Assembly (NCBI RefSeq): GCF_014633365.1
Contig: NC_068347.1
Location: 11,871,655 to 11,935,654 of the forward strand
Length of the DNA: 64,000 bases
Source: Diospyros lotus
Lineage: Eukaryota; Streptophyta; Magnoliopsida; Ericales; Ebenaceae
Direction of reading: 5' to 3'
The position numbers were made by a program, and so were the translations under genes. The notes below the pieces were generated by a model. That model saw only the letters and a program-made list of their open reading frames with translations. It did no database searches and was not told where the DNA came from. How positions within the stretch are numbered: position 1 is the first letter of the stretch; each line of letters begins with the position of its first letter. Shown one piece after another: positions 1 through 64,000 of the stretch.

Positions 1-1600
1 GAGTGAAAAAGATTTATGTGAGACATCCGAATGGCTTTGTTTGTATCTGGATGTCCTTTGTTTGATATTCGGATGCCCCTTTGTTTGATATCCGGATGCT
101 TTGATCCGCATCCAGATGAGTTTAGTGATTCCTTGAGAGTGATATATGGATACCTTGTGCTGTATCCGAATGTGTCTATTATTATTGAGAGTGATATTCA
201 GATACATCGAGTCATATCCGAATGTGTCTAGCCTAGTGTGTGATATCCAAATGTCTCCCTCATGCATCGGACGAGTCAAGTTGATATCTGGATGCCTTGT
301 TTTATATTCAGATGCCTCTCTCAAGTTTTGAAATTTCATATCCGAATAGCTGTTGTAGCATCCAAATGTCTTAGAGGGATATCCTGATGATTTGAATCAT
401 ATTCGGATGTCTTGTGCCATATCCGAATAAGTCTCAACATATCCGAATAGCTTGTGTTTATAAGCCCAGTGTATCTGAATGAGTGTTCAGCATATCTGGA
501 TGGGCTTCCATCGCATCCAGATGTCTTTCCTCACATCTGAATGTCTTCTTCCATGTCCGGATGTCTCCCTTCATATCCGAATAGTTCCTTTGAGATCAGA
601 GTGTGTTTTCCAATGAATTCTAATTCAAGTTTTATTTAAATTAAAATATTCAATAATTCCAAATATTGAATTCATATGCCATAATATGTCAAAATTAATT
701 ATGCCCATATTACATAATTAATAGAATCTTTGCATTCCAATATATTGAAGATCAAACTATATGTTTAGCATTCATTATGACATGATCAACATTATTTCGT
801 GAGATTATGTACATACATCTTAGTATGAGTATTGAGCATGACTTTATATGGAGCACTTCATATCTTGTGCTAGCATGTGTTTAGACATTGCATTTAGTAT
901 ACGCAAGGCGGCTTGTCTGCGCGGATCCCACCAGTTTCAGTTTATGTGTTGCTTTCCTGGTGACGACCAGGGAGCTAAGGGCATATTGCCCACAGTATAT
1001 GCTTACAGTTTTTATGTATACAGAATTCAGATCAGTCAGGTATGTATTACCAGATTATATGGGCCTATGAGCCAAAGTTGCATACTTGCATTTATTTATA
1101 ATTTATTTGCATTGCATCTTGTAAATGCAATTTTTCAATGATTATTATATCTCTCAATACAAGAAAATAGTTAGTATTTTATCAGTATCGATATTCTTTG
1201 ATTTAGCTTCAGTTAGAGCTTTATAGCTCACCTTGTACTCTTGACCATTCCAGGTCCTAGCAAGGGAGTACCAGATGTGAGGCCTAGCAGCAGTGGTCAG
1301 TAATGCGTGTATGCGGAGCTTCTCAAGAATAAAAGATGTGTAGGAGTTTTGTTAGTTTATAATATCTTATTAGTTTAGGATTATTTTAAATCTTAGTTGA
1401 GGGATTGTCCCTTAGACAGAGTTTATGGTTTTCAGTTTATGTTGACTTAGAGTTCAATTTCTATTGTTTGAGATGCTTCTAGTTTTGATTAGTTGAGTAA
1501 TTGATGATTTCAGATTCAGTTTATTAGAGAGTTTATTTTATTCTATCTATTTTTCCCGTAGCACCTCTTCTTGGGCAATTCTAGGAGAATGGGTGTTACA
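1..1600 (+). mobile_element. 3' part of a Ty3-gypsy (chromovirus-like) LTR
   Basis: The segment ends with GGGTGTTACA at 1591-1600, the usual 3' terminus of Tekay/Del-like LTRs that begin TGTAACACCC. At about 1218-1255 it has the block AGCTTTATAGCTCACCTTG followed by CCATTCCAGGT. The same block recurs in reverse orientation at 16611-16660 and in diverged form at 26160-26200. No long reading frame is present. The left end lies outside the window, so solo LTR and full element cannot be told apart. The first 600 bases are a dense array of short palindromic words (separate entry). Confidence 0.6.
24..600. repeat. Array of short palindromic words CAT(C/T)CG(G/A)ATG
   Basis: More than twenty variants of a 10-base word recur at irregular 15-45 base spacing, for example CATCCGAATG at 24-33, TATTCGGATG at 66-75, TATCCGGATG at 89-98, CATCCAGATG at 109-118, TATCCGAATG at 163-172 and 215-224, and TATCTGGATG at 285-294. 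The consensus is close to its own reverse complement with CG in the middle; many variants look like C-to-T or G-to-A changes of that core. It lies in the LTR that ends at 1600. A related array is at 18258-18990. Confidence 0.75.
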
Positions 1601-2545
1601 CGAAAAATACTCGATTATAAAAGAATAATACTCGTTTATAAATTGTGATTACTTAATTACTTTTGATCTAGCTGAAACTTATAATAAATATTCGATTACA
1701 AAAGAATAATTATGCTAGTACAAAAGATATATTACTCAATTACAAAATTCAATCACTCAAGTAAAAGATGCTAAAAAATTCTAACATATATTTACTTGAT
1801 TACAAGAGAAGATTACTCAAGCATAAATAGATATTTACTCAATTATAAACATGAGTACTCTATTGCTTTTACCATACTAGAGACATAACTACTCAATTAC
1901 AAAACATATTAGGCGAGAACAAACTCTTACATACTAGAATACATTATAACTTGTAATCGATTATATGCTATAAAAAAATTGGTTACTCGATTACAATAAG
2001 AATTATACTCGATTAAAATAACGAATACAAAGACTCAACAGGCTATATCAACATTTTACTTGAGTAACATGGAATATTTACTCAATTAATACTTTGAAGC
2101 ACTCGATCAATTATATATCTTACTAGATTAAAACTCTATCAAAAATCATCTTTAACATAATGTTTTGAATATCATCAAAATAATTTTTTTATCAACATCA
2201 TCTAAATTAGAAACATAAACATTAGACTAAAATATAAAACACAAGTGTTGTTTGTGAAAGTTGGTTAAAACTAACTTTCCAATAACCTTCGGTTGGTTAC
2301 ATAGAAAGCCTTAATGGACCAAGATAATGAGATAATCTTATATCATGGAATTTTGCTAGATTTCTAAGGAATAATAAGTTGACTACACTAAATGTTACTC
2401 AACTAAAAATATTCCTTTCTAAATTAAGAAAATATATTCTACTTAACACACAACATAACACATTCCATAGAAATACAATTACCCAAATAACAATTTATTC
2501 ACATATACTTTATCAAATACACACATTGTTATTGTACTTTTTATA
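1601..2545. repeat. AT-rich segment with an ACTCGATTAC / ACTCAATTAC word array
   Basis: No gene is seen. From about 1608 to 2120 the words CTCGATTA, CTCAATTAC and CTCGTTTATA recur roughly every 25-40 bases, about 20 times, in AT-rich sequence. The pattern resembles the word arrays inside the neighbouring LTRs but uses a different word. From 2120 to 2545 I see only AT-rich unique-looking sequence. Confidence 0.5.
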
Positions 2546-3099
2546 TATTAGTTTTGATGATGAAAAACATATATTTGCTTAATCCCTAAATCATGAGTCA
2601 AGGCTATGGTTTTCAACATATATCAATTTCAATATTACTTTGTGAAAATGAAAACTAAATGAATTTCAAGTATTAAGATTTCAAAACCCTGTTTTGACTA
2701 AGTCTGGAAGGTCAGCACCTTATAAGGAGACATATAAGAAAATATTTTCTTTTTAAAAAATTATCTCCCAATATTTTGATAGCTAATATCCATTAGTGCT
2801 AAGATAATTTTTAATGAATTTTTCATTAAATAGAAAGTATATATTTTTGAGGTGGTAAAATCGCAAAATGCTAAGTTTATATTAAAACCAAAATTCTACT
2901 TTCTTATTGTTTTGGATTTTGATTTTCTAGATATTTTTATTGAATCCAAATGGGGGGTACTTTGTTATTTACATTTATGTATTAAAGTAAATGGAAGGTA
3001 AAATATAAATAAGAGAAATGTAAATTTGTTGTGATGTATACATGTTGTGGATTATGTGCTTTCAAACAAATCATTCTGAAATCTATCATGTTTCTGTGC

Positions 3100-3655
3100 A
3101 TGTTTCGAAACCCTTTTGAAAATGTTTTCATGTTTTCTAAAGTGTATATGCTATTTCGAAATATCTATGTATTAGCATTTGTTTCAGGTTTTGGACTATG
3201 TTTCGAAACCTATATGTCATGTTTCGAAACCTCATTTCCAAAGAGGTATGTTTCGAAACATGTATATCATATTTTGAAACCTCTTTCAGTTTAAGTAATA
3301 TGTTTCAAAATCTACCTTAGTATGTTTCGAAACCTATGTCTCTATCAGCAAAGATCCGAGATGCTTTTTGCTTTGCATTGTAATATTTATCTAAAAGCTT
3401 CTCAAAACATTTTTTAATGCATTCTCCATGATTTGCAAAATTCAAATTCAAATTTGAAGTGGAGATCATTATTATATGTTAGTGGGGAATAGATTATGTC
3501 TCCTACTCAATGTTGTCTCTAAGTGAAAGTATAGCTGGAAAGGCTATATGTTTTGAAACATGAGGAGTTTGTTTCAAAACCTAAGTGTAAAATTGTGATG
3601 TTTCGAAACACATATGCTATGTTTCGAAACCTATTTTTCTGTCTTGTCTCTAACG
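3100..3655. repeat. GTTTCGAAAC palindrome array
   Basis: The perfect 10-base palindrome GTTTCGAAAC and close variants (GTTTCAAAAC, TTTTGAAACC) recur roughly every 20-40 bases between 3100 and 3340 and again between 3545 and 3635. The block lies in the LTR 2546-4766. It resumes near 4505-4670 in the form ATTTCGAAAC. The shared property with the 24-600 and 18258-18990 arrays is self-complementarity around TCGA or CCGG, not sequence identity. Confidence 0.75.
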
Positions 3656-3972
3656 GCTATAAACGGCTAGATTTCTATCTCTTGATCTAAATAGCATGTG
3701 TTTGAAGATAAGAACAAGAGAACACACACTAGAGACACATACATAAGCACAAGTGGTGATCAAAATGTTTTATTGAGCTCTCAAAGAAAATCTATCTACA
3801 TCTTAAGCTTGTGCATTGCAAGTGTTAAAGGAGAAGCAAGTGCAAACATCGAGTCTCATCTCTTCAGCTCTCCTCACCTCAAGCTAAGAGGTTTGTGCAG
3901 CCATTGGTAAGGCATTTCATTGCTATAAATTTCATTAGGTTGTAAAAGATAAAACTTTATTTATCTTAATTG

Positions 3973-4160
3973 TTGTAAGATTTGAGTTTAGCCTAAAACT
4001 CATTGTGGTGTAAAGGTTTGAGTTGAGCCTAAAACTCATTATGTTAAAGGTTCGAGTTTAGCCTTAAAATTCACTCGGTGTAAGGTTTGAATTAAGCCCG
4101 TAAAAACTCACTTGGTGCTAGGTTTGAGTTGAGCTCGTAAAAAATCACTTTGTAAGGTTT
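3973..4160 (+). repeat. About five diverged tandem units of about 45-50 bases
   Basis: The phrase GTAAGGTTTGAGTTGAGCC followed by AAAACTCA recurs about five times: near 3975, 4013, 4050, 4080 and 4118. The last units are more diverged. It lies just before the GTGGA...CGAACCAC block of the surrounding LTR, so it is probably part of the R/U5 region of that LTR. Confidence 0.65.
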
Positions 4161-4499
4161 TAGGGTGAATCATGGTAAAACCTTTGTTATGGTTAATCAC
4201 TAGTAAAAGTGATTGGGATTGAAAATCCTTTAAGTGGGTAAGCTTGAAAGTAGTGGACTAGGCAGGGTGCCGAACCACTATATATCTTGTGTGCAAGTGT
4301 TCTTCTGCTTTTTGCCTATCATTATTGCCTATTGCACATGCATTCATAAGATTTGTTATCAAAGACTAAAATAGTTTTTCTTGAGCATAAGTTTATACAT
4401 ATACATATAAAACATATCTTTGATATACAAACATCTTTGGTATACTTTTACTTATGTAAATCATCCTTGTAAAAGATCATTAGTTTGAAATACAAGCCA

Positions 4500-4672
4500 A
4501 AAGATTTCGAATCAAGCAAAATAGTAAAGTAGATTTCGAAACATACATTTCATATTTCGAAACTTGCAAAACAGAAAGGTTTATTTCGAAACATATAGAG
4601 TAGATTTCGAAATCTACTAGAACAGAAAGTCTTAATTCGAAACATAACCCCTATATTTCGAAACCTAGTATT
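4500..4672. repeat. ATTTCGAAAC array, second block
   Basis: About nine copies of (A/G)ATTTCGAAAC or ATTTCGAAAT at 15-30 base spacing lie near the right end of the LTR 2546-4766. It continues the word used at 3100-3655 and supports treating both as one LTR. Confidence 0.65.
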
Positions 4673-4766
4673 TTGCCATCAATTAAAGTTTTAAATTATC
4701 GAAAATTTATACGAATCCCAATTCACCCATCTTCTTGGGATATATTTTCCATCATTAGGACCAACA

Positions 4767-7512
4767 CACACATGAACCACACATAAGTTAAATAGCTTAC
4801 TTGCTACTTAACTGAGATAGAACATATAGAAGATTACAAATACGTTGACCACACTATATGTTACTCAACTAAACACAACATATAAAGCAAAGATACACTA
4901 GCTTGAGCATCATGATATCTCATTTATATTTATCAAAACAAGAACACGTATAAGTTGAACAAAACATATATATGATTTCTATTCTATAAGCTCTAAACCA
5001 TCATACACACATGAAAATTACTCATTTTAAGTCCAAAGCATTATTACTTTAATTCATTTGACAACTTAAGAATTTAGAGCAGTTTGATCAAATACTATTG
5101 AATTCAATACTTGAATGATTTTGTTTATCAAGTAACAAACATTCAATAATATAAATTCTTCCAGTGTTCTTCCGTTAAATTTTAGAACATTGATAACCTT
5201 AAGAATTTGATACTAAAATATCAAATAGAAAATCTAAGATCATTTTATCAAAACTCAAGGACCATCCCTTTAGTATATGATCATTTACTATAAGAACTTA
5301 ATTATTTTCAAAAGACATCAAGAAAACATATATGAAGTAGATTGCTCTTAAGCTTGGAGAAATGCTCTAACATACTTTGATTACTTAAGAAACCATGAGC
5401 TCCATATGATGCTCATGCATTATGGATATTCAGAATATCCATTGATCTCCTAGAACAACCTATTAACATAACAAAACAAACAAGTTTAAGGTTATTAACA
5501 CAACCTTATCATGATCTTAGGAAATTTGAGGATTTAACATATCCTAAAGGAAAATAATTTCCACATATATAAGACATATTAATAAGCCTATGAGAACATA
5601 ACATCTCAAGATTCCTTGAGTTTATTCTCAAGGCTTTCTTAACATAGACCATGCTTTATCTTAAAGTTTTGCATAAAATAATCATCACATACTCAACACT
5701 GACCATAACATCTGCATCACTAGAAAATGTATAACCAAACATCGGGCTCAGACCTAGCATACATAACTAGCCTCCAATTAGTGAAAAAATAGTGTAACCT
5801 CAAATACAACTTGTGTTCATTGAGCAGGAGTATGTCAACATTTAATCTACCAAAACTCAACAATGCTTGTAAACTAACCTACCAAGTTAATATGTGACCA
5901 CTTCCTTTCCCCTAGATATACTTGCATCCACTAATCATCAAAACAGAGGGCAGACAATAGAGGAGACATAGACATGAGTACACAACTCAACTTTAGGACT
6001 AGGTTAATCTAGCCAATGCCTTACTTGTAATATGCAACCTCATTTCCAACCTTTCCCTCATATAGGCATCTATCCTACTGAACCACAACTAGTGTCCCTC
6101 TATCCAACATTAGGAACTTTTAACAGAAGACAATCTTACAATTCTCTAATCAAACAAGAGCACCCTATATCACTATCTAGAATGTTCCATGAACCCATTT
6201 CAAAGCAATTCCGTGGATAACTTTTTGTCATGAAATGCCCTTACATTAGAACACACGTTCATGCCAAACTAATTCCATGCATATGTAATGCACCACACGA
6301 AGTGCCCAGCTTAGATAGTCTTCACCTACCTCCTCGATCCTTTGTTAGCTTGAGTTTCCACATTGTGGTGATCCTATGAAGTCACATGTCACACGCACAT
6401 CAACATTAGGAAATAGGTTCCATTATAACCCTCAAAATTCTAAGAATTACACATAGGCTCAAAACTATTCCTTAATTACATTAAGGCCCATAAGGTTTTC
6501 ATGCAACCCATTTTAACCTAAATAGTTACAATTCGCTCTATAGCCTCAAACAATACAATATTTATAGAAAGTTTGTCAACTTTCATAAATTATACTTTGG
6601 CACTATATTTTACAAAAACTACACCAATTCCCTAAAATCTTCACATGCAATTACACCATGCTCATTACAATATTCCTTCATCTAATTTCCAGCCTTTAAT
6701 AATTCAATTTGTTGCACAAAGGCCCTTAACTTTTCACAAAAATGCACACAACACTAAGGTCGAAACTTTAAACTTGTTAAACTTCAATTAAACCCAAGAT
6801 TTCTTACAAATTAACCATATGCAAGACTTCTATGAACATCCAAGGACCTCAAGCAATAAAACCATGGTAATTATAAGGATAAAACAAGCCAAAATCTTGA
6901 GTAAAATAGTTTACCCAGATTGCTCTTATTTTTAGCCGAAACTATCCAAAAATTAAACTGTTAGAACACCAATTGTTTGCTCGATTTTCCACAAATCAAC
7001 ACATGCACGGTCTTTCCCAAGTAGAAGAGGTTCTAACCTAGCAAATCGTGGCTTAAAAGCTCGTCGAATGAGGGGAAAATCAAGCTTAATAGAAATGTAC
7101 CCTTATTCCACGTCACAATAGGTTTTGATAGCTTTTCTAATGATTTTTTATGGCTTCTCCAGCGATATTTTCCTCTTGTAGCTCCTCTTGGTCATTGGCA
7201 AACTTTTTTCGAATATCTTTCTTTTTTCAGCACCATTTTTCTTTCTTTCTTTTTCTCCCTACTTCTCATTTTTTTTTTGCAACCCATTACATGACAATAT
7301 GTATGTTTTTTCCTGAATACAAAAATTCAAATTTATATCACGTGAAGAGCTTCGAAAGTTGGCAAAACTTGGCAAAAGAACAAGGCTTGTCCGGGAGAAA
7401 CCAGAGGCAGTTAGAAAAAGGCTCGATTCATTGTCTGGGGGAGCCTCCATAGTCCGAGAAAGTTGATACATTCATGGGAAAAGCTTTTACATGACAGCAT
7501 GTAGTTACAAGG
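4767..7512. other. AT-rich gene-free segment
   Basis: I see no gene. Open frames are short and lack recognisable domains. A phrase at 2375-2400 recurs in diverged form at about 4846-4873 (GTTGACCACACTATATGTTA), so some of this is repeat-derived host sequence for the LTR at 2546-4766. From about 7270 to 7512 the sequence looks continuous with that after 10364, because a solo LTR with matching TSDs separates them. Confidence 0.5.
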
Positions 7513-10359
7513 TGTAATACTCGGTATTACATGGTGTTGGAAAAAATTAGAATTTCCAGTTATTTTTAAAGGACCTAGAGCAGTCCGAAGAGCCCGAAGG
7601 TTGGTTTCGAGAAATGATGTAATAAATTGACGAATCGATGGTAGGGAATGCCCTAGGACTTGGATGTATGGGAAAGAGGGCATGAGATTGGCAAGCGTCT
7701 TGAGATGAGGCTAATGACGCTGAAAGCAATCAATAGGGAATTATTTTATGTGCAAGCTTGAATTGTGGACAAAAATCAAATGTTAGTAAGGGATATCCAG
7801 GAAGTCATAAAGAAGTCAGCGGGACATAAGGGTGGTCCGATTTTACAAGTGGGGCAACATTGAAGCATTTTCAGGTAGAATAAAAGCCCCATACAGGCAC
7901 AAGGACGAAATTGATTTTATTGAGTAGTGTCGATTATTTATTTTTGGAGAAATCAAGTCTTGGAGTGGCTTGATGGAATTTGTTCTTCCCTAAATTGGAG
8001 GATAAATGAAGAGTAGTGGATGGCTAATATGGAGGCTTGGAAGTCAAGATTTGTGTCTATGAGTGACACTTGGCAAGCCTTTATCCAAGAGAAATGAGAG
8101 ATTTAATTAATGCAAAAAGAAATGAAAAGTGGTCATTCTTGCATTAATGAGGGGCCATAATTATGGTGGAATAAAGAAACTCAAAATGAAATGGATATTA
8201 GTCTCTCATTAATGGTTGAAAATGGGAGAATTCTTTAAATAAAAAAGAAATTGAATTATGTCTCTCAAGTAGTCACTCAAGCGATGAGTAAAAAATTGTC
8301 AAGATTTATTTAATTGAGAAATGGGAGATTTTATGGGAAAGTAAGACTTAATCCAAGGGTGGAGATTTAGTCTTGGAATTGAAACTAATCCAATGATGGA
8401 GATTAAAGGCTTTAAGTAGGCATGGATTGCCAAATGTGTAGATATTTATATAAAGGAAGAATGAGGTGGATGGTAGAGATTTATTCTCCAAAGAAATCCA
8501 TGGATGAGATTTAATTTTTTTTAAGCACATGGATTGTGCTTTCTCTAAGTGGTAGAGATTAAGTCTTGGAAAAGGCAAAGTGATCCAAGGCTTGAGATTT
8601 AAAGAGACCCATGGCATGGATTGTGTTTCCTTTCAAAGGTTGAGATTTGCTCTCATAAAAAAAGATCAAGGGCTAAGATTTGATCTTGGATTTGTGTGAT
8701 ATCAAGACCAAAAGAAATCCTTTCTAAGAGAAGAAAAAAAAAAAGGAATTTCAAGAGAGTAATTAGGTGAAGCTTTCCAATGTTAAGAAAAGAAAGAAAG
8801 AAAAAACGAAAGAGAGGAAGAAAGAAAAGAAAAGGGAAGAAGAGAAAGGTGAGGAAGAATTGTAAGGGAAAGTCTACATTTTCTTGTTGTGAAAATCCTT
8901 TTTGTTTCTCTTGATGGTGGCTTAGTCTCTTTAAATGTTATTTCAAGATTGTTTTTGAGAAGAAGTCTTTAGGGAAGCATCAAAGAATCTCAAGATAAGG
9001 GATGGCCCCATGGGGGTGGCTTTGCATTGTTTGTAAGTATGTTTCATAAACTTCTTATGTTGCATTTGGCATGCTCTTCTATGTTCATGAAACTTATGGA
9101 TAAATGTAGTTGGGGACATGGTGGGAAAGGTAGGTTGATGCCTCAAACCTTAGTGGGTTGTGAGGGCAAAAAGACCTAGCCAAACATGCATGCACTTGGC
9201 ATTACATATTCTTATTTATGTTCATATTTACATGAATTGCACTCTTATTGAGTTTTATAGCTCATGAGGTTTTCATCCTCACCTTGTAGATTTCTCCTAT
9301 GCTAAGAGGTTGGGGATTTTGCAAGCTTGAAGCCTTCGAAGCATTATGAGGGATTTGTTGTCACTTTTGCTATATTTTGATGTATGTTGTATAAGTATCA
9401 TGTGGATTGTGTAAGTCTTAATTTGTGGAGAATTGAGAGATTTTTTATGCTTATTTATTGTGCTTTAAATCTGAAAAAAAAAAGGACTAAAAAGCCTAAG
9501 GAAAAAAAAATAAAAAAAGAAAGGTGAAGGATGCCAGATAGCAGCATCCGGGGCCAGCAAGTGGCCACCAAGAGGCTGCAATAGGCGGTAGGCGGGCGTC
9601 CGCGGCCAGCCCGCACTGCCAGTGGGCTGCTAGGCCCCGGCACGCCCCAACCGACCAATTTTTCTGAAAAATCTGGAAAATTTGGGATTTTGGGAGCATT
9701 TTTGGATTAATTTTGGACCCCAAAAGAATTTTTAAAATAAAAGGGATTTTTTGGGCATATTTGGTAAAAAATTTGAATTTTTGGGAAAAATAAATAAGTA
9801 TTTTCCTTGAAATTAGGGAAATTGAAGTGTTATTTTGGAATTGTTGGCTAAGGAAAAATTTGGAGAATTTTTTCAAAAGAAGAACTTTGGCCCAAAGTTT
9901 TTCTATGGATTTTTTTTTGGATATAGAAAACGTTTCGAAGTTAGCTAAGCTATGATAACTCCTTTAAGAGTCAAGACTTTGGGAAGCTATGATAAGACCC
10001 AAAGTATTTTAAAATGAAGGTAAATTCAACCTTTCGCGAGGTGGCCTTAAGCCTCAAGTTTTTGAGTGAGATGCCAGGGTTGTTTTGTGGGGTTCTGGGC
10101 AAGTCGTCCTTAGCTCATTTTTTGTTTGAGCTAAAGAAGGATGACATTCACTCAGGATGTTGAAAATTTTTCTAATGGATTGTCTTGGATATTTTCTTTC
10201 CAAATCCTTGAGTGGAGCGAAGGGAAAGGAGAAGCCTAGTGTCCCACCTATGACGTTTCTTGTTGAAACATAGTCCAACCCTTCAGTATCTGGTTGATGG
10301 GTGAACAATTCGGTTGATTATTCACCTGGTAGTACCCGTGGTCGGGGCAGGGCATTACA
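7513..10359 (+). mobile_element. Solo LTR, 2.85 kb, TSD CAAGG
   Basis: The left end is TGTAATACTCGGTATTACA and the right end is GGGGCAGGGCATTACA. The five bases CAAGG occur at 7508-7512 and again at 10360-10364, the size of a Ty3/copia duplication. No gag, protease, integrase or reverse transcriptase is encoded, so this is a solo LTR or a non-coding element. The block AAGAGACCCATGGCATGGAT near 8601-8620 and the block around 9000-9020 (GATGGCCCCATGGG) occur in reverse complement at 19356 and 16108, inside the LTR 12723-20315. The two are therefore the same family in opposite orientation. Class is probably Ty3-gypsy, but no coding part supports this. Confidence 0.85.
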
Positions 10360-11334
10360 CAAGGCACGCAGGGATTTCTCTTACATGGACCCTCTGATGC
10401 TTAAGTTAGATGAAGTCATCGTGAAACAAAGATGTAGTGAGATACAAGTGAAATATACAGTAAAGGTCATCCGGAAGAAGTAGATTTCTCCGGAAACCCT
10501 TAAACTTTGGTATTCTAGGGTTTTTCTTGACTTTTCACCTTCTTTTGGACCCTTGGACTTACAACACCCGTGACTGGGACACGTGGCACGTATGCGTGGG
10601 GGACGTGGTGTTCTTTTGGTCACAAGATATGATCTTGTCTAGGCCACACGCGATTATCCCGAAGTTAAGCTTGAAAGAGGGCCTTTGTGAGAAATTTCCA
10701 TGGAGGGGCGAAATTGTTAGGGAAAAGGTCTTCATGTGTACTTCCCTGAAAGGTTAGCTCAATTGGGTGACTTGTAATGCGTGACAGCTACCTCTCTGGG
10801 AGAAATCGTTATGGTTCTCCAAAAGAACTTATGTGTTAGGTTTTCCGGGAGAACGTTTTTCTCCCAGAAATCGTCATTTCTCCAGGAAAACTACTCTCTC
10901 GAAGGAAAAGCCTTCTTTGGGAAAACTTCTTCTAGAGAATAGGCTACAACAATGTGTGTATGTGCGCGCGTGCACAGTGTGTTTTGTTGAATTACACATT
11001 TGCTTTACCTTTTCTTATAATCTTACTTTATCTTCATTAAATCTCACATAAACCCTAATAAATTTACTTAATTCACTTGGACCTTTTTTTTATTTTACTT
11101 ATGCCCCTTAAAGTTTCCAAAAATTCGACAAATGCCTTTTTTAAATTTTCCAACATTTCTTAATTTCTCACCTTGGCCCCAAGCTTTTATTCTTTAACCT
11201 TCTTATGCCCTTAATAATCCACATTCCTAGGTCATTCATTTAGGGTCCATTTGTGCCTCATCAAGCTCCTTGACCTTTATTTTTCAGCATTTGTCCTCTC
11301 TCGAGTGAAATGAGCATGTAATACAGAGTATTAC
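10360..11334. repeat. Unclassified repeat segment with TTCTCCGGAAA-type word array
   Basis: No gene is seen. The phrase GACCCTCTGATGC(T/A)TAAGTTAG at about 10388 recurs at about 21768, so this is a dispersed repeat present twice in the window. Between 10480 and 10945 variants of TTCTCC(G/A)GGA(G/A)AA recur (10485, 10793, 10817, 10846, 10878, 10897), another near-palindromic word set. The segment ends with TGTAATACAGAGTATTAC at 11317-11334. Confidence 0.5.
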
Positions 11335-12722
11335 TATAACACCCCATTTTTCCCCAAGCGTGCTTTAACCAGGGATTTTGGGAATATTTTTTTTTTTCAA
11401 CATACACTTAACATAAATCAAATCCGACAATCCTAATTCACATTCTCAGCATATCAAACTTAATAATCAATAAGCTAAGACATGTGACATCATCATAAAT
11501 ACGGAAGCAAGATCAAAACCTCAAATGGTACATAACTGCAAATGCTTAATTTATAATATTGAAATCGTACCATTGTTTTACATCATAATCTCAAAACATA
11601 ATACATAGAGTCTCGTCTCTCAAAGATAACAAGTAAACACCTCAAACATAATCAAAAGACATGCTAAAGATCTAATGTGTAAGATAGCGGCTACATCTCG
11701 AAAACCTTATTTCCCTTGACACCGCTGCTTTCACCTGGAATGTTTGAATATTCCAGGGACATAGTCCAAATTAGATGCTGAATAATTTAAGTGAGAGTTC
11801 AAAAATATTTTCATGAATATATGCAAGACCATGAACAATCTGACATATCCCGACATGTTTCAGCCTAAGAGAATCCCATACAACGCTTAACCCGTACCCC
11901 GGGGAAAGAGCAATCTCTGAAGGCAACACGACCACATTAACACATTAGCATAACACAATTCTAGCTTAAGAAGGGCAACATCAACGGATCTCTCCGATAT
12001 CTCGGGAACAATCGTTACCACTCCCAACATGAGAGGGTCAACATCAACGCAGGAACCCGGCTCACCACAATCATGTCAGAGATTACGTTCCCACTCAAAA
12101 GCATCCCGAAGACACTACCCATGTCCAACACAAATGCCAATGCCACAACCACAACATGCATCATTTAAAACTAACATTTTCATGCACACAATTTAAAGCA
12201 CAAAATTCAATGTACATGTAAATAACCACTTTGAATGAACCATTCATATGCAAACAACCTATCACAGGTCAAATCATTTATATAAACAAATCAAGTTTTG
12301 ATGGTAAACTACTCACAATAAAAAGAGTTATAGGGCGAACACTCACAAGTTTAGGGTAAGAACCACCCACAAATCAAATCATTTGTATAAACAAGCCAAG
12401 TTTTGGTAGTAAACTACTCACAATAAAACTAAATTTTAGGTAAGAACACTCACCTAGAACATAACTCCAAATGCCTTGAATAACGTGCACAGCCTCGATT
12501 TTTGTGCCAAACCTCAAGTAATCACACTAATGCTCAACCCTGGGTCTCAACGATCCTTAGACATCATATTTATTCAAAAGAATATCAACATCTATTTTTT
12601 TCCAATTTTTTATAACTTTATTCCTATTTTCTCCTCGAAAATTTCAAAATAAATATCTCCTCAATTTCAAAATATATATTACATTATATTTATTATAGAA
12701 TCCTTGCCCACCACGCACACAC
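11335..12722 (-). mobile_element. Left part of a chromovirus-like LTR on the minus strand
   Basis: TATAACACCCC at 11335 resembles the terminus TGTAACACCCC with one G-to-A change. The reverse complement of the CATTCCAGGT motif is at 11733-11742, at a position similar to that in the LTR 16289-19175. The LTR is interrupted at 12722 by the solo LTR 12723-20315 and presumably continues from 20316. I could not place its right end with confidence; ATATAACA at about 21341 followed by ATTAG (left flank ATTAC) is one candidate. Confidence 0.5.
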
Positions 12723-13871
12723 TGTGACACCCTGCTCCCACTTACAGGTGCCACTCGTGAACAATCATCTGAACTGCTCACATGCCCTGTTATTTGTGAA
12801 GGGCGGACTATGTTTCGACACGAAACGCCCTAGGTGGGAACTAGGCTTCGTCATTCCCTTCCCTCAAACCTAGGATCGACTAGCAAACTTGAGATTTAAT
12901 TATACCACACTTGGCTAATTTATTTTCATTAAGTTTGCCCAATCATCATTTCATTATTTTTAATTCTTCTTCTTTCCAAGATTCCCACTGGGCTCCATAT
13001 AATTTAAAATTCCAATCAACCCATTGATTTTTACCAATTTCGAGGAAAACTCATATAATTTAAATTTCCAAAAATTTTGGCATTTTCTCCAAAATACCCA
13101 AAATTGCTTTTATTTTTAAGAATTCCTCCGGGGCCCATCATCAACCAAAAAATGCCCCAAAATCCCCATTGTTTTCAAAAATTTAAAAAAAAATGGCCAG
13201 CGGGGCCTGTTGGTGGGCCCGGGGCCCCGCGGTGCGTTGGCCGCGGCCCGCGCGTGCCTGCCGCACGCTGGCCGTGCATGCCATGCGCCTGCTACCCACC
13301 GTGGCCCCCTGCGAGCCCCCTAGGGGTCCCGATTGCTGCTGCTGCTACCTTCTTCACTCTTTCCCTTTTTCTTTTTCTTTTTTTCTCTTGGGCTTCCTAA
13401 CCCAAATTTTTCAAAAATTAAATTAAATAAATACTCTGCAAAAATCACCCACATTTCCAACAAAATCATTTCTCCAACACCCAAATATAAACACCAAACT
13501 TACATCCAAATTTCCTTTTAATCTCACAAATGAGGCTTACACAACTCTCTTGATGCTTACATAACAATATCCAAATAACATACCCTATGGTCTTAAACTT
13601 TAACAAGCCATTACCAACCAAATAAATTACAACACAAGCTTAGGCTTCAACAAGCCACAACTAACTACACAAAAACACTTCACAAAGTTTCAAACCTCAA
13701 GCTTACAAGTTTCCCAACCTCTTTCCATAAGAACAACCTACAAGGGGAGGATAAAAACTCAAGAGCCATAAAACTCAGTAAGGGTGCAATGAACATAAGT
13801 ATGAACAAAAACATAATATATGATGCCAATGCATGCATGCAACATGGTTAGGGCTTCCACATCCTCACAAC

Positions 13872-15985
13872 TGTTGAGTGTAGATTTTGATGATTGATGA
13901 TTGGCATGTGTGAATGTGAATTTATATTTTATGTTCTAACAAAGCATGAAGCCTTCATAAGGCTTACAAAGCTATTCTTTAGTGATTTCATGACACAGGT
14001 TATATATGAAAACTTCTTATACTTATATAGAGATTTCATTATATATGGAAACAAGTTTTTAGAGAGCTTTCTAGAAATTTGAGTATTTGAGCTATGAATG
14101 GAAAGTTCTTCTTAGAATGGAAAGTCTAGAAGATATATTGAATCCTTGTTCATATATGGGAAGTTCAAAAGATATATATGGAAGTTTTTGAGGAGATTGG
14201 AGTAGTCCACTATATGGAGTTGCCATATATGTAACTTGGCGACATGGCATTGTTAATGTGGCATTTTGATGACATGGCAGCCACGTGGAGCACACTCATC
14301 AAGGTTACATCTTCTCGTTGGTTTAAATATGGTAAGAGAATCATGGAGTAAATTTAAAGGTTCTTAGAAGCTTCTTTACTTAGTTAAATATGGAAGAATT
14401 TTTGAATTGCATTCAAATGGAGAAGTTAAAGATTCAGCCCTATTATTCAACATTAATGGAGGAAATTAAGGTTTGAAAGTTAAACCTTGATTGATATTAC
14501 TTTCCTTTATTGCTGATTCTATCTCATTAAAAGGATCCTCTACTCAAATCATGGAATCAATTATCCTACTCATTATGACTAATTGATATCCTCATTATAG
14601 CTAATTGATTTCTTCATTATGGGAGAATATTCTAAGGATATCTTGCATATATTCAGCTACACAAATTGATTCTCTTCTTGTTGTCAACATTTTTAGTATG
14701 GAAACTTGATCAATTCCTTACCTTTGAAGTTATAATTGATATCTTCATTATTGGACAAATTTGCTTCATTATCTGAGAATATTTGAAAGGATTTTACACC
14801 ATTTGGAGGTTTAAATTCAAATTTCAAATTAGCTATGCTTGTTATGGAAGCTAAGGGGCCAATTGCACAATCAAAGGAGTTTGAAGATCAACTAGAAGTC
14901 AGAATTGATCATTTGTTATTTAATTTCGATTTTGCAAGAATTATGAAGGGTTTGGATGATATTTTTAATCCTTGAAATCAGCCATGCATTATTGGAATTG
15001 ATTTGCTCATTCAAGGCTGATTGGAGATCTACAAAAGTCAAAGGTCTTGAAGATCAATCAAGTTAGCTGATTATGGAAGGTAAATCAAAAATTCAAAACG
15101 AAGGGCTAAGATTGGCTTGAAGACTTGACACATGGAGGGCTGAGATTGATCAAGGAAAGCCAACTCTAACACTATATAAAAGGATCTCTTGAAGCCTTTG
15201 GAACAACTTTTGGAAGCCCTATTATTCTCTACATCATTAGCCAAGATTTTCATTCTCTCTAAGTCTTTCTTTTCCTCTATCCTCTTGAGAGAAAACTAAG
15301 AGAGTTCTCTACACTTCATTGTATTATTTTTGTGAGAACCCTATTTTTCAATCTCTACTATCTTGTAAAGAGCGTACAAAATCCAAGCTAGTGAGTGTGA
15401 GACTCCAGAAATAGTTTGGTGGTGGTGAAGCCAAGTGAAGGCTTTGGTGGTTGTAAGAAAAGTTTCATATAGTGGATTTGATTGAAAATCCTAAGGAAGG
15501 GAATCCTTAGGTAGTGGATGTAAGCCATAAGGGCCGAACCACTATAAATCGTTGTGTCCTTCTTCTCTTTACTCTTTACTTATTCTTGCTTGATTATACT
15601 TGTTTGTTTTTGTTTTTGTGTGGCCAAATCCTAAGGCCTACATTCTTGTTGGCTATTATATTCTGATTTGCTTTAATTGATCATTCTTTGTACTCATTCA
15701 ATATTCCATTTGGTTTATTTAAAGTCTTGTCATTGTGTGCATTCAAATCACATGTTTTTCACCAAGTTGTAATTTGAAGAGTATATTGGATCTAAGCACA
15801 TACTAGCACAGCTGGCGGATATCATATTATCCATCTAGTATTTAAGTGCTCCTGTACTCTCAACTACAATTTTGGTTTATATTAAATTTGTTTTCTCATA
15901 TATATACATACGTGCATAAGTTTTGCATTAAAGTTTTTAAAAGGTGTCAATTCACCCCCCCTCTTGACTAGGTTAGAACTCAACA
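13872..15985 (+). mobile_element. Nested solo LTR, SIRE/Maximus-like, TSD ACAAC
   Basis: It begins TGTTGAGTGTAG and ends TTAGAACTCAACA. ACAAC lies immediately outside at 13867-13871 and 15986-15990. Near 15509-15545 it has GTAGTGGATGTAAGCC and CCGAACCACTATAAAT, and its 3' end has the CAATTCACCCCCCCTCTTG phrase typical of SIRE/Angela-like copia LTRs. It contains no coding sequence and is 2,114 bases long. It sits in the LTR 12723-20315, so it is younger than that one. Confidence 0.9.
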
Positions 15986-16288
15986 ACAACCATCTTGGTT
16001 TGAGGCTTTAATCTACTTTACCCACCACAACCTCATGGTCATAGGTCCTTGAACACAAAGAAAACATGCTAATGCCCACATTTAAAAAGTTTAAGCACAT
16101 ACTTACAACTTGCAAGCCACCATCCCATGGGGCTATCCCTTACCTTAAACTTCTTTAAGCTCCCACAATATTTGGCTTCCAAGAACCTCATTGCCTCCAA
16201 CTTTCTTACTTAAAGAAACCTTAAAAAGAAAAACAAGGTAGCTAAGCCATCATTCAAGAGAAACCAAAAGGATTTTCTATACTAAAGA

Positions 16289-19175
16289 TGTAACACCCCC
16301 TCTCCCGAGATACCCTAATCCCCGGGCAACCTGGAAGAGAGAGCGTTGTGTATCAAGAAAAGAATCGACAACTATCGAAAAATGAATAATATATCTACAC
16401 ATCATGTGTAAGCCACCGAACCCAAAATGTAAATGGAAAACTTTTAGGGGTTACAACCCAATTCTACACTAGGTTATATGTTACAAGATAAAACCTATAC
16501 AATCTTTAGCCACACTTTTCCCCAAGACCTTTGATTTGAGAGTAGACTCGTGCACACATCTTACTGCCCATCCATCCTGCTCGACCCCTTGCTAGCTATT
16601 ATTTTACTTTACCTGGAATGGTGAAGAGTACAAGGTGAGCTACAAAGCTCAGCAAGTATAAGAAATAGGAAGGAAAAACATAGTAGATAGTAATATGATA
16701 GGGGTAAGGTGAGTGGCATCTGAAAAGCATCTAGATGTGGATGATAGATTACAACACATAAACCACACACCTACCCATGATAATAATGTCATGCCTAACA
16801 CACAGGAAAGTCGGTAAACACATAACTTGCCAACGACCTCACATAACAATATAAAATGCATCAAAATACATATCGGCCTGTAATTGATACCTGCAATCAG
16901 AGAATCTGTGATAATCTGTGGACCATAGGTCCTATCTCATATACTCGGCTATAGCCATACATATATATAATCTCGCCCAAGGTCGTCACCTCTGGGTGTG
17001 CCCCTCAGTCATCACCGCAAGAGCGTAACCCCAGTCAAGCTAATGCCTACTGGTTTTGGGGGATATATCCCTGCGGTACACAACCACAGCGCATAACCAT
17101 CTCTGATCTTGCCAATGCATATGCAACACGTAGGATGACCACATACAAATGCACGTGATACAGTGGCAATATGTTATGCTCGTCCACTCATGTTACATAT
17201 TCATACCAGTCAATGCCCATGATGCACAATTACCACACTATCAAAACATGTCATGACAGAGAGTAACATTCTCAGTTACAATTATTCCCATCTCATAATC
17301 ATGAACATCACAGTTATTAAATAGCACCAGAAGTAGGGAAATTTCACACTCCACTCACAAGAACATGAAAAGTAAGAGAAAATATTTTTGGACGTGCGAA
17401 GCAGTAATAGGGCTCCAAATATACAGGCTAGGACTGTGAGTAATATTTGAATTTAAACATTATTCTTATTTCATGTCGTGATCATTATTGACAATAATAA
17501 CTCTGAGAATATGGAAAACTTTACTCTTAGGCTTCAGGAGTAAAATAGAGTAAATTGTTAAATGTCTGAAGTGTTGACAAGGCATGGGCAAGGGACAAGC
17601 TTCCCATGTACAATCTTAACAAATTCACCATTACTTAAGAAAAGTGGAGAAGAACAAGCCCCATGTAGCTTTCAAAACGTTCCTCGAGTTGGAATCCATT
17701 AACGCACATGAACCATTGGTATAAACTCACACCCTTGTTTATGTAGTAGTTTTGGTTTATTTCCCCTATATTCAACCTCAACAACACCTTTAAGTTCCTA
17801 AACCACTCTCACAGTACTCCTCTCGCCACCCCAAGTGCACATATTAAAATTCTATCCAAAGTTCTCAGAACCCAATACCACATTTACAGTGAATTATAAT
17901 TCAAAAGATAGGAAGGAAGGAAGAGAACTTGCCTTCTTAAGCTTCCTGTGATGCTCAATAGCATTTAGAGACCTCTTGGATGGTAGTATTCAAATTGAGG
18001 TTGGAGAGGAAGATGAGGGTTTTCAAAGAAGAAAAAACTTTCTAGAGAAGTTTTGGGTTGCTCGAAGGATACGTTGATATTTTTCCCAAAATTTCCCTCT
18101 TTTATATTTTCTCCAAAAGTGATACTTATCCATCCGATTATTTTCATAATTTCTTTAAAATTTATTTCTTATGTCATAATTCTAGAATTTTCTACGTCTT
18201 TCTAGAGTTAACGATGATTCAGAATGTATATATATATATATGTATCGCTGAAAGGGATATCCGAATGTGTTATGAGGCATTCGAATGTCAAGGAGTTAAA
18301 GTTCAAAAGTTGAGAGATTCATTCGAATGTATCCTAGGACATTCGGATGTATTTCTTAAAGATATAAGGTCCTATGCAAAGAGATTCAGATGATATGGCT
18401 TGTATTTGAATGAATTTGAGAAAGATTTCAAGTTATGAGAGTGACATTCGGATGAGGCAGGGGGACATTCGAATGAATTTTAAATAGTAACTTGAATTAC
18501 TGAAGGAATTGGAAGCTCATTCGAATGCAACAGTGCCCTCATTCAAATGAATTTTGCAATTTTCACATGGCTCATTCGAATGTGAAGGCAACTCATTCGA
18601 ATGTGAGGGTTTAATTTACAAAATCGGATTCTGGACAACTTTGACACCTGCTCAAACTTTGGCCATAACTCTCTCGTGCGAACTCCGATTGAGGAGATTC
18701 AAGATGCTATGGAACGAAAAAAAAAATATCTACAACTTTAATGTTTTGAGTTTTGAGAGATTCAGATTGGAACATGGTCGAAATTGGGTTTCAAACAGAA
18801 CACACACACAGGAACATATGCCATTCGAATTGTTGGCTCCTCATTCGGATACTCCACCCCCCATTCGAATGGCTCCCTATAGCATTCGAATCTCTTCACT
18901 AAAACTCAAAAAACTCATCCGAATGAAACCCAAGACTCACACATTCGAATGCCTAAGCTCTCATTCGAATATCCTAGCTTACATTCGAATATCTAAGCTA
19001 CAATTTCATACACATTTAGCTACAACATAAAAAATCTAACTTAATCACTTAACTTACACACTTAGCCCTTATTAAACACTTAGAAAATTATCACCAAAAC
19101 AATATATTAAACATCAAGGCTAACCAACGAAATCCTTCGAACATGATACAAGAATAACTAATTCGGGTCGTTACA
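16289..19175 (-). mobile_element. Nested solo LTR, chromovirus-like, TSD AAAGA
   Basis: It begins TGTAACACCCCC and ends AATTCGGGTCGTTACA. AAAGA lies at 16284-16288 and 19176-19180. On the minus strand the order is palindromic array (18990-18258), then the AGCTTTGTAGCTCACCTTG block and CCATTCCAGGT (16660-16611), then the terminus. This is the same order as in the LTR ending at 1600, so both belong to one or related families. Length 2,887 bases; no coding sequence. It interrupts the LTR 12723-20315. Confidence 0.9.
18258..18990. repeat. CATTCGAATG palindrome array
   Basis: About twenty copies of the perfect palindrome CATTCGAATG or near variants (CATTCGGATG, CATTCAAATG, CATCCGAATG) lie between 18258 and 18990. 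Spacing is irregular, about 15-70 bases, with a gap of about 220 bases around 18610-18820. Intervening sequence is not repeated. The array occupies the U3-like side of the LTR 16289-19175. Confidence 0.8.
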
Positions 19176-20315
19176 AAAGAAGAATCCTTACCTTTACTTC
19201 TTCCTTTCCTTCCCTCCTTCTTTTCTTCTCCCATTTGAAAACCTTAACATTGGAAGACTTCTTCTATTTTCCTTTTATATATCATAGACTCAAGATTAAA
19301 TTTTGGCCTTTGGATTTATTACTTTAAGAGAGCAAATCTCATCCACACAAACAAACACAATCCATGCCATTTAATCTCTTTAAATCCCAACCCTTGGATC
19401 ACTTTGTCTTTACCAAGGCCTAATCTCAACCACTAAAAGAAAGCACAATCCATGTGCCTATCCAAGATTAAATCTCCACCATGGATTTATTTTGGAGAAT
19501 AAATCTCCACAATCCATCTCATATCTCTTTATAAATATCTCCACCCATTTGACAATCCATGCCAACTTCCAAGACTTAATGGTGGCCATTGGATCAATTC
19601 TTTTTCCAAAAATAAATCTCATCCATTAGATTTATTTATTTCTCACCGTTTAATAAATTGAGACAATTTTCACCCATTAATAATGGAAGACACAATTCAT
19701 TTCTTTTCCTTTTAAATGAATCCCACATTTTCAAAGCATTAATGAGAAACAATTTTTCATTTTATTTGGATTTTCTTTTAATCCAACTCCATCATTACAT
19801 AAATGACTAATTCCCATTAATATTTAGATTTATTTAATCCCACCATTTTACTTGAACAAGACTTTGCCAAGTGTCATCTCTAGACACTAACCTTGGCTTC
19901 CAAGTTTCCATGCAAACTATCCATGTGACATCACCACATTAATTCATCAATTTAGGAAAAATCAATTATTTTATCTCATAATTGAATATTCTATATTTTT
20001 CCCATTTTCCATAATTTAATTTCCCTTATGGAATTCACTCCAAATTACTAAAATACCTTTTGTGGATTATTAATCCCATTTATCTCTACATAAATATAAA
20101 AATGAGAAATTAATTCACTTCCTTACTTAATTCCACCTAGGAATTATTTTCAAATTACTGAATTACCCTTTATTGGATTACATTATCCAATTTACCAAAA
20201 TGCCCTTCTCATATGGCACCATTTTATTCAACGATCCTTCACTTTCTCAATGGCGTTTTTGAAAGTTTCTACTTCCTTTCTCATTCTCTTAACACCAGTA
20301 ATACTGGGTGTTACA

Positions 20316-20770
20316 CATACTCACACACACATATATATACATATAATTTATTAAAATCATGAAAATTATGTATAAATCCCGCAATTAATTCTAAATCCCA
20401 CTTTGAGCATTTCACAATTACAATTACACCCTCAGACGTAAATTTCATTCAAATTCAAATACCAAAAATTTACAATTAATAATTCCAAGATTACTTGATA
20501 AGGACGATTTTATCTATGCGCCCTCGCAAGACCTTTACTTTATCCCGAAACCACTTCAGGGTTGCTCCTTACACAAAATCAGAACTCCTTCAAGGTTTTG
20601 TTGAATTTTTGGAAGTCCCCTATGACGATTTCGATTTTTTAGCCAAAATTATAGTTGTACAAAAAATAGTCTCGATTTCAATTTCTTTTAATACCATAAA
20701 TCCTATCTCGGAATGCTCGTCAATACCATATAATTTTCCTTATACATCAATGTTCCAAGACTACCCCACT
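20316..20770. other. Gene-free segment
   Basis: No gene or RNA is seen. It starts with a short CA/TA simple repeat (20320-20343) and is AT-rich. It is probably the continuation of the LTR that starts at 11335, because the intervening 12723-20315 is an insertion. Confidence 0.4.
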
Positions 20771-21396
20771 TTTTAGAGCAACACCAATTTTATACAATCA
20801 CAAAATTTGTTTTTGATGTCGCATACCCTATGTTTTAGTACTACAGTGATAAACCCCAGTTTCTAACACCACACATTCCCTTTTGGAACCATAACACCAA
20901 TTTTCTACAATTATAAGAAATCTTAATTCTTAGTATTTCAGACCTTATTTTTCAATATCATGGGGACCAACCCAAATTTTTAGCACCGCACATTTTTCTT
21001 TTGGAATCACAGCATTAAATTTTTTATAACCATTAAAAACCCTTTTTTTCTAATACCACATACCCATTTCTTAGTATTGCAAGGGCAAACTCTAATTGTT
21101 AGCACTATATCCCCCCCTTTTTGGAACCACAATATCAATTTTCTATAACTGAGAGAAGTCGTAATTTCTAGTATTGTAAACCTTACATTTTAATATTGTA
21201 GAGACATATCCCAATTCTAGTATCACACCATTTTTTTTTTTCTGATATTGTAATACCAATATTCTAAATATTAATACCTCACTTTTTAGTATTGCAAAGA
21301 CAAGACCCAATTTTTAACACTGGTGTTGTTGTTAAAAATATAACAATTAGAATTTTACTCAGCGGGGTAGACTATCGTATGAGATTTTAACACAGC

Positions 21397-22200
21397 GTGG
21401 ATAAGGTGGGAGAAATAGTCTCCAAAAACTACCTTTTCTCGAAAGAATCTCCTGTTAAGAATAGGTCCCGAAAGAAATTGTGTCTCAAAAGAAGTTGTTG
21501 CACCAAAAGAGTTTTACCTCGAAAGACTGAGGTCTTGAAAGAACTGTGCTCGAGAGAAGCTACTGCCCTAAAAGAGTTTTACCCCAAAAAATTGAGGTCC
21601 CGAAAGAATTGTGCCCGAGAAAATCGAGGTCCCAAAAGTATAATACCCCCAAAAGAATTGCACCTCGAAATAGGCTCTGATTTCTCTTTGGGAGAGGATG
21701 ATCCTTCCATAAAGAGCTACAAGGGAAAAATGAGTTAGAAGGCTCGCAGGGAGTGTTCATTCGTGAAGACCCTCTGATGCATAAGTTAGTGTCGGAAAAG
21801 AATGAGGTTAATTCTAAAAGAAAACAGTAAATGTATAGAAAGAAATAAGGTAATTCAAGGTGGTTTTTACCCGGTGGTTGCAAAAAGTCCGCTATGTTGT
21901 CCTATAGCTTGGCTTTTATAAGGCACAGATCTTGAGGGGGACACGCGGCATTGATTGCATATTCATCGAAATTCATTTCGGGAGAGACCTGAAAGGGTAT
22001 TTTGGGAAGGTCTTTCCGTGCTTCCAGGATGGTCTTTCGGGGACAACTTCTCCTATACTTCTTCATATATCTTCTTTCGGGTACACTCGGAAGAACCTCT
22101 CAGGCTTTTAACCAGAGGCTTCTCTTAGGTTTTCTCGAAAGGTTTATTTCGAGTCTCACCTGAAGGATTCCTTCTCAATCCTTTTGGGGAGGTACAACAA
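21397..22200. repeat. Block with CGAAAGAA / TTTCGGG word array
   Basis: Between 21435 and 21700 variants of CCCGAAAGAA, TCTCGAAAGAA and CCCAAAAGAA recur about every 20-30 bases. Between 21975 and 22150 variants of TTTCGGGAGA and CTTTCGGG recur. The phrase GACCCTCTGATGCATAAGTTAG at about 21768 matches the phrase at 10388, which links this block to 10360-11334. The open frame across the array has low complexity and is not a credible protein. Confidence 0.5.
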
Positions 22201-22689
22201 CTGGAACCTTCCTTTTTTTTGGAACCATGAGACAATATTCTAGAATCACAAAAATTTCAATTCATATTATCTTATGCCATACTTTTCAATATTGCAAGGA
22301 CATCCCCCAATTTAACATTGCATCCATTTTTTTTTTCAAAATTGCAACACTAATATTTTATAATAGAAAAAACCCTAATTTCTAGCATCGCATACCCTAT
22401 TTTTTTTAATATTATAGGGATATTCCTCAATTTTAGTATTGCAACCTCATTTTTCGGGTATCGCATGCCCTATTTTTTTTTTTTTTTGGTATCCCAATGA
22501 CATCTCTTAATTCTTATACTATACCTTTTTTCTCTGATACCACAATACCAATATTCTAGTTTCACAAACCCTACGTTTTAGTACTATAAAGGCATGCCCC
22601 AATTCTAGTACCGGAACCTCTTTTCTAATACCACAATACCAATATTCTAGAACTGCGAAAAATGTATTGTGAAATTAATTTTAAAATAT

Positions 22690-23828
22690 TTGCTTCGATC
22701 ATCTGTCTATTCTTAATGGCAGCCATTAACTCTTAATGGCACTAAATAACATAATAAGCTCATCTTAACTTATTTTGTCACTCACTTTAGGGTTTGTGAC
22801 TTGCTAGGTTCATTGTTAAATAGCAATAAAAAAACGTCAAACTCTTTTGACATCAATCAAACTTTTTCAATCTATTTCAAGAATCTCTCCACATTTTCAA
22901 AACACCCTAATGTTCTTGAGTGATATCTAGCAACATATCAAGACTATAAATGACAATGAAATCAATTTCAAGTGAGCCTATTTTGTTAACAATTACCATG
23001 TAATTCAATCATTCCATTACTAAAGTACCGACTGAGTGAGAGTCATGGATATACTAACCTCACTAACTCGATTCTATGTCATAAACCCTATTTGATGTGA
23101 TTTGAGATGACACATTAAAAATCGTTTCAATCATTCATGCCTTAGCTTAGGATTTCTCTAATCACAATCTAATATAAGATCGCACAGGATGTTCACCTTA
23201 CGTCAAAGATAATGGATCCTATTAGCCAAACACATGCCTTTATATATCAATCAAATGAGACAACCAAATAGAACATTCCCATCTCAAAATAGGATGAGTT
23301 TTCCTCACGAGCAAATTTCCGACACCATTATATAGGACAACTATGCTGCTTCAAGTCAAAGGATAATTTACGCAATCACAAATAATAACAAGTCTTTAAT
23401 CATTTTATCCATGTGATTTATTATTAATGTCACGTTGGATTAATGTTTAACTAATAATCAGCCACATATTTTACTATATGCATCTTATGCTTTATAGCAT
23501 GTAACTCACTATCATTTATCATTAGTATTCCATACTAATCAAGGTACTAAATTGATGTGTTAATCCATATTTGATTAATTAAGTCCCCATTTAAGAAATC
23601 TAAGGACTAAGAACACTTCAAAAATTTGTATACTAAAGAAACTCGTCTATATATTCTTAACAACTTAAAAATGAGATCTATAATAAAAAAAAAAAAAATA
23701 GGAACTCATTCATATTTTATATGGAGACATATGAATGAAGATAATATGTCATTTTATTATATGCAAGAATATATCAAAATGCCCTTATAGATGTCATCTA
23801 AATCCAACTTTAGGGCATATCACTAACA
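22690..23828 (-). mobile_element. LTR fragment related to 24141-28152
   Basis: From about 22715 to 23828 the sequence runs parallel to about 27005-28152: CATTAACTCTTAATG, then the ACATAATA(A/G)G(T/C) block, the GAGAGTCAT(G/T)G block, the LTR end ACTAACA. On the minus strand it starts TGTTAGTGATATGCCC. The other end is missing relative to the longer copy and no matching TSD is found, so it is probably truncated. No coding sequence. Confidence 0.6.
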
Positions 23829-23955
23829 ATCCCCTAATTCTAGTACCCCATCCTCATTTTTCTAGTACTGCATGCCTTACTTTTTCAATGCCATAAGGGA
23901 ATTCCCCAATTCTAGTACCACAAAGCCAATATTCTTTTAAAAAAATTTCTAGAAC

Positions 23956-24140
23956 TGCAAAAAACATATTTTGAAATTTTATTAATTTTTTTATAAAATT
24001 CAAAAAAATAAACAAAAAATCATAAAATATTTTCAAATCATGCAAATTATAATAATTCATTAACGATAGAATTTATTATATGTTGTTTAATGTTATTATT
24101 ATTTTTATAATGTAATTATAATATTATGAACTATAATAAT
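23956..24140. other. AT-rich spacer
   Basis: Very AT-rich sequence with no gene. It ends with ATAAT, the target duplicated by the insertion 24141-28152. Confidence 0.4.
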
Positions 24141-27100
24141 TGTTGGATATGCCATATGGATATGTATAGATTTTTAAAATTTGTATACCAGAGATGTGCA
24201 ACAGAATACTACATAAACAATATGCAACTTAAATATTTAAACAACGCTATATATTACATCACATATAATCAAATAAATATATACTTGCAAGCTTGAGGTT
24301 AGGTAGGTGCATAAATTGTTTCTATATTGAGATCGAATTCTTCTCAAGTCATGGAGGGCCTAGTCCGTCCATGCCAAACAAACTTTTCAAAGCCAACTCA
24401 TTTTGCTTGTTCTGTGCTAATTAGAGAACTCCAAGTAACCAGCAATTACCAACACCTATGTAGCGACCGATAAATCGTAATTTAATTGAGTTGCTAGTTT
24501 ATTGCATTAATTTAATTTAAAGTAGTCATTAATATATATATATATATTTGGTTGATATTAACAATAATAATATTAAGTATAGGAATCATAATATTAATAA
24601 ACATAAGAATAATAAATTATTTATTAAAGACCCTAAGACTAAGGCAGTTGGGTGGAGTGCTGGGGTGTTAAATTAGCTAGCCTCAAGCGAACATATAGGT
24701 TTAAAGTGATGCCTTGCTGTTTGCTGATTTATGGCTGAAAAATCATTTTTTTCAGCAATTGAGAAGCGCCAACGGCGCCGTATGGAAGAAATTGGGGCAG
24801 CAATGTGGCTGCCTCTCCTCCAAGCGTTTCTCCTTTAAGTTAAGCCTCTAATCAGCCAATTAAACTGGCTATTGAAGCAATTAGTCGGCAGCCAAGCGAA
24901 AGAAATTGGGCAGAAGCAGCGACGCGCGCGAGCAGCGGGAATTCTGGAAAAATTGAGATTTTTTTTAGAAAATCTCACTTCTAACTACAATCCGAGGATA
25001 CCAAGTAATTCAGGGAGCTGAGTACTACATTCTGTACGGTCGAAATTTCATTTAGAGCCCAATTTTATTAATTTTGGCAAATTATTGGGATATTGTAGTT
25101 TGGATAATTTTTACCGCGTTGGGCCAAAACAAGCCTAAGGCTATCTTTGTAAAGGCAAGTTCTTTATGCCCTCCACAACGTTTTCTTCGTTGTCAACTTA
25201 TTTGACCTCCCTTCATTTGTTTCGGCTGTTAATTAATTATGAAATTTTAAACTGTTTGTTTTAAAATTTAATTTATTAAACTGGTCTCGGGGATTTTATT
25301 TGTTGGTTGCCTACGGGGGTTTGTGCCACCCCTAAGCCTGTGGGAATGATGTCGTACTCACCCAGGGCTAGGTTCTTAGCTGTTCGGGTGTTATTATGGA
25401 TTTTGGTTGTTTATAGGCTAGAGCGGTTGTGCAGTGGGGGCAAGGATCGACTGTTCGGTGACGGAGTGACTGTCGTATGGTCTATCTCAAGCCGTCAGCT
25501 AGTCTCTCCTATCCACTGACCATTGACCTATGGCAAACACTGTTGACTAGCTCTGCCGTTACATGATTATAGTATGACTGGTATCATTTTATTCCTATTG
25601 CATGTTTTGGTGTGCACATGGGTACGGGCTGCATGTTAGGGTTTTCATGATCTGGTTATGCTTGGTCACGGACATCCTAGCTTGGTTATGATGCATCCAT
25701 CACGGGCATATGCATCGCGTGTGGTTTACTATGTGGGCGGAGCATAGCCTGATGCCTGGATGTATGGGCGCCAGTGTATCACGTTGATGCTCACTACGCC
25801 ATTGCATTGTTATGTGCATTGCATGGTTACTGGTAGTATTTAGTTCTCGGACGGGAATACCGTTCCGAGGAACCCTATGGCTCTGGTGTCAGGAGTACTG
25901 ATATGGATACAGGTGACGGGAGTACCGACCCGGGACACAACGCGTAGGTTTGTGGAGATTTATGTTGCCTTTCAGGGCAGTGATAGGTTGGTATGGGACT
26001 TGGGTGCCTGGTGTCTTATGTGGGCCCCAAGGACCGGTATGTGCTTTGATTATGCTCTACTATTGTATTGTTGCGTCTCATGGCTTGTGTGTATGTGTGG
26101 GACGGTTTGGGGTAACCTTCTCCTCTATTTACTTTACAGCCTTCTTTTTCTTATAACTTGCTGAGTCTTGCGACTCACCTTACTTTCCATCATTCCAGGT
26201 AAGGGTAAAGTGAAGGCCGAGGGCGAGGATCATTCCACTTAGCAGCCAGCCATGTCGGTAGGTGTACATTTAGCTTACCCCTGTTGTCTCTGATGTTTTG
26301 TTAGGAGTTCTGTCTCTCATTTTTTACTGTGTCGGGTTGTTCCTTGTATCTTTTAATTGTTGGCACAGGTGTCTGTATATTTTTATATACTCCTTGATCA
26401 TTGTTCCAGCGGGGTACTTGTGGCGTGCATGTATATCGTTTTTCTTCCGCTGTTATATTTTTTTTTATGTATGCATGCCAGGGCATTTTTATCTTGTGTT
26501 TATTTCTCTTCCCTTATGTAAGCGCTTTCGTTCGGATAGATCGGGCAGTTAGGATATCCGGGCGGGGGTGCTTACAACTTATTTAGTTTTCCTTGGTTAT
26601 TCAAAAACCAACTCAACATTTGAGCTAATAGTAACTATTGGGTAGTAGAAGGAATGAGAGAAAAACCAGATGACACAAATAGCAAAGGTGGTTGAATGCA
26701 CAATCTACTCTTATCTCTTAATGTCTCATTCTAAACACTTGTTTTGAAGGTCTAATAAAAGCCCAACTAATGGCCTCCAGCATGCCTCATAGAATGCCAC
26801 ATAAAAAGCATTAAAAAGGTAAAGACGACTTCACTTGAAGCTCCTGCACATAATTTGCAATACAAAATCGATCGACTTTATCTTTAAACGATTGACCAAC
26901 TATTGGAAAATTGATTGATCGTTTGTTGAAACAATTAATAGTTTTGACCTGCATGCTATACAGTCTTTTATTTAGTTGCATCCAGTCCATTAACACTTAA
27001 TGAACTTTGTCATTAACTCTTAATGACATCTTAAGACCTACTATTAATTCTTAATGGCGTTGAGAACATAATAGGTGCATAGATCCGATTAAGGACACCA

Positions 27101-28152
27101 TGATTTTCGGTGTGTGACTTTCTAGATTCATCACCTACTGATAATAAAATAACACTGAACCCCTTTGGTGCTAGTCAAACACCTCGACCTATCTCAAGAA
27201 TCTCTCTATCTTCTCAAGACGTTCTGATGGTCTTATGTAACACCTAGCAATGACTCAAAACAATCTAAAAGTCAATGAAGTCTATTTATGTGTGAACCTA
27301 TTATAGCTTGCGATTATCATGTAATACAATCATTTCATCACCTAATGTCTTGACTAAGCGAGAGTCATTGGGTGATAAACTCACAAACTCAATCATTATG
27401 TGTTTGATCTCATCAATGTGATTAGATGACACATTAGGAAACTCATTTCTTGATCATTCATTCTACCTTAGCCAATGACTTTCCTATCATACTGACACTA
27501 GACTATATAGGACATTTATCTCAACTTAATGAAGGTGATGGATCCTATCCTCAAGTACATTTCTCCATGCACCAATGATACAAGACCACATAAGATGAAC
27601 GTTTTTACCTCATAAGTGGATAGTTCAATGCATCAACAAATCTTGCACACCAACACACAAGACTCTGTTGCTTTAACTTAAAGGATCAATTACATAATTA
27701 CAGTTAGATGACAAGATCATTATCCACTATACCATGTGATCTATTATTTGTGTCACGTTTGACATATTGTTCTCCAACAACCACGCATGAGTTTACTACG
27801 AGCATCACATGTTTTGTGGTATGTAACTCACCACTTGTTTTATCATTAATATCTTATATTAATAAAAGTAGTAAACTTATGTGCTAATTCGTAATTGATT
27901 AATTAGAGTTCTTATTTGAAAAATTTAAGAACAAAAAATATTTAAGAAATTTTGTTACCAGAGAGAAATCGCCATATATTCTTAACAACTTGAGAATAAA
28001 ATCACTAATAGAAAATTTAGAGACTCATTCATACGAAAAATTGAAAAGTAATGAATGAAGATAAGTTTGTCATTAATATATATAAAGATATATCAAATGC
28101 TCAATAAGCATGATAATTGTCATTAAATCTAGCATTGGGTACATTCATAACA
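24141..28152 (-). mobile_element. Solo LTR, TSD ATAAT, with a nested solo LTR
   Basis: It begins TGTTGGATATGCC and ends TACATTCATAACA. ATAAT lies at 24136-24140 and 28153-28157. Without the nested element its own length is about 1.89 kb. A second, shorter copy of the family in the same orientation is at 22690-23828. I recognise no coding sequence; the LTR style (TGTTG...CAACA-like ends) suggests Ty1-copia but is not decisive. Confidence 0.8.
24459..26576 (+). mobile_element. Nested solo LTR, chromovirus-like, TSD ACCTA/ACTTA
   Basis: It begins TGTAGCGACCGATAAATCG and ends GGCGGGGGTGCTTACA. Flanks are ACCTA (24454-24458) and ACTTA (26577-26581), differing by one transition. At 26158-26206 it has GCTGAGTCTTGCGACTCACC followed by CATTCCAGGTAAGG, the same ordered motif pair as in the other chromovirus-like LTRs here. 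Length 2,118 bases. Its 3' half is richer in GC than the surroundings. No coding sequence. Confidence 0.85.
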
Positions 28153-29480
28153 ATAATATTGCTATAATATATTATACAATATATTTGATTTAACGTATTC
28201 TGATGTTATAACATATAATGATGTTTTAAAAATTTCTAGGTCACAGTGTATTATATGTAAAACTAAAATGTAACAATTCTAAAATTCTTGGGCCATAGTG
28301 CAGTTTATTAAAACTAGAAAGACACCCCAAACGTTAAAAAATTAAAAGCAATCAGCTTTATAGTTGGCAACATAAAATAAAAACTGCCTACAAATACAAG
28401 AAATTAAAAAAATAATTCCCAACAGAATCATAAATATAAACATATGTAAAAACTACTCGAGACAGTGCGACATTAATAAATTAATATTGATCTTAATTTT
28501 ACCATTAACTTGCATTAAAATTATTTAAACTAATGCTCTTTTACTTTTTATTTCTATTGCTGAAAGCATTTTCTATTAAGTCACATTAAAGCTACTAAAT
28601 AATAAAAAGAAATTTGTAAAGCTTCAAGAAATTTAAAGGAAATTGAAATAACAAAAAATTTATACATTGTCTCTTTAGATTTTAATATTATTCTAATAAA
28701 TTTAAAATCACATTGATTCACGTCATTAATTCCAATAAATTACATTAGGTCATATAGACATTTTAATCCCCGCACTTGCATGTTTTTTTATTTAAATATT
28801 TAAATTTTTTATTATTTTAATTACACTATTAAATTATGTAATTTCGAATCAATTGTACCCTGAACTTTTTGTTATTTCAATTTAAGAGTGTAATTAAAAT
28901 AACAAAAAATTCAAACATGCAATTGATTCAAAATTATATAATTTAGAGATGTAATTGAAACAATAAAAAATTTGAATATCTAAATAAAAAAAACGTGTAA
29001 GTACAAGAACTAAAATATATATTTTGTCAATTACATTAAGTTGATTAAAATGAATTATTTTTATATTTTTTTCATTTTTATTATTAAAATAAATTTCTTT
29101 TGTTAAAATGTAAATAATAATTATAAGTTGGTTCATGAACGTAAGGACTTTGTTCATGTACAATAACAAATAGAGCTGGAATACAAAAGAATATTAAGGG
29201 ACAAAGCTCAGAGACAATATGAGCCGAATTCAAATAGAGCCCAACTCCGCTCAGTATGTATATAAAGGGATGAATGAATTTGTTACAGAAAAAGACGAGC
29301 ATTTTGCATGCTGCGGGTGGGTTGATGGGTCATCTAGTCTCAGTCCTTTCACTCGCATTTTGCTACCTTTGTTTCTTTCTTTCTTTTTGTTTTTCTGTGC
29401 TCTGCTTCTACTTCTCCTATTTTTGTTTTTCTGTGCTCTGCTTCTACTTCTCCTATCTTTCTACCGCCGCTCATACTCAA
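28153..29480. other. Gene-free AT-rich segment
   Basis: Strongly AT-rich with frequent ATTAAA-type words up to about 29200. Short open frames have no recognisable domains. 29340-29465 is CT-rich with two nearly identical CT/TTTG units in a row (about 29378-29460). Confidence 0.4.
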
Positions 29481-29489
29481 GAGGTCAAG

Positions 29490-30245
29490 GTCACAGGGCA
29501 CTGCTATGTTACCCATCGTCGGACAACATAATAGTTGCCCGACTGAGAGATTTAGTCGGGCAATTGTTATGTTGCCCGACGATGGGCAACATAACAGTTG
29601 CCCTCGTCAGGCAACATAACAATTGCCCAAGGTCACAATCCCCTCCCCCCCTCTCTCTCTATTTCTCGGGTGACTTTTTTCTTGATGTATCTTTAGATAA
29701 ATTCAAATACGGTCACAGTCTATATACACTCAGAATTAGACATTCAGCATAATCCATGTGAGTCAGTCGGGCAACTGTTATGTTGTCCGACAATGAGCAA
29801 CATAATAGTTGCCCAAGGTCACAACCCCCCTCTTTCTATCTATATATTTATTTATTTATTCACTTAACATGTTTGAACTTTATTTGTCTAATTTCTCGAG
29901 TGACTTTTTCCTTGATGCATCTTCGGATAAATTCAAATACGGTTACAGTCTATATACACTCAGAATTAGACATTCAGCATAATCCATGTGAGTCAGTCAG
30001 GCAACTGTTATGTTGCCCGACGATGAGCAACATAACAGTTACCCAAGGTCACAACTGCCCTCTCTTTCTATCTATCTATCTATATATATATATATATATA
30101 TAAATTTATTCACTTAACGTGTTTGAACTTTATCTGTCTAATTTCTCGGGTGACTTTTTCCTTGATGCATTTTCGGATAAATTCAAATACGGTCACAGTT
30201 TATATATACTCAGAATTAAACATTCAGCATAATTTATGTGAGATG
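29490..30245 (+). repeat. Three diverged tandem units of about 230-250 bases with hairpins
   Basis: The anchor ATTCAAATACGGT(C/T)ACAG starts at 29701, 29931 and 30181, giving periods of 230 and 250. Each unit contains a GTGACTTTTT(T/C)CTTGATG(T/C)AT block, the anchor, ACATTCAGCATAAT, and in the first two a hairpin of the GGGCAAC type. Length differences come from CT/TA-rich linkers (for example the TATC/TA run at 30067-30101). The apparent reading frames over this block are by-products of the repeats. Confidence 0.75.
29531..29632. repeat. Nested inverted repeats GGGCAA...TTGCCC
   Basis: 29558-29577 and 29584-29603 (GGGCAACATAACAGTTGCCC) are reverse complements with one mismatch, separated by six bases. 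Each arm is itself nearly self-complementary at its ends (GGGCAA/TTGCCC). A third, shorter partner follows at about 29609-29628. Related hairpins occur at about 29768-29813 and 29999-30053, in the following tandem units. Confidence 0.8.
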
Positions 30246-30339
30246 TATTTTTCAATTTTACTATTGCTTTTTAGTTAAATCTATATTCTAACAATAATTT
30301 TGTAATAGATATATATATGTTAATTTCTGCAATACATGT

Positions 30340-30950
30340 GTTGTGTGTCTAATTTCGCTCCAATGGCATGTTTCTTGTGTGTCTAATTTCATTTCAATTA
30401 CATGCTTCTTGCGTGTTTGTTTCTCGAGAAAATTTTTAATTCGTAGCTAGCTAGGCTGACAAAGCATGTTATTTTTGACTTCCTTGCTTGCTTTTCTTCG
30501 GACTTGATTCACAACCCCCCCCCCCCCCCCCCCCCCCCCCTTCTTCTCTCTCTCTCTCTCCATATATATATATATTTTAATTTATTTGAATTGTCTGAAT
30601 TTTATCAGACTAATATTTCGTGACAAGTGACATTTTTTTAATGTATTTCTAAATAAATTTAAATATAATCATAATTTATACATAATTAAAACTAAATATT
30701 CAGACATATTCTATGTATCATGAACCTTTTAATAATTAATAATTCTGCCCCGGTGCAAAATACGTATGTTACTTTCTTGCAACTCTGTGTCTCATTTTGT
30801 TTCAGGTACATGTTTCTTGCGTGTGTGCGCGCGTGTGTTTCTCGAGAAAATTTTTAATTCATAGCTAGCCAGGCTGCAAAGCATGTTATTTTCGGCTTGG
30901 TTTTCTTCTGAATTGACTCACCCGTCAAATCTAGAATTCATTAATATACT
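30340..30950 (+). repeat. Direct repeat of about 130-160 bases, two copies
   Basis: The block TTTCTCGAGAAAATTTTTAA, then TAGCTAG and AGGCTG, then AAAGCATGTTATTTT, occurs at about 30419-30475 and 30837-30893. Both are preceded by a GTGTCT(A/C)ATTT...CATG(C/T)TTCTTGCGTGT block. The copies lie about 418 bases apart and differ by several substitutions and the C run between them. Confidence 0.65.
30515..30540. repeat. Uninterrupted run of 26 C
   Basis: Positions 30515-30540 are all C, directly followed by a CT microsatellite (30545-30560) and a TA run (30563-30574). Such long C/G homopolymers are rare in AT-rich plant DNA; the true length may differ because homopolymers are hard to sequence. Confidence 0.85.
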
Positions 30951-30989
30951 CTTAGAATTTCTCTCTTCCCAATTTAGACTTTGACTGCC

Positions 30990-31355
30990 AACAACTGCAA
31001 AGGCTAATTGAATCACGTTCCATGCTTACGCCTTCAATTTTTTTTTTTGTGTTAATGCACTATCATGGGTGTTCCATCATTTGATTCCACAATATAGATA
31101 TAAATTACAGGATTCAGTGGCCAATTTGATCCCTAGTTCCACTGCAAACGTAAAGACGATAACGTTTATAAAGGCTAATTGAATAATGTTACATGCTTAA
31201 GCCTTCAATTTTTTTTTTTTTTGATTGTGTTAGTGCACTGGCACGAGTGTCTAATTATTCGATTCCACAATATCAACAAAAAATATAAATTAAAGAACTC
31301 AATAGCCAGTTCGATCCTTAATCCCGCCACAAATATGAAGGCAACAAGTGATTTT
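30990..31355 (+). repeat. Tandem duplication of about 180 bases
   Basis: AAGGCTAATTGAAT starts at about 30999 and again at about 31169. Both are followed by GCCTTCAATTTTTTTTT, a TTAATGCACT/TTAGTGCACT block, GATTCCACAATAT and a CCAATTTGATCC/CCAGTTCGATCC block. The two copies are diverged by about a fifth by eye. Confidence 0.7.
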
Positions 31356-31359
31356 TAAC

Positions 31360-32640
31360 TTTCAGAATTACTTTGACTGCGAGCTTCCCTCTCCCTAGAA
31401 CTCAAACATTGAATTTGTGAATTTAAAGAGTAACATCCCATAATGTACTTTCTTTACCAATGGAGCTATTGTTTTACTTTCTTTACGTAATGGTACTCGA
31501 ATGGTAAGATCGTTTTTATTTATTTATAATTTAAACACAATTTATATTTTATTATATTTTTTTGAGACTAAGTTTGAAAAATATTTTAAGAAATTATTTT
31601 CTTAATCAAGTTTTAAACATTAACAGAAACCCCTTATTCTAGTTACTTGAATCAATCAAATTTTGATAATTATTAAGCACTTGAGATAAGAAATGAGAAA
31701 GAGAGGAATGTCGTAAAGAGAGATAAAGAAGAGAAATTTATTTATAATTAAAAATAAAATATAAAGACAATTGATATAATTTAAATAAATTTCAAGAGTG
31801 ACGAGTGAAATTTAAGTTCTAATTATGTATTAATTTTTAAGTTTTGTTCATTTCATATTGTGTTAGCCGTCAACTAAACTGTACATAAGAATATGAGTTG
31901 AAGTGACACAACTTTGATTAAGCCCTAACATAAATTTAGTCACCAACTATCCCATCAACACTCTTAAGCTTCATTAACTTTATTTTTCATTTTTCTTCAT
32001 AAGGCACACTCATGGAAAGTGGGTCAAATTTGTTGGGCCAATAGGTCAAATGCCTATTATTTTCAATTTTTATTAAATTTATTATTAATTTTAATGAAAT
32101 ATTTCTAAATCACTTTTGACCTAATAAGTATATAATATCTACATACATTTTTCAAATGAAGAAAAAAAAACCCATTTAGCCTTTGAATTATTTAATTTTG
32201 GTCAATTTATTTTTTGAACTCTTTTTTTTTTTTTACCCAAATTCACTTTAAAATTTTTAAAATAATTTAAGACGGGTATCTTACCATGTCTTGAATGTAA
32301 AATACTTTTAAAATATCTAAAATACCCTCAATTTTTTTTTTCTCATTTTGTACTTATCCTGGTATCTTTTTCACGTTCTTTGCAGCTTTCTCTTTTATTT
32401 TTTTAAACATAAATCACTAAATTTTAACATTGATTCCGTACTTATGCGTGTTTTCTCACTATTCTCTTCTTAGTTTTTAATATCCCTCGAATCACATAGT
32501 AAAAAGAGAAAAAAAAAAGGGATAAAAAAGTAAATTTATTCCATTTTTAACAGCTGGGGAAAGCACTAGAATGCGGAGGTAATCAGTTAGGTCAGATAAA
32601 TAAAGGGGATGGGATTATGGGGTGGCATAAGCATTGGCCC
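31360..32640. other. AT-rich intergenic segment upstream of TPS1-like gene
   Basis: I see no gene. The sequence is AT-rich with poly-T stretches (for example 32221-32234). Regulatory elements may lie here, but I cannot support a specific site. Confidence 0.4.
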
Positions 32641-32674
32641 AAACCCAAAGTGCCCCCCATTATTATTATTATTA

Positions 32675-32682
32675 TTATAAAC
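32675..32682 (+). promoter_or_regulatory. Possible TATA box of the TPS1-like gene
   Basis: TTATAAAC at 32675-32682 follows an ATT trinucleotide run (about 32659-32677). It lies about 1.15 kb before the start codon and 160 bases before the CT-rich leader. A transcription start about 30 bases downstream would give a leader containing the CT run. No transcript data are available, so this is inferred from position only. Confidence 0.35.
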
Positions 32683-32751
32683 AAAAACTTTCATTTAACC
32701 TTTCTTTCTTTTTCGGCAAATCTTTTTCACTTTGGTGGCACCTCACTTTGG

Positions 32752-32775
32752 CCTGACCTGACCTGACCTGACCTG
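32752..32775 (+). repeat. CCTGA pentamer tandem repeat
   Basis: CCTGA is repeated without interruption about 4.8 times, just before the CT microsatellite, in the putative promoter or leader. Confidence 0.8.
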
Positions 32776-32847
32776 CATGGCTGTAAGCCTTTTTGCTCCC
32801 CCGCCCCGCTTGCAAGCTTTCCACGAGGATTCTCGGCCACCGCAGAA

Positions 32848-32885
<38 letters not shown>
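32848..32885 (+). repeat. CT microsatellite in probable 5' leader
   Basis: A (CT)n run of about 38 bases with a single G interruption (at 32875). CT/GA runs are common in plant core promoters and 5' leaders. An apparent 60-codon frame from ATG 32777 through this run encodes a Leu-Ser stretch; it is either a uORF or chance. Confidence 0.85.
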
Positions 32886-32994
32886 AGCTTTTGTCACCAA
32901 AGCCTTTCCCAGAATTACGAAAGGTTTTCCAAGTTCGTTTTCACCGCTCGGGGATTTAGAACCATCTCAATCGGTCGACATTTGGACTGATTAG

Positions 32995-33811
32995 GTGAAA
33001 CCCATCCCATATTGCCCATACGGATCATACATACTGCGTTTCCTCTTTCTATCCCACTCGCGATTTCTTCTTCTCAACTGGGTTTGATTTTCTTCATTTG
33101 CCTGTTCTGGAAATTTTGTGATTATCTGCAATCTTTCTGGCGGTGATTATGCAGAGCTCCAAATTTTTACCCCCAAAAGGTTCTGTTTAAAATTGTATTG
33201 TTTTTTCAGATATGTTTTTCGCTTCAACTGGAACTGGATTTCTCCCATGCAATGTGCCGTTGTTTCTTCATCACAAACCCGCTGATTCTTGTTTTTGGCC
33301 TCGAGTATTTCTGGGTAACCCGTAATCACAGCCTTCAAATATACAGCGTCAAATTGTCATTCTGTTTCTTTCACTTGTTCTGTGAAGTTACTAAGGTCGC
33401 TGCTGCTCTTTCGTATCTCAATGTAGTGTGTAGAATGTGGGTTTTTTGCCCCATTTTTTGAAGGTTATTAAATTTGAATAACTAGGACTCAGTGGTAGAC
33501 CCCATTCTCCTCCCCCAAACAATTCTGTGGATCCCATTCTCCCTGTTATCTTTTTGTGCACAACCCACTTTCTATCTTGATTGTGTTTTGATCATCAGTT
33601 TTTAGTAAAATTTTTCTACTGCAGTACAATTACTTATTTATTTACTGCTTGCTTGTTTGTTTGAAGATGGATTGTTCTGTCATGTCCTTTTTAGATTGTT
33701 GGGATTTGTGGTTTCATGACGAATTGATGGCTTAATTTGCTTTAATCAAAATGTAGAGAAGTTAATTATCTTGAGCGAAGCCCCCAACTGATGTGGTTGC
33801 TAGAGGTTCAG
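32995..33811 (+). other. Possible 5'UTR intron of the TPS1-like gene
   Basis: A GTGAAA donor at 32995 and a TTCAG acceptor ending at 33811, fifteen bases before the ATG, would define a T-rich intron of about 0.8 kb. Arabidopsis TPS1 is also spliced in its leader as far as I recall. Other donors are possible; the leader structure cannot be fixed from the sequence alone. Confidence 0.3.
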
Positions 33812-33826
33812 TTGTAGACTGCACAC

Positions 33827-34190
33827 ATGCCTGGAAACAAGTGCAACGGCAGCCCACCCATCCACACAAGTCGATTGCAAAGGCTTTTGGAACAAAGAGA
33901 ACTAAGAAAGAGCAACAAGGCCTCTCATTATGCGAGTGAAAATAACAGAGGGATAGATCTCGCTTTGCACGAGCTGCGGTTGAGGGAAGGTGATAACTTG
34001 GGGGCTTCCTATGTGCACCAATATCCGGACAGGGCCTTGGCTTCCCTGGGATATGGTGAAGGGAATGGGAGACCCCTCAGGCAGAGACTGTTGGTGGTGG
34101 CCAACAGGCTGCCCGTCTCTGCGGTTCGGAGAGGCGAGGAGTCCTGGTCGCTGGAGATAAGCGCTGGGGGGCTAGTCAGTGCTCTTCTGG
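33827..34190 (+). CDS. TPS1: TPS1-like exon 1
   Basis: Codes for the start methionine to the glycine of SALLG (121 codons plus one base). The ATG at 33827 gives [10 protein letters not shown], the conserved start of eudicot class I TPS. The segment [12 protein letters not shown] is the basic leucine-rich N-terminal motif; [11 protein letters not shown] opens the GT20 domain and [11 protein letters not shown] holds the glycine loop. Donor is GG|GTCAGT; intron 1 is 114 bases. Confidence 0.93.
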
Positions 34191-37100
34191 GTCAGTGTTT
34201 GACGAATTGATTTCCCCAATGCTTCTTGTTTATCATGACTTTCAAATGCCTTTTAATAACGGGTCATGTTTGGTTCCTAACCCAATTGGTTGAATTTTTT
34301 GCAGGCGTAAAGGAGTTTGAGGCGAGATGGATTGGCTGGGCTGGTGTTAATGTGCCAGATGAGGCTGGGCAGAGGGCACTTACTAAGGCTTTGGCTGAAA
34401 AGGTTTGAACCTTGATGCTAAAATTTCACCCTTTGTGATTTTTATCTGCACTTACACGAGTCTCTTGACGTCAGCCAATTGGCTGTTTGATTTTGATCAA
34501 TGGAGAGTTTTTGTGAGCATCACTCAAGTTTTTCTTTTCTAAAAATTCATGGCAGAGATGTATTCCTGTGTTCCTTGATGAAGAGACTGTTCATCAATAT
34601 TACAACGGATACTGTAACAACATATTATGGCCTCTTTTTCATTATCTTGGACTTCCACAAGAAGATCGCCTTGCCACTACCAGAAGTTTTCAGTCCCAAT
34701 TTGATACATATAAGAAAGCAAATCAAATGTTTGCTGATGTGGTAAACGACCATTATCAAGAGGGTGATGTTGTTTGGTGCCATGACTACCACCTCATGTT
34801 CCTTCCAAAATGCCTGAAGGAACACAATAGCAAAATGAAAGTCGGTTGGTTTCTCCACACACCTTTTCCTTCTTCTGAAATCCACAGGACTCTCCCATCT
34901 CGGTCTGAGCTGCTGCGTGCAGTTCTTGCTGCTGATCTGGTTGGGTAAGTTATTGTATTTTTCTGCTTTAATGTTTAATCTTGTGCGGTTACACTTTTGC
35001 TACTTGGCATTGTTAATACCATAGTACTAATAAGGATTATTATCATCTCTTGCGAACCCTTAATCTTGAACCTAGGTATATGCTAGTCTCCATGCCAGTT
35101 CTTGTTCACACTGTTGTGCACCTGATGCCTGCATACTAGCTAAAGTAACTCTGAGGTTCAGAATCTTTGTGGGGTGTTCTATCTGTGGCTAAGAGTTACT
35201 TGCTTCTTGCTTTACCACTCACAGAGCGTAAAACCATGCTGTTAGCATGCTTTGACATATTTTTATATTCACCTAAACTATATTAACGTAGGCAACCTTG
35301 AAATATATTGAGGTGCAATCACGGTGGATCCCTATATCTTACTGGATTCGTCTGGCATTAGAAAATGCAGTTGGATATGTGTCTTTGCTTGTGTGCCTAG
35401 GTTTTGCATACTCTTGTTCTTCATATTTTCCCATGTTTTCTGTTCTTTCTATAAATTTTCAGAAGCATGTAGTTCTAGTAAAATCAGTTACAGACAATTT
35501 GTAAATTGACAATTAATTATTTCATCAAAATTTGCTGCCACATTGTTGAAAATTTTGAAGTGGCTCATGCAGTGCTTCTCACGGCATTTGTTCTTTCTTC
35601 ATGAGAAGTGTTAAACCGTGATTCTAACTGATTGACGAGATTAAAAGCCCTTTTCTTAATCAATCCAAAATTTGGGATTTCACCATACCATAGGTAATAT
35701 ACATACTGTGGCAGTTTATAAATCTTTCTCATGAAAAATATTTTTGGTGGTGTCCAAATTTTCAACTTGATATAAATTCACCAATTACAATTGTGGATGT
35801 TGTTATGGTAAAACTTGAAGATCAAGTCATCCCCAAAGAAAATCAATTTGGATATCTTTAATCAGTCATCCAAAAAGATAGGGGAGATTAATAAAGATGT
35901 TTCCCTTGAATTAAGTCAAGATGGTTAAAATGGAAGAGTACATTTTCTGTTTTGTGTGATGGTGAGATTCTGTTAAAGCTAAAAGGAAAATTTGATAAAG
36001 TGGCTATAATTACAGCTTTGTTGTATGCACAAAATATTGGTTAGTAATAGAGTTGTAATTTTTGTTCTATTTTGTATTGTATTTTACACATTGATGTTGT
36101 TGTTTGTTAGTTTCTTATCATTTGTATTTTTGTTGCTGTAAGGGCATTTCTGTAATTTGACTATATTAGTTCTAGGTTATATTTATGGCCGAGATCTCAA
36201 TGAGTAAAACGATTGATGAGGCTTTTCTATTCCTTCGTGTATTTATTCTCTGTTATGGTATTAGAGAAAATACTCAAAACCCTAGACTCGATTTCCGTTC
36301 TCCGTCGATCTCCGACGTCGTGAGTTCTAGGTACACTTCCTTTCTTCTTTGATCGACGCTGTGTGTTGTTTTTTTTTCTGGAGTCATTGTGAATCTCTGT
36401 TGTTCGGAGTTTTGCAAATTGGTATTACCGTCTTCCTTCTTCTTCACTTTTAGTGATCTCGAATCTTGCAATTGTATTCCATTATTGTTTTCCTTTACTT
36501 TGAATCTAATTGATCGCTCATACTTGTTCTATGGCGACTTCATTTCTGGAAATTTCTTCTTCGTCAATGAGCACCTCTACTATTGATGATGCCTCAAGTC
36601 CTTATTTCTTGCATCATTCTGATAGTCCTGGATTGCTATTGGTTTCTCAACCACTGATCGGAGACAACTACGCGTCATGGAGCCACGATGCTAATTGCTC
36701 TCTCGGTAAAGAAAAAATTAGGTTTTGTTAATGGCTTAATTTCTTGCCCACCAGGTGATGATCCTCTTTTCAATTCTTGGATCAGAAACAACAATATTGT
36801 GATCTCCTGGATTTTAAATTCTGTCTCTAAAAAATATTTGCAAGTGTGATATTCTCTGAATCTGCTTAGGATATTGGGAATGATCTTAAGGAAAGATATC
36901 AACAGTCTAATGGCCCTCAAATATTTCAGCTTAGGAGGGAATTGATGAACCTAACACAAGGCCAATTATTTGTTAGTGCTTATTTCACAAAACTTAAGAT
37001 CATATAGGAAGAACTTAGCAATTATAGGCCAAACTGCTCTTGTGGAAGATGTTCATGTGGTGGTATAAAGGCCTTAGCAGATCACTATCACACTGAATAT

Positions 37101-40100
37101 GTAATGCCATTCCTAATGGGCCTAAATGATTCTTATGCACAAGTTAGGGGACAACTGTTGCTAATGGATCCAATTCCTCCAATTAACAAGGTGTTTGCCC
37201 TAGTTATTCAAGAGGAAAATCAAAGGAATATTCATACTGTTGTTAATAATTTTGATCCAGTTACATTCTTTGTCAAACATGACAATAATAGGTCAAATCA
37301 AGATAGATCTCTAAAGAGGGAGAGGTCCATATGCAGTCATTGTGGTTTTACTGAGCATACAATTGACAAATGCTATAAGCTTCATTGGTATCTTCCTGGG
37401 TATAGGCCTAAACAGAGAAACATTACTTCTAACCAAATATCCCCTAACCAGCTCAAAAATCCTATTGTGAGTCAGGTTTCTAGATCAAATTCTTATTCTT
37501 CTCAGAGTCAGGAAGTTGAAGGTTTTATGCAATCGTTAAGTCCTCAACAATATCAAAATTTGTTGAGTGTGTTAAGCTCACATCTCACCATTGCTAAGAC
37601 TACCAGTGCAGGACCTGCTCCTGATGCCTTTACTTTTGATTAGGCTTCAAGTATCTATTTTTCTATCTCTGTTGGTTCTTTGCTTAGTGACCCTCGATAT
37701 TGGGTTTTGGATTCAGGAGCTACAAGTCATGTATGTTTTAGTCTATCATCCTTTGTTGAGCTAAAACCTATTCAGAACACTTATGTTACCCTTCTTGACC
37801 ATACATGGATCTCAGTACTCTTTTTGGGTTGTGTTAAACTTGCCTCACATCTGGTGTTAGATAATGTCCTCTATGTGCCTCAATTTAAGTTTAATCTCAT
37901 ATCTGTGAGCGTATTGGTTAAAAAGAATACAATGAGTCTCAATTTTACCCCTCATGCGTGTGTTATTTAGGATATACACACTTTGAAGATGATTGGCAAG
38001 GGTGACTTGGTTGGAGGCCTATATGTCCTTAAAGCTGCAATTGATATGTCTATTAGTACAAATGTAAAGTTTTTTCATTATGCCATGGTAGCTAATGTTG
38101 TTAATAAAACTACATGGCATAAAAGACTAGGACACCTTTCTTTTAAGCAGCTAGACTTAATGAAGGATCAGTTACATTTTCATGATACTGGCTGTGATAT
38201 TTGCTCTGTATGTCCATTGGCTAAGCAATGACAGTTGTCTTTTGTGTCAAAAAATCAATTGTCAAAGTGTGCCTTTGATCTGTGATACTTGGGGGCTGTA
38301 TCATACACCTACTTATGCTGGACATACATATTTTCTCACCTTAGTTGATGATTATACGAGGTTTGCTTGGGTTTTCCTTATGAAACATAAGTCTGAGGCC
38401 AAGACTATTGTTCCTAAGTTTTTTTTCCTTGGTTGAGACTCAATTTAACAAGGTGATTAATAAATTTAGGTCTGACAATGCCCTCGAATTGAGATTTGCT
38501 GATTTTTTTGCTTCTAAGGGAGTCATACATCAATCCTCGTGTGTAGAGAGGCCTGAACAGAATTATGTGGTTGAAAGGAAACACTAACATCTCTTAAATG
38601 TGGCTAGGGCACTCTACTTTTAGTCCTGGGTTCCTATAAAATTTTACGGTGATTGTATCCTTACTGCTGCATACTTGATTAATAGATCACCTACCCCTCT
38701 TTTACACTCCAAAACTCCTTATCAATTGTTGTATCAAACTCTCGTAGACTATTCTTCATTTAGAGTTTTTGGTAGTCTTTGTTTTGCCTATACCTTGCCC
38801 TCACATAGATCCAAATTTCATCCTAGGGCCAAGGCTTGATTTTTTATTGGCTATCCACCAAACATCAAAGGCTACAAGTTGTATGATCTCACAGCAAAAT
38901 CTATCATCATCTCTCGGGATGTCCAATTTCATGAGCACATATTTCCCTTCCATTCTATCACCTCTTCTGATGAGATAGTTGAGCCATTTCTTGATCTGGT
39001 TTTACCAGTCCCTGTACATGATTTGATTCCGCCTTCCTCTTTGCTTACCACTTCTTACAATCTCCCTGAACTTGTTGTTGATCCATCTTTTTCTCATTCC
39101 ATTTCCCCTATTCCCATCTGTAGGTCTTCTCGGGCTACTCGGCCACCTACATATCTACAAGATTTTCATTGCATCCTTTTATCTCATCGCCCCACCTCTT
39201 TTGACCAAAACTTCATATCCTTTACATCATTATGTCTCTTATTCTAAACTTTCTCCTACTCACAACTCTTTTCTTCTTCAAGTCTTTGCTGATTTTGAAC
39301 GTTAATACTACCACCAAACAGTTAAGTATGCCCACTGGAGAGATGCAATGAAAGCTAAATTAGATGCCATGCATCTTAATCACACTTGGAGTGTTACATC
39401 CTTGCCTTCCCACAAGCATGCTATTGGGTATAAATGGGTTTATAAAATTAAATACAAATTTGATGGTTCTATAGTAACGTACAAGGCTCGCTTGGTAGCT
39501 AAGAGGTATACATAACAAGAGGGGTTGGATTTTCTTGATACATTTTCTCCTGTAGCGAAATTGGTGACTGTTAAGGTCTTGCTTGCCCTAGTTGCTATAA
39601 ATGGGTTCTTACTCAATTGGATGTGAATAATGCCTTTCTTAACGGGGATCTTTTTGAGGAAGTCTATATGGAATTACCACTTGGTTACAAGCCTTCACTC
39701 TCGGTTGGTAATAAGGGAGAGAAATTAGTTTGTCGGTTACATAAGTCTATATATGGGTTGAAACAAGTTTCAATGGTTCTCAAAATTTTCTCAAGCTATT
39801 CTTCAATTTGGTTTTTTCTTCTCTCGAATTCATTGTATCTTGAAGTGTGCGCTGGTGAGAGAAAATACTAGTTGTTAGCCTTTGTAATCTCATTGAGAAT
39901 AGCTTGGTTCATAGAGCTGTGAGTGCAATGCGATTGTAACATCCTTTTATTTCAAGATAGTGGAAGCCTGAAGCCCCTAACAGTCTGGACGTAGGATCTA
40001 CCTATTCAAGGTGGTCAGAACCAAGATAAAATCCGGTGTTCTTTGTGTGTTTGTGTTGTTTTCTTGTTCTTCCCTAATTTGTCTATTCTATGAAAAGTCT

Positions 40101-43100
40101 TGTGTTTCTCTTGAGGGTTGAGTGTGAGTGTGTGAAGCGGGAAGTGAATCAATAATTAGTATTGATATTCTTAGTAGTTTGCCCCAGTTGTTACAGGCAG
40201 GGTTTGTACAGATTCAGTTTATTTTTGGAATGAATACTGTTATGATTCAGTTATTGACTATTGTTATTATTGTCATGATATGATATAGACAGAGGCTTGC
40301 TTATCCTAATGGACCTTTGGTTCATTAAGGGTTAGTGCCAGTCATGGGCCCCCAACATGTTGTGCCAGCAATTGAGTGATGTTTTTATGAAAAGTTTCCA
40401 ACTTCAGTACTCTACTGCATAGATTATAGTTTTCCCCACAATTTTGAAGCGCTATGCTGCTCTCTTGTTTATTACTGTAGCACAATGTCAACATGTTGAC
40501 TTTCTTGATAATCAAGTTCTCGTGGATGCCGATGCTCTACAAGCACTACCATTTTCCCCAGCATATAACTTAAGGAACTCACTCACCTATTCGAGAGTGG
40601 TGGAGGATAAGAGGGTAAAATAACCATTCAGAAATATGGATGCCCTTATTAGAATTGACAGTTTATTTCTCCCTCAGTAGATGCCTTTATCTTCTTATTT
40701 TATCAACTTGATGTACATTTGGCTGTGATACAATCATGTGATTCTTTATCTAAACCATAATTTTGTTTCATATTTTGGTTTTGGCAATCAATTTGTAATT
40801 GAGTTAATGTTAAACTTGCAAAAAACTAATTAGTTGAGTTTTGTATTTTAGTTTCCACACCTATGACTACGCAAGGCATTTTGTGAGTGCGTGCACTCGC
40901 ATTCTTGGACTTGAAGGTACACCTGAGGGAGTAGAGGATCAAGGCAGGCTGACTCGAGTGGCGGCAGTATGTTGAAAATTGAAGTTTTCATTTTCTGTCT
41001 TTCCTTTTTATTGTCTTTGTGTCTTTGAATCATTTATGTATTTGTGTTGCCTGGATGTTTTATCATATTTAAAGGTTCAAAAGTTCCATTTGGAAAAACC
41101 TTTGATGATGATTTTGGTAAACTTATTTCTGGTTTTATGTTCATTGGATTGCAGTTTCCTATTGGGATAGATTCAGATCGGTTCATCCGGGCACTTGAGG
41201 TTCCTAAAGTACAGGAACACATCAGAGAACTAAAAGAAAGATTTGCTGGGCGAAAGGTTGGTGTTATCTTCCTTCTTTGCTATTTTTTATCATTATCTTG
41301 TAAAAGCTTAGTTTTGAATTTACAACTATTGGATGGATTATCTTAACTGAAATTTAGTTGTTTTTGTAAGATGTTGCTAGCTATTTGTAAAATTGGCCTC
41401 TAATTTTGTGAGTAAGTAATTAGGAATTAACTTAGTGGTTAAAGGAGTGCTTAAGAGAGCCAATTACTGGATTGATGTTCAGTTTTGAGCTAGACTTTTA
41501 TAGTCGGGACAAACTTAAGTTCTTCCATCTCAAGCATTGTGGACGCATGGTATGCCTGCAATCATTGGATATTGGATATGGTCATAGAATTATTGCTGTT
41601 GGTTATGCCACTATGCTATCTGGTAACATCTCTTGGTACAAAGCCTCTTTTTGACTCCTAGATCATAGTTTTATCTTCCAAAAAATTATGTTTCTCATTT
41701 ATTAAGTCTGGTTTGCTAATATTGGTTTTACTTTTGCGCTTTATTACTTCTCTACATAAAATTTATTAAAAAATACATGTGTAGTTTCTATCAACCTGGT
41801 TTTTAGTTGGGATTCCAGAAATGGATCTCCCTTTTGCAACATATTATTGAAGGAGGGAAATTTGAATAATCGTCGTAAATTCTTCCAGACTGCAAAATAG
41901 TTTTCAAATTCTTAGAGCATATTTTGAAAATCTAGGTTGGTTTGCCTAATAAATAGGTGAAAACAATTTGGTGGGAAAGTGGCGATGTGGATATTATGTG
42001 GGATCTCAAGAGGAGGATTGGTAAAAGAGGGAGGTAGCAGCAGCAGAAAGAACAGATCAGTCTGTTTCACATTAAGTGAAGAGAACAAGTATTGATGAAG
42101 TATAGACTTTTAATAGCAAGGCGAACATGTCATTAGTTGCTTATGTGGAAATTTAGGAGAACATTTAAGGCTTTATGTGTGCTCCTATTAGCGGAAGAAC
42201 TTGCAATGGGAGGCAAAAGGTTTTCATAAGCTTTTAGAATATCCTAGTGTAGAGGAGTCTGCAAAAGATATCTCAGTTTTACAGAATGACATAAAAAGAT
42301 TCTCTTTTACTGCCTGGCCCAGAACAGCCCTGAAGTTGTTCTTCAGCTGCACCATAGGTCAGTACTCAAGACTTGTGTGACTATCACGAAGTGCTTGTAG
42401 CTTTTCTTATGAGGTGGGGAAGGGACAAAAAGTGTTCCATATTTTATTCATGTGTTAGGTATATATACAGCTTTACAAGGTACAACTCAAGAAAACAAAT
42501 AACTATGTACAAGGCTAAGCATGTACAATAATATAAAGCTAATATTCTCCCTCAAGCAGGCGCATATACATCATATGTGCCTAGCTTGGTACAGATGTAG
42601 TCAAGTTGTGGACCTTTTTTAAGAAGATCAGCCAACTGGTTATTAGAGTGAACAAATGAAGTACCAATTTCTCTAGAAATCAACTTTTGTCTCACAAAGT
42701 GACAATCTATCTCTATGTGTTTGGTTTGCTCATGAAAAACTAGATTAGAGGCAATATGTTGGGCTTCCTGATTATCACAAATAAGCTGCATAGGCTAATC
42801 TCCAATTCTCAACTCCTTAGGAAGTTGCTTGAGCCAAACAAACTCACATGTGGCTAAAGCCATGTCTCGATTCTTTGCTTTTGTGCTAGATCCAACCACA
42901 TCATTTTGCTTCTTACTCTTCTAAGACGCTAATTACCCACAACTAAGACATAATAGCTCGAGGTAGAGTGTCCATTTGTAAGACAACCAACCCAATCTGC
43001 ATTGGTTTATCCAACAACATTTGTGTCCTTTTTTCTCAAAGAACAAGCCTTTACTAGCAGGAGCACCCTTAATATACCTCAAAATATTTACTAAAGCATG

Positions 43101-46100
43101 CTAGTGGCTATCACAAGGGGTGCCCGAGAACTAACTCACCACACTAACAACAAAAGAGATGTCGATGTTAGATCTGAAAATCTGACAGAGGGCTCTCACC
43201 AATTGCGGTGAGAATTTGGGAAGAAGCGAGGGGGATTATAGAAGAATGTAGGGAGAATTAGAAGAACAAAGAACGGGGGAAGGATCGAGAGAGAGAGAGA
43301 GATCTCAATTATGGTATTAGATGATCTCAATTGGGCATGGTCAGTTTGTTTATATACTGATCCAACAATCCATGTGACGCTAATTGTCCGCCAAGCTCTA
43401 GAAAATACAACTGCATTAAGCTATCACTTTAGGTACAAACAATTAAAGTTGAAACTACCTGTGTACAACTACTCACTGCTTATAGCTCCCTATACAAGGT
43501 ACCACCACTTATTAACATTGGGTACATGACAATTTTCCTCCCCTTAGCACAACAATAGGTGTTTTCGTGATCAGGAGAGATCTGCCTCACAGGTTGGGTC
43601 GTCAGATTCAGTGCGCTATGTAGGCCCATTTGACGACTGTCTGATTTAGGTCGTCTCTTCAAAGTCACGCTCTTTGTCATGTTTGACAACTTCTGAGGGA
43701 CCATATTTTTTCTCCTCATTGAGTTGCTGTTTGTTTGTCTTTGGAGGCTGGTTGATGTAATCCTAGAGCAAATAATTATTGGTTTTTTTGTTTGTTTGTT
43801 TGCTAGTAATCATTTTAGCAGATTAGTTGTTTCAAGTTGGTTTGTTGGCATCGATTATCTTCTGACTAGTGTATATATTACAACCCTTAATCCTAATAGG
43901 TGAGGTTGGCTACGTAATTACTACCTCTCCAACTACCTTATATAAAAATACACTTACCTGAAAAGATAAAAAAGAAAAGAAAAAGAAGACATAACCACCT
44001 ACTTTTTAATTTGACTGTCTAGTTTTTCATTTACTGAGAGGTTATGGTCATGTTTGATTGGAATACATGAAGATATTAGTATTGAGCAAAGTTTGATTTT
44101 AATGTGCTGACATATGTTGCGAATAAATGAATATAAATAAAATAAGAATGAATCAATAAAACGGGGCATATTTGAAAATTTAGTGTATTTGACAGTCAAG
44201 ATCTTGAAAATTTTTCTAAGTCTAAGAGATTAGTCTATAACGGGAGGTACAAGATTTTTTTTTTGCAAAACATCTTCCTTATTTTTCATTAATTGATATG
44301 GATTTTTCTAGACTTTAGCTCTAATACTATTCTTCTTGTTGTATAGGTAATGTTAGGTGTTGATCGCCTTGATATGATAAAAGGCATTCCCCAAAAGATA
44401 CTTGCATTTGAAAAGTTTTTGGAGGAGAATCCGAATTGGCGTGATAAAGTAGTTTTGCTACAAATTGCTGTGCCAACAAGAACTGATGTCCCTGAATGTA
44501 CGCTATTTTCAATAACGTCCTTAATGTTATTCATTGTATTGCTTGCTTATACTGCTAGAATTGTTTCATGTCAAATGGTTTATTATCTTGAGTTAATTTC
44601 CTTTTCAACTGCATTATCTGATAATTTAAGTTATTTTAATTTCGTTAAAAGAAAAAAGAATTCTCTAGAAACATTAGCAGATCCATTGGAGCCATGGCAC
44701 GAACCAATTCTCTGGAAAAATTGGTTGTTTACGAGGGGAGTTTTTATTCTGCTAGATGATGCCAAGGCTTTTCCAACCATACATTTTTTTTAGCATATAC
44801 CTTCTTCCCCTGAATCTAAGGGATTTAAATTAAGTAGAAGAAAAATAGAATATATGGAATGTAAATTTAGTAAGAATGCAAGATTGGAGGATGTTATAAT
44901 AAATTGGAAGATCAAATCATACAAAGAAAAGACCATTTTCGATATTTGGGATCAGTGATTCAAAAAGATGAAGAAATTCACGAGGATGTCACGCATAGAA
45001 TTAAGGCAGGTTGGCTAAAATGGAGAAATGCATCGGGAGTGTTATGTGATGGTAAAATCCCATTAAAACTGAAAGGAAAATTCTATAGGACTAGTTTTGT
45101 TGTATGGCTCAGAATGTTGGGCAGTCAAATACCGGCATGAGCAAAAGGCGAGCATAGCGGAGATGAGGATGCTAAGATGGATGTGCGGCCATACAAGAAA
45201 AGATAAAATTAGAAATGAAGTTATTCGTAATAAGGTAGGAGTAGTGCCAATCGAGGAGAAGATGTGAGAGACTAGACTAAGATGGTTTGGTCATGTGAGA
45301 AGAAAACCAAGAGATGCTCCTATGAGGAGAGTTGATGAAATAGAATAATTAGTCAAAAAAAGAGGTAGAGGCAGACCCAAAAAGATTTTGGGAGAGACAT
45401 TAAAGTTTGATATGAAATGTATGGACCTAAATGAAGATATGACAAAAGACGGAAATACATGGAGGTCTAGAATTCATGTAGCCAACCCCACATAGTGGGA
45501 TAAATGCTGGATATGTTGTTGTTGTATATACCTTCTTCCTCTATCTGCAAAACTGTCTTCACGTACATGCACCCTAACGCTGATGCCCTACTTCCTCTCT
45601 TATGCCCTTTTTGGGACCAGCTTTTCTTGCAGGAAATAAGCCAAGGAAAATAGTTAAGGTAGATGGCACTTTTGATAATGGATTAAAAAGTGTTTTCTTA
45701 AATTTCTGTTGTAGGGTACTTTTGCTCACCTATTGCTTTTTTGGACTTTTATCCTGAAATGACTATACTATCCTATAACAATATGGTTCTGTTAATCTGG
45801 TGTATGCTAATGAGTTTAAAATGAGTTATTTTGACTTTGTTGTAATATAATAACATTTTTTCTGAATATTTAAATAATGTGGGGCTTATTATCGTATAAC
45901 TATTTTTTTCACAGTTAATATAATCAATTAAATTACAATATGTGAGGCTCAAAATTTCATGCTTCTCATGCCAAAGAGCATGAAATTTTGAGTTCTCTTC
46001 ACGGCAGAATATTGACAATGTTCATTGAGCAAGTAATTTATTAGGAGAGCTTTGATCAATATTTCATTTCGATAATTATTAGCTTAATATGGATACAATG

Positions 46101-49100
46101 AAAATTATTCTTGTTAAATGTATTGACTTTGATCTTAACTAATTGATTGCGAAATGGATTTAGAATAACATTTTCAACTCGTAAGGAATCATGTTTCTAA
46201 AGGAAGAGTTTGGATTCTATCTCCTTGGAACTTTTTTAAAGAATTGATTAACATTTTTCACTTAAAACGTTTTGTTGAAAAATGTAATTGATGAAGATAA
46301 TAGAGACAAATATTTCGAAAAACAATATTTGAGGTGTAAAAGTAGAAATTAATATTGTTTATTGTTTTATTAGTTTCTTTATTATAATTTGTTTCCTAAG
46401 TTTCTTTTCATTTCTTTTATTTCCTAGAATCCTAATTAGATAGGGAGTACCTTTATAATGTTAATTAGATTATACCAAGGAATCCTAATTAGAATATGTT
46501 TCTGTAGAAATATTTTATTGGTAGAGTATATGCTAAGCATATTCTTCTTTCTTTTCAATATTATTCTTTCCTTTCATATTGTACTCTTCCTCTATAAATA
46601 CAAGAGAGGAATCCATGTTATCTTCAAGATTACAGAAAATAGAGAAATATTTTTCTCATCTCCCTTAGTTTTCATGGTATCAGAGTAGGAATTAGGAATT
46701 AAATCACAACTGTTAACTGTGAAACCCTAGCAGCCCAACAATCACAGTCGTTCTCTGTGAAATCCTAGGTTGCTCTTAATCCCTCTGCCATACCCCAAGA
46801 ATTGGTCTCCATTGTCTAGAAGTCGGAAGTTAAGAAGCAACCAGAGATCGCTGTAGAAGTTGGAAGCCAGATACCGTCGCCGTTGTCGAGTGAGGAAGAC
46901 GAATGTCAGTGGAGATAGCTGCCGGAATGATTGCCATCGTTGACGAAGATGACCACAGGCCTGCTTGCTGCTGCAATCGGACTGTATCGCTATCACCAAA
47001 TTTGTTTCCCTTCTCTGGCCACGATGCTGTCGCTGCCACCGCCAACCAGATCTGATCCTCGCCCACCCAGATTCGACCACCGTTGCCACGATTTGCGCTG
47101 TCGCCGGCTACCAGCTCCCAGATCCGCGTGCCCAGTTTCATGGGTCACCGCCGCTGTTGTCGCCCAGATCCGACCATTGAATCGCTTCGTCTTTGACTTC
47201 ACCGGAGGGGTGAGGGAAGGGGGAGTCAGATCCAACCACCCGTGTCTTAAGGTCGCCGCCACTCTAGTTGCGCCGTTGCCGACTAGATCTATCCATGCCA
47301 CCGCTGACCATATTTATCTTCGGCCGCTGTCATCAGATCTGATTGTTTTGCGTCAAGATCCAGCCACCACCAGCTGCGTTTTTGCCAGATTTGTTAGCCA
47401 CCACAACTGTCGTCCATTATCAACGGCCATTGCCTTCCTTTTGGCCACTGATGTCTAGATCTAGCCCATCGCCGGCTCCTTAGATCTAGCCGACGTACGT
47501 CCCTCAACTGTCGCCAATGACCACCTTCACCTCTGCCACTGGTTCGGTCTTAGGCACCACCGTCATTGCCTTGTTCTAAGGTCATTGTCGCACTTTGGTT
47601 TTGTTTGGCTGGCCGACGACATCCTCACGAGTTCCTTTTTTGGCTATTCAGCCAACCTAGATCTTAAGTCTCCCATTGTTGGCTATTCAACCAACCCAAA
47701 TATTAACTCAGATCCGATCTAGATTTGGTTTAACCCATTGGGCTGTTCCAGACTTGTTACAGATTACCAGCCTATTTCAGATCTATTTGTTTGCCCATAT
47801 TTGACCTAGATTTGGTACTTTTGGTCTGTCTTCAATTTGGTTTTTCATTTAAATGATTTTATATTGTTTTGGGTTATTTAATGGCTACATTGAAGTACGG
47901 TATTCCTCTGTTGGACTCTTTAATCAATTAGTCACAAGCAAGACCCTGTAGAAAAGAACAACTCATTCAAATTCTGAAACTGCTACAGTCTAATCCATTA
48001 TTTGGTACACTTAATTGTTCTTTGGCCCATTTAGGTAGAACTCCTTTAGCCTTGTCAAGTTCCTTAAAATCTGCTCCGTGGATCATTGATTCAGGAGCAT
48101 CTGATCACATGACCAGCTTCTCCAATCTATTCGTTTCATATACTCCTTGTTTAGGTAGTGAAAAAGTAAGAATAGAAGACGACAGTTTTTCTTCTATTGC
48201 TGGCAAAGGCCTCATTAAATTCTTTGAAAGTATTGATCTGTTCCTAAACTTACGTGTAATCTTTTGTCGGTCAGTAAACTCTCAAAAAATTCTAATTGCC
48301 GTATTATCTTCTTCGAATCTTATTGCCTATTTCAGGACCAGAACTCGGGGAAGACAATTGGCAGTGCTAGAGAGATAAATGAACTTTATTACTTCAATGA
48401 GGATTTCTTCGGTAATAAAAAAGCTCATGGATTGAGTGGTAAGTGTTCAATTTTTGTTTTTGATCGAATAATGCAATGGCATCTTAGCATGGATGTGTCT
48501 TTCATGGAGAATCAACCCTATTTTAGCAAAAATCATCTCGAGGGAGAGAATATTGTAGAAGAAGATAATTTTTTTAAAATTTTTGAATCTCTCCCAAATA
48601 TGTTTGATATGATTGACACTCCACTCCACTCTGATAAACGATCCAAGAAAACTGGTGCTCAAAACAATAAAGAACAAGTTGCGTCTAGTTCACAGGTGCC
48701 AAGCATAATGGAGTTGGAACTAGGGGGAGAATTACTACAAACGGATCAAAGCAATCCGAAACCTGAGCATCAGTTTTATATCAGAAGAAAATCTCAGAGA
48801 AATGCTATTGATCCGAATATCCTTCCAGTAACTGAGCAGTTGGCATATTTGAATGATGGTCCTTCTTCCACTCAGGGTAATTCTAAACTTACTCCTTCAA
48901 ATTCTTCTTCAGTTGATTTGTCTAATCTTGATGTCCCCATTGCCACTAGAAAAGGAGTAAGATCTTGTACTAAACATCCTATCGCCAAATACCTATCATA
49001 TAAAAAATTGTCCAATAGCCACAAGACATTTCTTTCAAATATTTCTACAGTTTTTATCTATTAGTTGTCTGTAAATAATCCTTTAGTGAAGTGTTGAAAG

Positions 49101-52100
49101 ATAGTCTTTGATGAATAATATTGAATATTGTTATTAGTTTTGAGTAATCGAGCTTACTCTTGCTTCTTTAGTTTGGATTTTGCATCAATTGGTGTTAGTG
49201 CCGAAGTCTTGAATCCTTTTAAGGGGTTTTCTAAGTTTTCTAGAAAAACTCAACTACCTTCATCCCCCAATCCATTGCAGCAATCAACCCATTGATAATC
49301 CAGTGTCATTGAAAGCTACACAACCCAAAAGCTCTGCCCTTTTTTCTATTGCTGCCATTACTGATATTTGAAACCAACAATAGCAACAGTGTCAGAATCC
49401 TCAACCAGCAATGTTGGAAAACCCTAGCCACAAAAGCCATCACCATCGAGATCCTTTGTCGACCCTTGCCAGAGAGTTTGAAATAGTCCCTCCTGAACCA
49501 TAACTGTTGATTCTTGGCCAGAAATATAAGGAATGTTTGGTTGGAATCATTCCTTAATTTAAGAGATTGATTGGCCAAATCATCCCTAGTTTAGAGACTG
49601 ATTTTAATAAGTAATTACCAGCTTGGTTTTTGGATACTTTCCTATTTTTTGTGCAGTTAACCTTTCCTATTTTTTTGTACAGCCTATCTTTCCTAGTTTA
49701 GCACAAATGTAATATTTCCTATGGTGTAAATTTCTAACCTTATAAATGGGGTTGTACCACACATTTGAATTATATGATACAGTTTTATTTCTTTTATTTC
49801 TCACATGGTATCAGAGCTGTAGTTTCATTCTTCTCGTTGCCTTCATTGTCTGATTATTGTGTGCCTTCATCACCATAGTGTTGCCTTCACTGCTTTATTC
49901 TTTTTGGCCTTCATTGCCTAATATACCTACCAGCTATTGTACCATGTCAGAAATCTTTGAAACAACCACTCCTTTAGTTGCAGTAAATGTTGTTCCATTT
50001 GAACAACCACCTGCTAATACTCTTATTTGTGAGCTACAAGGGATGCATTCATACTGACTGGATTCCAGGAACTGTTGAGTTGTATATGGAGATAGTTAGC
50101 ATTATGTCATGGCTTATGTCATGAGTTAGCATTATGTCATGATTATGTCATGGTATTTGCATATATATGTTCCTTCTTTTAGTTTGTAAGATAATAGAAA
50201 TTCCTTTATCTTTTCTTAGGTTTTTCTCTTCTAATTATTTTCTCACATGATATCATATTCACCAGTGAGAAAACCCTAAGCCGTTGCTGTGTATCTTTTC
50301 CAGCGATTTTCAAACCCTAATTTTCTCTCTCCTTGCCGCCGTTGTCAAGGCTGAAACTCCACTATCTGGCCACCGGTTGCTAGAACTGCCGCCACCATAG
50401 GGTTTGTCGTCGTCAGATTGACCAACCACTAGAGACCCATTGCCACCAGAAGTCTCAAGCACTGTCACGCACCACTGCAAACTTTCTAACCCGTTGTCAA
50501 GCGCCGACGCATGGGAGTGTGTGTCTCGCCAGAATTTCACTATCCTTTTCCCAACACTCGCTGCATGGGAGTGTGGATCTCACAACTAGACATTGTTGCC
50601 ACTTCCTGTCAAATTTAGAGGCTTTCCCTATGTCTTCATGAGAAGATCTCAGCCCATTCTAGATTCCCAGTTGGAGCCAACATCTACTCCTAGTCCAAGT
50701 ATTGAAATCCCTCAATCAGCCACTTATTCCAATTCCATTCCCAGTGATTTGGACTTGCCTATTGCTATTTAGAAAAGGGAATAGACATTGTATACAACAT
50801 CCATTAGCCAACTACATTTCCTATCATCGGCTCTCACCCCAACATAAAAGCTTCTTGTCCTCTCTTAATGCCATTGTCATTCCTAAAACAGTTGAAGATG
50901 CATTAAAGGATCATAATTGGACATAGGTCATGCAAGAAGAGATGAGAGCTTTGGAAAAGAACCAAACTTGGGATATGGTGCCTAGACCAAAGAGCGTTCG
51001 ACCTGTGGGCTGCAGATAGGTGTTTGACTTAAAATATAAGGTCGATGGCACATTGGAGGGATATAAGGCACGGTTGATTGCTAAGGGGTACACACAAACT
51101 TATGGAATAGATTATTTGGAGACCTTTCCACCAGTGCAAAGATGACAACGGTTTGGACCCTCCTATCATTGGCTGCATATTGTGATTGGCAATTACAGTA
51201 GTTTGATGTAAAAAATGCCTTTCTCCATGGTGATTTAGAGGAGAGAGTTTTTATGGAGCCACTATCAGAGTTTAATAAAGAAGCTTCAGGCAAGGTGTGC
51301 AGACTGAAAGAGGCTCTCTACAGGCTTAAGCAGTCTCGCAGAGCATGCTTTGACAAATTTTCTAAAACTACGAGACATATGGGATGTCGGCAAAGTAGGG
51401 GAGATCATACCCTTTTTATTAAACATTCAATAAAGGGTTTGAACTTAGTGAGAGAGAGAGAACTCTTGTGGGAGAAAATTTCAGTGTATTGAATTAATAG
51501 ATAGTACACCTATATATATAAATAGTACATGGGCCTCGGGCCCTGACATAAAGCTAACCTTAGGTGTAATATAACAAACATAACAATCACCTTTATATAC
51601 AACTCAACACTCCTCCTCAAGCTAGAGCATACGTATTATACACCAAACTTGTTACAAATATATCTAATATGAGGACCTTTGAGAGATTTAGTAAAGATAT
51701 CTGCTAATTGGTCATTTGAATTGACAAAATCTGTGGTAATACAGATAGATAAAATTCTTTCGAATGAAGTGACAATTTATCTCGATATGTTTAGTCGTCT
51801 CATGAAAGACTGGATTGGAGGCAATATGTAATGCAGCTTGATTATTGCAAATTAACCTTATCTGTGATATCTCTTCAAACTTGAGCTCTTGAAGCAATTG
51901 TTTTACAACAACATATCTAGCCTTTATCCCACTATGTGGGGTCGGCTACATAAATTCTAGACTTCCATGTATAAGTCTTTTGTCATATTTTCATTTAGGC
52001 ACATACACTCAAACTTTATGTCTCTCCCAAAATCTTCTTGGGTCTGCCTCTACCTCTTTTTTTGACTAATTGTTCCATTTCATCAATTCTCCTCATAGGA

Positions 52101-55100
52101 GTGTCTCTTGGTTTTCTTCTCACATGACCAAACCATCTTAGTCTAGTCTCTCTCATCTTCTCCTCGATTGGCACTACTCCTATCTTATTACGAATAACCT
52201 CATTTCTAATTTTATCTTTTCTTGTATGGCCGCTCATCCATCTTAGCATTCTCATCTCCGCTATGCTCGTCTTTTACTTATGCTGGTATTTGATTGCCCA
52301 ACATTCTGAGCCATACAACAAAACTAGTCTTATAGCTGTCCTATAGAATTTTCCTTTCAGTTTTAATGGGATTTTATCATCACATAACACCCTTGATGCA
52401 TTTCTCCATTTTACCCAATCTGCCTTAATTCTATGCGTGGCATCCTCGTGAATTTCCCCCATTTTTTTGAATCACTGATCCCAAATATCGAAAATAGTAT
52501 TTTCTTTGTATGATTTGATCTTCTAATTTTATTATAACATCCTCCACTCTTTCATTCTTACTAAATTTACATTCCATATATTTTGTTTTCCTTCTACTTA
52601 ATTTAAATCCCTTAAATTCTAAATTGTTTCTCCATAACTCAAGTTTAGTGTTCACTTCCTCTTTTGTTTCATCCACCAACGCTATGTCATCTGCAAATAG
52701 CATATACCATGACACCTCTATTTGAATGTGTTTAGTGAGTTCATCCATTACTAAAGCAAATAAGTATGGACTTATTGCAGAACCTTGATGCAGTCCATTG
52801 TAATTTTAAACAGTTCAGTATCCCCTACGCATATTCTGACCCTTATTTCTACATCGTGATACATGTCCTTAAGGGCTTGTATGATTTTGAAGCAATTGTT
52901 TTAACCCGATAAATTCACATGTTGCCAAGGCCATAACACGATATTCTACTTCTGCATTCGACCTTGTAACGACATCATACTTTTTATTTTTCCAAGATAC
53001 CAGGTTTCCTCTAACTAGAACACAGTATCCTAAAGTAGATCGTCTATCAGATGGAGGACTTGCCTAATTAGTGTCAGAATAATTGACTACCTGAGTATGA
53101 TCTCTGTCCTCATACAATAGTCCTCCACCTGGAGCTCTCTTAATATATCTGAGAATTTGGACAATTGCATCCTAGTGGCTATCACAAAGAGACTGTAAAA
53201 ATTGACTAAGAAAGAAAGAAATGCCAGGCTAAGTGATACTGAGATAATTTAGTTTTCCAACTAGTATGTAGTATCTCTCAAGATTTGCAAGAGGCTCCCC
53301 CTGTCTTGGTAAAAGCTTTACATTAGGGTCCATAGGAGAATCTATAGGTTTACAATCAAATATCTTGGTTTCTTTTAGAATGTCTAATACATACTTTCTC
53401 TAAGAGATAACTACAACAGAATTGGACTGAGCAACTTCTATCCCAAGAAAATACATAAGCAACCCCAAGTCTAGTCTAAAAATGATGGAAAATATGTTTT
53501 TCTAGCTGAACAATACCATCTTGATCATGACCTGTAATGACAATATTATCCACATAGACAACCAAGCATATCCACCTCCCTTGTGATGTGTGCTTGCAGA
53601 AAATCGAATGATCACTCACTATGAATCATACTAAATTCCTAAATAATAGCACTGAAGTGACCAAACTACTGTTTCAAGCCATATAGATTTTGTCCTTAGA
53701 GAGAGAGAGAGAGAGAGAGAGAGAACTCGTGTGGGAGAAAATTTCAGTGTATTGAACTAATAGATAGTACACCTGTATATACAAATACTAAAAGGGCCAT
53801 GGGCCTCGGGCCCTGACAAAAAGCTAACCCTAACTTGTGATTAGGTTCAATTGGAGCATCTGTTGCCTTACAACCTAGCAATGCAATTTTAGTTAAGTGG
53901 TCCGCAATATATTTCTAATGAGAAATAAAGATGCCCTCCTTTGAGTGTGATACTTCTATGCCCAAGAAGTATTTCAAACTCATTAATCAAACATTCTATG
54001 AGTTTATTCTTGCATTCCTCATCATTTCCAGCGACCACAATATCATCTACATACACTATTAACACTGTCACTCCCCTTGTGGCTGAGTGGTGAATGAATA
54101 TGGTATGGTCCCCTTGGCTTTGTCTATACCCAGGGTAAGCATCACTTTTGTAAACTGGCTAAACCAGGCCCTTGGGGATTGTTTTAGGCCATATAGAGCC
54201 TTTTTCAATCTACACACTACATTCTCCCGAGTGGTTAGGCCATATCAGGGTGGTAAGTCCATGTAAACTTCTTTCTCTAGATCCCTATGCGAAAATGCAT
54301 TTTTTACATCATATTGCTGCAATGGCCATCCTAGATTAGCAGTCGAGGACAAGATAACCCTAACAGTGTTTAACTTTGCAACTGGTGCAAAGGTATTTAG
54401 GTAATCTATCCCATACACTTGAGTGTATCCCTTGGCCACCGGCCTTGCCTTATATCTGTCCAATGTCTTATCAGACTTATATTTCACTGTATAAACCCAT
54501 TTGTAACCCACAGGGGTGTTTCCCTTTAGGTAATTGAACAAACTCCTATGTTTGATTCTTTTCTAGGGTTTCCATCTCGACTTCCATGGCGTTCTTCCAA
54601 TTCTCATTCCCTATAGCTTCACGAAAAGTTTTGGGAATGGTATGAAGGCTAGTCAGAAAGGTTTTATGTGGAGATGATAATCTGGAATAGGATAAAAATA
54701 GATGTAAAAGGATGCTTGGTACAGGTTCTAATGCCCTTTCTAAGTGCAATAGGCCAAGATCAGGCTTAGAGGTTTCTGTTTCATGCAAGGGTTCAATAGG
54801 CTCATCAGTTGGTATAGAATGTTCAACATAAGAATTACCTGGAGAGTTGTCAAGAGAACTATTGGACTTGTCAGTGTTGGCATCGACAAGTTCAAGACTA
54901 GAATTGGATGTTGGAACCTGCATAGGGGAAGAAACTAGCCCTTTCTTCCTTGAGTATACCTGTAGTGGGCAAGGAGTACCTGGTAAGGGCTCCTCCAGAA
55001 TCATGCTTGATGAATCTTTAGGACCAATTGATGGAAGGAAGGATGATAACAGGTCGGGATCAGGTAGATAAGGAATTTGATCCCTTACTGTTAAGATTGG

Positions 55101-58100
55101 ATTTTGACTTTGATGAGAATGGCCAAAGTAAGGCATGTTTTCAGCAAAAGTCACATTAGTTGACACAAGGAATTTTTTAGAAGGGCGGTGGTAGCACCGG
55201 TAACCTTTTTGGGTAGAGGAGTATCCAATGAAGATGGATTTAGAGCACGAGAATCTAATTTGCCTCTATTAGGAGTATGGACATGAACAAATGATACACA
55301 TCCAAAGACTTTAGGCTTCCAACAGCTAGTAACATGAACATCAAGAAAGTGTTTGGTTAAGAGTTGAACGAGACTATGAGATTTGAGAGTTTGAGAAGAC
55401 AATCTGTTGATAAGAAAAGTGGCTATTAGAGCTACTTCTCCCCAATAATGTTTAGGAACATTATGGTGGAATAGAAGCGTTCTGATAACAACAAGTAGAT
55501 GGCCATTCTTCCTCTCGGCCACTCCATTTTGTTGAGGAGTATAAGGGTAGAAAGATTCATGGATGATCCTTTTTTGTTGAAAGAAACTTGATAGGGTCTG
55601 ATTGAAGAAGTCTTTGGTATTATCAGACCTAAGTTTCTTAATTGTCACCCAAAATTGATTTTTGACCATGTTATAGAACGTAGGAAAAATTGTACTCACT
55701 TCAGATTTATTTTTCATAGGTATAGCCACATTACCCTAGTGCAGTCATCAACAAACACTATGAACCATTGTGCCCCAAAAATATTAGGGACAATTGAAGG
55801 GCCCTAGACATCACTATGAATTAGAGAGAAGGGAAGAGAAGTTCTTTTATTAGATAAATGATAGGTCACTCTTTTATGCTTAGCAAGTTCACATATAGAA
55901 CAGTGAAAGTGTCTAACATCAAGACCCTTAAATAAAGTTGGAAAGATGACCTTAAGAGTAAAAAATGAAGGATGATTGAGACAATAATGATGTAACCATA
56001 GCTGATCTTTGTTGGATTGGGTCAAACATGACATAAGGGGAACCTTCTTTTTTTTCTCCTGCTCGCCTGGTTCCTCAAGATAGTATAGACCAGCCTTAGC
56101 TTTAGCAAGCCCAATCATCCTCTTTGTGTCTTGTTCTTGAACCCCACAGAGAGTAGAATAGAAATTAACACTACGATTGGTATGTAGGATAAGCTTTTGG
56201 ATAGAGATGAGGTTAGTGAATAATTTAGGAAGATGAAGGACAGTTTTAAGGGTGAGATGTTCATTAAGGATAACATCCCCGTTGTAATACCCGGAAGTTC
56301 TGTAAAACATACATTTGAGGAAGTAGAACATTTTAAAGGATCATGGAAGTTCAGGGGCAAAAGCGTAATTTCTTGAAAAGTTTGGGAGAAAATGTAATTT
56401 ACCAAAAGTTTTGGAAACTCTTCAAGGGCCAATGAATGATGCAAGAAGCCTCTTCCAAAGGACATTTGGTGGTTGAAATATGGGAATTCAAGGATGGCTA
56501 AGATAAAGATACAGGGGTCAAAGTGCAAAGGTATAAAGTTTTGGGCCAAAGTGTAATTTTTGAAAAACTTGAAACGAACTCGTCGGAGAAATGAACTGGC
56601 CAAGCTTTCTGTTCGGAGGCATGATGAGGCTCTATAATCAAGGTAACAGGTGGCATATCAAGTGGTGAAAGGGGATTGGCTGGGAAACTTTATAAATTGG
56701 CTAAGGATGGAAGCCTGAAGCAAGCCAGTGGGATTTGAGCCAAAATTAGGTTAGTTTGAGGGGAGAAATAAGTTCTTGAGGAAGAGGGGAAGATTTTGTA
56801 AGGAAAACGAGTGAATTTGGTGAAGAGATGAGGGAGAAATGAAGTTTCGTCGGATTTTTCGAACTTCGCCAGAATCTGGGTTGACGTTGCCGGAAAACGG
56901 CCAGGAATGGGTGGTTTAGGGCCATAATTGGGTAAAGGGGAAAGAGATGAAGGTGTAGGAACAAATGGGGAGTGAAATAGAGTTGAAATGAGGGAGAAAC
57001 AACAAAAAAACAAAAGGCCTACCGAGTTCGCATCACTGTTGCCAGAGAAGATGACCGGTGCGTGTGGAACAAGCGCCAGACCAGGCTGCGCCTAAAGGCG
57101 CTTGAGGCAGCTTTTGGAGGCACGTGCGGGCATGTGGTAAGTCCAAAAATTCATAAAAAAAATACCAAAAATTAGGGAAAAATAAAATAAAAGGGTTTAT
57201 GGAAAAAATAGGGTACTTGCTTTACATAAATTCTCGTTTATTGCAGAAAAACAAGCCCCGATAAGCGTGAACAGTATTGTGAGAAGTTAGAGGTAGAACT
57301 CCAACCTAAAAAGCTAGCTTAACAGGTGGAGGGATCATTTTCCTTATATATAGCCTGGGTCTCCCTTGTAGAGGCGATATGAGATTTTCAACACTCCTCC
57401 CCACGCCGAAGCTTCTCCAGTAACTGATACATGCCCAAGTGATCGGATAGGGTACTGGTCCATGACCACGATAGCCAAGGGTTAGTTCTGATACCATGTG
57501 AGAAAACAATTATGAGAGAAAAACCTAGGGTTTTTAGGCCGCTGGAAAAAAATACACAGTGGTGACTTGGGTTTTTTTTACCGGTGGCTCTAATACCATG
57601 TGAGAAGTTAGAGGTAGAACTCCAACCTAAAAAGCTAGCTTAACAGGTGGAGGGATCCTCTTCCTTATATATAGCCTAGGTCTCCCTTGTAGAGGCGATG
57701 TGAGATTTTCAACAAGTACCATTCAGGTAAAACAAGAAGGTGATTGGTTCTTGCATATAAGTTGCTTCATCCCAGCCATTTATAATTTTATTTTGTGTGG
57801 TTTGTGGCTTACATATCATGTGTTTTCTTGATAGAACATGTTATTTCCATTTATCATGCTTCACGGCGCTTGTGGCTTGTTGAAGTAGGTCATCATGTGT
57901 GATCGGGGAGCGATCACATGCCTATATGGTGGGGCTGAGGAATTTGGACATGATGACCAGTGGGGATGATTGTAACATCTTGGCATGGCTACCACAGGGG
58001 GAGATTTTATTCTACATATTATATTTGCACGCACGAAATTTTATTCTAAACCCTCACTAAGATGTTTCATATCTTACATCGACATATTCAAACGTGCTAA

Positions 58101-60372
58101 GTACCCCAAAGACAAGTAAAGGAAAAGGCAAAGAGGTGGTTGAAGTTTAGTTGGATTTCTCTAATATTTGTTGTGTATATACCTCAGACCTTGTATATAT
58201 ATATCTTAAGCGTTGTTCTACCGATGTGGCATAAGCAAGAGCTACCATAAAGCTTGGGTCTATCTTTATTTTTGAGCTTTGTGTGTCATACATGTACCTG
58301 TACTAAAATATTTAGTGGAAATCCTAACTATTTAGCTTTTCATGTTCGATCCTTTACATCCGCTAATAAGGATTTCCATAATGCTCACGTGTAATATTAG
58401 TATGTATTAGCCACATTATAATATTTAGAAACGGGGCGTTACACCCATGGCCAGCAACAGTGGTTAAAGAACCATCTGCCATAGCAATTTTTTTGGAGCT
58501 TGAACAAGGACTATAGGTTATAAAAAGATGTGTGGAAGGGGTCATGTGATCCTAGGTTATAAATCTAGGATCCATGAGTTAGGTTGGGTTATTCCCGAAG
58601 CATGTAGGCTAAGAGAACGAGCAGAAATATTTGTCAGTGTGAGAGAATAGGTACCTTTATCAACTTTCTTGTCAAGGGATTCCAGAAAGCTCCTTAGTCT
58701 CTCCATTTCAAACTTGTTAAGATCTAAGCCATCTCCCTGCTCTGACCCCTTTTGTTCAACTTGCTGGTGGCTGCTAGCCATATAGACCTGACTTTGTCTC
58801 CTTAGCTGTCCTCCTTTGGATGGTTTTCCATGTAGCTTCTAGTACTTCTCTATGGTGTGCCTAGGTTTTTTACGATAGGTACACCATAGGGAGTCTCTAT
58901 CTCTATCCCCAACCTTCTTCTCCTTTCTAGGTCCTTTGTTGGGAGCCTTTAGAGACACTAGCTCAAAACTCTCTATTGGAGAATTGTCCAGCATTACTCC
59001 CCTTCTTCCTTATTCAGAACGAACTACAAAAATCACTTCATTTAGAGAGGGTAAATCCTCCTTGTTGAGGATTTGAACTCTTACCGCATCAAACTCCATG
59101 CTGAGTTTGGCTAGGAAGTCGTATGTCTTCTCCTTCTCCACAAATATCTTCTGTAATGCAGCATCTTCACTACACTTCATCTTCAGGCATTGGTAATGAT
59201 CCAATTCTTGCCATAAGGTCTGCAATACATTTGCATACTCTATGATGGATCTTGCCCCTTGCTTGGTGGCTGCAATTTTGGTCCTTATCTCATAAATTTG
59301 TGCAGCATTGTGAACCTTGGAGTAGGTGAGCCTTATTGCCTCCTAAATGTCCTTTGCTGTCGTGAGGAACATCATAGTGTCACTGATCTCCAAAACCATG
59401 GAGTTCCACAGCCAAGACATCACTAGGGAGTCCTCCTCATCCCATGCTGCAAATTTGGGATCTCCCTTCTTAGGACCAGTTCCCAAAAGGTGACTTAACT
59501 TTCCTTTTTCTCTTTAGAAAAGTGCAAATCAGTTGAGACCACTTCAAGTAGTTCTTACCATTCAATCGGTAAGCCACTTGAATATTCTGCAATTCTCTAC
59601 CCGAGCCTACACTATTGGTTCCAACAAATGGAATTTCTATTGCACTGCTGGAATCAACCAAATCTGGCCTAGGATTAAGGTTAGGAGTAGTAGACATAAT
59701 ATCGAATGAAGAAGATTGATGAAGGCCTTAACAATCCCAAAGAACGGTGACTATTCTATGGCTCTGATACTATGTCAAAGAAGACGTGGAAAAGAATGTT
59801 TTCAATCTTATTCTCCTTTGATGGGTAGATCAAATTATATACAAAACTTCCTCACTAAATTAGGAAGTTTCTAAGAAACTAAATAAGAGAGTTTCCAAAT
59901 TTGGTTTTGGAAACTCGTACAACTTTAGGATACAACAACTAATGGAAGGATACCGCTAATAATAGAAAGATACAATAATCCAAATCTAGAATATACATTC
60001 CCTATTTTAGGAAACAAATAATAATCAGTGCCAATCAATGCTGATCTGAACTTATTCGAGAATAAGGACAAGATCAGTCTTCCCAATCGTTGACATTAGC
60101 ATTTATATTTTTTTTGAAAGAAAGATAATGCCATTAAATATATACAATCCCATCTCATCTCAGTTTTACATGTTAATATAATTGGTTGGAAGATAATCTC
60201 TACAAATCTTTCACCGCCTCATTACATCATCTCTCACTGTCTGCATCTCTTAATTGAATTTGTTGTGCTTTTGTATATTACAGATCAAAGACTTACAAGC
60301 CAGGTTCATGAAATTGTTGGACGGATCAATGGAAAATTTGGGACGTTAACTGCTGTACCAATACATCACCTG
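33827..60372 (+). CDS. TPS1: Class I trehalose-6-phosphate synthase, exons 1-7 (5' half of gene)
   Basis: The product joins UDP-glucose and glucose-6-phosphate to trehalose-6-phosphate, the sugar-status signal of plants. The seven exons are 33827-34190, 34305-34402, 34556-34944, 40852-40966, 41155-41256, 44347-44497 and 60284-60372. They total 1,308 bases, exactly 436 codons, with GT-AG borders and no stop. The N-terminal extension (about residues 1-90) is typical of class I plant enzymes and is known there to restrain activity. The GT20 domain follows: the GG-L loop at the end of exon 1, the Y...W pair of [33 protein letters not shown] and PTRTDVPE. These match the G6P and UDP-glucose binding residues of E. 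coli OtsA (Y76, W85, D130, H154, R262, K267, R300). The rest of the GT20 domain and the phosphatase-like domain lie beyond the window. Near-identity to AtTPS1 supports a functional gene. Introns 3, 5, 6 and 7 are filled with transposons. Confidence 0.93.
34305..34402 (+). CDS. TPS1: TPS1-like exon 2
   Basis: 98 bases after TTTTTTGCAG. It completes the split glycine codon and encodes [14 protein letters not shown] to LAEK. The donor is AAG|GTTTGA and intron 2 is 153 bases long. Confidence 0.93.
34556..34944 (+). CDS. TPS1: TPS1-like exon 3
   Basis: 389 bases after GGCAG. It encodes [10 protein letters not shown] through the [11 protein letters not shown] substrate motif, [13 protein letters not shown] and [14 protein letters not shown] to LAADLV. 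The donor GG|GTAAGT splits a glycine codon completed by the first T of exon 4. Intron 3 is 5,907 bases and carries a LINE fragment and a copia element. Confidence 0.95.
35800..36030 (+). mobile_element. RTE-type LINE fragment in intron 3
   Basis: In the + direction the decayed frame reads KLEDQV, then FGYL, then VQDG-like and LKLKGKF words, the conserved C-terminal part of plant RTE reverse transcriptase proteins. The same segment is clearer at 44900-45080. The 3' end of the LINE is missing and a copia LTR follows, so it is truncated at both ends. Confidence 0.6.
36531..37643 (+). pseudogene. gag: Copia gag, frameshifted
   Basis: ATG 36531 opens [12 protein letters not shown] and reaches [15 protein letters not shown], the UBN2-type gag start of plant copia elements. 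Frame shifts near 36710-37100 break the frame. From 37104 the frame is open again and carries a zinc knuckle [14 protein letters not shown] (C-x2-C-x4-H-x4-C) near 37333-37374. A TAG at 37641 ends the frame just before the protease, in the same frame, and is probably a nonsense mutation. The product would be the capsid/nucleocapsid part of the polyprotein. Confidence 0.8.
37644..38990 (+). pseudogene. pol: Copia protease and integrase remnant
   Basis: [13 protein letters not shown] near 37701-37739 is the aspartic protease site. [14 protein letters not shown] and [14 protein letters not shown] mark the pre-integrase zinc region. [12 protein letters not shown] and, after a frameshift, FRSDNALEL and PEQN(Y)VVERKH hold integrase D, D and [18 protein letters not shown] marks its C-terminal region. 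Stops at 37968 and 38229 and several frameshifts prevent translation of an intact protein. Confidence 0.8.
39320..39846 (+). pseudogene. pol: Copia reverse transcriptase, N-terminal half only
   Basis: The decayed frame shows [50 protein letters not shown] and KSIYGLKQ, the ordered conserved blocks of copia RT. It stops before the YVDD active site; after about 39846 the sequence is an unrelated LTR fragment. Confidence 0.8.
39847..40090 (+). mobile_element. LTR 3'-part fragment (SIRE/Tork-like)
   Basis: It has the phrase AGTCTGGACGTAGGATCTAC and AGGTGGTCAGAACCAAGATAA, a diverged version of the GTGGA(T)GTAGGC...CGAACCAC block of the LTRs at 4255 and 15509. It directly follows the truncated RT, which suggests a deletion between two elements. 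Boundaries are approximate. Confidence 0.45.
40852..40966 (+). CDS. TPS1: TPS1-like exon 4
   Basis: 115 bases after TATTTTAG. It encodes [16 protein letters not shown] to LTRVAA in frame with exon 3. The donor is GCA|GTATGT and intron 4 is 188 bases long, free of transposons. Confidence 0.94.
41155..41256 (+). CDS. TPS1: TPS1-like exon 5
   Basis: 102 bases, 34 codons, after ATTGCAG. It encodes [15 protein letters not shown] to ERFAGRK. The donor is AAG|GTTGGT. Intron 5 is 3,090 bases and contains a minus-strand copia fragment. Confidence 0.94.
42430..43165 (-). mobile_element. Copia pol 3' fragment in intron 5
   Basis: On the minus strand 42791-42552 reads [30 protein letters not shown] and NQLADLLKK, the RNase H end of copia pol. 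Upstream on that strand (to about 43165) further decayed RNase H/RT words are seen. A polypurine tract (TTGAGGGAGA in minus direction, about 42550-42560) is followed by a likely 3' LTR reaching about 42430. Everything upstream is lost. Confidence 0.75.
43166..43545 (-). mobile_element. Probable LTR fragment
   Basis: It contains a GA run (43287-43301) and a duplicated GATCTCAATT phrase (43302, 43323), and on the minus strand TATATAAACAAACTGACC. It directly continues the copia fragment and resembles an LTR U3/R region. Assignment is weak. Confidence 0.3.
44347..44497 (+). CDS. TPS1: TPS1-like exon 6
   Basis: 151 bases after GTTGTATAG. It encodes [13 protein letters not shown] (UDP-glucose binding Arg and Lys) to PTRTDVPE plus one base of a tyrosine codon. 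The donor is T|GTACGC. The tyrosine codon is completed 15.8 kb downstream by exon 7. Confidence 0.93.
44809..45525 (+). mobile_element. RTE-type LINE, 5'-truncated, TSD ATATACCTTCTTCC
   Basis: A 717-base 3' end of a non-LTR retrotransposon. The 14-base word ATATACCTTCTTCC lies at 44795-44808 and 45526-45539. The decayed frame reads [61 protein letters not shown] and [15 protein letters not shown] words, then RGRGRPKK. The tail is TGTTGTTGTTGT, the (TTG)n end of plant RTE elements. An internal stop at about 45267 shows decay. Confidence 0.88.
46350..49066 (+). mobile_element. Internally deleted Ty1-copia element in intron 6
   Basis: A 5' LTR (about 46350-46674, with CTCTATAAATAC at about 46589) is followed directly by the tRNA-Met site TGGTATCAGAG at 46675-46685. 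A GC-rich non-coding leader runs to about 47880. Then come short gag remnants, a protease site [11 protein letters not shown] near 48079-48111, pre-integrase words and, after loss of the integrase core, the linker before RT (open frame 48264-49064, ending [14 protein letters not shown]). RT, RNase H and 3' LTR are absent. Confidence 0.8.
48022..49064 (+). pseudogene. pol: Copia pol remnant (protease plus integrase tail)
   Basis: Two overlapping frames are used. 48022-48378 has protease [13 protein letters not shown], and 48264-49064 starts in the GAG-pre-integrase region ([11 protein letters not shown]). It then jumps at about 48470 to the post-integrase linker ([36 protein letters not shown]). 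The missing piece is the integrase catalytic core, consistent with an internal deletion. Confidence 0.75.
49067..49504. other. Unassigned part of intron 6
   Basis: No gene or clear repeat. It separates two copia remnants; it may be leader or host intron. Confidence 0.3.
49505..50072 (+). mobile_element. Copia 5' LTR, primer site and gag start only
   Basis: The LTR is TGTTGATTCTTGG...TTTCTCACA (49505-49805). It is followed directly by TGGTATCAGAGC (49806-49817), the tRNA-Met primer site. A short leader and a gag-like start ([11 protein letters not shown] at about 49944) follow, and the element is cut at about 50072 by another LTR. Confidence 0.7.
50073..51448 (+). mobile_element. Internally deleted Ty1-copia element
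   Basis: The LTR (50073-50247) starts TGTTGAGTTGTATATGG and ends TTCTCACA. It is followed by a degraded primer site (TGATATCAT) and a GC-rich leader. The coding remnant (about 50630-51440) starts in the linker before RT ([15 protein letters not shown]) and covers RT blocks [47 protein letters not shown] (frameshifted) and [11 protein letters not shown]. Gag, protease and integrase are deleted. It is cut at 51448 by an inverted relative. Confidence 0.75.
51906..52886 (-). mobile_element. RTE-type LINE nested in the copia element, 17-bp TSD
   Basis: The duplicated target TTGAAGCAATTGTTTTA is at 51889-51905 and 52887-52903. The minus strand carries the RT catalytic block [13 protein letters not shown], then [62 protein letters not shown] and [13 protein letters not shown]. 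The 3' tail is on the left, (TTG)n reading CAACAACA on the + strand. 981 bases, 5'-truncated, with a frameshift near 52440-52480. Confidence 0.92.
53698..53726. repeat. GA microsatellite in LTR
   Basis: A (GA)n run of about 29 bases at the end of the truncated LTR. The sister LTR at 51449 has only five units, so the run expanded after insertion or shrank in the other copy. Confidence 0.8.
53831..54545 (-). pseudogene. pol: Copia reverse transcriptase remnant
   Basis: In minus direction: [62 protein letters not shown], a broken [11 protein letters not shown] block and the intact catalytic [11 protein letters not shown] near 54040. Stops and frameshifts separate the blocks. It ends at [12 protein letters not shown], where the deletion junction lies. 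Confidence 0.82.
54546..55729 (-). pseudogene. pol: Copia integrase and linker remnant
   Basis: 55729-55151 shows [12 protein letters not shown] (second Asp) and [17 protein letters not shown] (Glu of the DDE triad), then [19 protein letters not shown]. 55166-54546 is the linker ([12 protein letters not shown]) ending in [17 protein letters not shown] and the start of RT. The frames are long but shifted relative to each other at about 55160. Confidence 0.82.
55730..56282 (-). pseudogene. pol: Copia pre-integrase and integrase N-terminus
   Basis: The minus frame from 56282 reads [38 protein letters not shown] and [17 protein letters not shown], then [11 protein letters not shown] with the zinc-binding residues, and SLIHSDVW with the first catalytic Asp. 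It is broken on the right by the insertion at 56283. Confidence 0.82.
56283..58443 (+). mobile_element. Solo LTR (gypsy, chromovirus-like) inside the copia element, TSD CCCGT/CCCAT
   Basis: It begins TGTAATACCCGGAAG and ends ACGGGGCGTTACA. The flanks CCCGT (56278-56282) and CCCAT (58444-58448) differ by one transition. The coding sequence of the copia element resumes directly on each side. It contains the CCATTCAGGTAA motif at 57719-57730, shared with other LTRs of this window. No coding sequence. A TRIM is nested at 57278-57714. Confidence 0.88.
57278..57714 (-). mobile_element. TRIM (miniature LTR retrotransposon), complete, 437 bases
   Basis: Two 116-base direct terminal repeats, 57278-57393 and 57599-57714, differ at four positions. 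Both start TGTGAGAAG and end TTTTCAACA. The internal part is 205 bases. Beside the right repeat lies the complement of a tRNA-Met primer site (GGCTCTAATACCA, 57586-57598), so the element is on the minus strand. Beside the left repeat lies a pyrimidine tract (CTCCTCCCCAC, 57394-57404), the polypurine tract in minus direction. Flanks AGTAT and AGTAC form a TSD with one change. It has no coding capacity and depends on enzymes of other elements. Confidence 0.93.
58444..58800 (-). pseudogene. gag: Copia gag C-terminus and protease start
   Basis: The frame 58781-58557 reads [19 protein letters not shown] and reaches SWILDL, where the protease site DSGA should follow. A frameshift/stop has destroyed it. 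[19 protein letters not shown] and [12 protein letters not shown] continue at 58545-58444 up to the solo-LTR insertion. Confidence 0.75.
58801..59697 (-). pseudogene. gag: Copia gag remnant
   Basis: ATG 59697 opens [12 protein letters not shown] and [13 protein letters not shown], the UBN2 gag start. 59225-59010 reads [16 protein letters not shown] and [20 protein letters not shown], the gag middle. A degenerate zinc knuckle lies near 58860-58890, where cysteines have been lost. Multiple stops separate the blocks. Confidence 0.8.
59773..60095 (-). repeat. 5' LTR of the long copia element
   Basis: 323 bases with inverted ends TGTCAA/TTGACA. The primer site adjoins its left side, which fixes its orientation. 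It ends 188 bases before exon 7, in intron 6. Confidence 0.8.
60284..60372 (+). CDS. TPS1: TPS1-like exon 7
   Basis: 89 bases after TATTACAG. It completes the split tyrosine codon and encodes [16 protein letters not shown] to VPIHHL, matching the residues that follow exon 6 in plant TPS1. The donor is CTG|GTGAAC. The next conserved segment (DRSLDFHALCA) is not found up to 64000, so intron 7 is longer than 3.6 kb. Confidence 0.93.
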
Positions 60373-60904
60373 GTGAACTTTCAACTTTATCATCCTTTAC
60401 TGCATCTACTAGATCCTTGATATATGTTTGATTCATATATGCTTAATGGGTAATCTTGTATATTGTGTGTTTTACATGGTAGATTTTTTTCTTTATATAT
60501 ATTCATCAACGTATAGTAGCCCTTTTCAAAGGCTTATGCATCTGACCAAAATTAATTTGGGCAGCCAAAATCACAGTTGGAACTAGTGCCTTAACCTAAA
60601 TTGTTTGGTGTTTTAAGCCTCTGAAGAAGAGATTTATATTATTTTAATCATAATAAATAAGACATGTTACCTTGTGATAAAAAGATTAATCAAATTGCTC
60701 TCATATAGGTTGTACCACATTTTGACACCAGCACTCTTCTATAAATATGTTAAACATGCTCGACTGGACTTCATATGGATTTCAATACCTCTAATGTAAT
60801 AAATATGCTGACATTCTATTCATTTCTTATTCCATGTATTATGAATTACTAACAATATTGAAACACTATTTCAGATTCATTTGTAATTACAACTACAAAT
60901 AAGA

Positions 60905-61046
60905 TATCATGCCTTTATCTCACTATCTGGGGTTAGCTAGATAAATTCTAGTTTGCTAGTCATTTCTATCCATGACCTTATTCTTCTAAGGCCTTTATTA
61001 CTCATATCAGACCTGAATGTCTCATACCAAGATTTTCTTAGTCTTC
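60905..61046 (-). mobile_element. 3' end of an RTE-type LINE
   Basis: The + strand reads GCCTTTATCTCACTATCTGG and TAGCTAGATAAATTCTAG, the complement of the conserved LINE 3' end (GGGATAAAG... before the (TTG)n tail) seen at 45480-45525 and 51906-51950. It is interrupted on the right by the LTR element at 61047. Confidence 0.7.
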
Positions 61047-61395
61047 TAATAGGAACCCCGATAGAAATCCAAACAATCAAATACCAATAACTATCAATAC
61101 TTTTCAGCAAGAAAACAAGAACAAACCAGGGCATTCGAGAGGCCCTTACTCTCCCAATTCTTCTATCAAAAACTAGCTACCCTCTCCCTCTTCTTCTTAG
61201 CTCTTTATACCGCTCCTCTGCCCCTCTCTAACCAAATTCCCTTACACATGCAAATTATTCCCTCAGCCTATGGATTACAAAACTACCCCCCATACGCACA
61301 TGCTGGTTGTAACAACCTGCATGTGCTAATTCCCTATTCTCCCCTTCATGCTTGCTGGTCTTTGGTAGGTCCGATACATCGGTCGCCTATCATTA
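61047..61395 (-). repeat. 3' LTR of the gene-capturing element
   Basis: It matches 63688-64000 closely. The right LTR should reach about 64035. The left LTR interrupts a LINE 3' end. All differences that I noted between the two LTRs are transitions. Confidence 0.85.
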
Positions 61396-61429
61396 CTCCC
61401 CTCCCGCAGACAAGGTGAAAAGTAGGAAA

Positions 61430-61885
61430 TTGTTGCTGAATCGTAGGGCTCCTAGGTGGTCCAGGACCCACTTGGGCTTGGAGTATGTGAATCTTGTCTT
61501 CAATTCGCTGGGCGGTCTCCATGATTTGTGATAGACCCGATGGCCGTAACACCCTAACTTCTGTCCTGATTTTTGGCTTCAACTGGTTAACAAATGTGCC
61601 CTCCAGTATGGCTACTGAAACTTCTCCCACCCGGGCCGCCACTTCCCGATCAACCTTAATGTCTGCTGGCAGAAGAACTATAACTGGCCTGCCATCTCGG
61701 TCTATGCTGAACTTCGTTCTTCTTAACATAATTGGCCTCAAAATTGACTGCACCAACTTAAGTCCTCTCTCATCACCCTCCTCGAAAGGCCTTTGGACAA
61801 GTTTATTCCACCATGCCCATTTCCCCCATGGTTCCACTCTCAAAAAACGAAGGAGACTGTAAATGTCCTCCAGATTGTTCTCATC
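61430..61885 (-). pseudogene. RAD5/HLTF-like SNF2 ATPase fragment fused in frame to a gag tail
   Basis: About 61885-61652 reads NNLEDIYSLLRFLRVEPWG, then WWNKLVQRPFEEGDERGLK and SILRPIMLRRTK, closely resembling plant RAD5A-type DNA repair ATPases between the Q-N-x-LED block and the RRTK motif. Without a stop the frame continues into VGEVSVAILEGTFVNQLKP, EVRVLRPSGLSQIMETAQR and IEDKIHILQAQVGPGP, the C-terminal part of the gypsy gag (compare LEGHFINGIKP in the first copy). Only about 75 residues of the host-like protein are present, without ATP-binding site. It shares a reading frame with the UBA2-like fragment upstream, separated by one stop. Confidence 0.8.
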
Positions 61886-61903
61886 AAAAGTGGTAGGAGA
61901 TGG

Positions 61904-62515
61904 TTAGACCCTTGATGGCGCCCCAATCATCGGTACGATGCCCTCCTTGGACGTTACTAGATCCGTTGTCCTTGACTTCAGATTCCTGATCTTTTTCCTC
62001 AGCTGCTTCAATGCCTTGGCCGCTTCCAGCCTTGTCTTGAACTGGACGAAGCTGTAGCCCTTGGTCTTGCCCATGACCCGGTCGAAGATGACGTTGCAGT
62101 CCTCAGTCTCGACGCATGATTCGAAGGCAGAGACTAAGGTTTCTTGCGTCGTGTCCCACGCGAGGCCGTAGACGACGAACTTGTGACGAGATATGTCGCG
62201 ATCCGCGGCATCGTGGAGGCGAGTGAAGAGGAAAGCGTCGGGCACGGCGGCGCCGACAAGGAAGTTAATCCACTGGTACTTGGTGTAGGGCTCCAGAAGT
62301 TTCTGGATCTTCTTGGGCTTGGTCTCACCGGAGGAGGAATCACCGTCGGTGTCCGAATCGGACTGAATTGGCATCGTGGTGTCTTTGGTTGGGACTGGAG
62401 CTTGGTATTTCTAAAGCTTCTTCTTCTTCCTGCGTTTCTTCTTGATGCTTTTGCTGTCACCTTGTGGTTGTCTAGTCACCGGCTTTTTCTTCTTCGCCTT
62501 CCCCTTCTTCGCCAT
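61904..62515 (-). pseudogene. Captured UBA2-like RNA-binding protein fragment (RRM)
   Basis: From ATG 62515 the frame reads MAKKGKAKKKKPVTRQ and a lysine-rich tail, then a stop at 62411. In the same frame KKIQKLLEPYTKYQ, HDAADRDISRHKFVVYGLAWD and TTQETLVSAFES follow, and then EDCNVIFDRVMGKTKGYSF. FVVYGL and KGYSFVQF are the RNP2 and RNP1 motifs. The order, including LLEP...ADRD...H.K before the RRM, is that of plant UBP1-associated protein 2 (UBA2a/b), nuclear hnRNP-like proteins. The fragment ends after KKIRNLKSR at a stop at 61904. Lost residues and the stop show decay. Confidence 0.82.
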
Positions 62516-62610
62516 TGCTTGAGCAGAGATGCGATGGTGGTGCCCTATGGCTTCGTCTTTCAGGTTTGCTTTCTTACTCACACTCTTCGTCTCCTTCACT
62601 CCCACTGGGC

Positions 62611-63660
62611 CTATGGAAGTGCAGCACCCTCCAAACACAGTGTTGCTGTGTTCGTCTTCTCACTAGCCAACATCGCAACTCCCAACTCCTCACCCATCGC
62701 CTTAGTGAAGGCCGGAGGCCAGTGTGATGAGGCGGGGCTGGGCATCACCCATTTTTGTGCCATCATCGGAGGTGGCAAGATCACTACTCGCTGGTGATTC
62801 GAAATTGGGGACGAAGGGGCTTGACCTTTGTTTGGGCCGGGTCCAAAAGTGCTTCCACGAATCACCAGATTCATCTCCTCAATTGGTTGGGCTAGGTCCA
62901 TCATCTGCTCCAGCCCAATCAGCCTCGACACCTTCATCTCGGCTCGGATGACAGGCTTTATTCCGTTGATAAAGTGGCCCTCCAGCAACGCCTTTGCCAT
63001 GCCTGTGAGCGGTGAGGTCAGAGTCTCGAAGCCAAGGTGGTAGTCCTTGACAGACCCCCACTGTCGAAGCGCAAGGAACCTCTCTTCCATCGTGCCTTCC
63101 TGTGCAGTCCTGAACCTATCCCTTAACATCGCCTTGGGCTCCTTCCAGCTCCTCACCCGTCGTCATCTTTACTCCCACTGGAACCACGACAGAGCCGCTC
63201 CTTCAAAGCATGAGGCCGCCGACTCCAACTTCTCCGCATCGGACAGCTGGTTCACCAGGAAGTAGCGCTTAACCCTAAAGACCCAGCCATCTGGATCATC
63301 TCCCTCGAAGATGGGTATTTCCAGGCGTCTTCCGACACCATCGACCCAGCCGCCCCCTTCGCCACTTCTCCCTCCAGCTACCAGCGTTCCCTCCCTTGAC
63401 ACGGGCGAACCCACAGGTTGGTCTTCCTCATCACGCTCCCCCTTTCTCTCTCTCTCTTGCTCCCCCCGTCTCTCCTCGTTCTTCCTCTTGCTGCTCGCCC
63501 GCTCCTATTCTTCCCATCTCGCTCGCATTCTCGCGAACAGCTCTAGCAGGTTTGCTAGGTGTCTCTCCATCTTTTGAAACTCACTCCTCATGGCATCTCC
63601 CAGGGGAATGCCTTCCACCCTCATCTCCAAATCACCGACTGGATTAGTCAACTTCACCAT
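62611..63660 (-). pseudogene. gag: Ty3-gypsy-type gag, first copy
   Basis: One reading frame with two stops runs from about 63660 to 62611. It reads MVKLTNPVGDLEMRVEG, then IPIFEGDDPDGWVFRVKRYF and CFEGAALSWFQWE, the start of the Retrotrans_gag domain. MLRDRFR, LRQWGSVKDYHLGFETL and LLEGHFINGIKPVIRAEM follow, then LEQMMDLAQPIEEMN. The order is that of gag in gypsy elements. After about 62740 the frame runs through SPASSHWPPAFTK without recognisable zinc knuckle and reaches a second CLEGAALP motif. The GC content is clearly above that of the surroundings. Confidence 0.82.
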
Positions 63661-63687
63661 TAGGATCGAAACGCTTTGATACCAAAT

Positions 63688-64000
63688 TAATAGGAACCCC
63701 GATAGAAATCCAAACAATCAAATACCAATAACTATCAGTACTTTTCAGCAAGAAAACAAGAACAAACCAGGGCATTCGAGAGGCCCTTACTCTCTCAATT
63801 CTTCTATCAAAAACTAGCTACCCTTTCCCTCTTCTTCTCAGCTCTTTATACCACTCCTCTGCCCCTCTCTAACCAAATTCCCTTACACATGCAGATTATT
63901 CCCTCAGTCTGTGGATTACAAAACTACCCCCCATACGCACATGCTGGTTGTAACAACTTGCATGTGCTAATTCCCTATTCTCCCCTTCATGCTTGCTGGT
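63688..64000 (-). repeat. 5' LTR of the gene-capturing element (cut by window end)
   Basis: 313 of about 349 bases are visible. It lies next to the primer-binding site, so it is the 5' LTR on the minus strand. Confidence 0.85.

Follow-up and report, generated by a model that had tools for sequence, protein, structure and literature searches.

How does an LTR retrotransposon come to hold, between its terminal repeats, pieces of unrelated host genes? The question is raised by the end of a 64,000-nucleotide stretch of Diospyros lotus DNA (C10:11871655-11935654, here called the window), in which a sequence-only reading had seen a non-autonomous LTR element with two captured host genes, one of them fused to gag. 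Arguments about such pickup usually start from the finished elements. The 630-Mb assembly (43 contigs) that we searched holds parental-type elements, derived elements and two donor genes, so that two of the joins are readable from both sides at base resolution.

Structure of the element

When the window is read together with its flanking sequence, the complete LTR insertion spans 61047-64033 on the minus strand (2,987 bp; Table 1). The LTRs are direct repeats, as had been proposed: 61047-61359 and 63688-64000 differ at 9 of 313 positions, every one a transition, and a GAAGA target duplication encloses them. Both LTRs of the window copy have the end TATTA, whereas other copies have TATCA (TGATAGG...CCTATCA). 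K between the two is 0.036 (347 columns), and the usual plant substitution rates for dating, 1.3e-8 and 6.5e-9, would place the insertion at about 1.4–2.8 Myr. Target duplications, read by eye in the 14 rows having both LTRs, are perfect and 5 bp long in 12; that of L023 has 6 bp and L020b has none.

Direct-orientation LTRs with TG...CA ends, the target duplication, a primer binding site (which we take to be of the initiator-Met type) and a polypurine tract are those of an LTR retrotransposon. The match to Retrotrans_gag is significant (Pfam, 4e-7), that to Ty3_capsid weak (0.063) and under its cut-off. No pol domain was detected in the five element ORFs scanned, and the mapped parts fill the 2,987 bp; the element thus has gag and lacks the protease, reverse transcriptase, RNase H and integrase of an autonomous Ty3/gypsy element. 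Nor is it a TRIM, a very small element without gag, since it has 2,987 bp and a gag. Judged by these features, it is a non-autonomous Ty3/gypsy-type LTR retrotransposon bearing UBA1-like, XRN and RAD5A fragments. This bears out the earlier description, in which the LTRs of a non-autonomous element enclose pieces of host genes unrelated to each other.

Table 1. Mapped parts of the element in window coordinates
Feature	Position	Strand	Basis or remark
Left target-site duplication TCTTC	61042-61046	.	Right copy 64034-64038 beyond the window; GAAGA both sides on element strand
3' LTR (TGATAGG...CCTATTA)	61047-61392	minus	LTR comparison and flanks
Polypurine tract GGGAGGGGAG, adjoins 3' LTR	61396-61405	minus	Predicted from position and composition
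Second gag, tail (AARVGEVSVAILEGTFVNQLKP...)	61406-61640	minus	43% identical to matching part of gag1; also in L027, L028
Captured RAD5A exon 5, last 12 nt	61641-61652	minus	Remainder after 237-bp deletion between TTAAGGT repeats
RAD5A fragment	61653-61879	minus	Parts of three donor exons, two introns missing; 223/227 identical to donor L025
XRN exon stub, 24 nt (PSPTTFDE)	61880-61903	minus	Starts at XRN 3' splice site, ends where RAD5A begins
Element-own spacer (..TSKEG.VPMIGAP..)	61904-61981	minus	Also in elements without UBA1-like piece; window-copy stop 61904-61906
UBA1-like N-terminus and RRM	61982-62515	minus	Start codon 62515; codon 35 of window copy an in-frame stop
Segment upstream of UBA1-like start codon	62516-62580	minus	Common to other elements bearing that piece
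Second gag, 5' remnant	62581-62637	minus	70% identical to 63154-63210
gag1 (Retrotrans_gag), three in-frame stops	62640-63660	minus	Pfam
Primer binding site TGGTATCAAAGC	63673-63684	minus	Read in sequence
5' LTR	63688-64000, on to 64033 outside window	minus	LTR comparison and flanks

Read on the minus strand, the order is primer binding site, gag1, second-gag remnant, UBA1-like piece, spacer, XRN stub, RAD5A, gag tail, purine tract and 3' LTR. L027 and L028, relatives without host genes, have gag1 and a second gag free of host interruption, though stops are present in them, and the host pieces of the window copy therefore sit inside the second gag and replace part of it. As the sequence-only reading had noticed, the minus strand from 62515 to 61346 is a single reading frame interrupted by two stops; they fall at codons 35 and 204.

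The element lies antisense, ∼670 bp downstream of a trehalose-phosphate synthase exon (60284-60372; the match ends in IHHL just before GT), and was probably inserted in an intron of that gene, a position that we can only infer because the next exon is outside the window. The gene itself occupies 33818-60420 on the plus strand (Glyco_transf_20 is matched by the ORFs at 34517, 44347 and 60118); its introns reach ∼16 kb and contain copia-like and reverse-transcriptase-like remains. A 116-bp sequence is present twice at 57278-57714 of the window, spaced 321 bp and 97% identical.

Host genes in the element

The RRM of the first host piece is clear (Pfam, 6.6e-12), as the earlier reading had it, but the assignment of this piece to UBA2 finds no support. 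Its nearest proteins are named 'UBP1-associated proteins 1A-like' and include three from Diospyros lotus (P0013-P0015), while the three next-best genes of the genome, presumably UBA2 types, are only 36-44% identical. A UBA1-like donor gene was not found in the genome, where no match falls between the 71% of the element copies and 41%, apart from one of 44% to a sub-domain (E 9.4e-4). The segment upstream of the start codon is perhaps a host 5' UTR. The UBA1-like frame is broken in the window copy. The C-terminal residues of P0013 match those at the element locus L032, and this protein therefore appears to be the product of the L032 element; one or more of the Diospyros lotus proteins that bear the name 'UBP1-associated proteins 1A-like' would thus be retrotransposon cargo. 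Two further candidates for host genes were rejected: the tail of P0013, which the protein search matched in P0013 alone, is the XRN end followed by element 3' sequence, and the segment 3' of the UBA1-like piece is element sequence that occurs without that piece.

The helicase piece, a fraction of the SNF2 domain (Pfam, 1.9e-12), has RAD5 as its best solved-structure match (9.2e-15), in agreement with the RAD5-like SNF2 fragment that had been recognized. The donor, RAD5A (L025, C1:26.9 Mb), has five exons here, separated by four introns whose ends read GT and AG, and a copia-like polymerase remnant is seen in translation upstream of the captured region. Comparison with the donor, which the sequence-only reading had recommended, shows that the five exons were captured without their four introns, one of them 2.4 kb long. 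In 12 of the 17 RAD5A copies the alignment runs through all four former intron positions, and any gap is more than 5 bases away. In three copies this holds for only three positions, a 48-bp deletion ending beside the fourth. The window copy and L010 cross two of two, the others having been removed by a 237-bp in-frame deletion. To judge from these crossings, RAD5A was taken from spliced RNA. The helicase piece does read in frame into the gag tail, as had been reported, but the join owes its form in the window to that 237-bp deletion, common to one other copy among 17 (L010). The pieces are 94.6-98.2% identical to the donor. Proteins of other plants give partial agreement: among 12 fragments, six match from WNKL onwards, where the second exon starts, and two stop at the terminal GR of that exon; P0010 and P0011 have extra residues at GR before the match resumes.

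Both of the captured genes reported earlier are present, but a third host gene, XRN, has to be added, of which the window copy retains the 24-nt stub. Sister elements encode XRN_M (8.3e-45; best solved structures, exoribonuclease 2), and the host gene (L058/L059) was located on C8:1.88-1.91 Mb, where the matching exons are separated by introns. Eight of the ten XRN-type elements cross three of three intron positions without a nearby gap; for L029, which is shorter, the figure is two of two, and for L057 it is two of three. These counts use the three positions with correct exon ends, the fourth being a one-base gap where the exon end was set one base too long. A single jump inside the XRN piece lies off the exon edges and shares ATAGA. 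Identity of the XRN pieces to the donor (91.5-94.4%) is lower than that of RAD5A, as would be expected if XRN was captured earlier.

Forms of the family

A search for further copies was run with the UBA1-like piece, and with fragments of one locus joined it returned 53 genomic loci at 71% identity or more. RAD5A is also present in 17 of them, and 36 have no RAD5A match listed. Twenty-six of these 36 were read in sequence: 10 contain an XRN piece, 11 an apparent XRN deletion derivative, and five run into element sequence that also occurs in elements without the UBA1-like piece. Outside the 26, search matches put XRN beside the UBA1-like piece at C14:12863911 and C6:7243757. One genome contains the element, the element with UBA1, with UBA1 and XRN, and with UBA1, an XRN stub and RAD5A. 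No relatives of the element were found in viral contigs.

Trees of the UBA1-like piece do not join the RAD5A copies in one clade: with 43 rows two of them, L012 and L019, are placed apart from the main RAD5A group, and with 23 rows and midpoint rooting the remaining forms branch from within the RAD5A copies. Strong support is missing for most inner branches, and recombination may contribute to the pattern.

Some loci deserve separate mention. At L020 (C13:5899500-5909400) two chimeric RAD5A copies stand in tandem as an LTR-internal-LTR-internal-LTR array, the middle LTR being common to both. In L031 (C4:11016400-11020800) element sequence is combined with a segment resembling Methyltransf_29, and a chromodomain is weakly matched, the Methyltransf_29-like segment being fused with the UBA1-like part in one 489-aa frame; 146 matches point to such Methyltransf_29 chimeras being a separate large family. 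L045 and L051 have another partner downstream of the UBA1-like part (VVALKNLRMAIIPRTAQGHGWLRP... in L051), which lacks a Pfam match and may be another captured gene.

Joins at splice sites

At their 5' sides both captured genes are joined at a host splice acceptor. The left edge of RAD5A is the first base of a donor exon (AACAAT) in 17 of 17 copies, with one substitution there in L014 and L012, that of L014 at the first base itself. For XRN, the exon of donor L058 begins at ..ccttgcag/CCATCTCC (the slash marks the break, here and below), and in 10 of 10 XRN-type elements the join lies at the first base of this exon, after GGTCCAG or a one-base variant. Introns are gone and the pieces start exactly at host splice sites; the host exons were therefore likely picked up by RNA splicing.

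The other side of each join can be read in elements of the parental type. In L031 and L054 the UBA1-like piece is present without XRN, and the XRN break reads CAG/GTTGTC in the first and CAG/GTTATC in the second. Among six elements without the UBA1-like piece, two have CAG/GTTGTC and three CAT/GTTGTC or CAT/GTTGTT, and the pattern was not found in L064. At the RAD5A break, GATGAG/GTGTTC of the XRN-type elements stands against GATGAG/AACAAT of the RAD5A copies; GT follows GAG in nine of the ten XRN-type elements, and L049 has GC. We take this GAG/GTGTTC donor site to be a weak match to the splice consensus. The right edge of RAD5A is inside exon 5 and has a few bases in common with gag.

Our favoured reading, with a probability of roughly 0.7, is that the family would have acquired XRN and RAD5A when its transcript was spliced onto host exons and the resulting chimeric RNA was copied by reverse transcription, a process that would then also spread the exons. 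In such a scheme the UBA1-like piece would come first; XRN would then be taken at the CAG/GTTG site of the element, and RAD5A at GAG/GTGTTC inside the captured XRN exon. The chimeric RNA might arise by read-through from an element that had landed further upstream in that host gene, or by trans-splicing. It would bear the 5' leader and packaging signals of the element and be packaged with normal element RNA, after which a reverse transcriptase from an autonomous relative could switch templates and so restore the gag tail, polypurine tract and 3' LTR. Parental insertions are unseen: among the genome matches of the UBA1-like piece, no element bearing it was seen at either donor gene. On this reading the insertions were lost or never fixed, or else the RNAs were trans-spliced. 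The weak consensus match of GAG/GTGTTC and the trees, in which the RAD5A copies form no single clade, also count against the scheme. It should be noted that the splice signature comes from only two capture events, XRN and RAD5A.

Pure template switching could produce much of the same outcome. Host mRNAs would be co-packaged, the reverse transcriptase would jump at short shared sequences, and the joins would fall on exon boundaries by chance. The loss of introns is expected under this model too, and the right edge of RAD5A, the internal XRN jump at ATAGA and the 237-bp deletion at TTAAGGT resemble such jumps. Exons also often end in AG, which provides a small shared sequence; should the RAD5A exon that precedes the captured one end so, a two-base jump would be possible at that join. 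At the XRN join, however, the preceding exon ends in GACCGG, and only its last G is in common with the CAG of the element, so a jump there would have had one shared base. Both left edges fall exactly on exon starts, moreover, and parental-type elements mostly have GT at both breakpoints, so that we consider template switching unlikely as the sole route.

Coding capacity and selection

One could also suppose that the RRM, the helicase fragment and gag form a chimeric gene, whose single protein aids the element or the host. Two RAD5A-bearing loci do have all three parts in one open frame (495 and 428 aa). Omega values, obtained with a mutation spectrum from 19 LTR rows and wrong-frame controls, count pairs of related copies, so their intervals are rough. 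For the UBA1-like part omega is 0.62 (0.51-0.76; 23 rows) and the wrong frames give 0.96 and 1.02; this part, as far as such ratios tell, shows mild constraint, and its value below those of the wrong frames means that it may have mattered to the element. For gag1 it is 0.64 (0.46-0.88; 14 rows), with 0.81 and 1.11 in the wrong frames. The LTRs give 0.84-1.03 over three frames. In the gag tail no frame stands out, since its own gives 0.81 and the other two fall lower, to 0.65 and 0.74, which shows how low values outside a coding frame can go. Against a gene made of all parts, no constraint is detectable on RAD5A inside the elements, where omega is 0.93 with a wide interval (0.50-1.88; 17 rows; 76 codons kept in the window), the window copy has its two stops, and only a fraction of the helicase domain is there; a chimeric protein-coding gene is therefore improbable. 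Rearrangement of DNA, or processed pseudogenes nested into gag without splicing onto element RNA, is the least probable account. An element could receive a spliced retrocopy by insertion, at least in principle, and intron loss would be compatible with this, but both pieces start at internal exons and are directly joined to each other in 17 RAD5A copies, and neither a poly(A) tract nor a second target duplication was noticed at their edges in passing, non-systematic inspection.

Returning to capture by splicing, a bolder version can be put forward tentatively, although we find it rather doubtful: the LTR lineage would act as a serial exon trap, in which the cryptic splice donor of each captured exon takes the next host gene, with the UBA1-like RNA-binding protein kept under selection as an element gene.

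Comparison with known systems

Pack-MULEs (PMC13317346) and the CACTA element Tgm-Express1 (PMC1947982) likewise unite fragments of genes that have nothing to do with each other. These are DNA transposons, whose fragments, in the accessible parts of their descriptions, retain exons and introns (PMC1947982, PMC4717578), whereas introns are gone from the Diospyros RAD5A and XRN pieces. Multiplication of genes by LTR elements links our case with rice and sorghum, for which 672 and 1,343 LTR-captured genes were reported; that work is a survey of annotated genes, and the word 'intron' is absent from its main text (PMC3726574).

The nearest relatives in kind are exon-only captures. Soybean GmaRetroS15 has exon-only pieces of three genes, and gene-carrying soybean TRIMs are 1,172-1,449 bp long with 5-bp target duplications (PMC4717578). 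The Diospyros elements are likewise non-autonomous LTR elements with exon-only pieces and 5-bp target duplications, but the soybean description, in its accessible part, is without mention of splice-site joins or of stepwise parental and derived forms (PMC4717578). Maize Bs1 is an LTR retroelement with pieces of three host genes and a new chimeric gene (PMC13317346), and its capture was exon-only (PMC4717578). Like Bs1, the Diospyros family holds several unrelated host segments, intron-free, inside one LTR element; it differs in that forms with and without each captured gene occur in one genome, and its left joins sit on splice sites. Multi-gene capture by LTR elements is thus less rare than the sequence-only reading had supposed, Bs1 and GmaRetroS15 each having pieces of three genes. 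Multi-gene, exon-only capture is already known; what is new is a stepwise capture chain with splice-site joins, readable in one genome. Within the full-text literature, which leaves most subscription papers out of reach, we found no plant LTR capture described as splice-site-joined and no report on LTR gene capture in Diospyros.

The closest parallel in mechanism comes from the transduction of oncogenes by retroviruses, which proceeds by read-through, splicing, packaging and recombination, and whose model predicts entry by splicing and exit by template switching. As there, the 5' join appears spliced onto an exon and the 3' join made by non-homologous recombination during reverse transcription; the Diospyros case differs in that a plant gypsy-type element without pol or envelope made its captures serially. 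The two joins suggest that host exons came in by splicing and that template switching led back into the element, so that the retroviral oncogene model becomes directly testable in plants; they also offer a route by which multi-gene chimeras can be built step by step.
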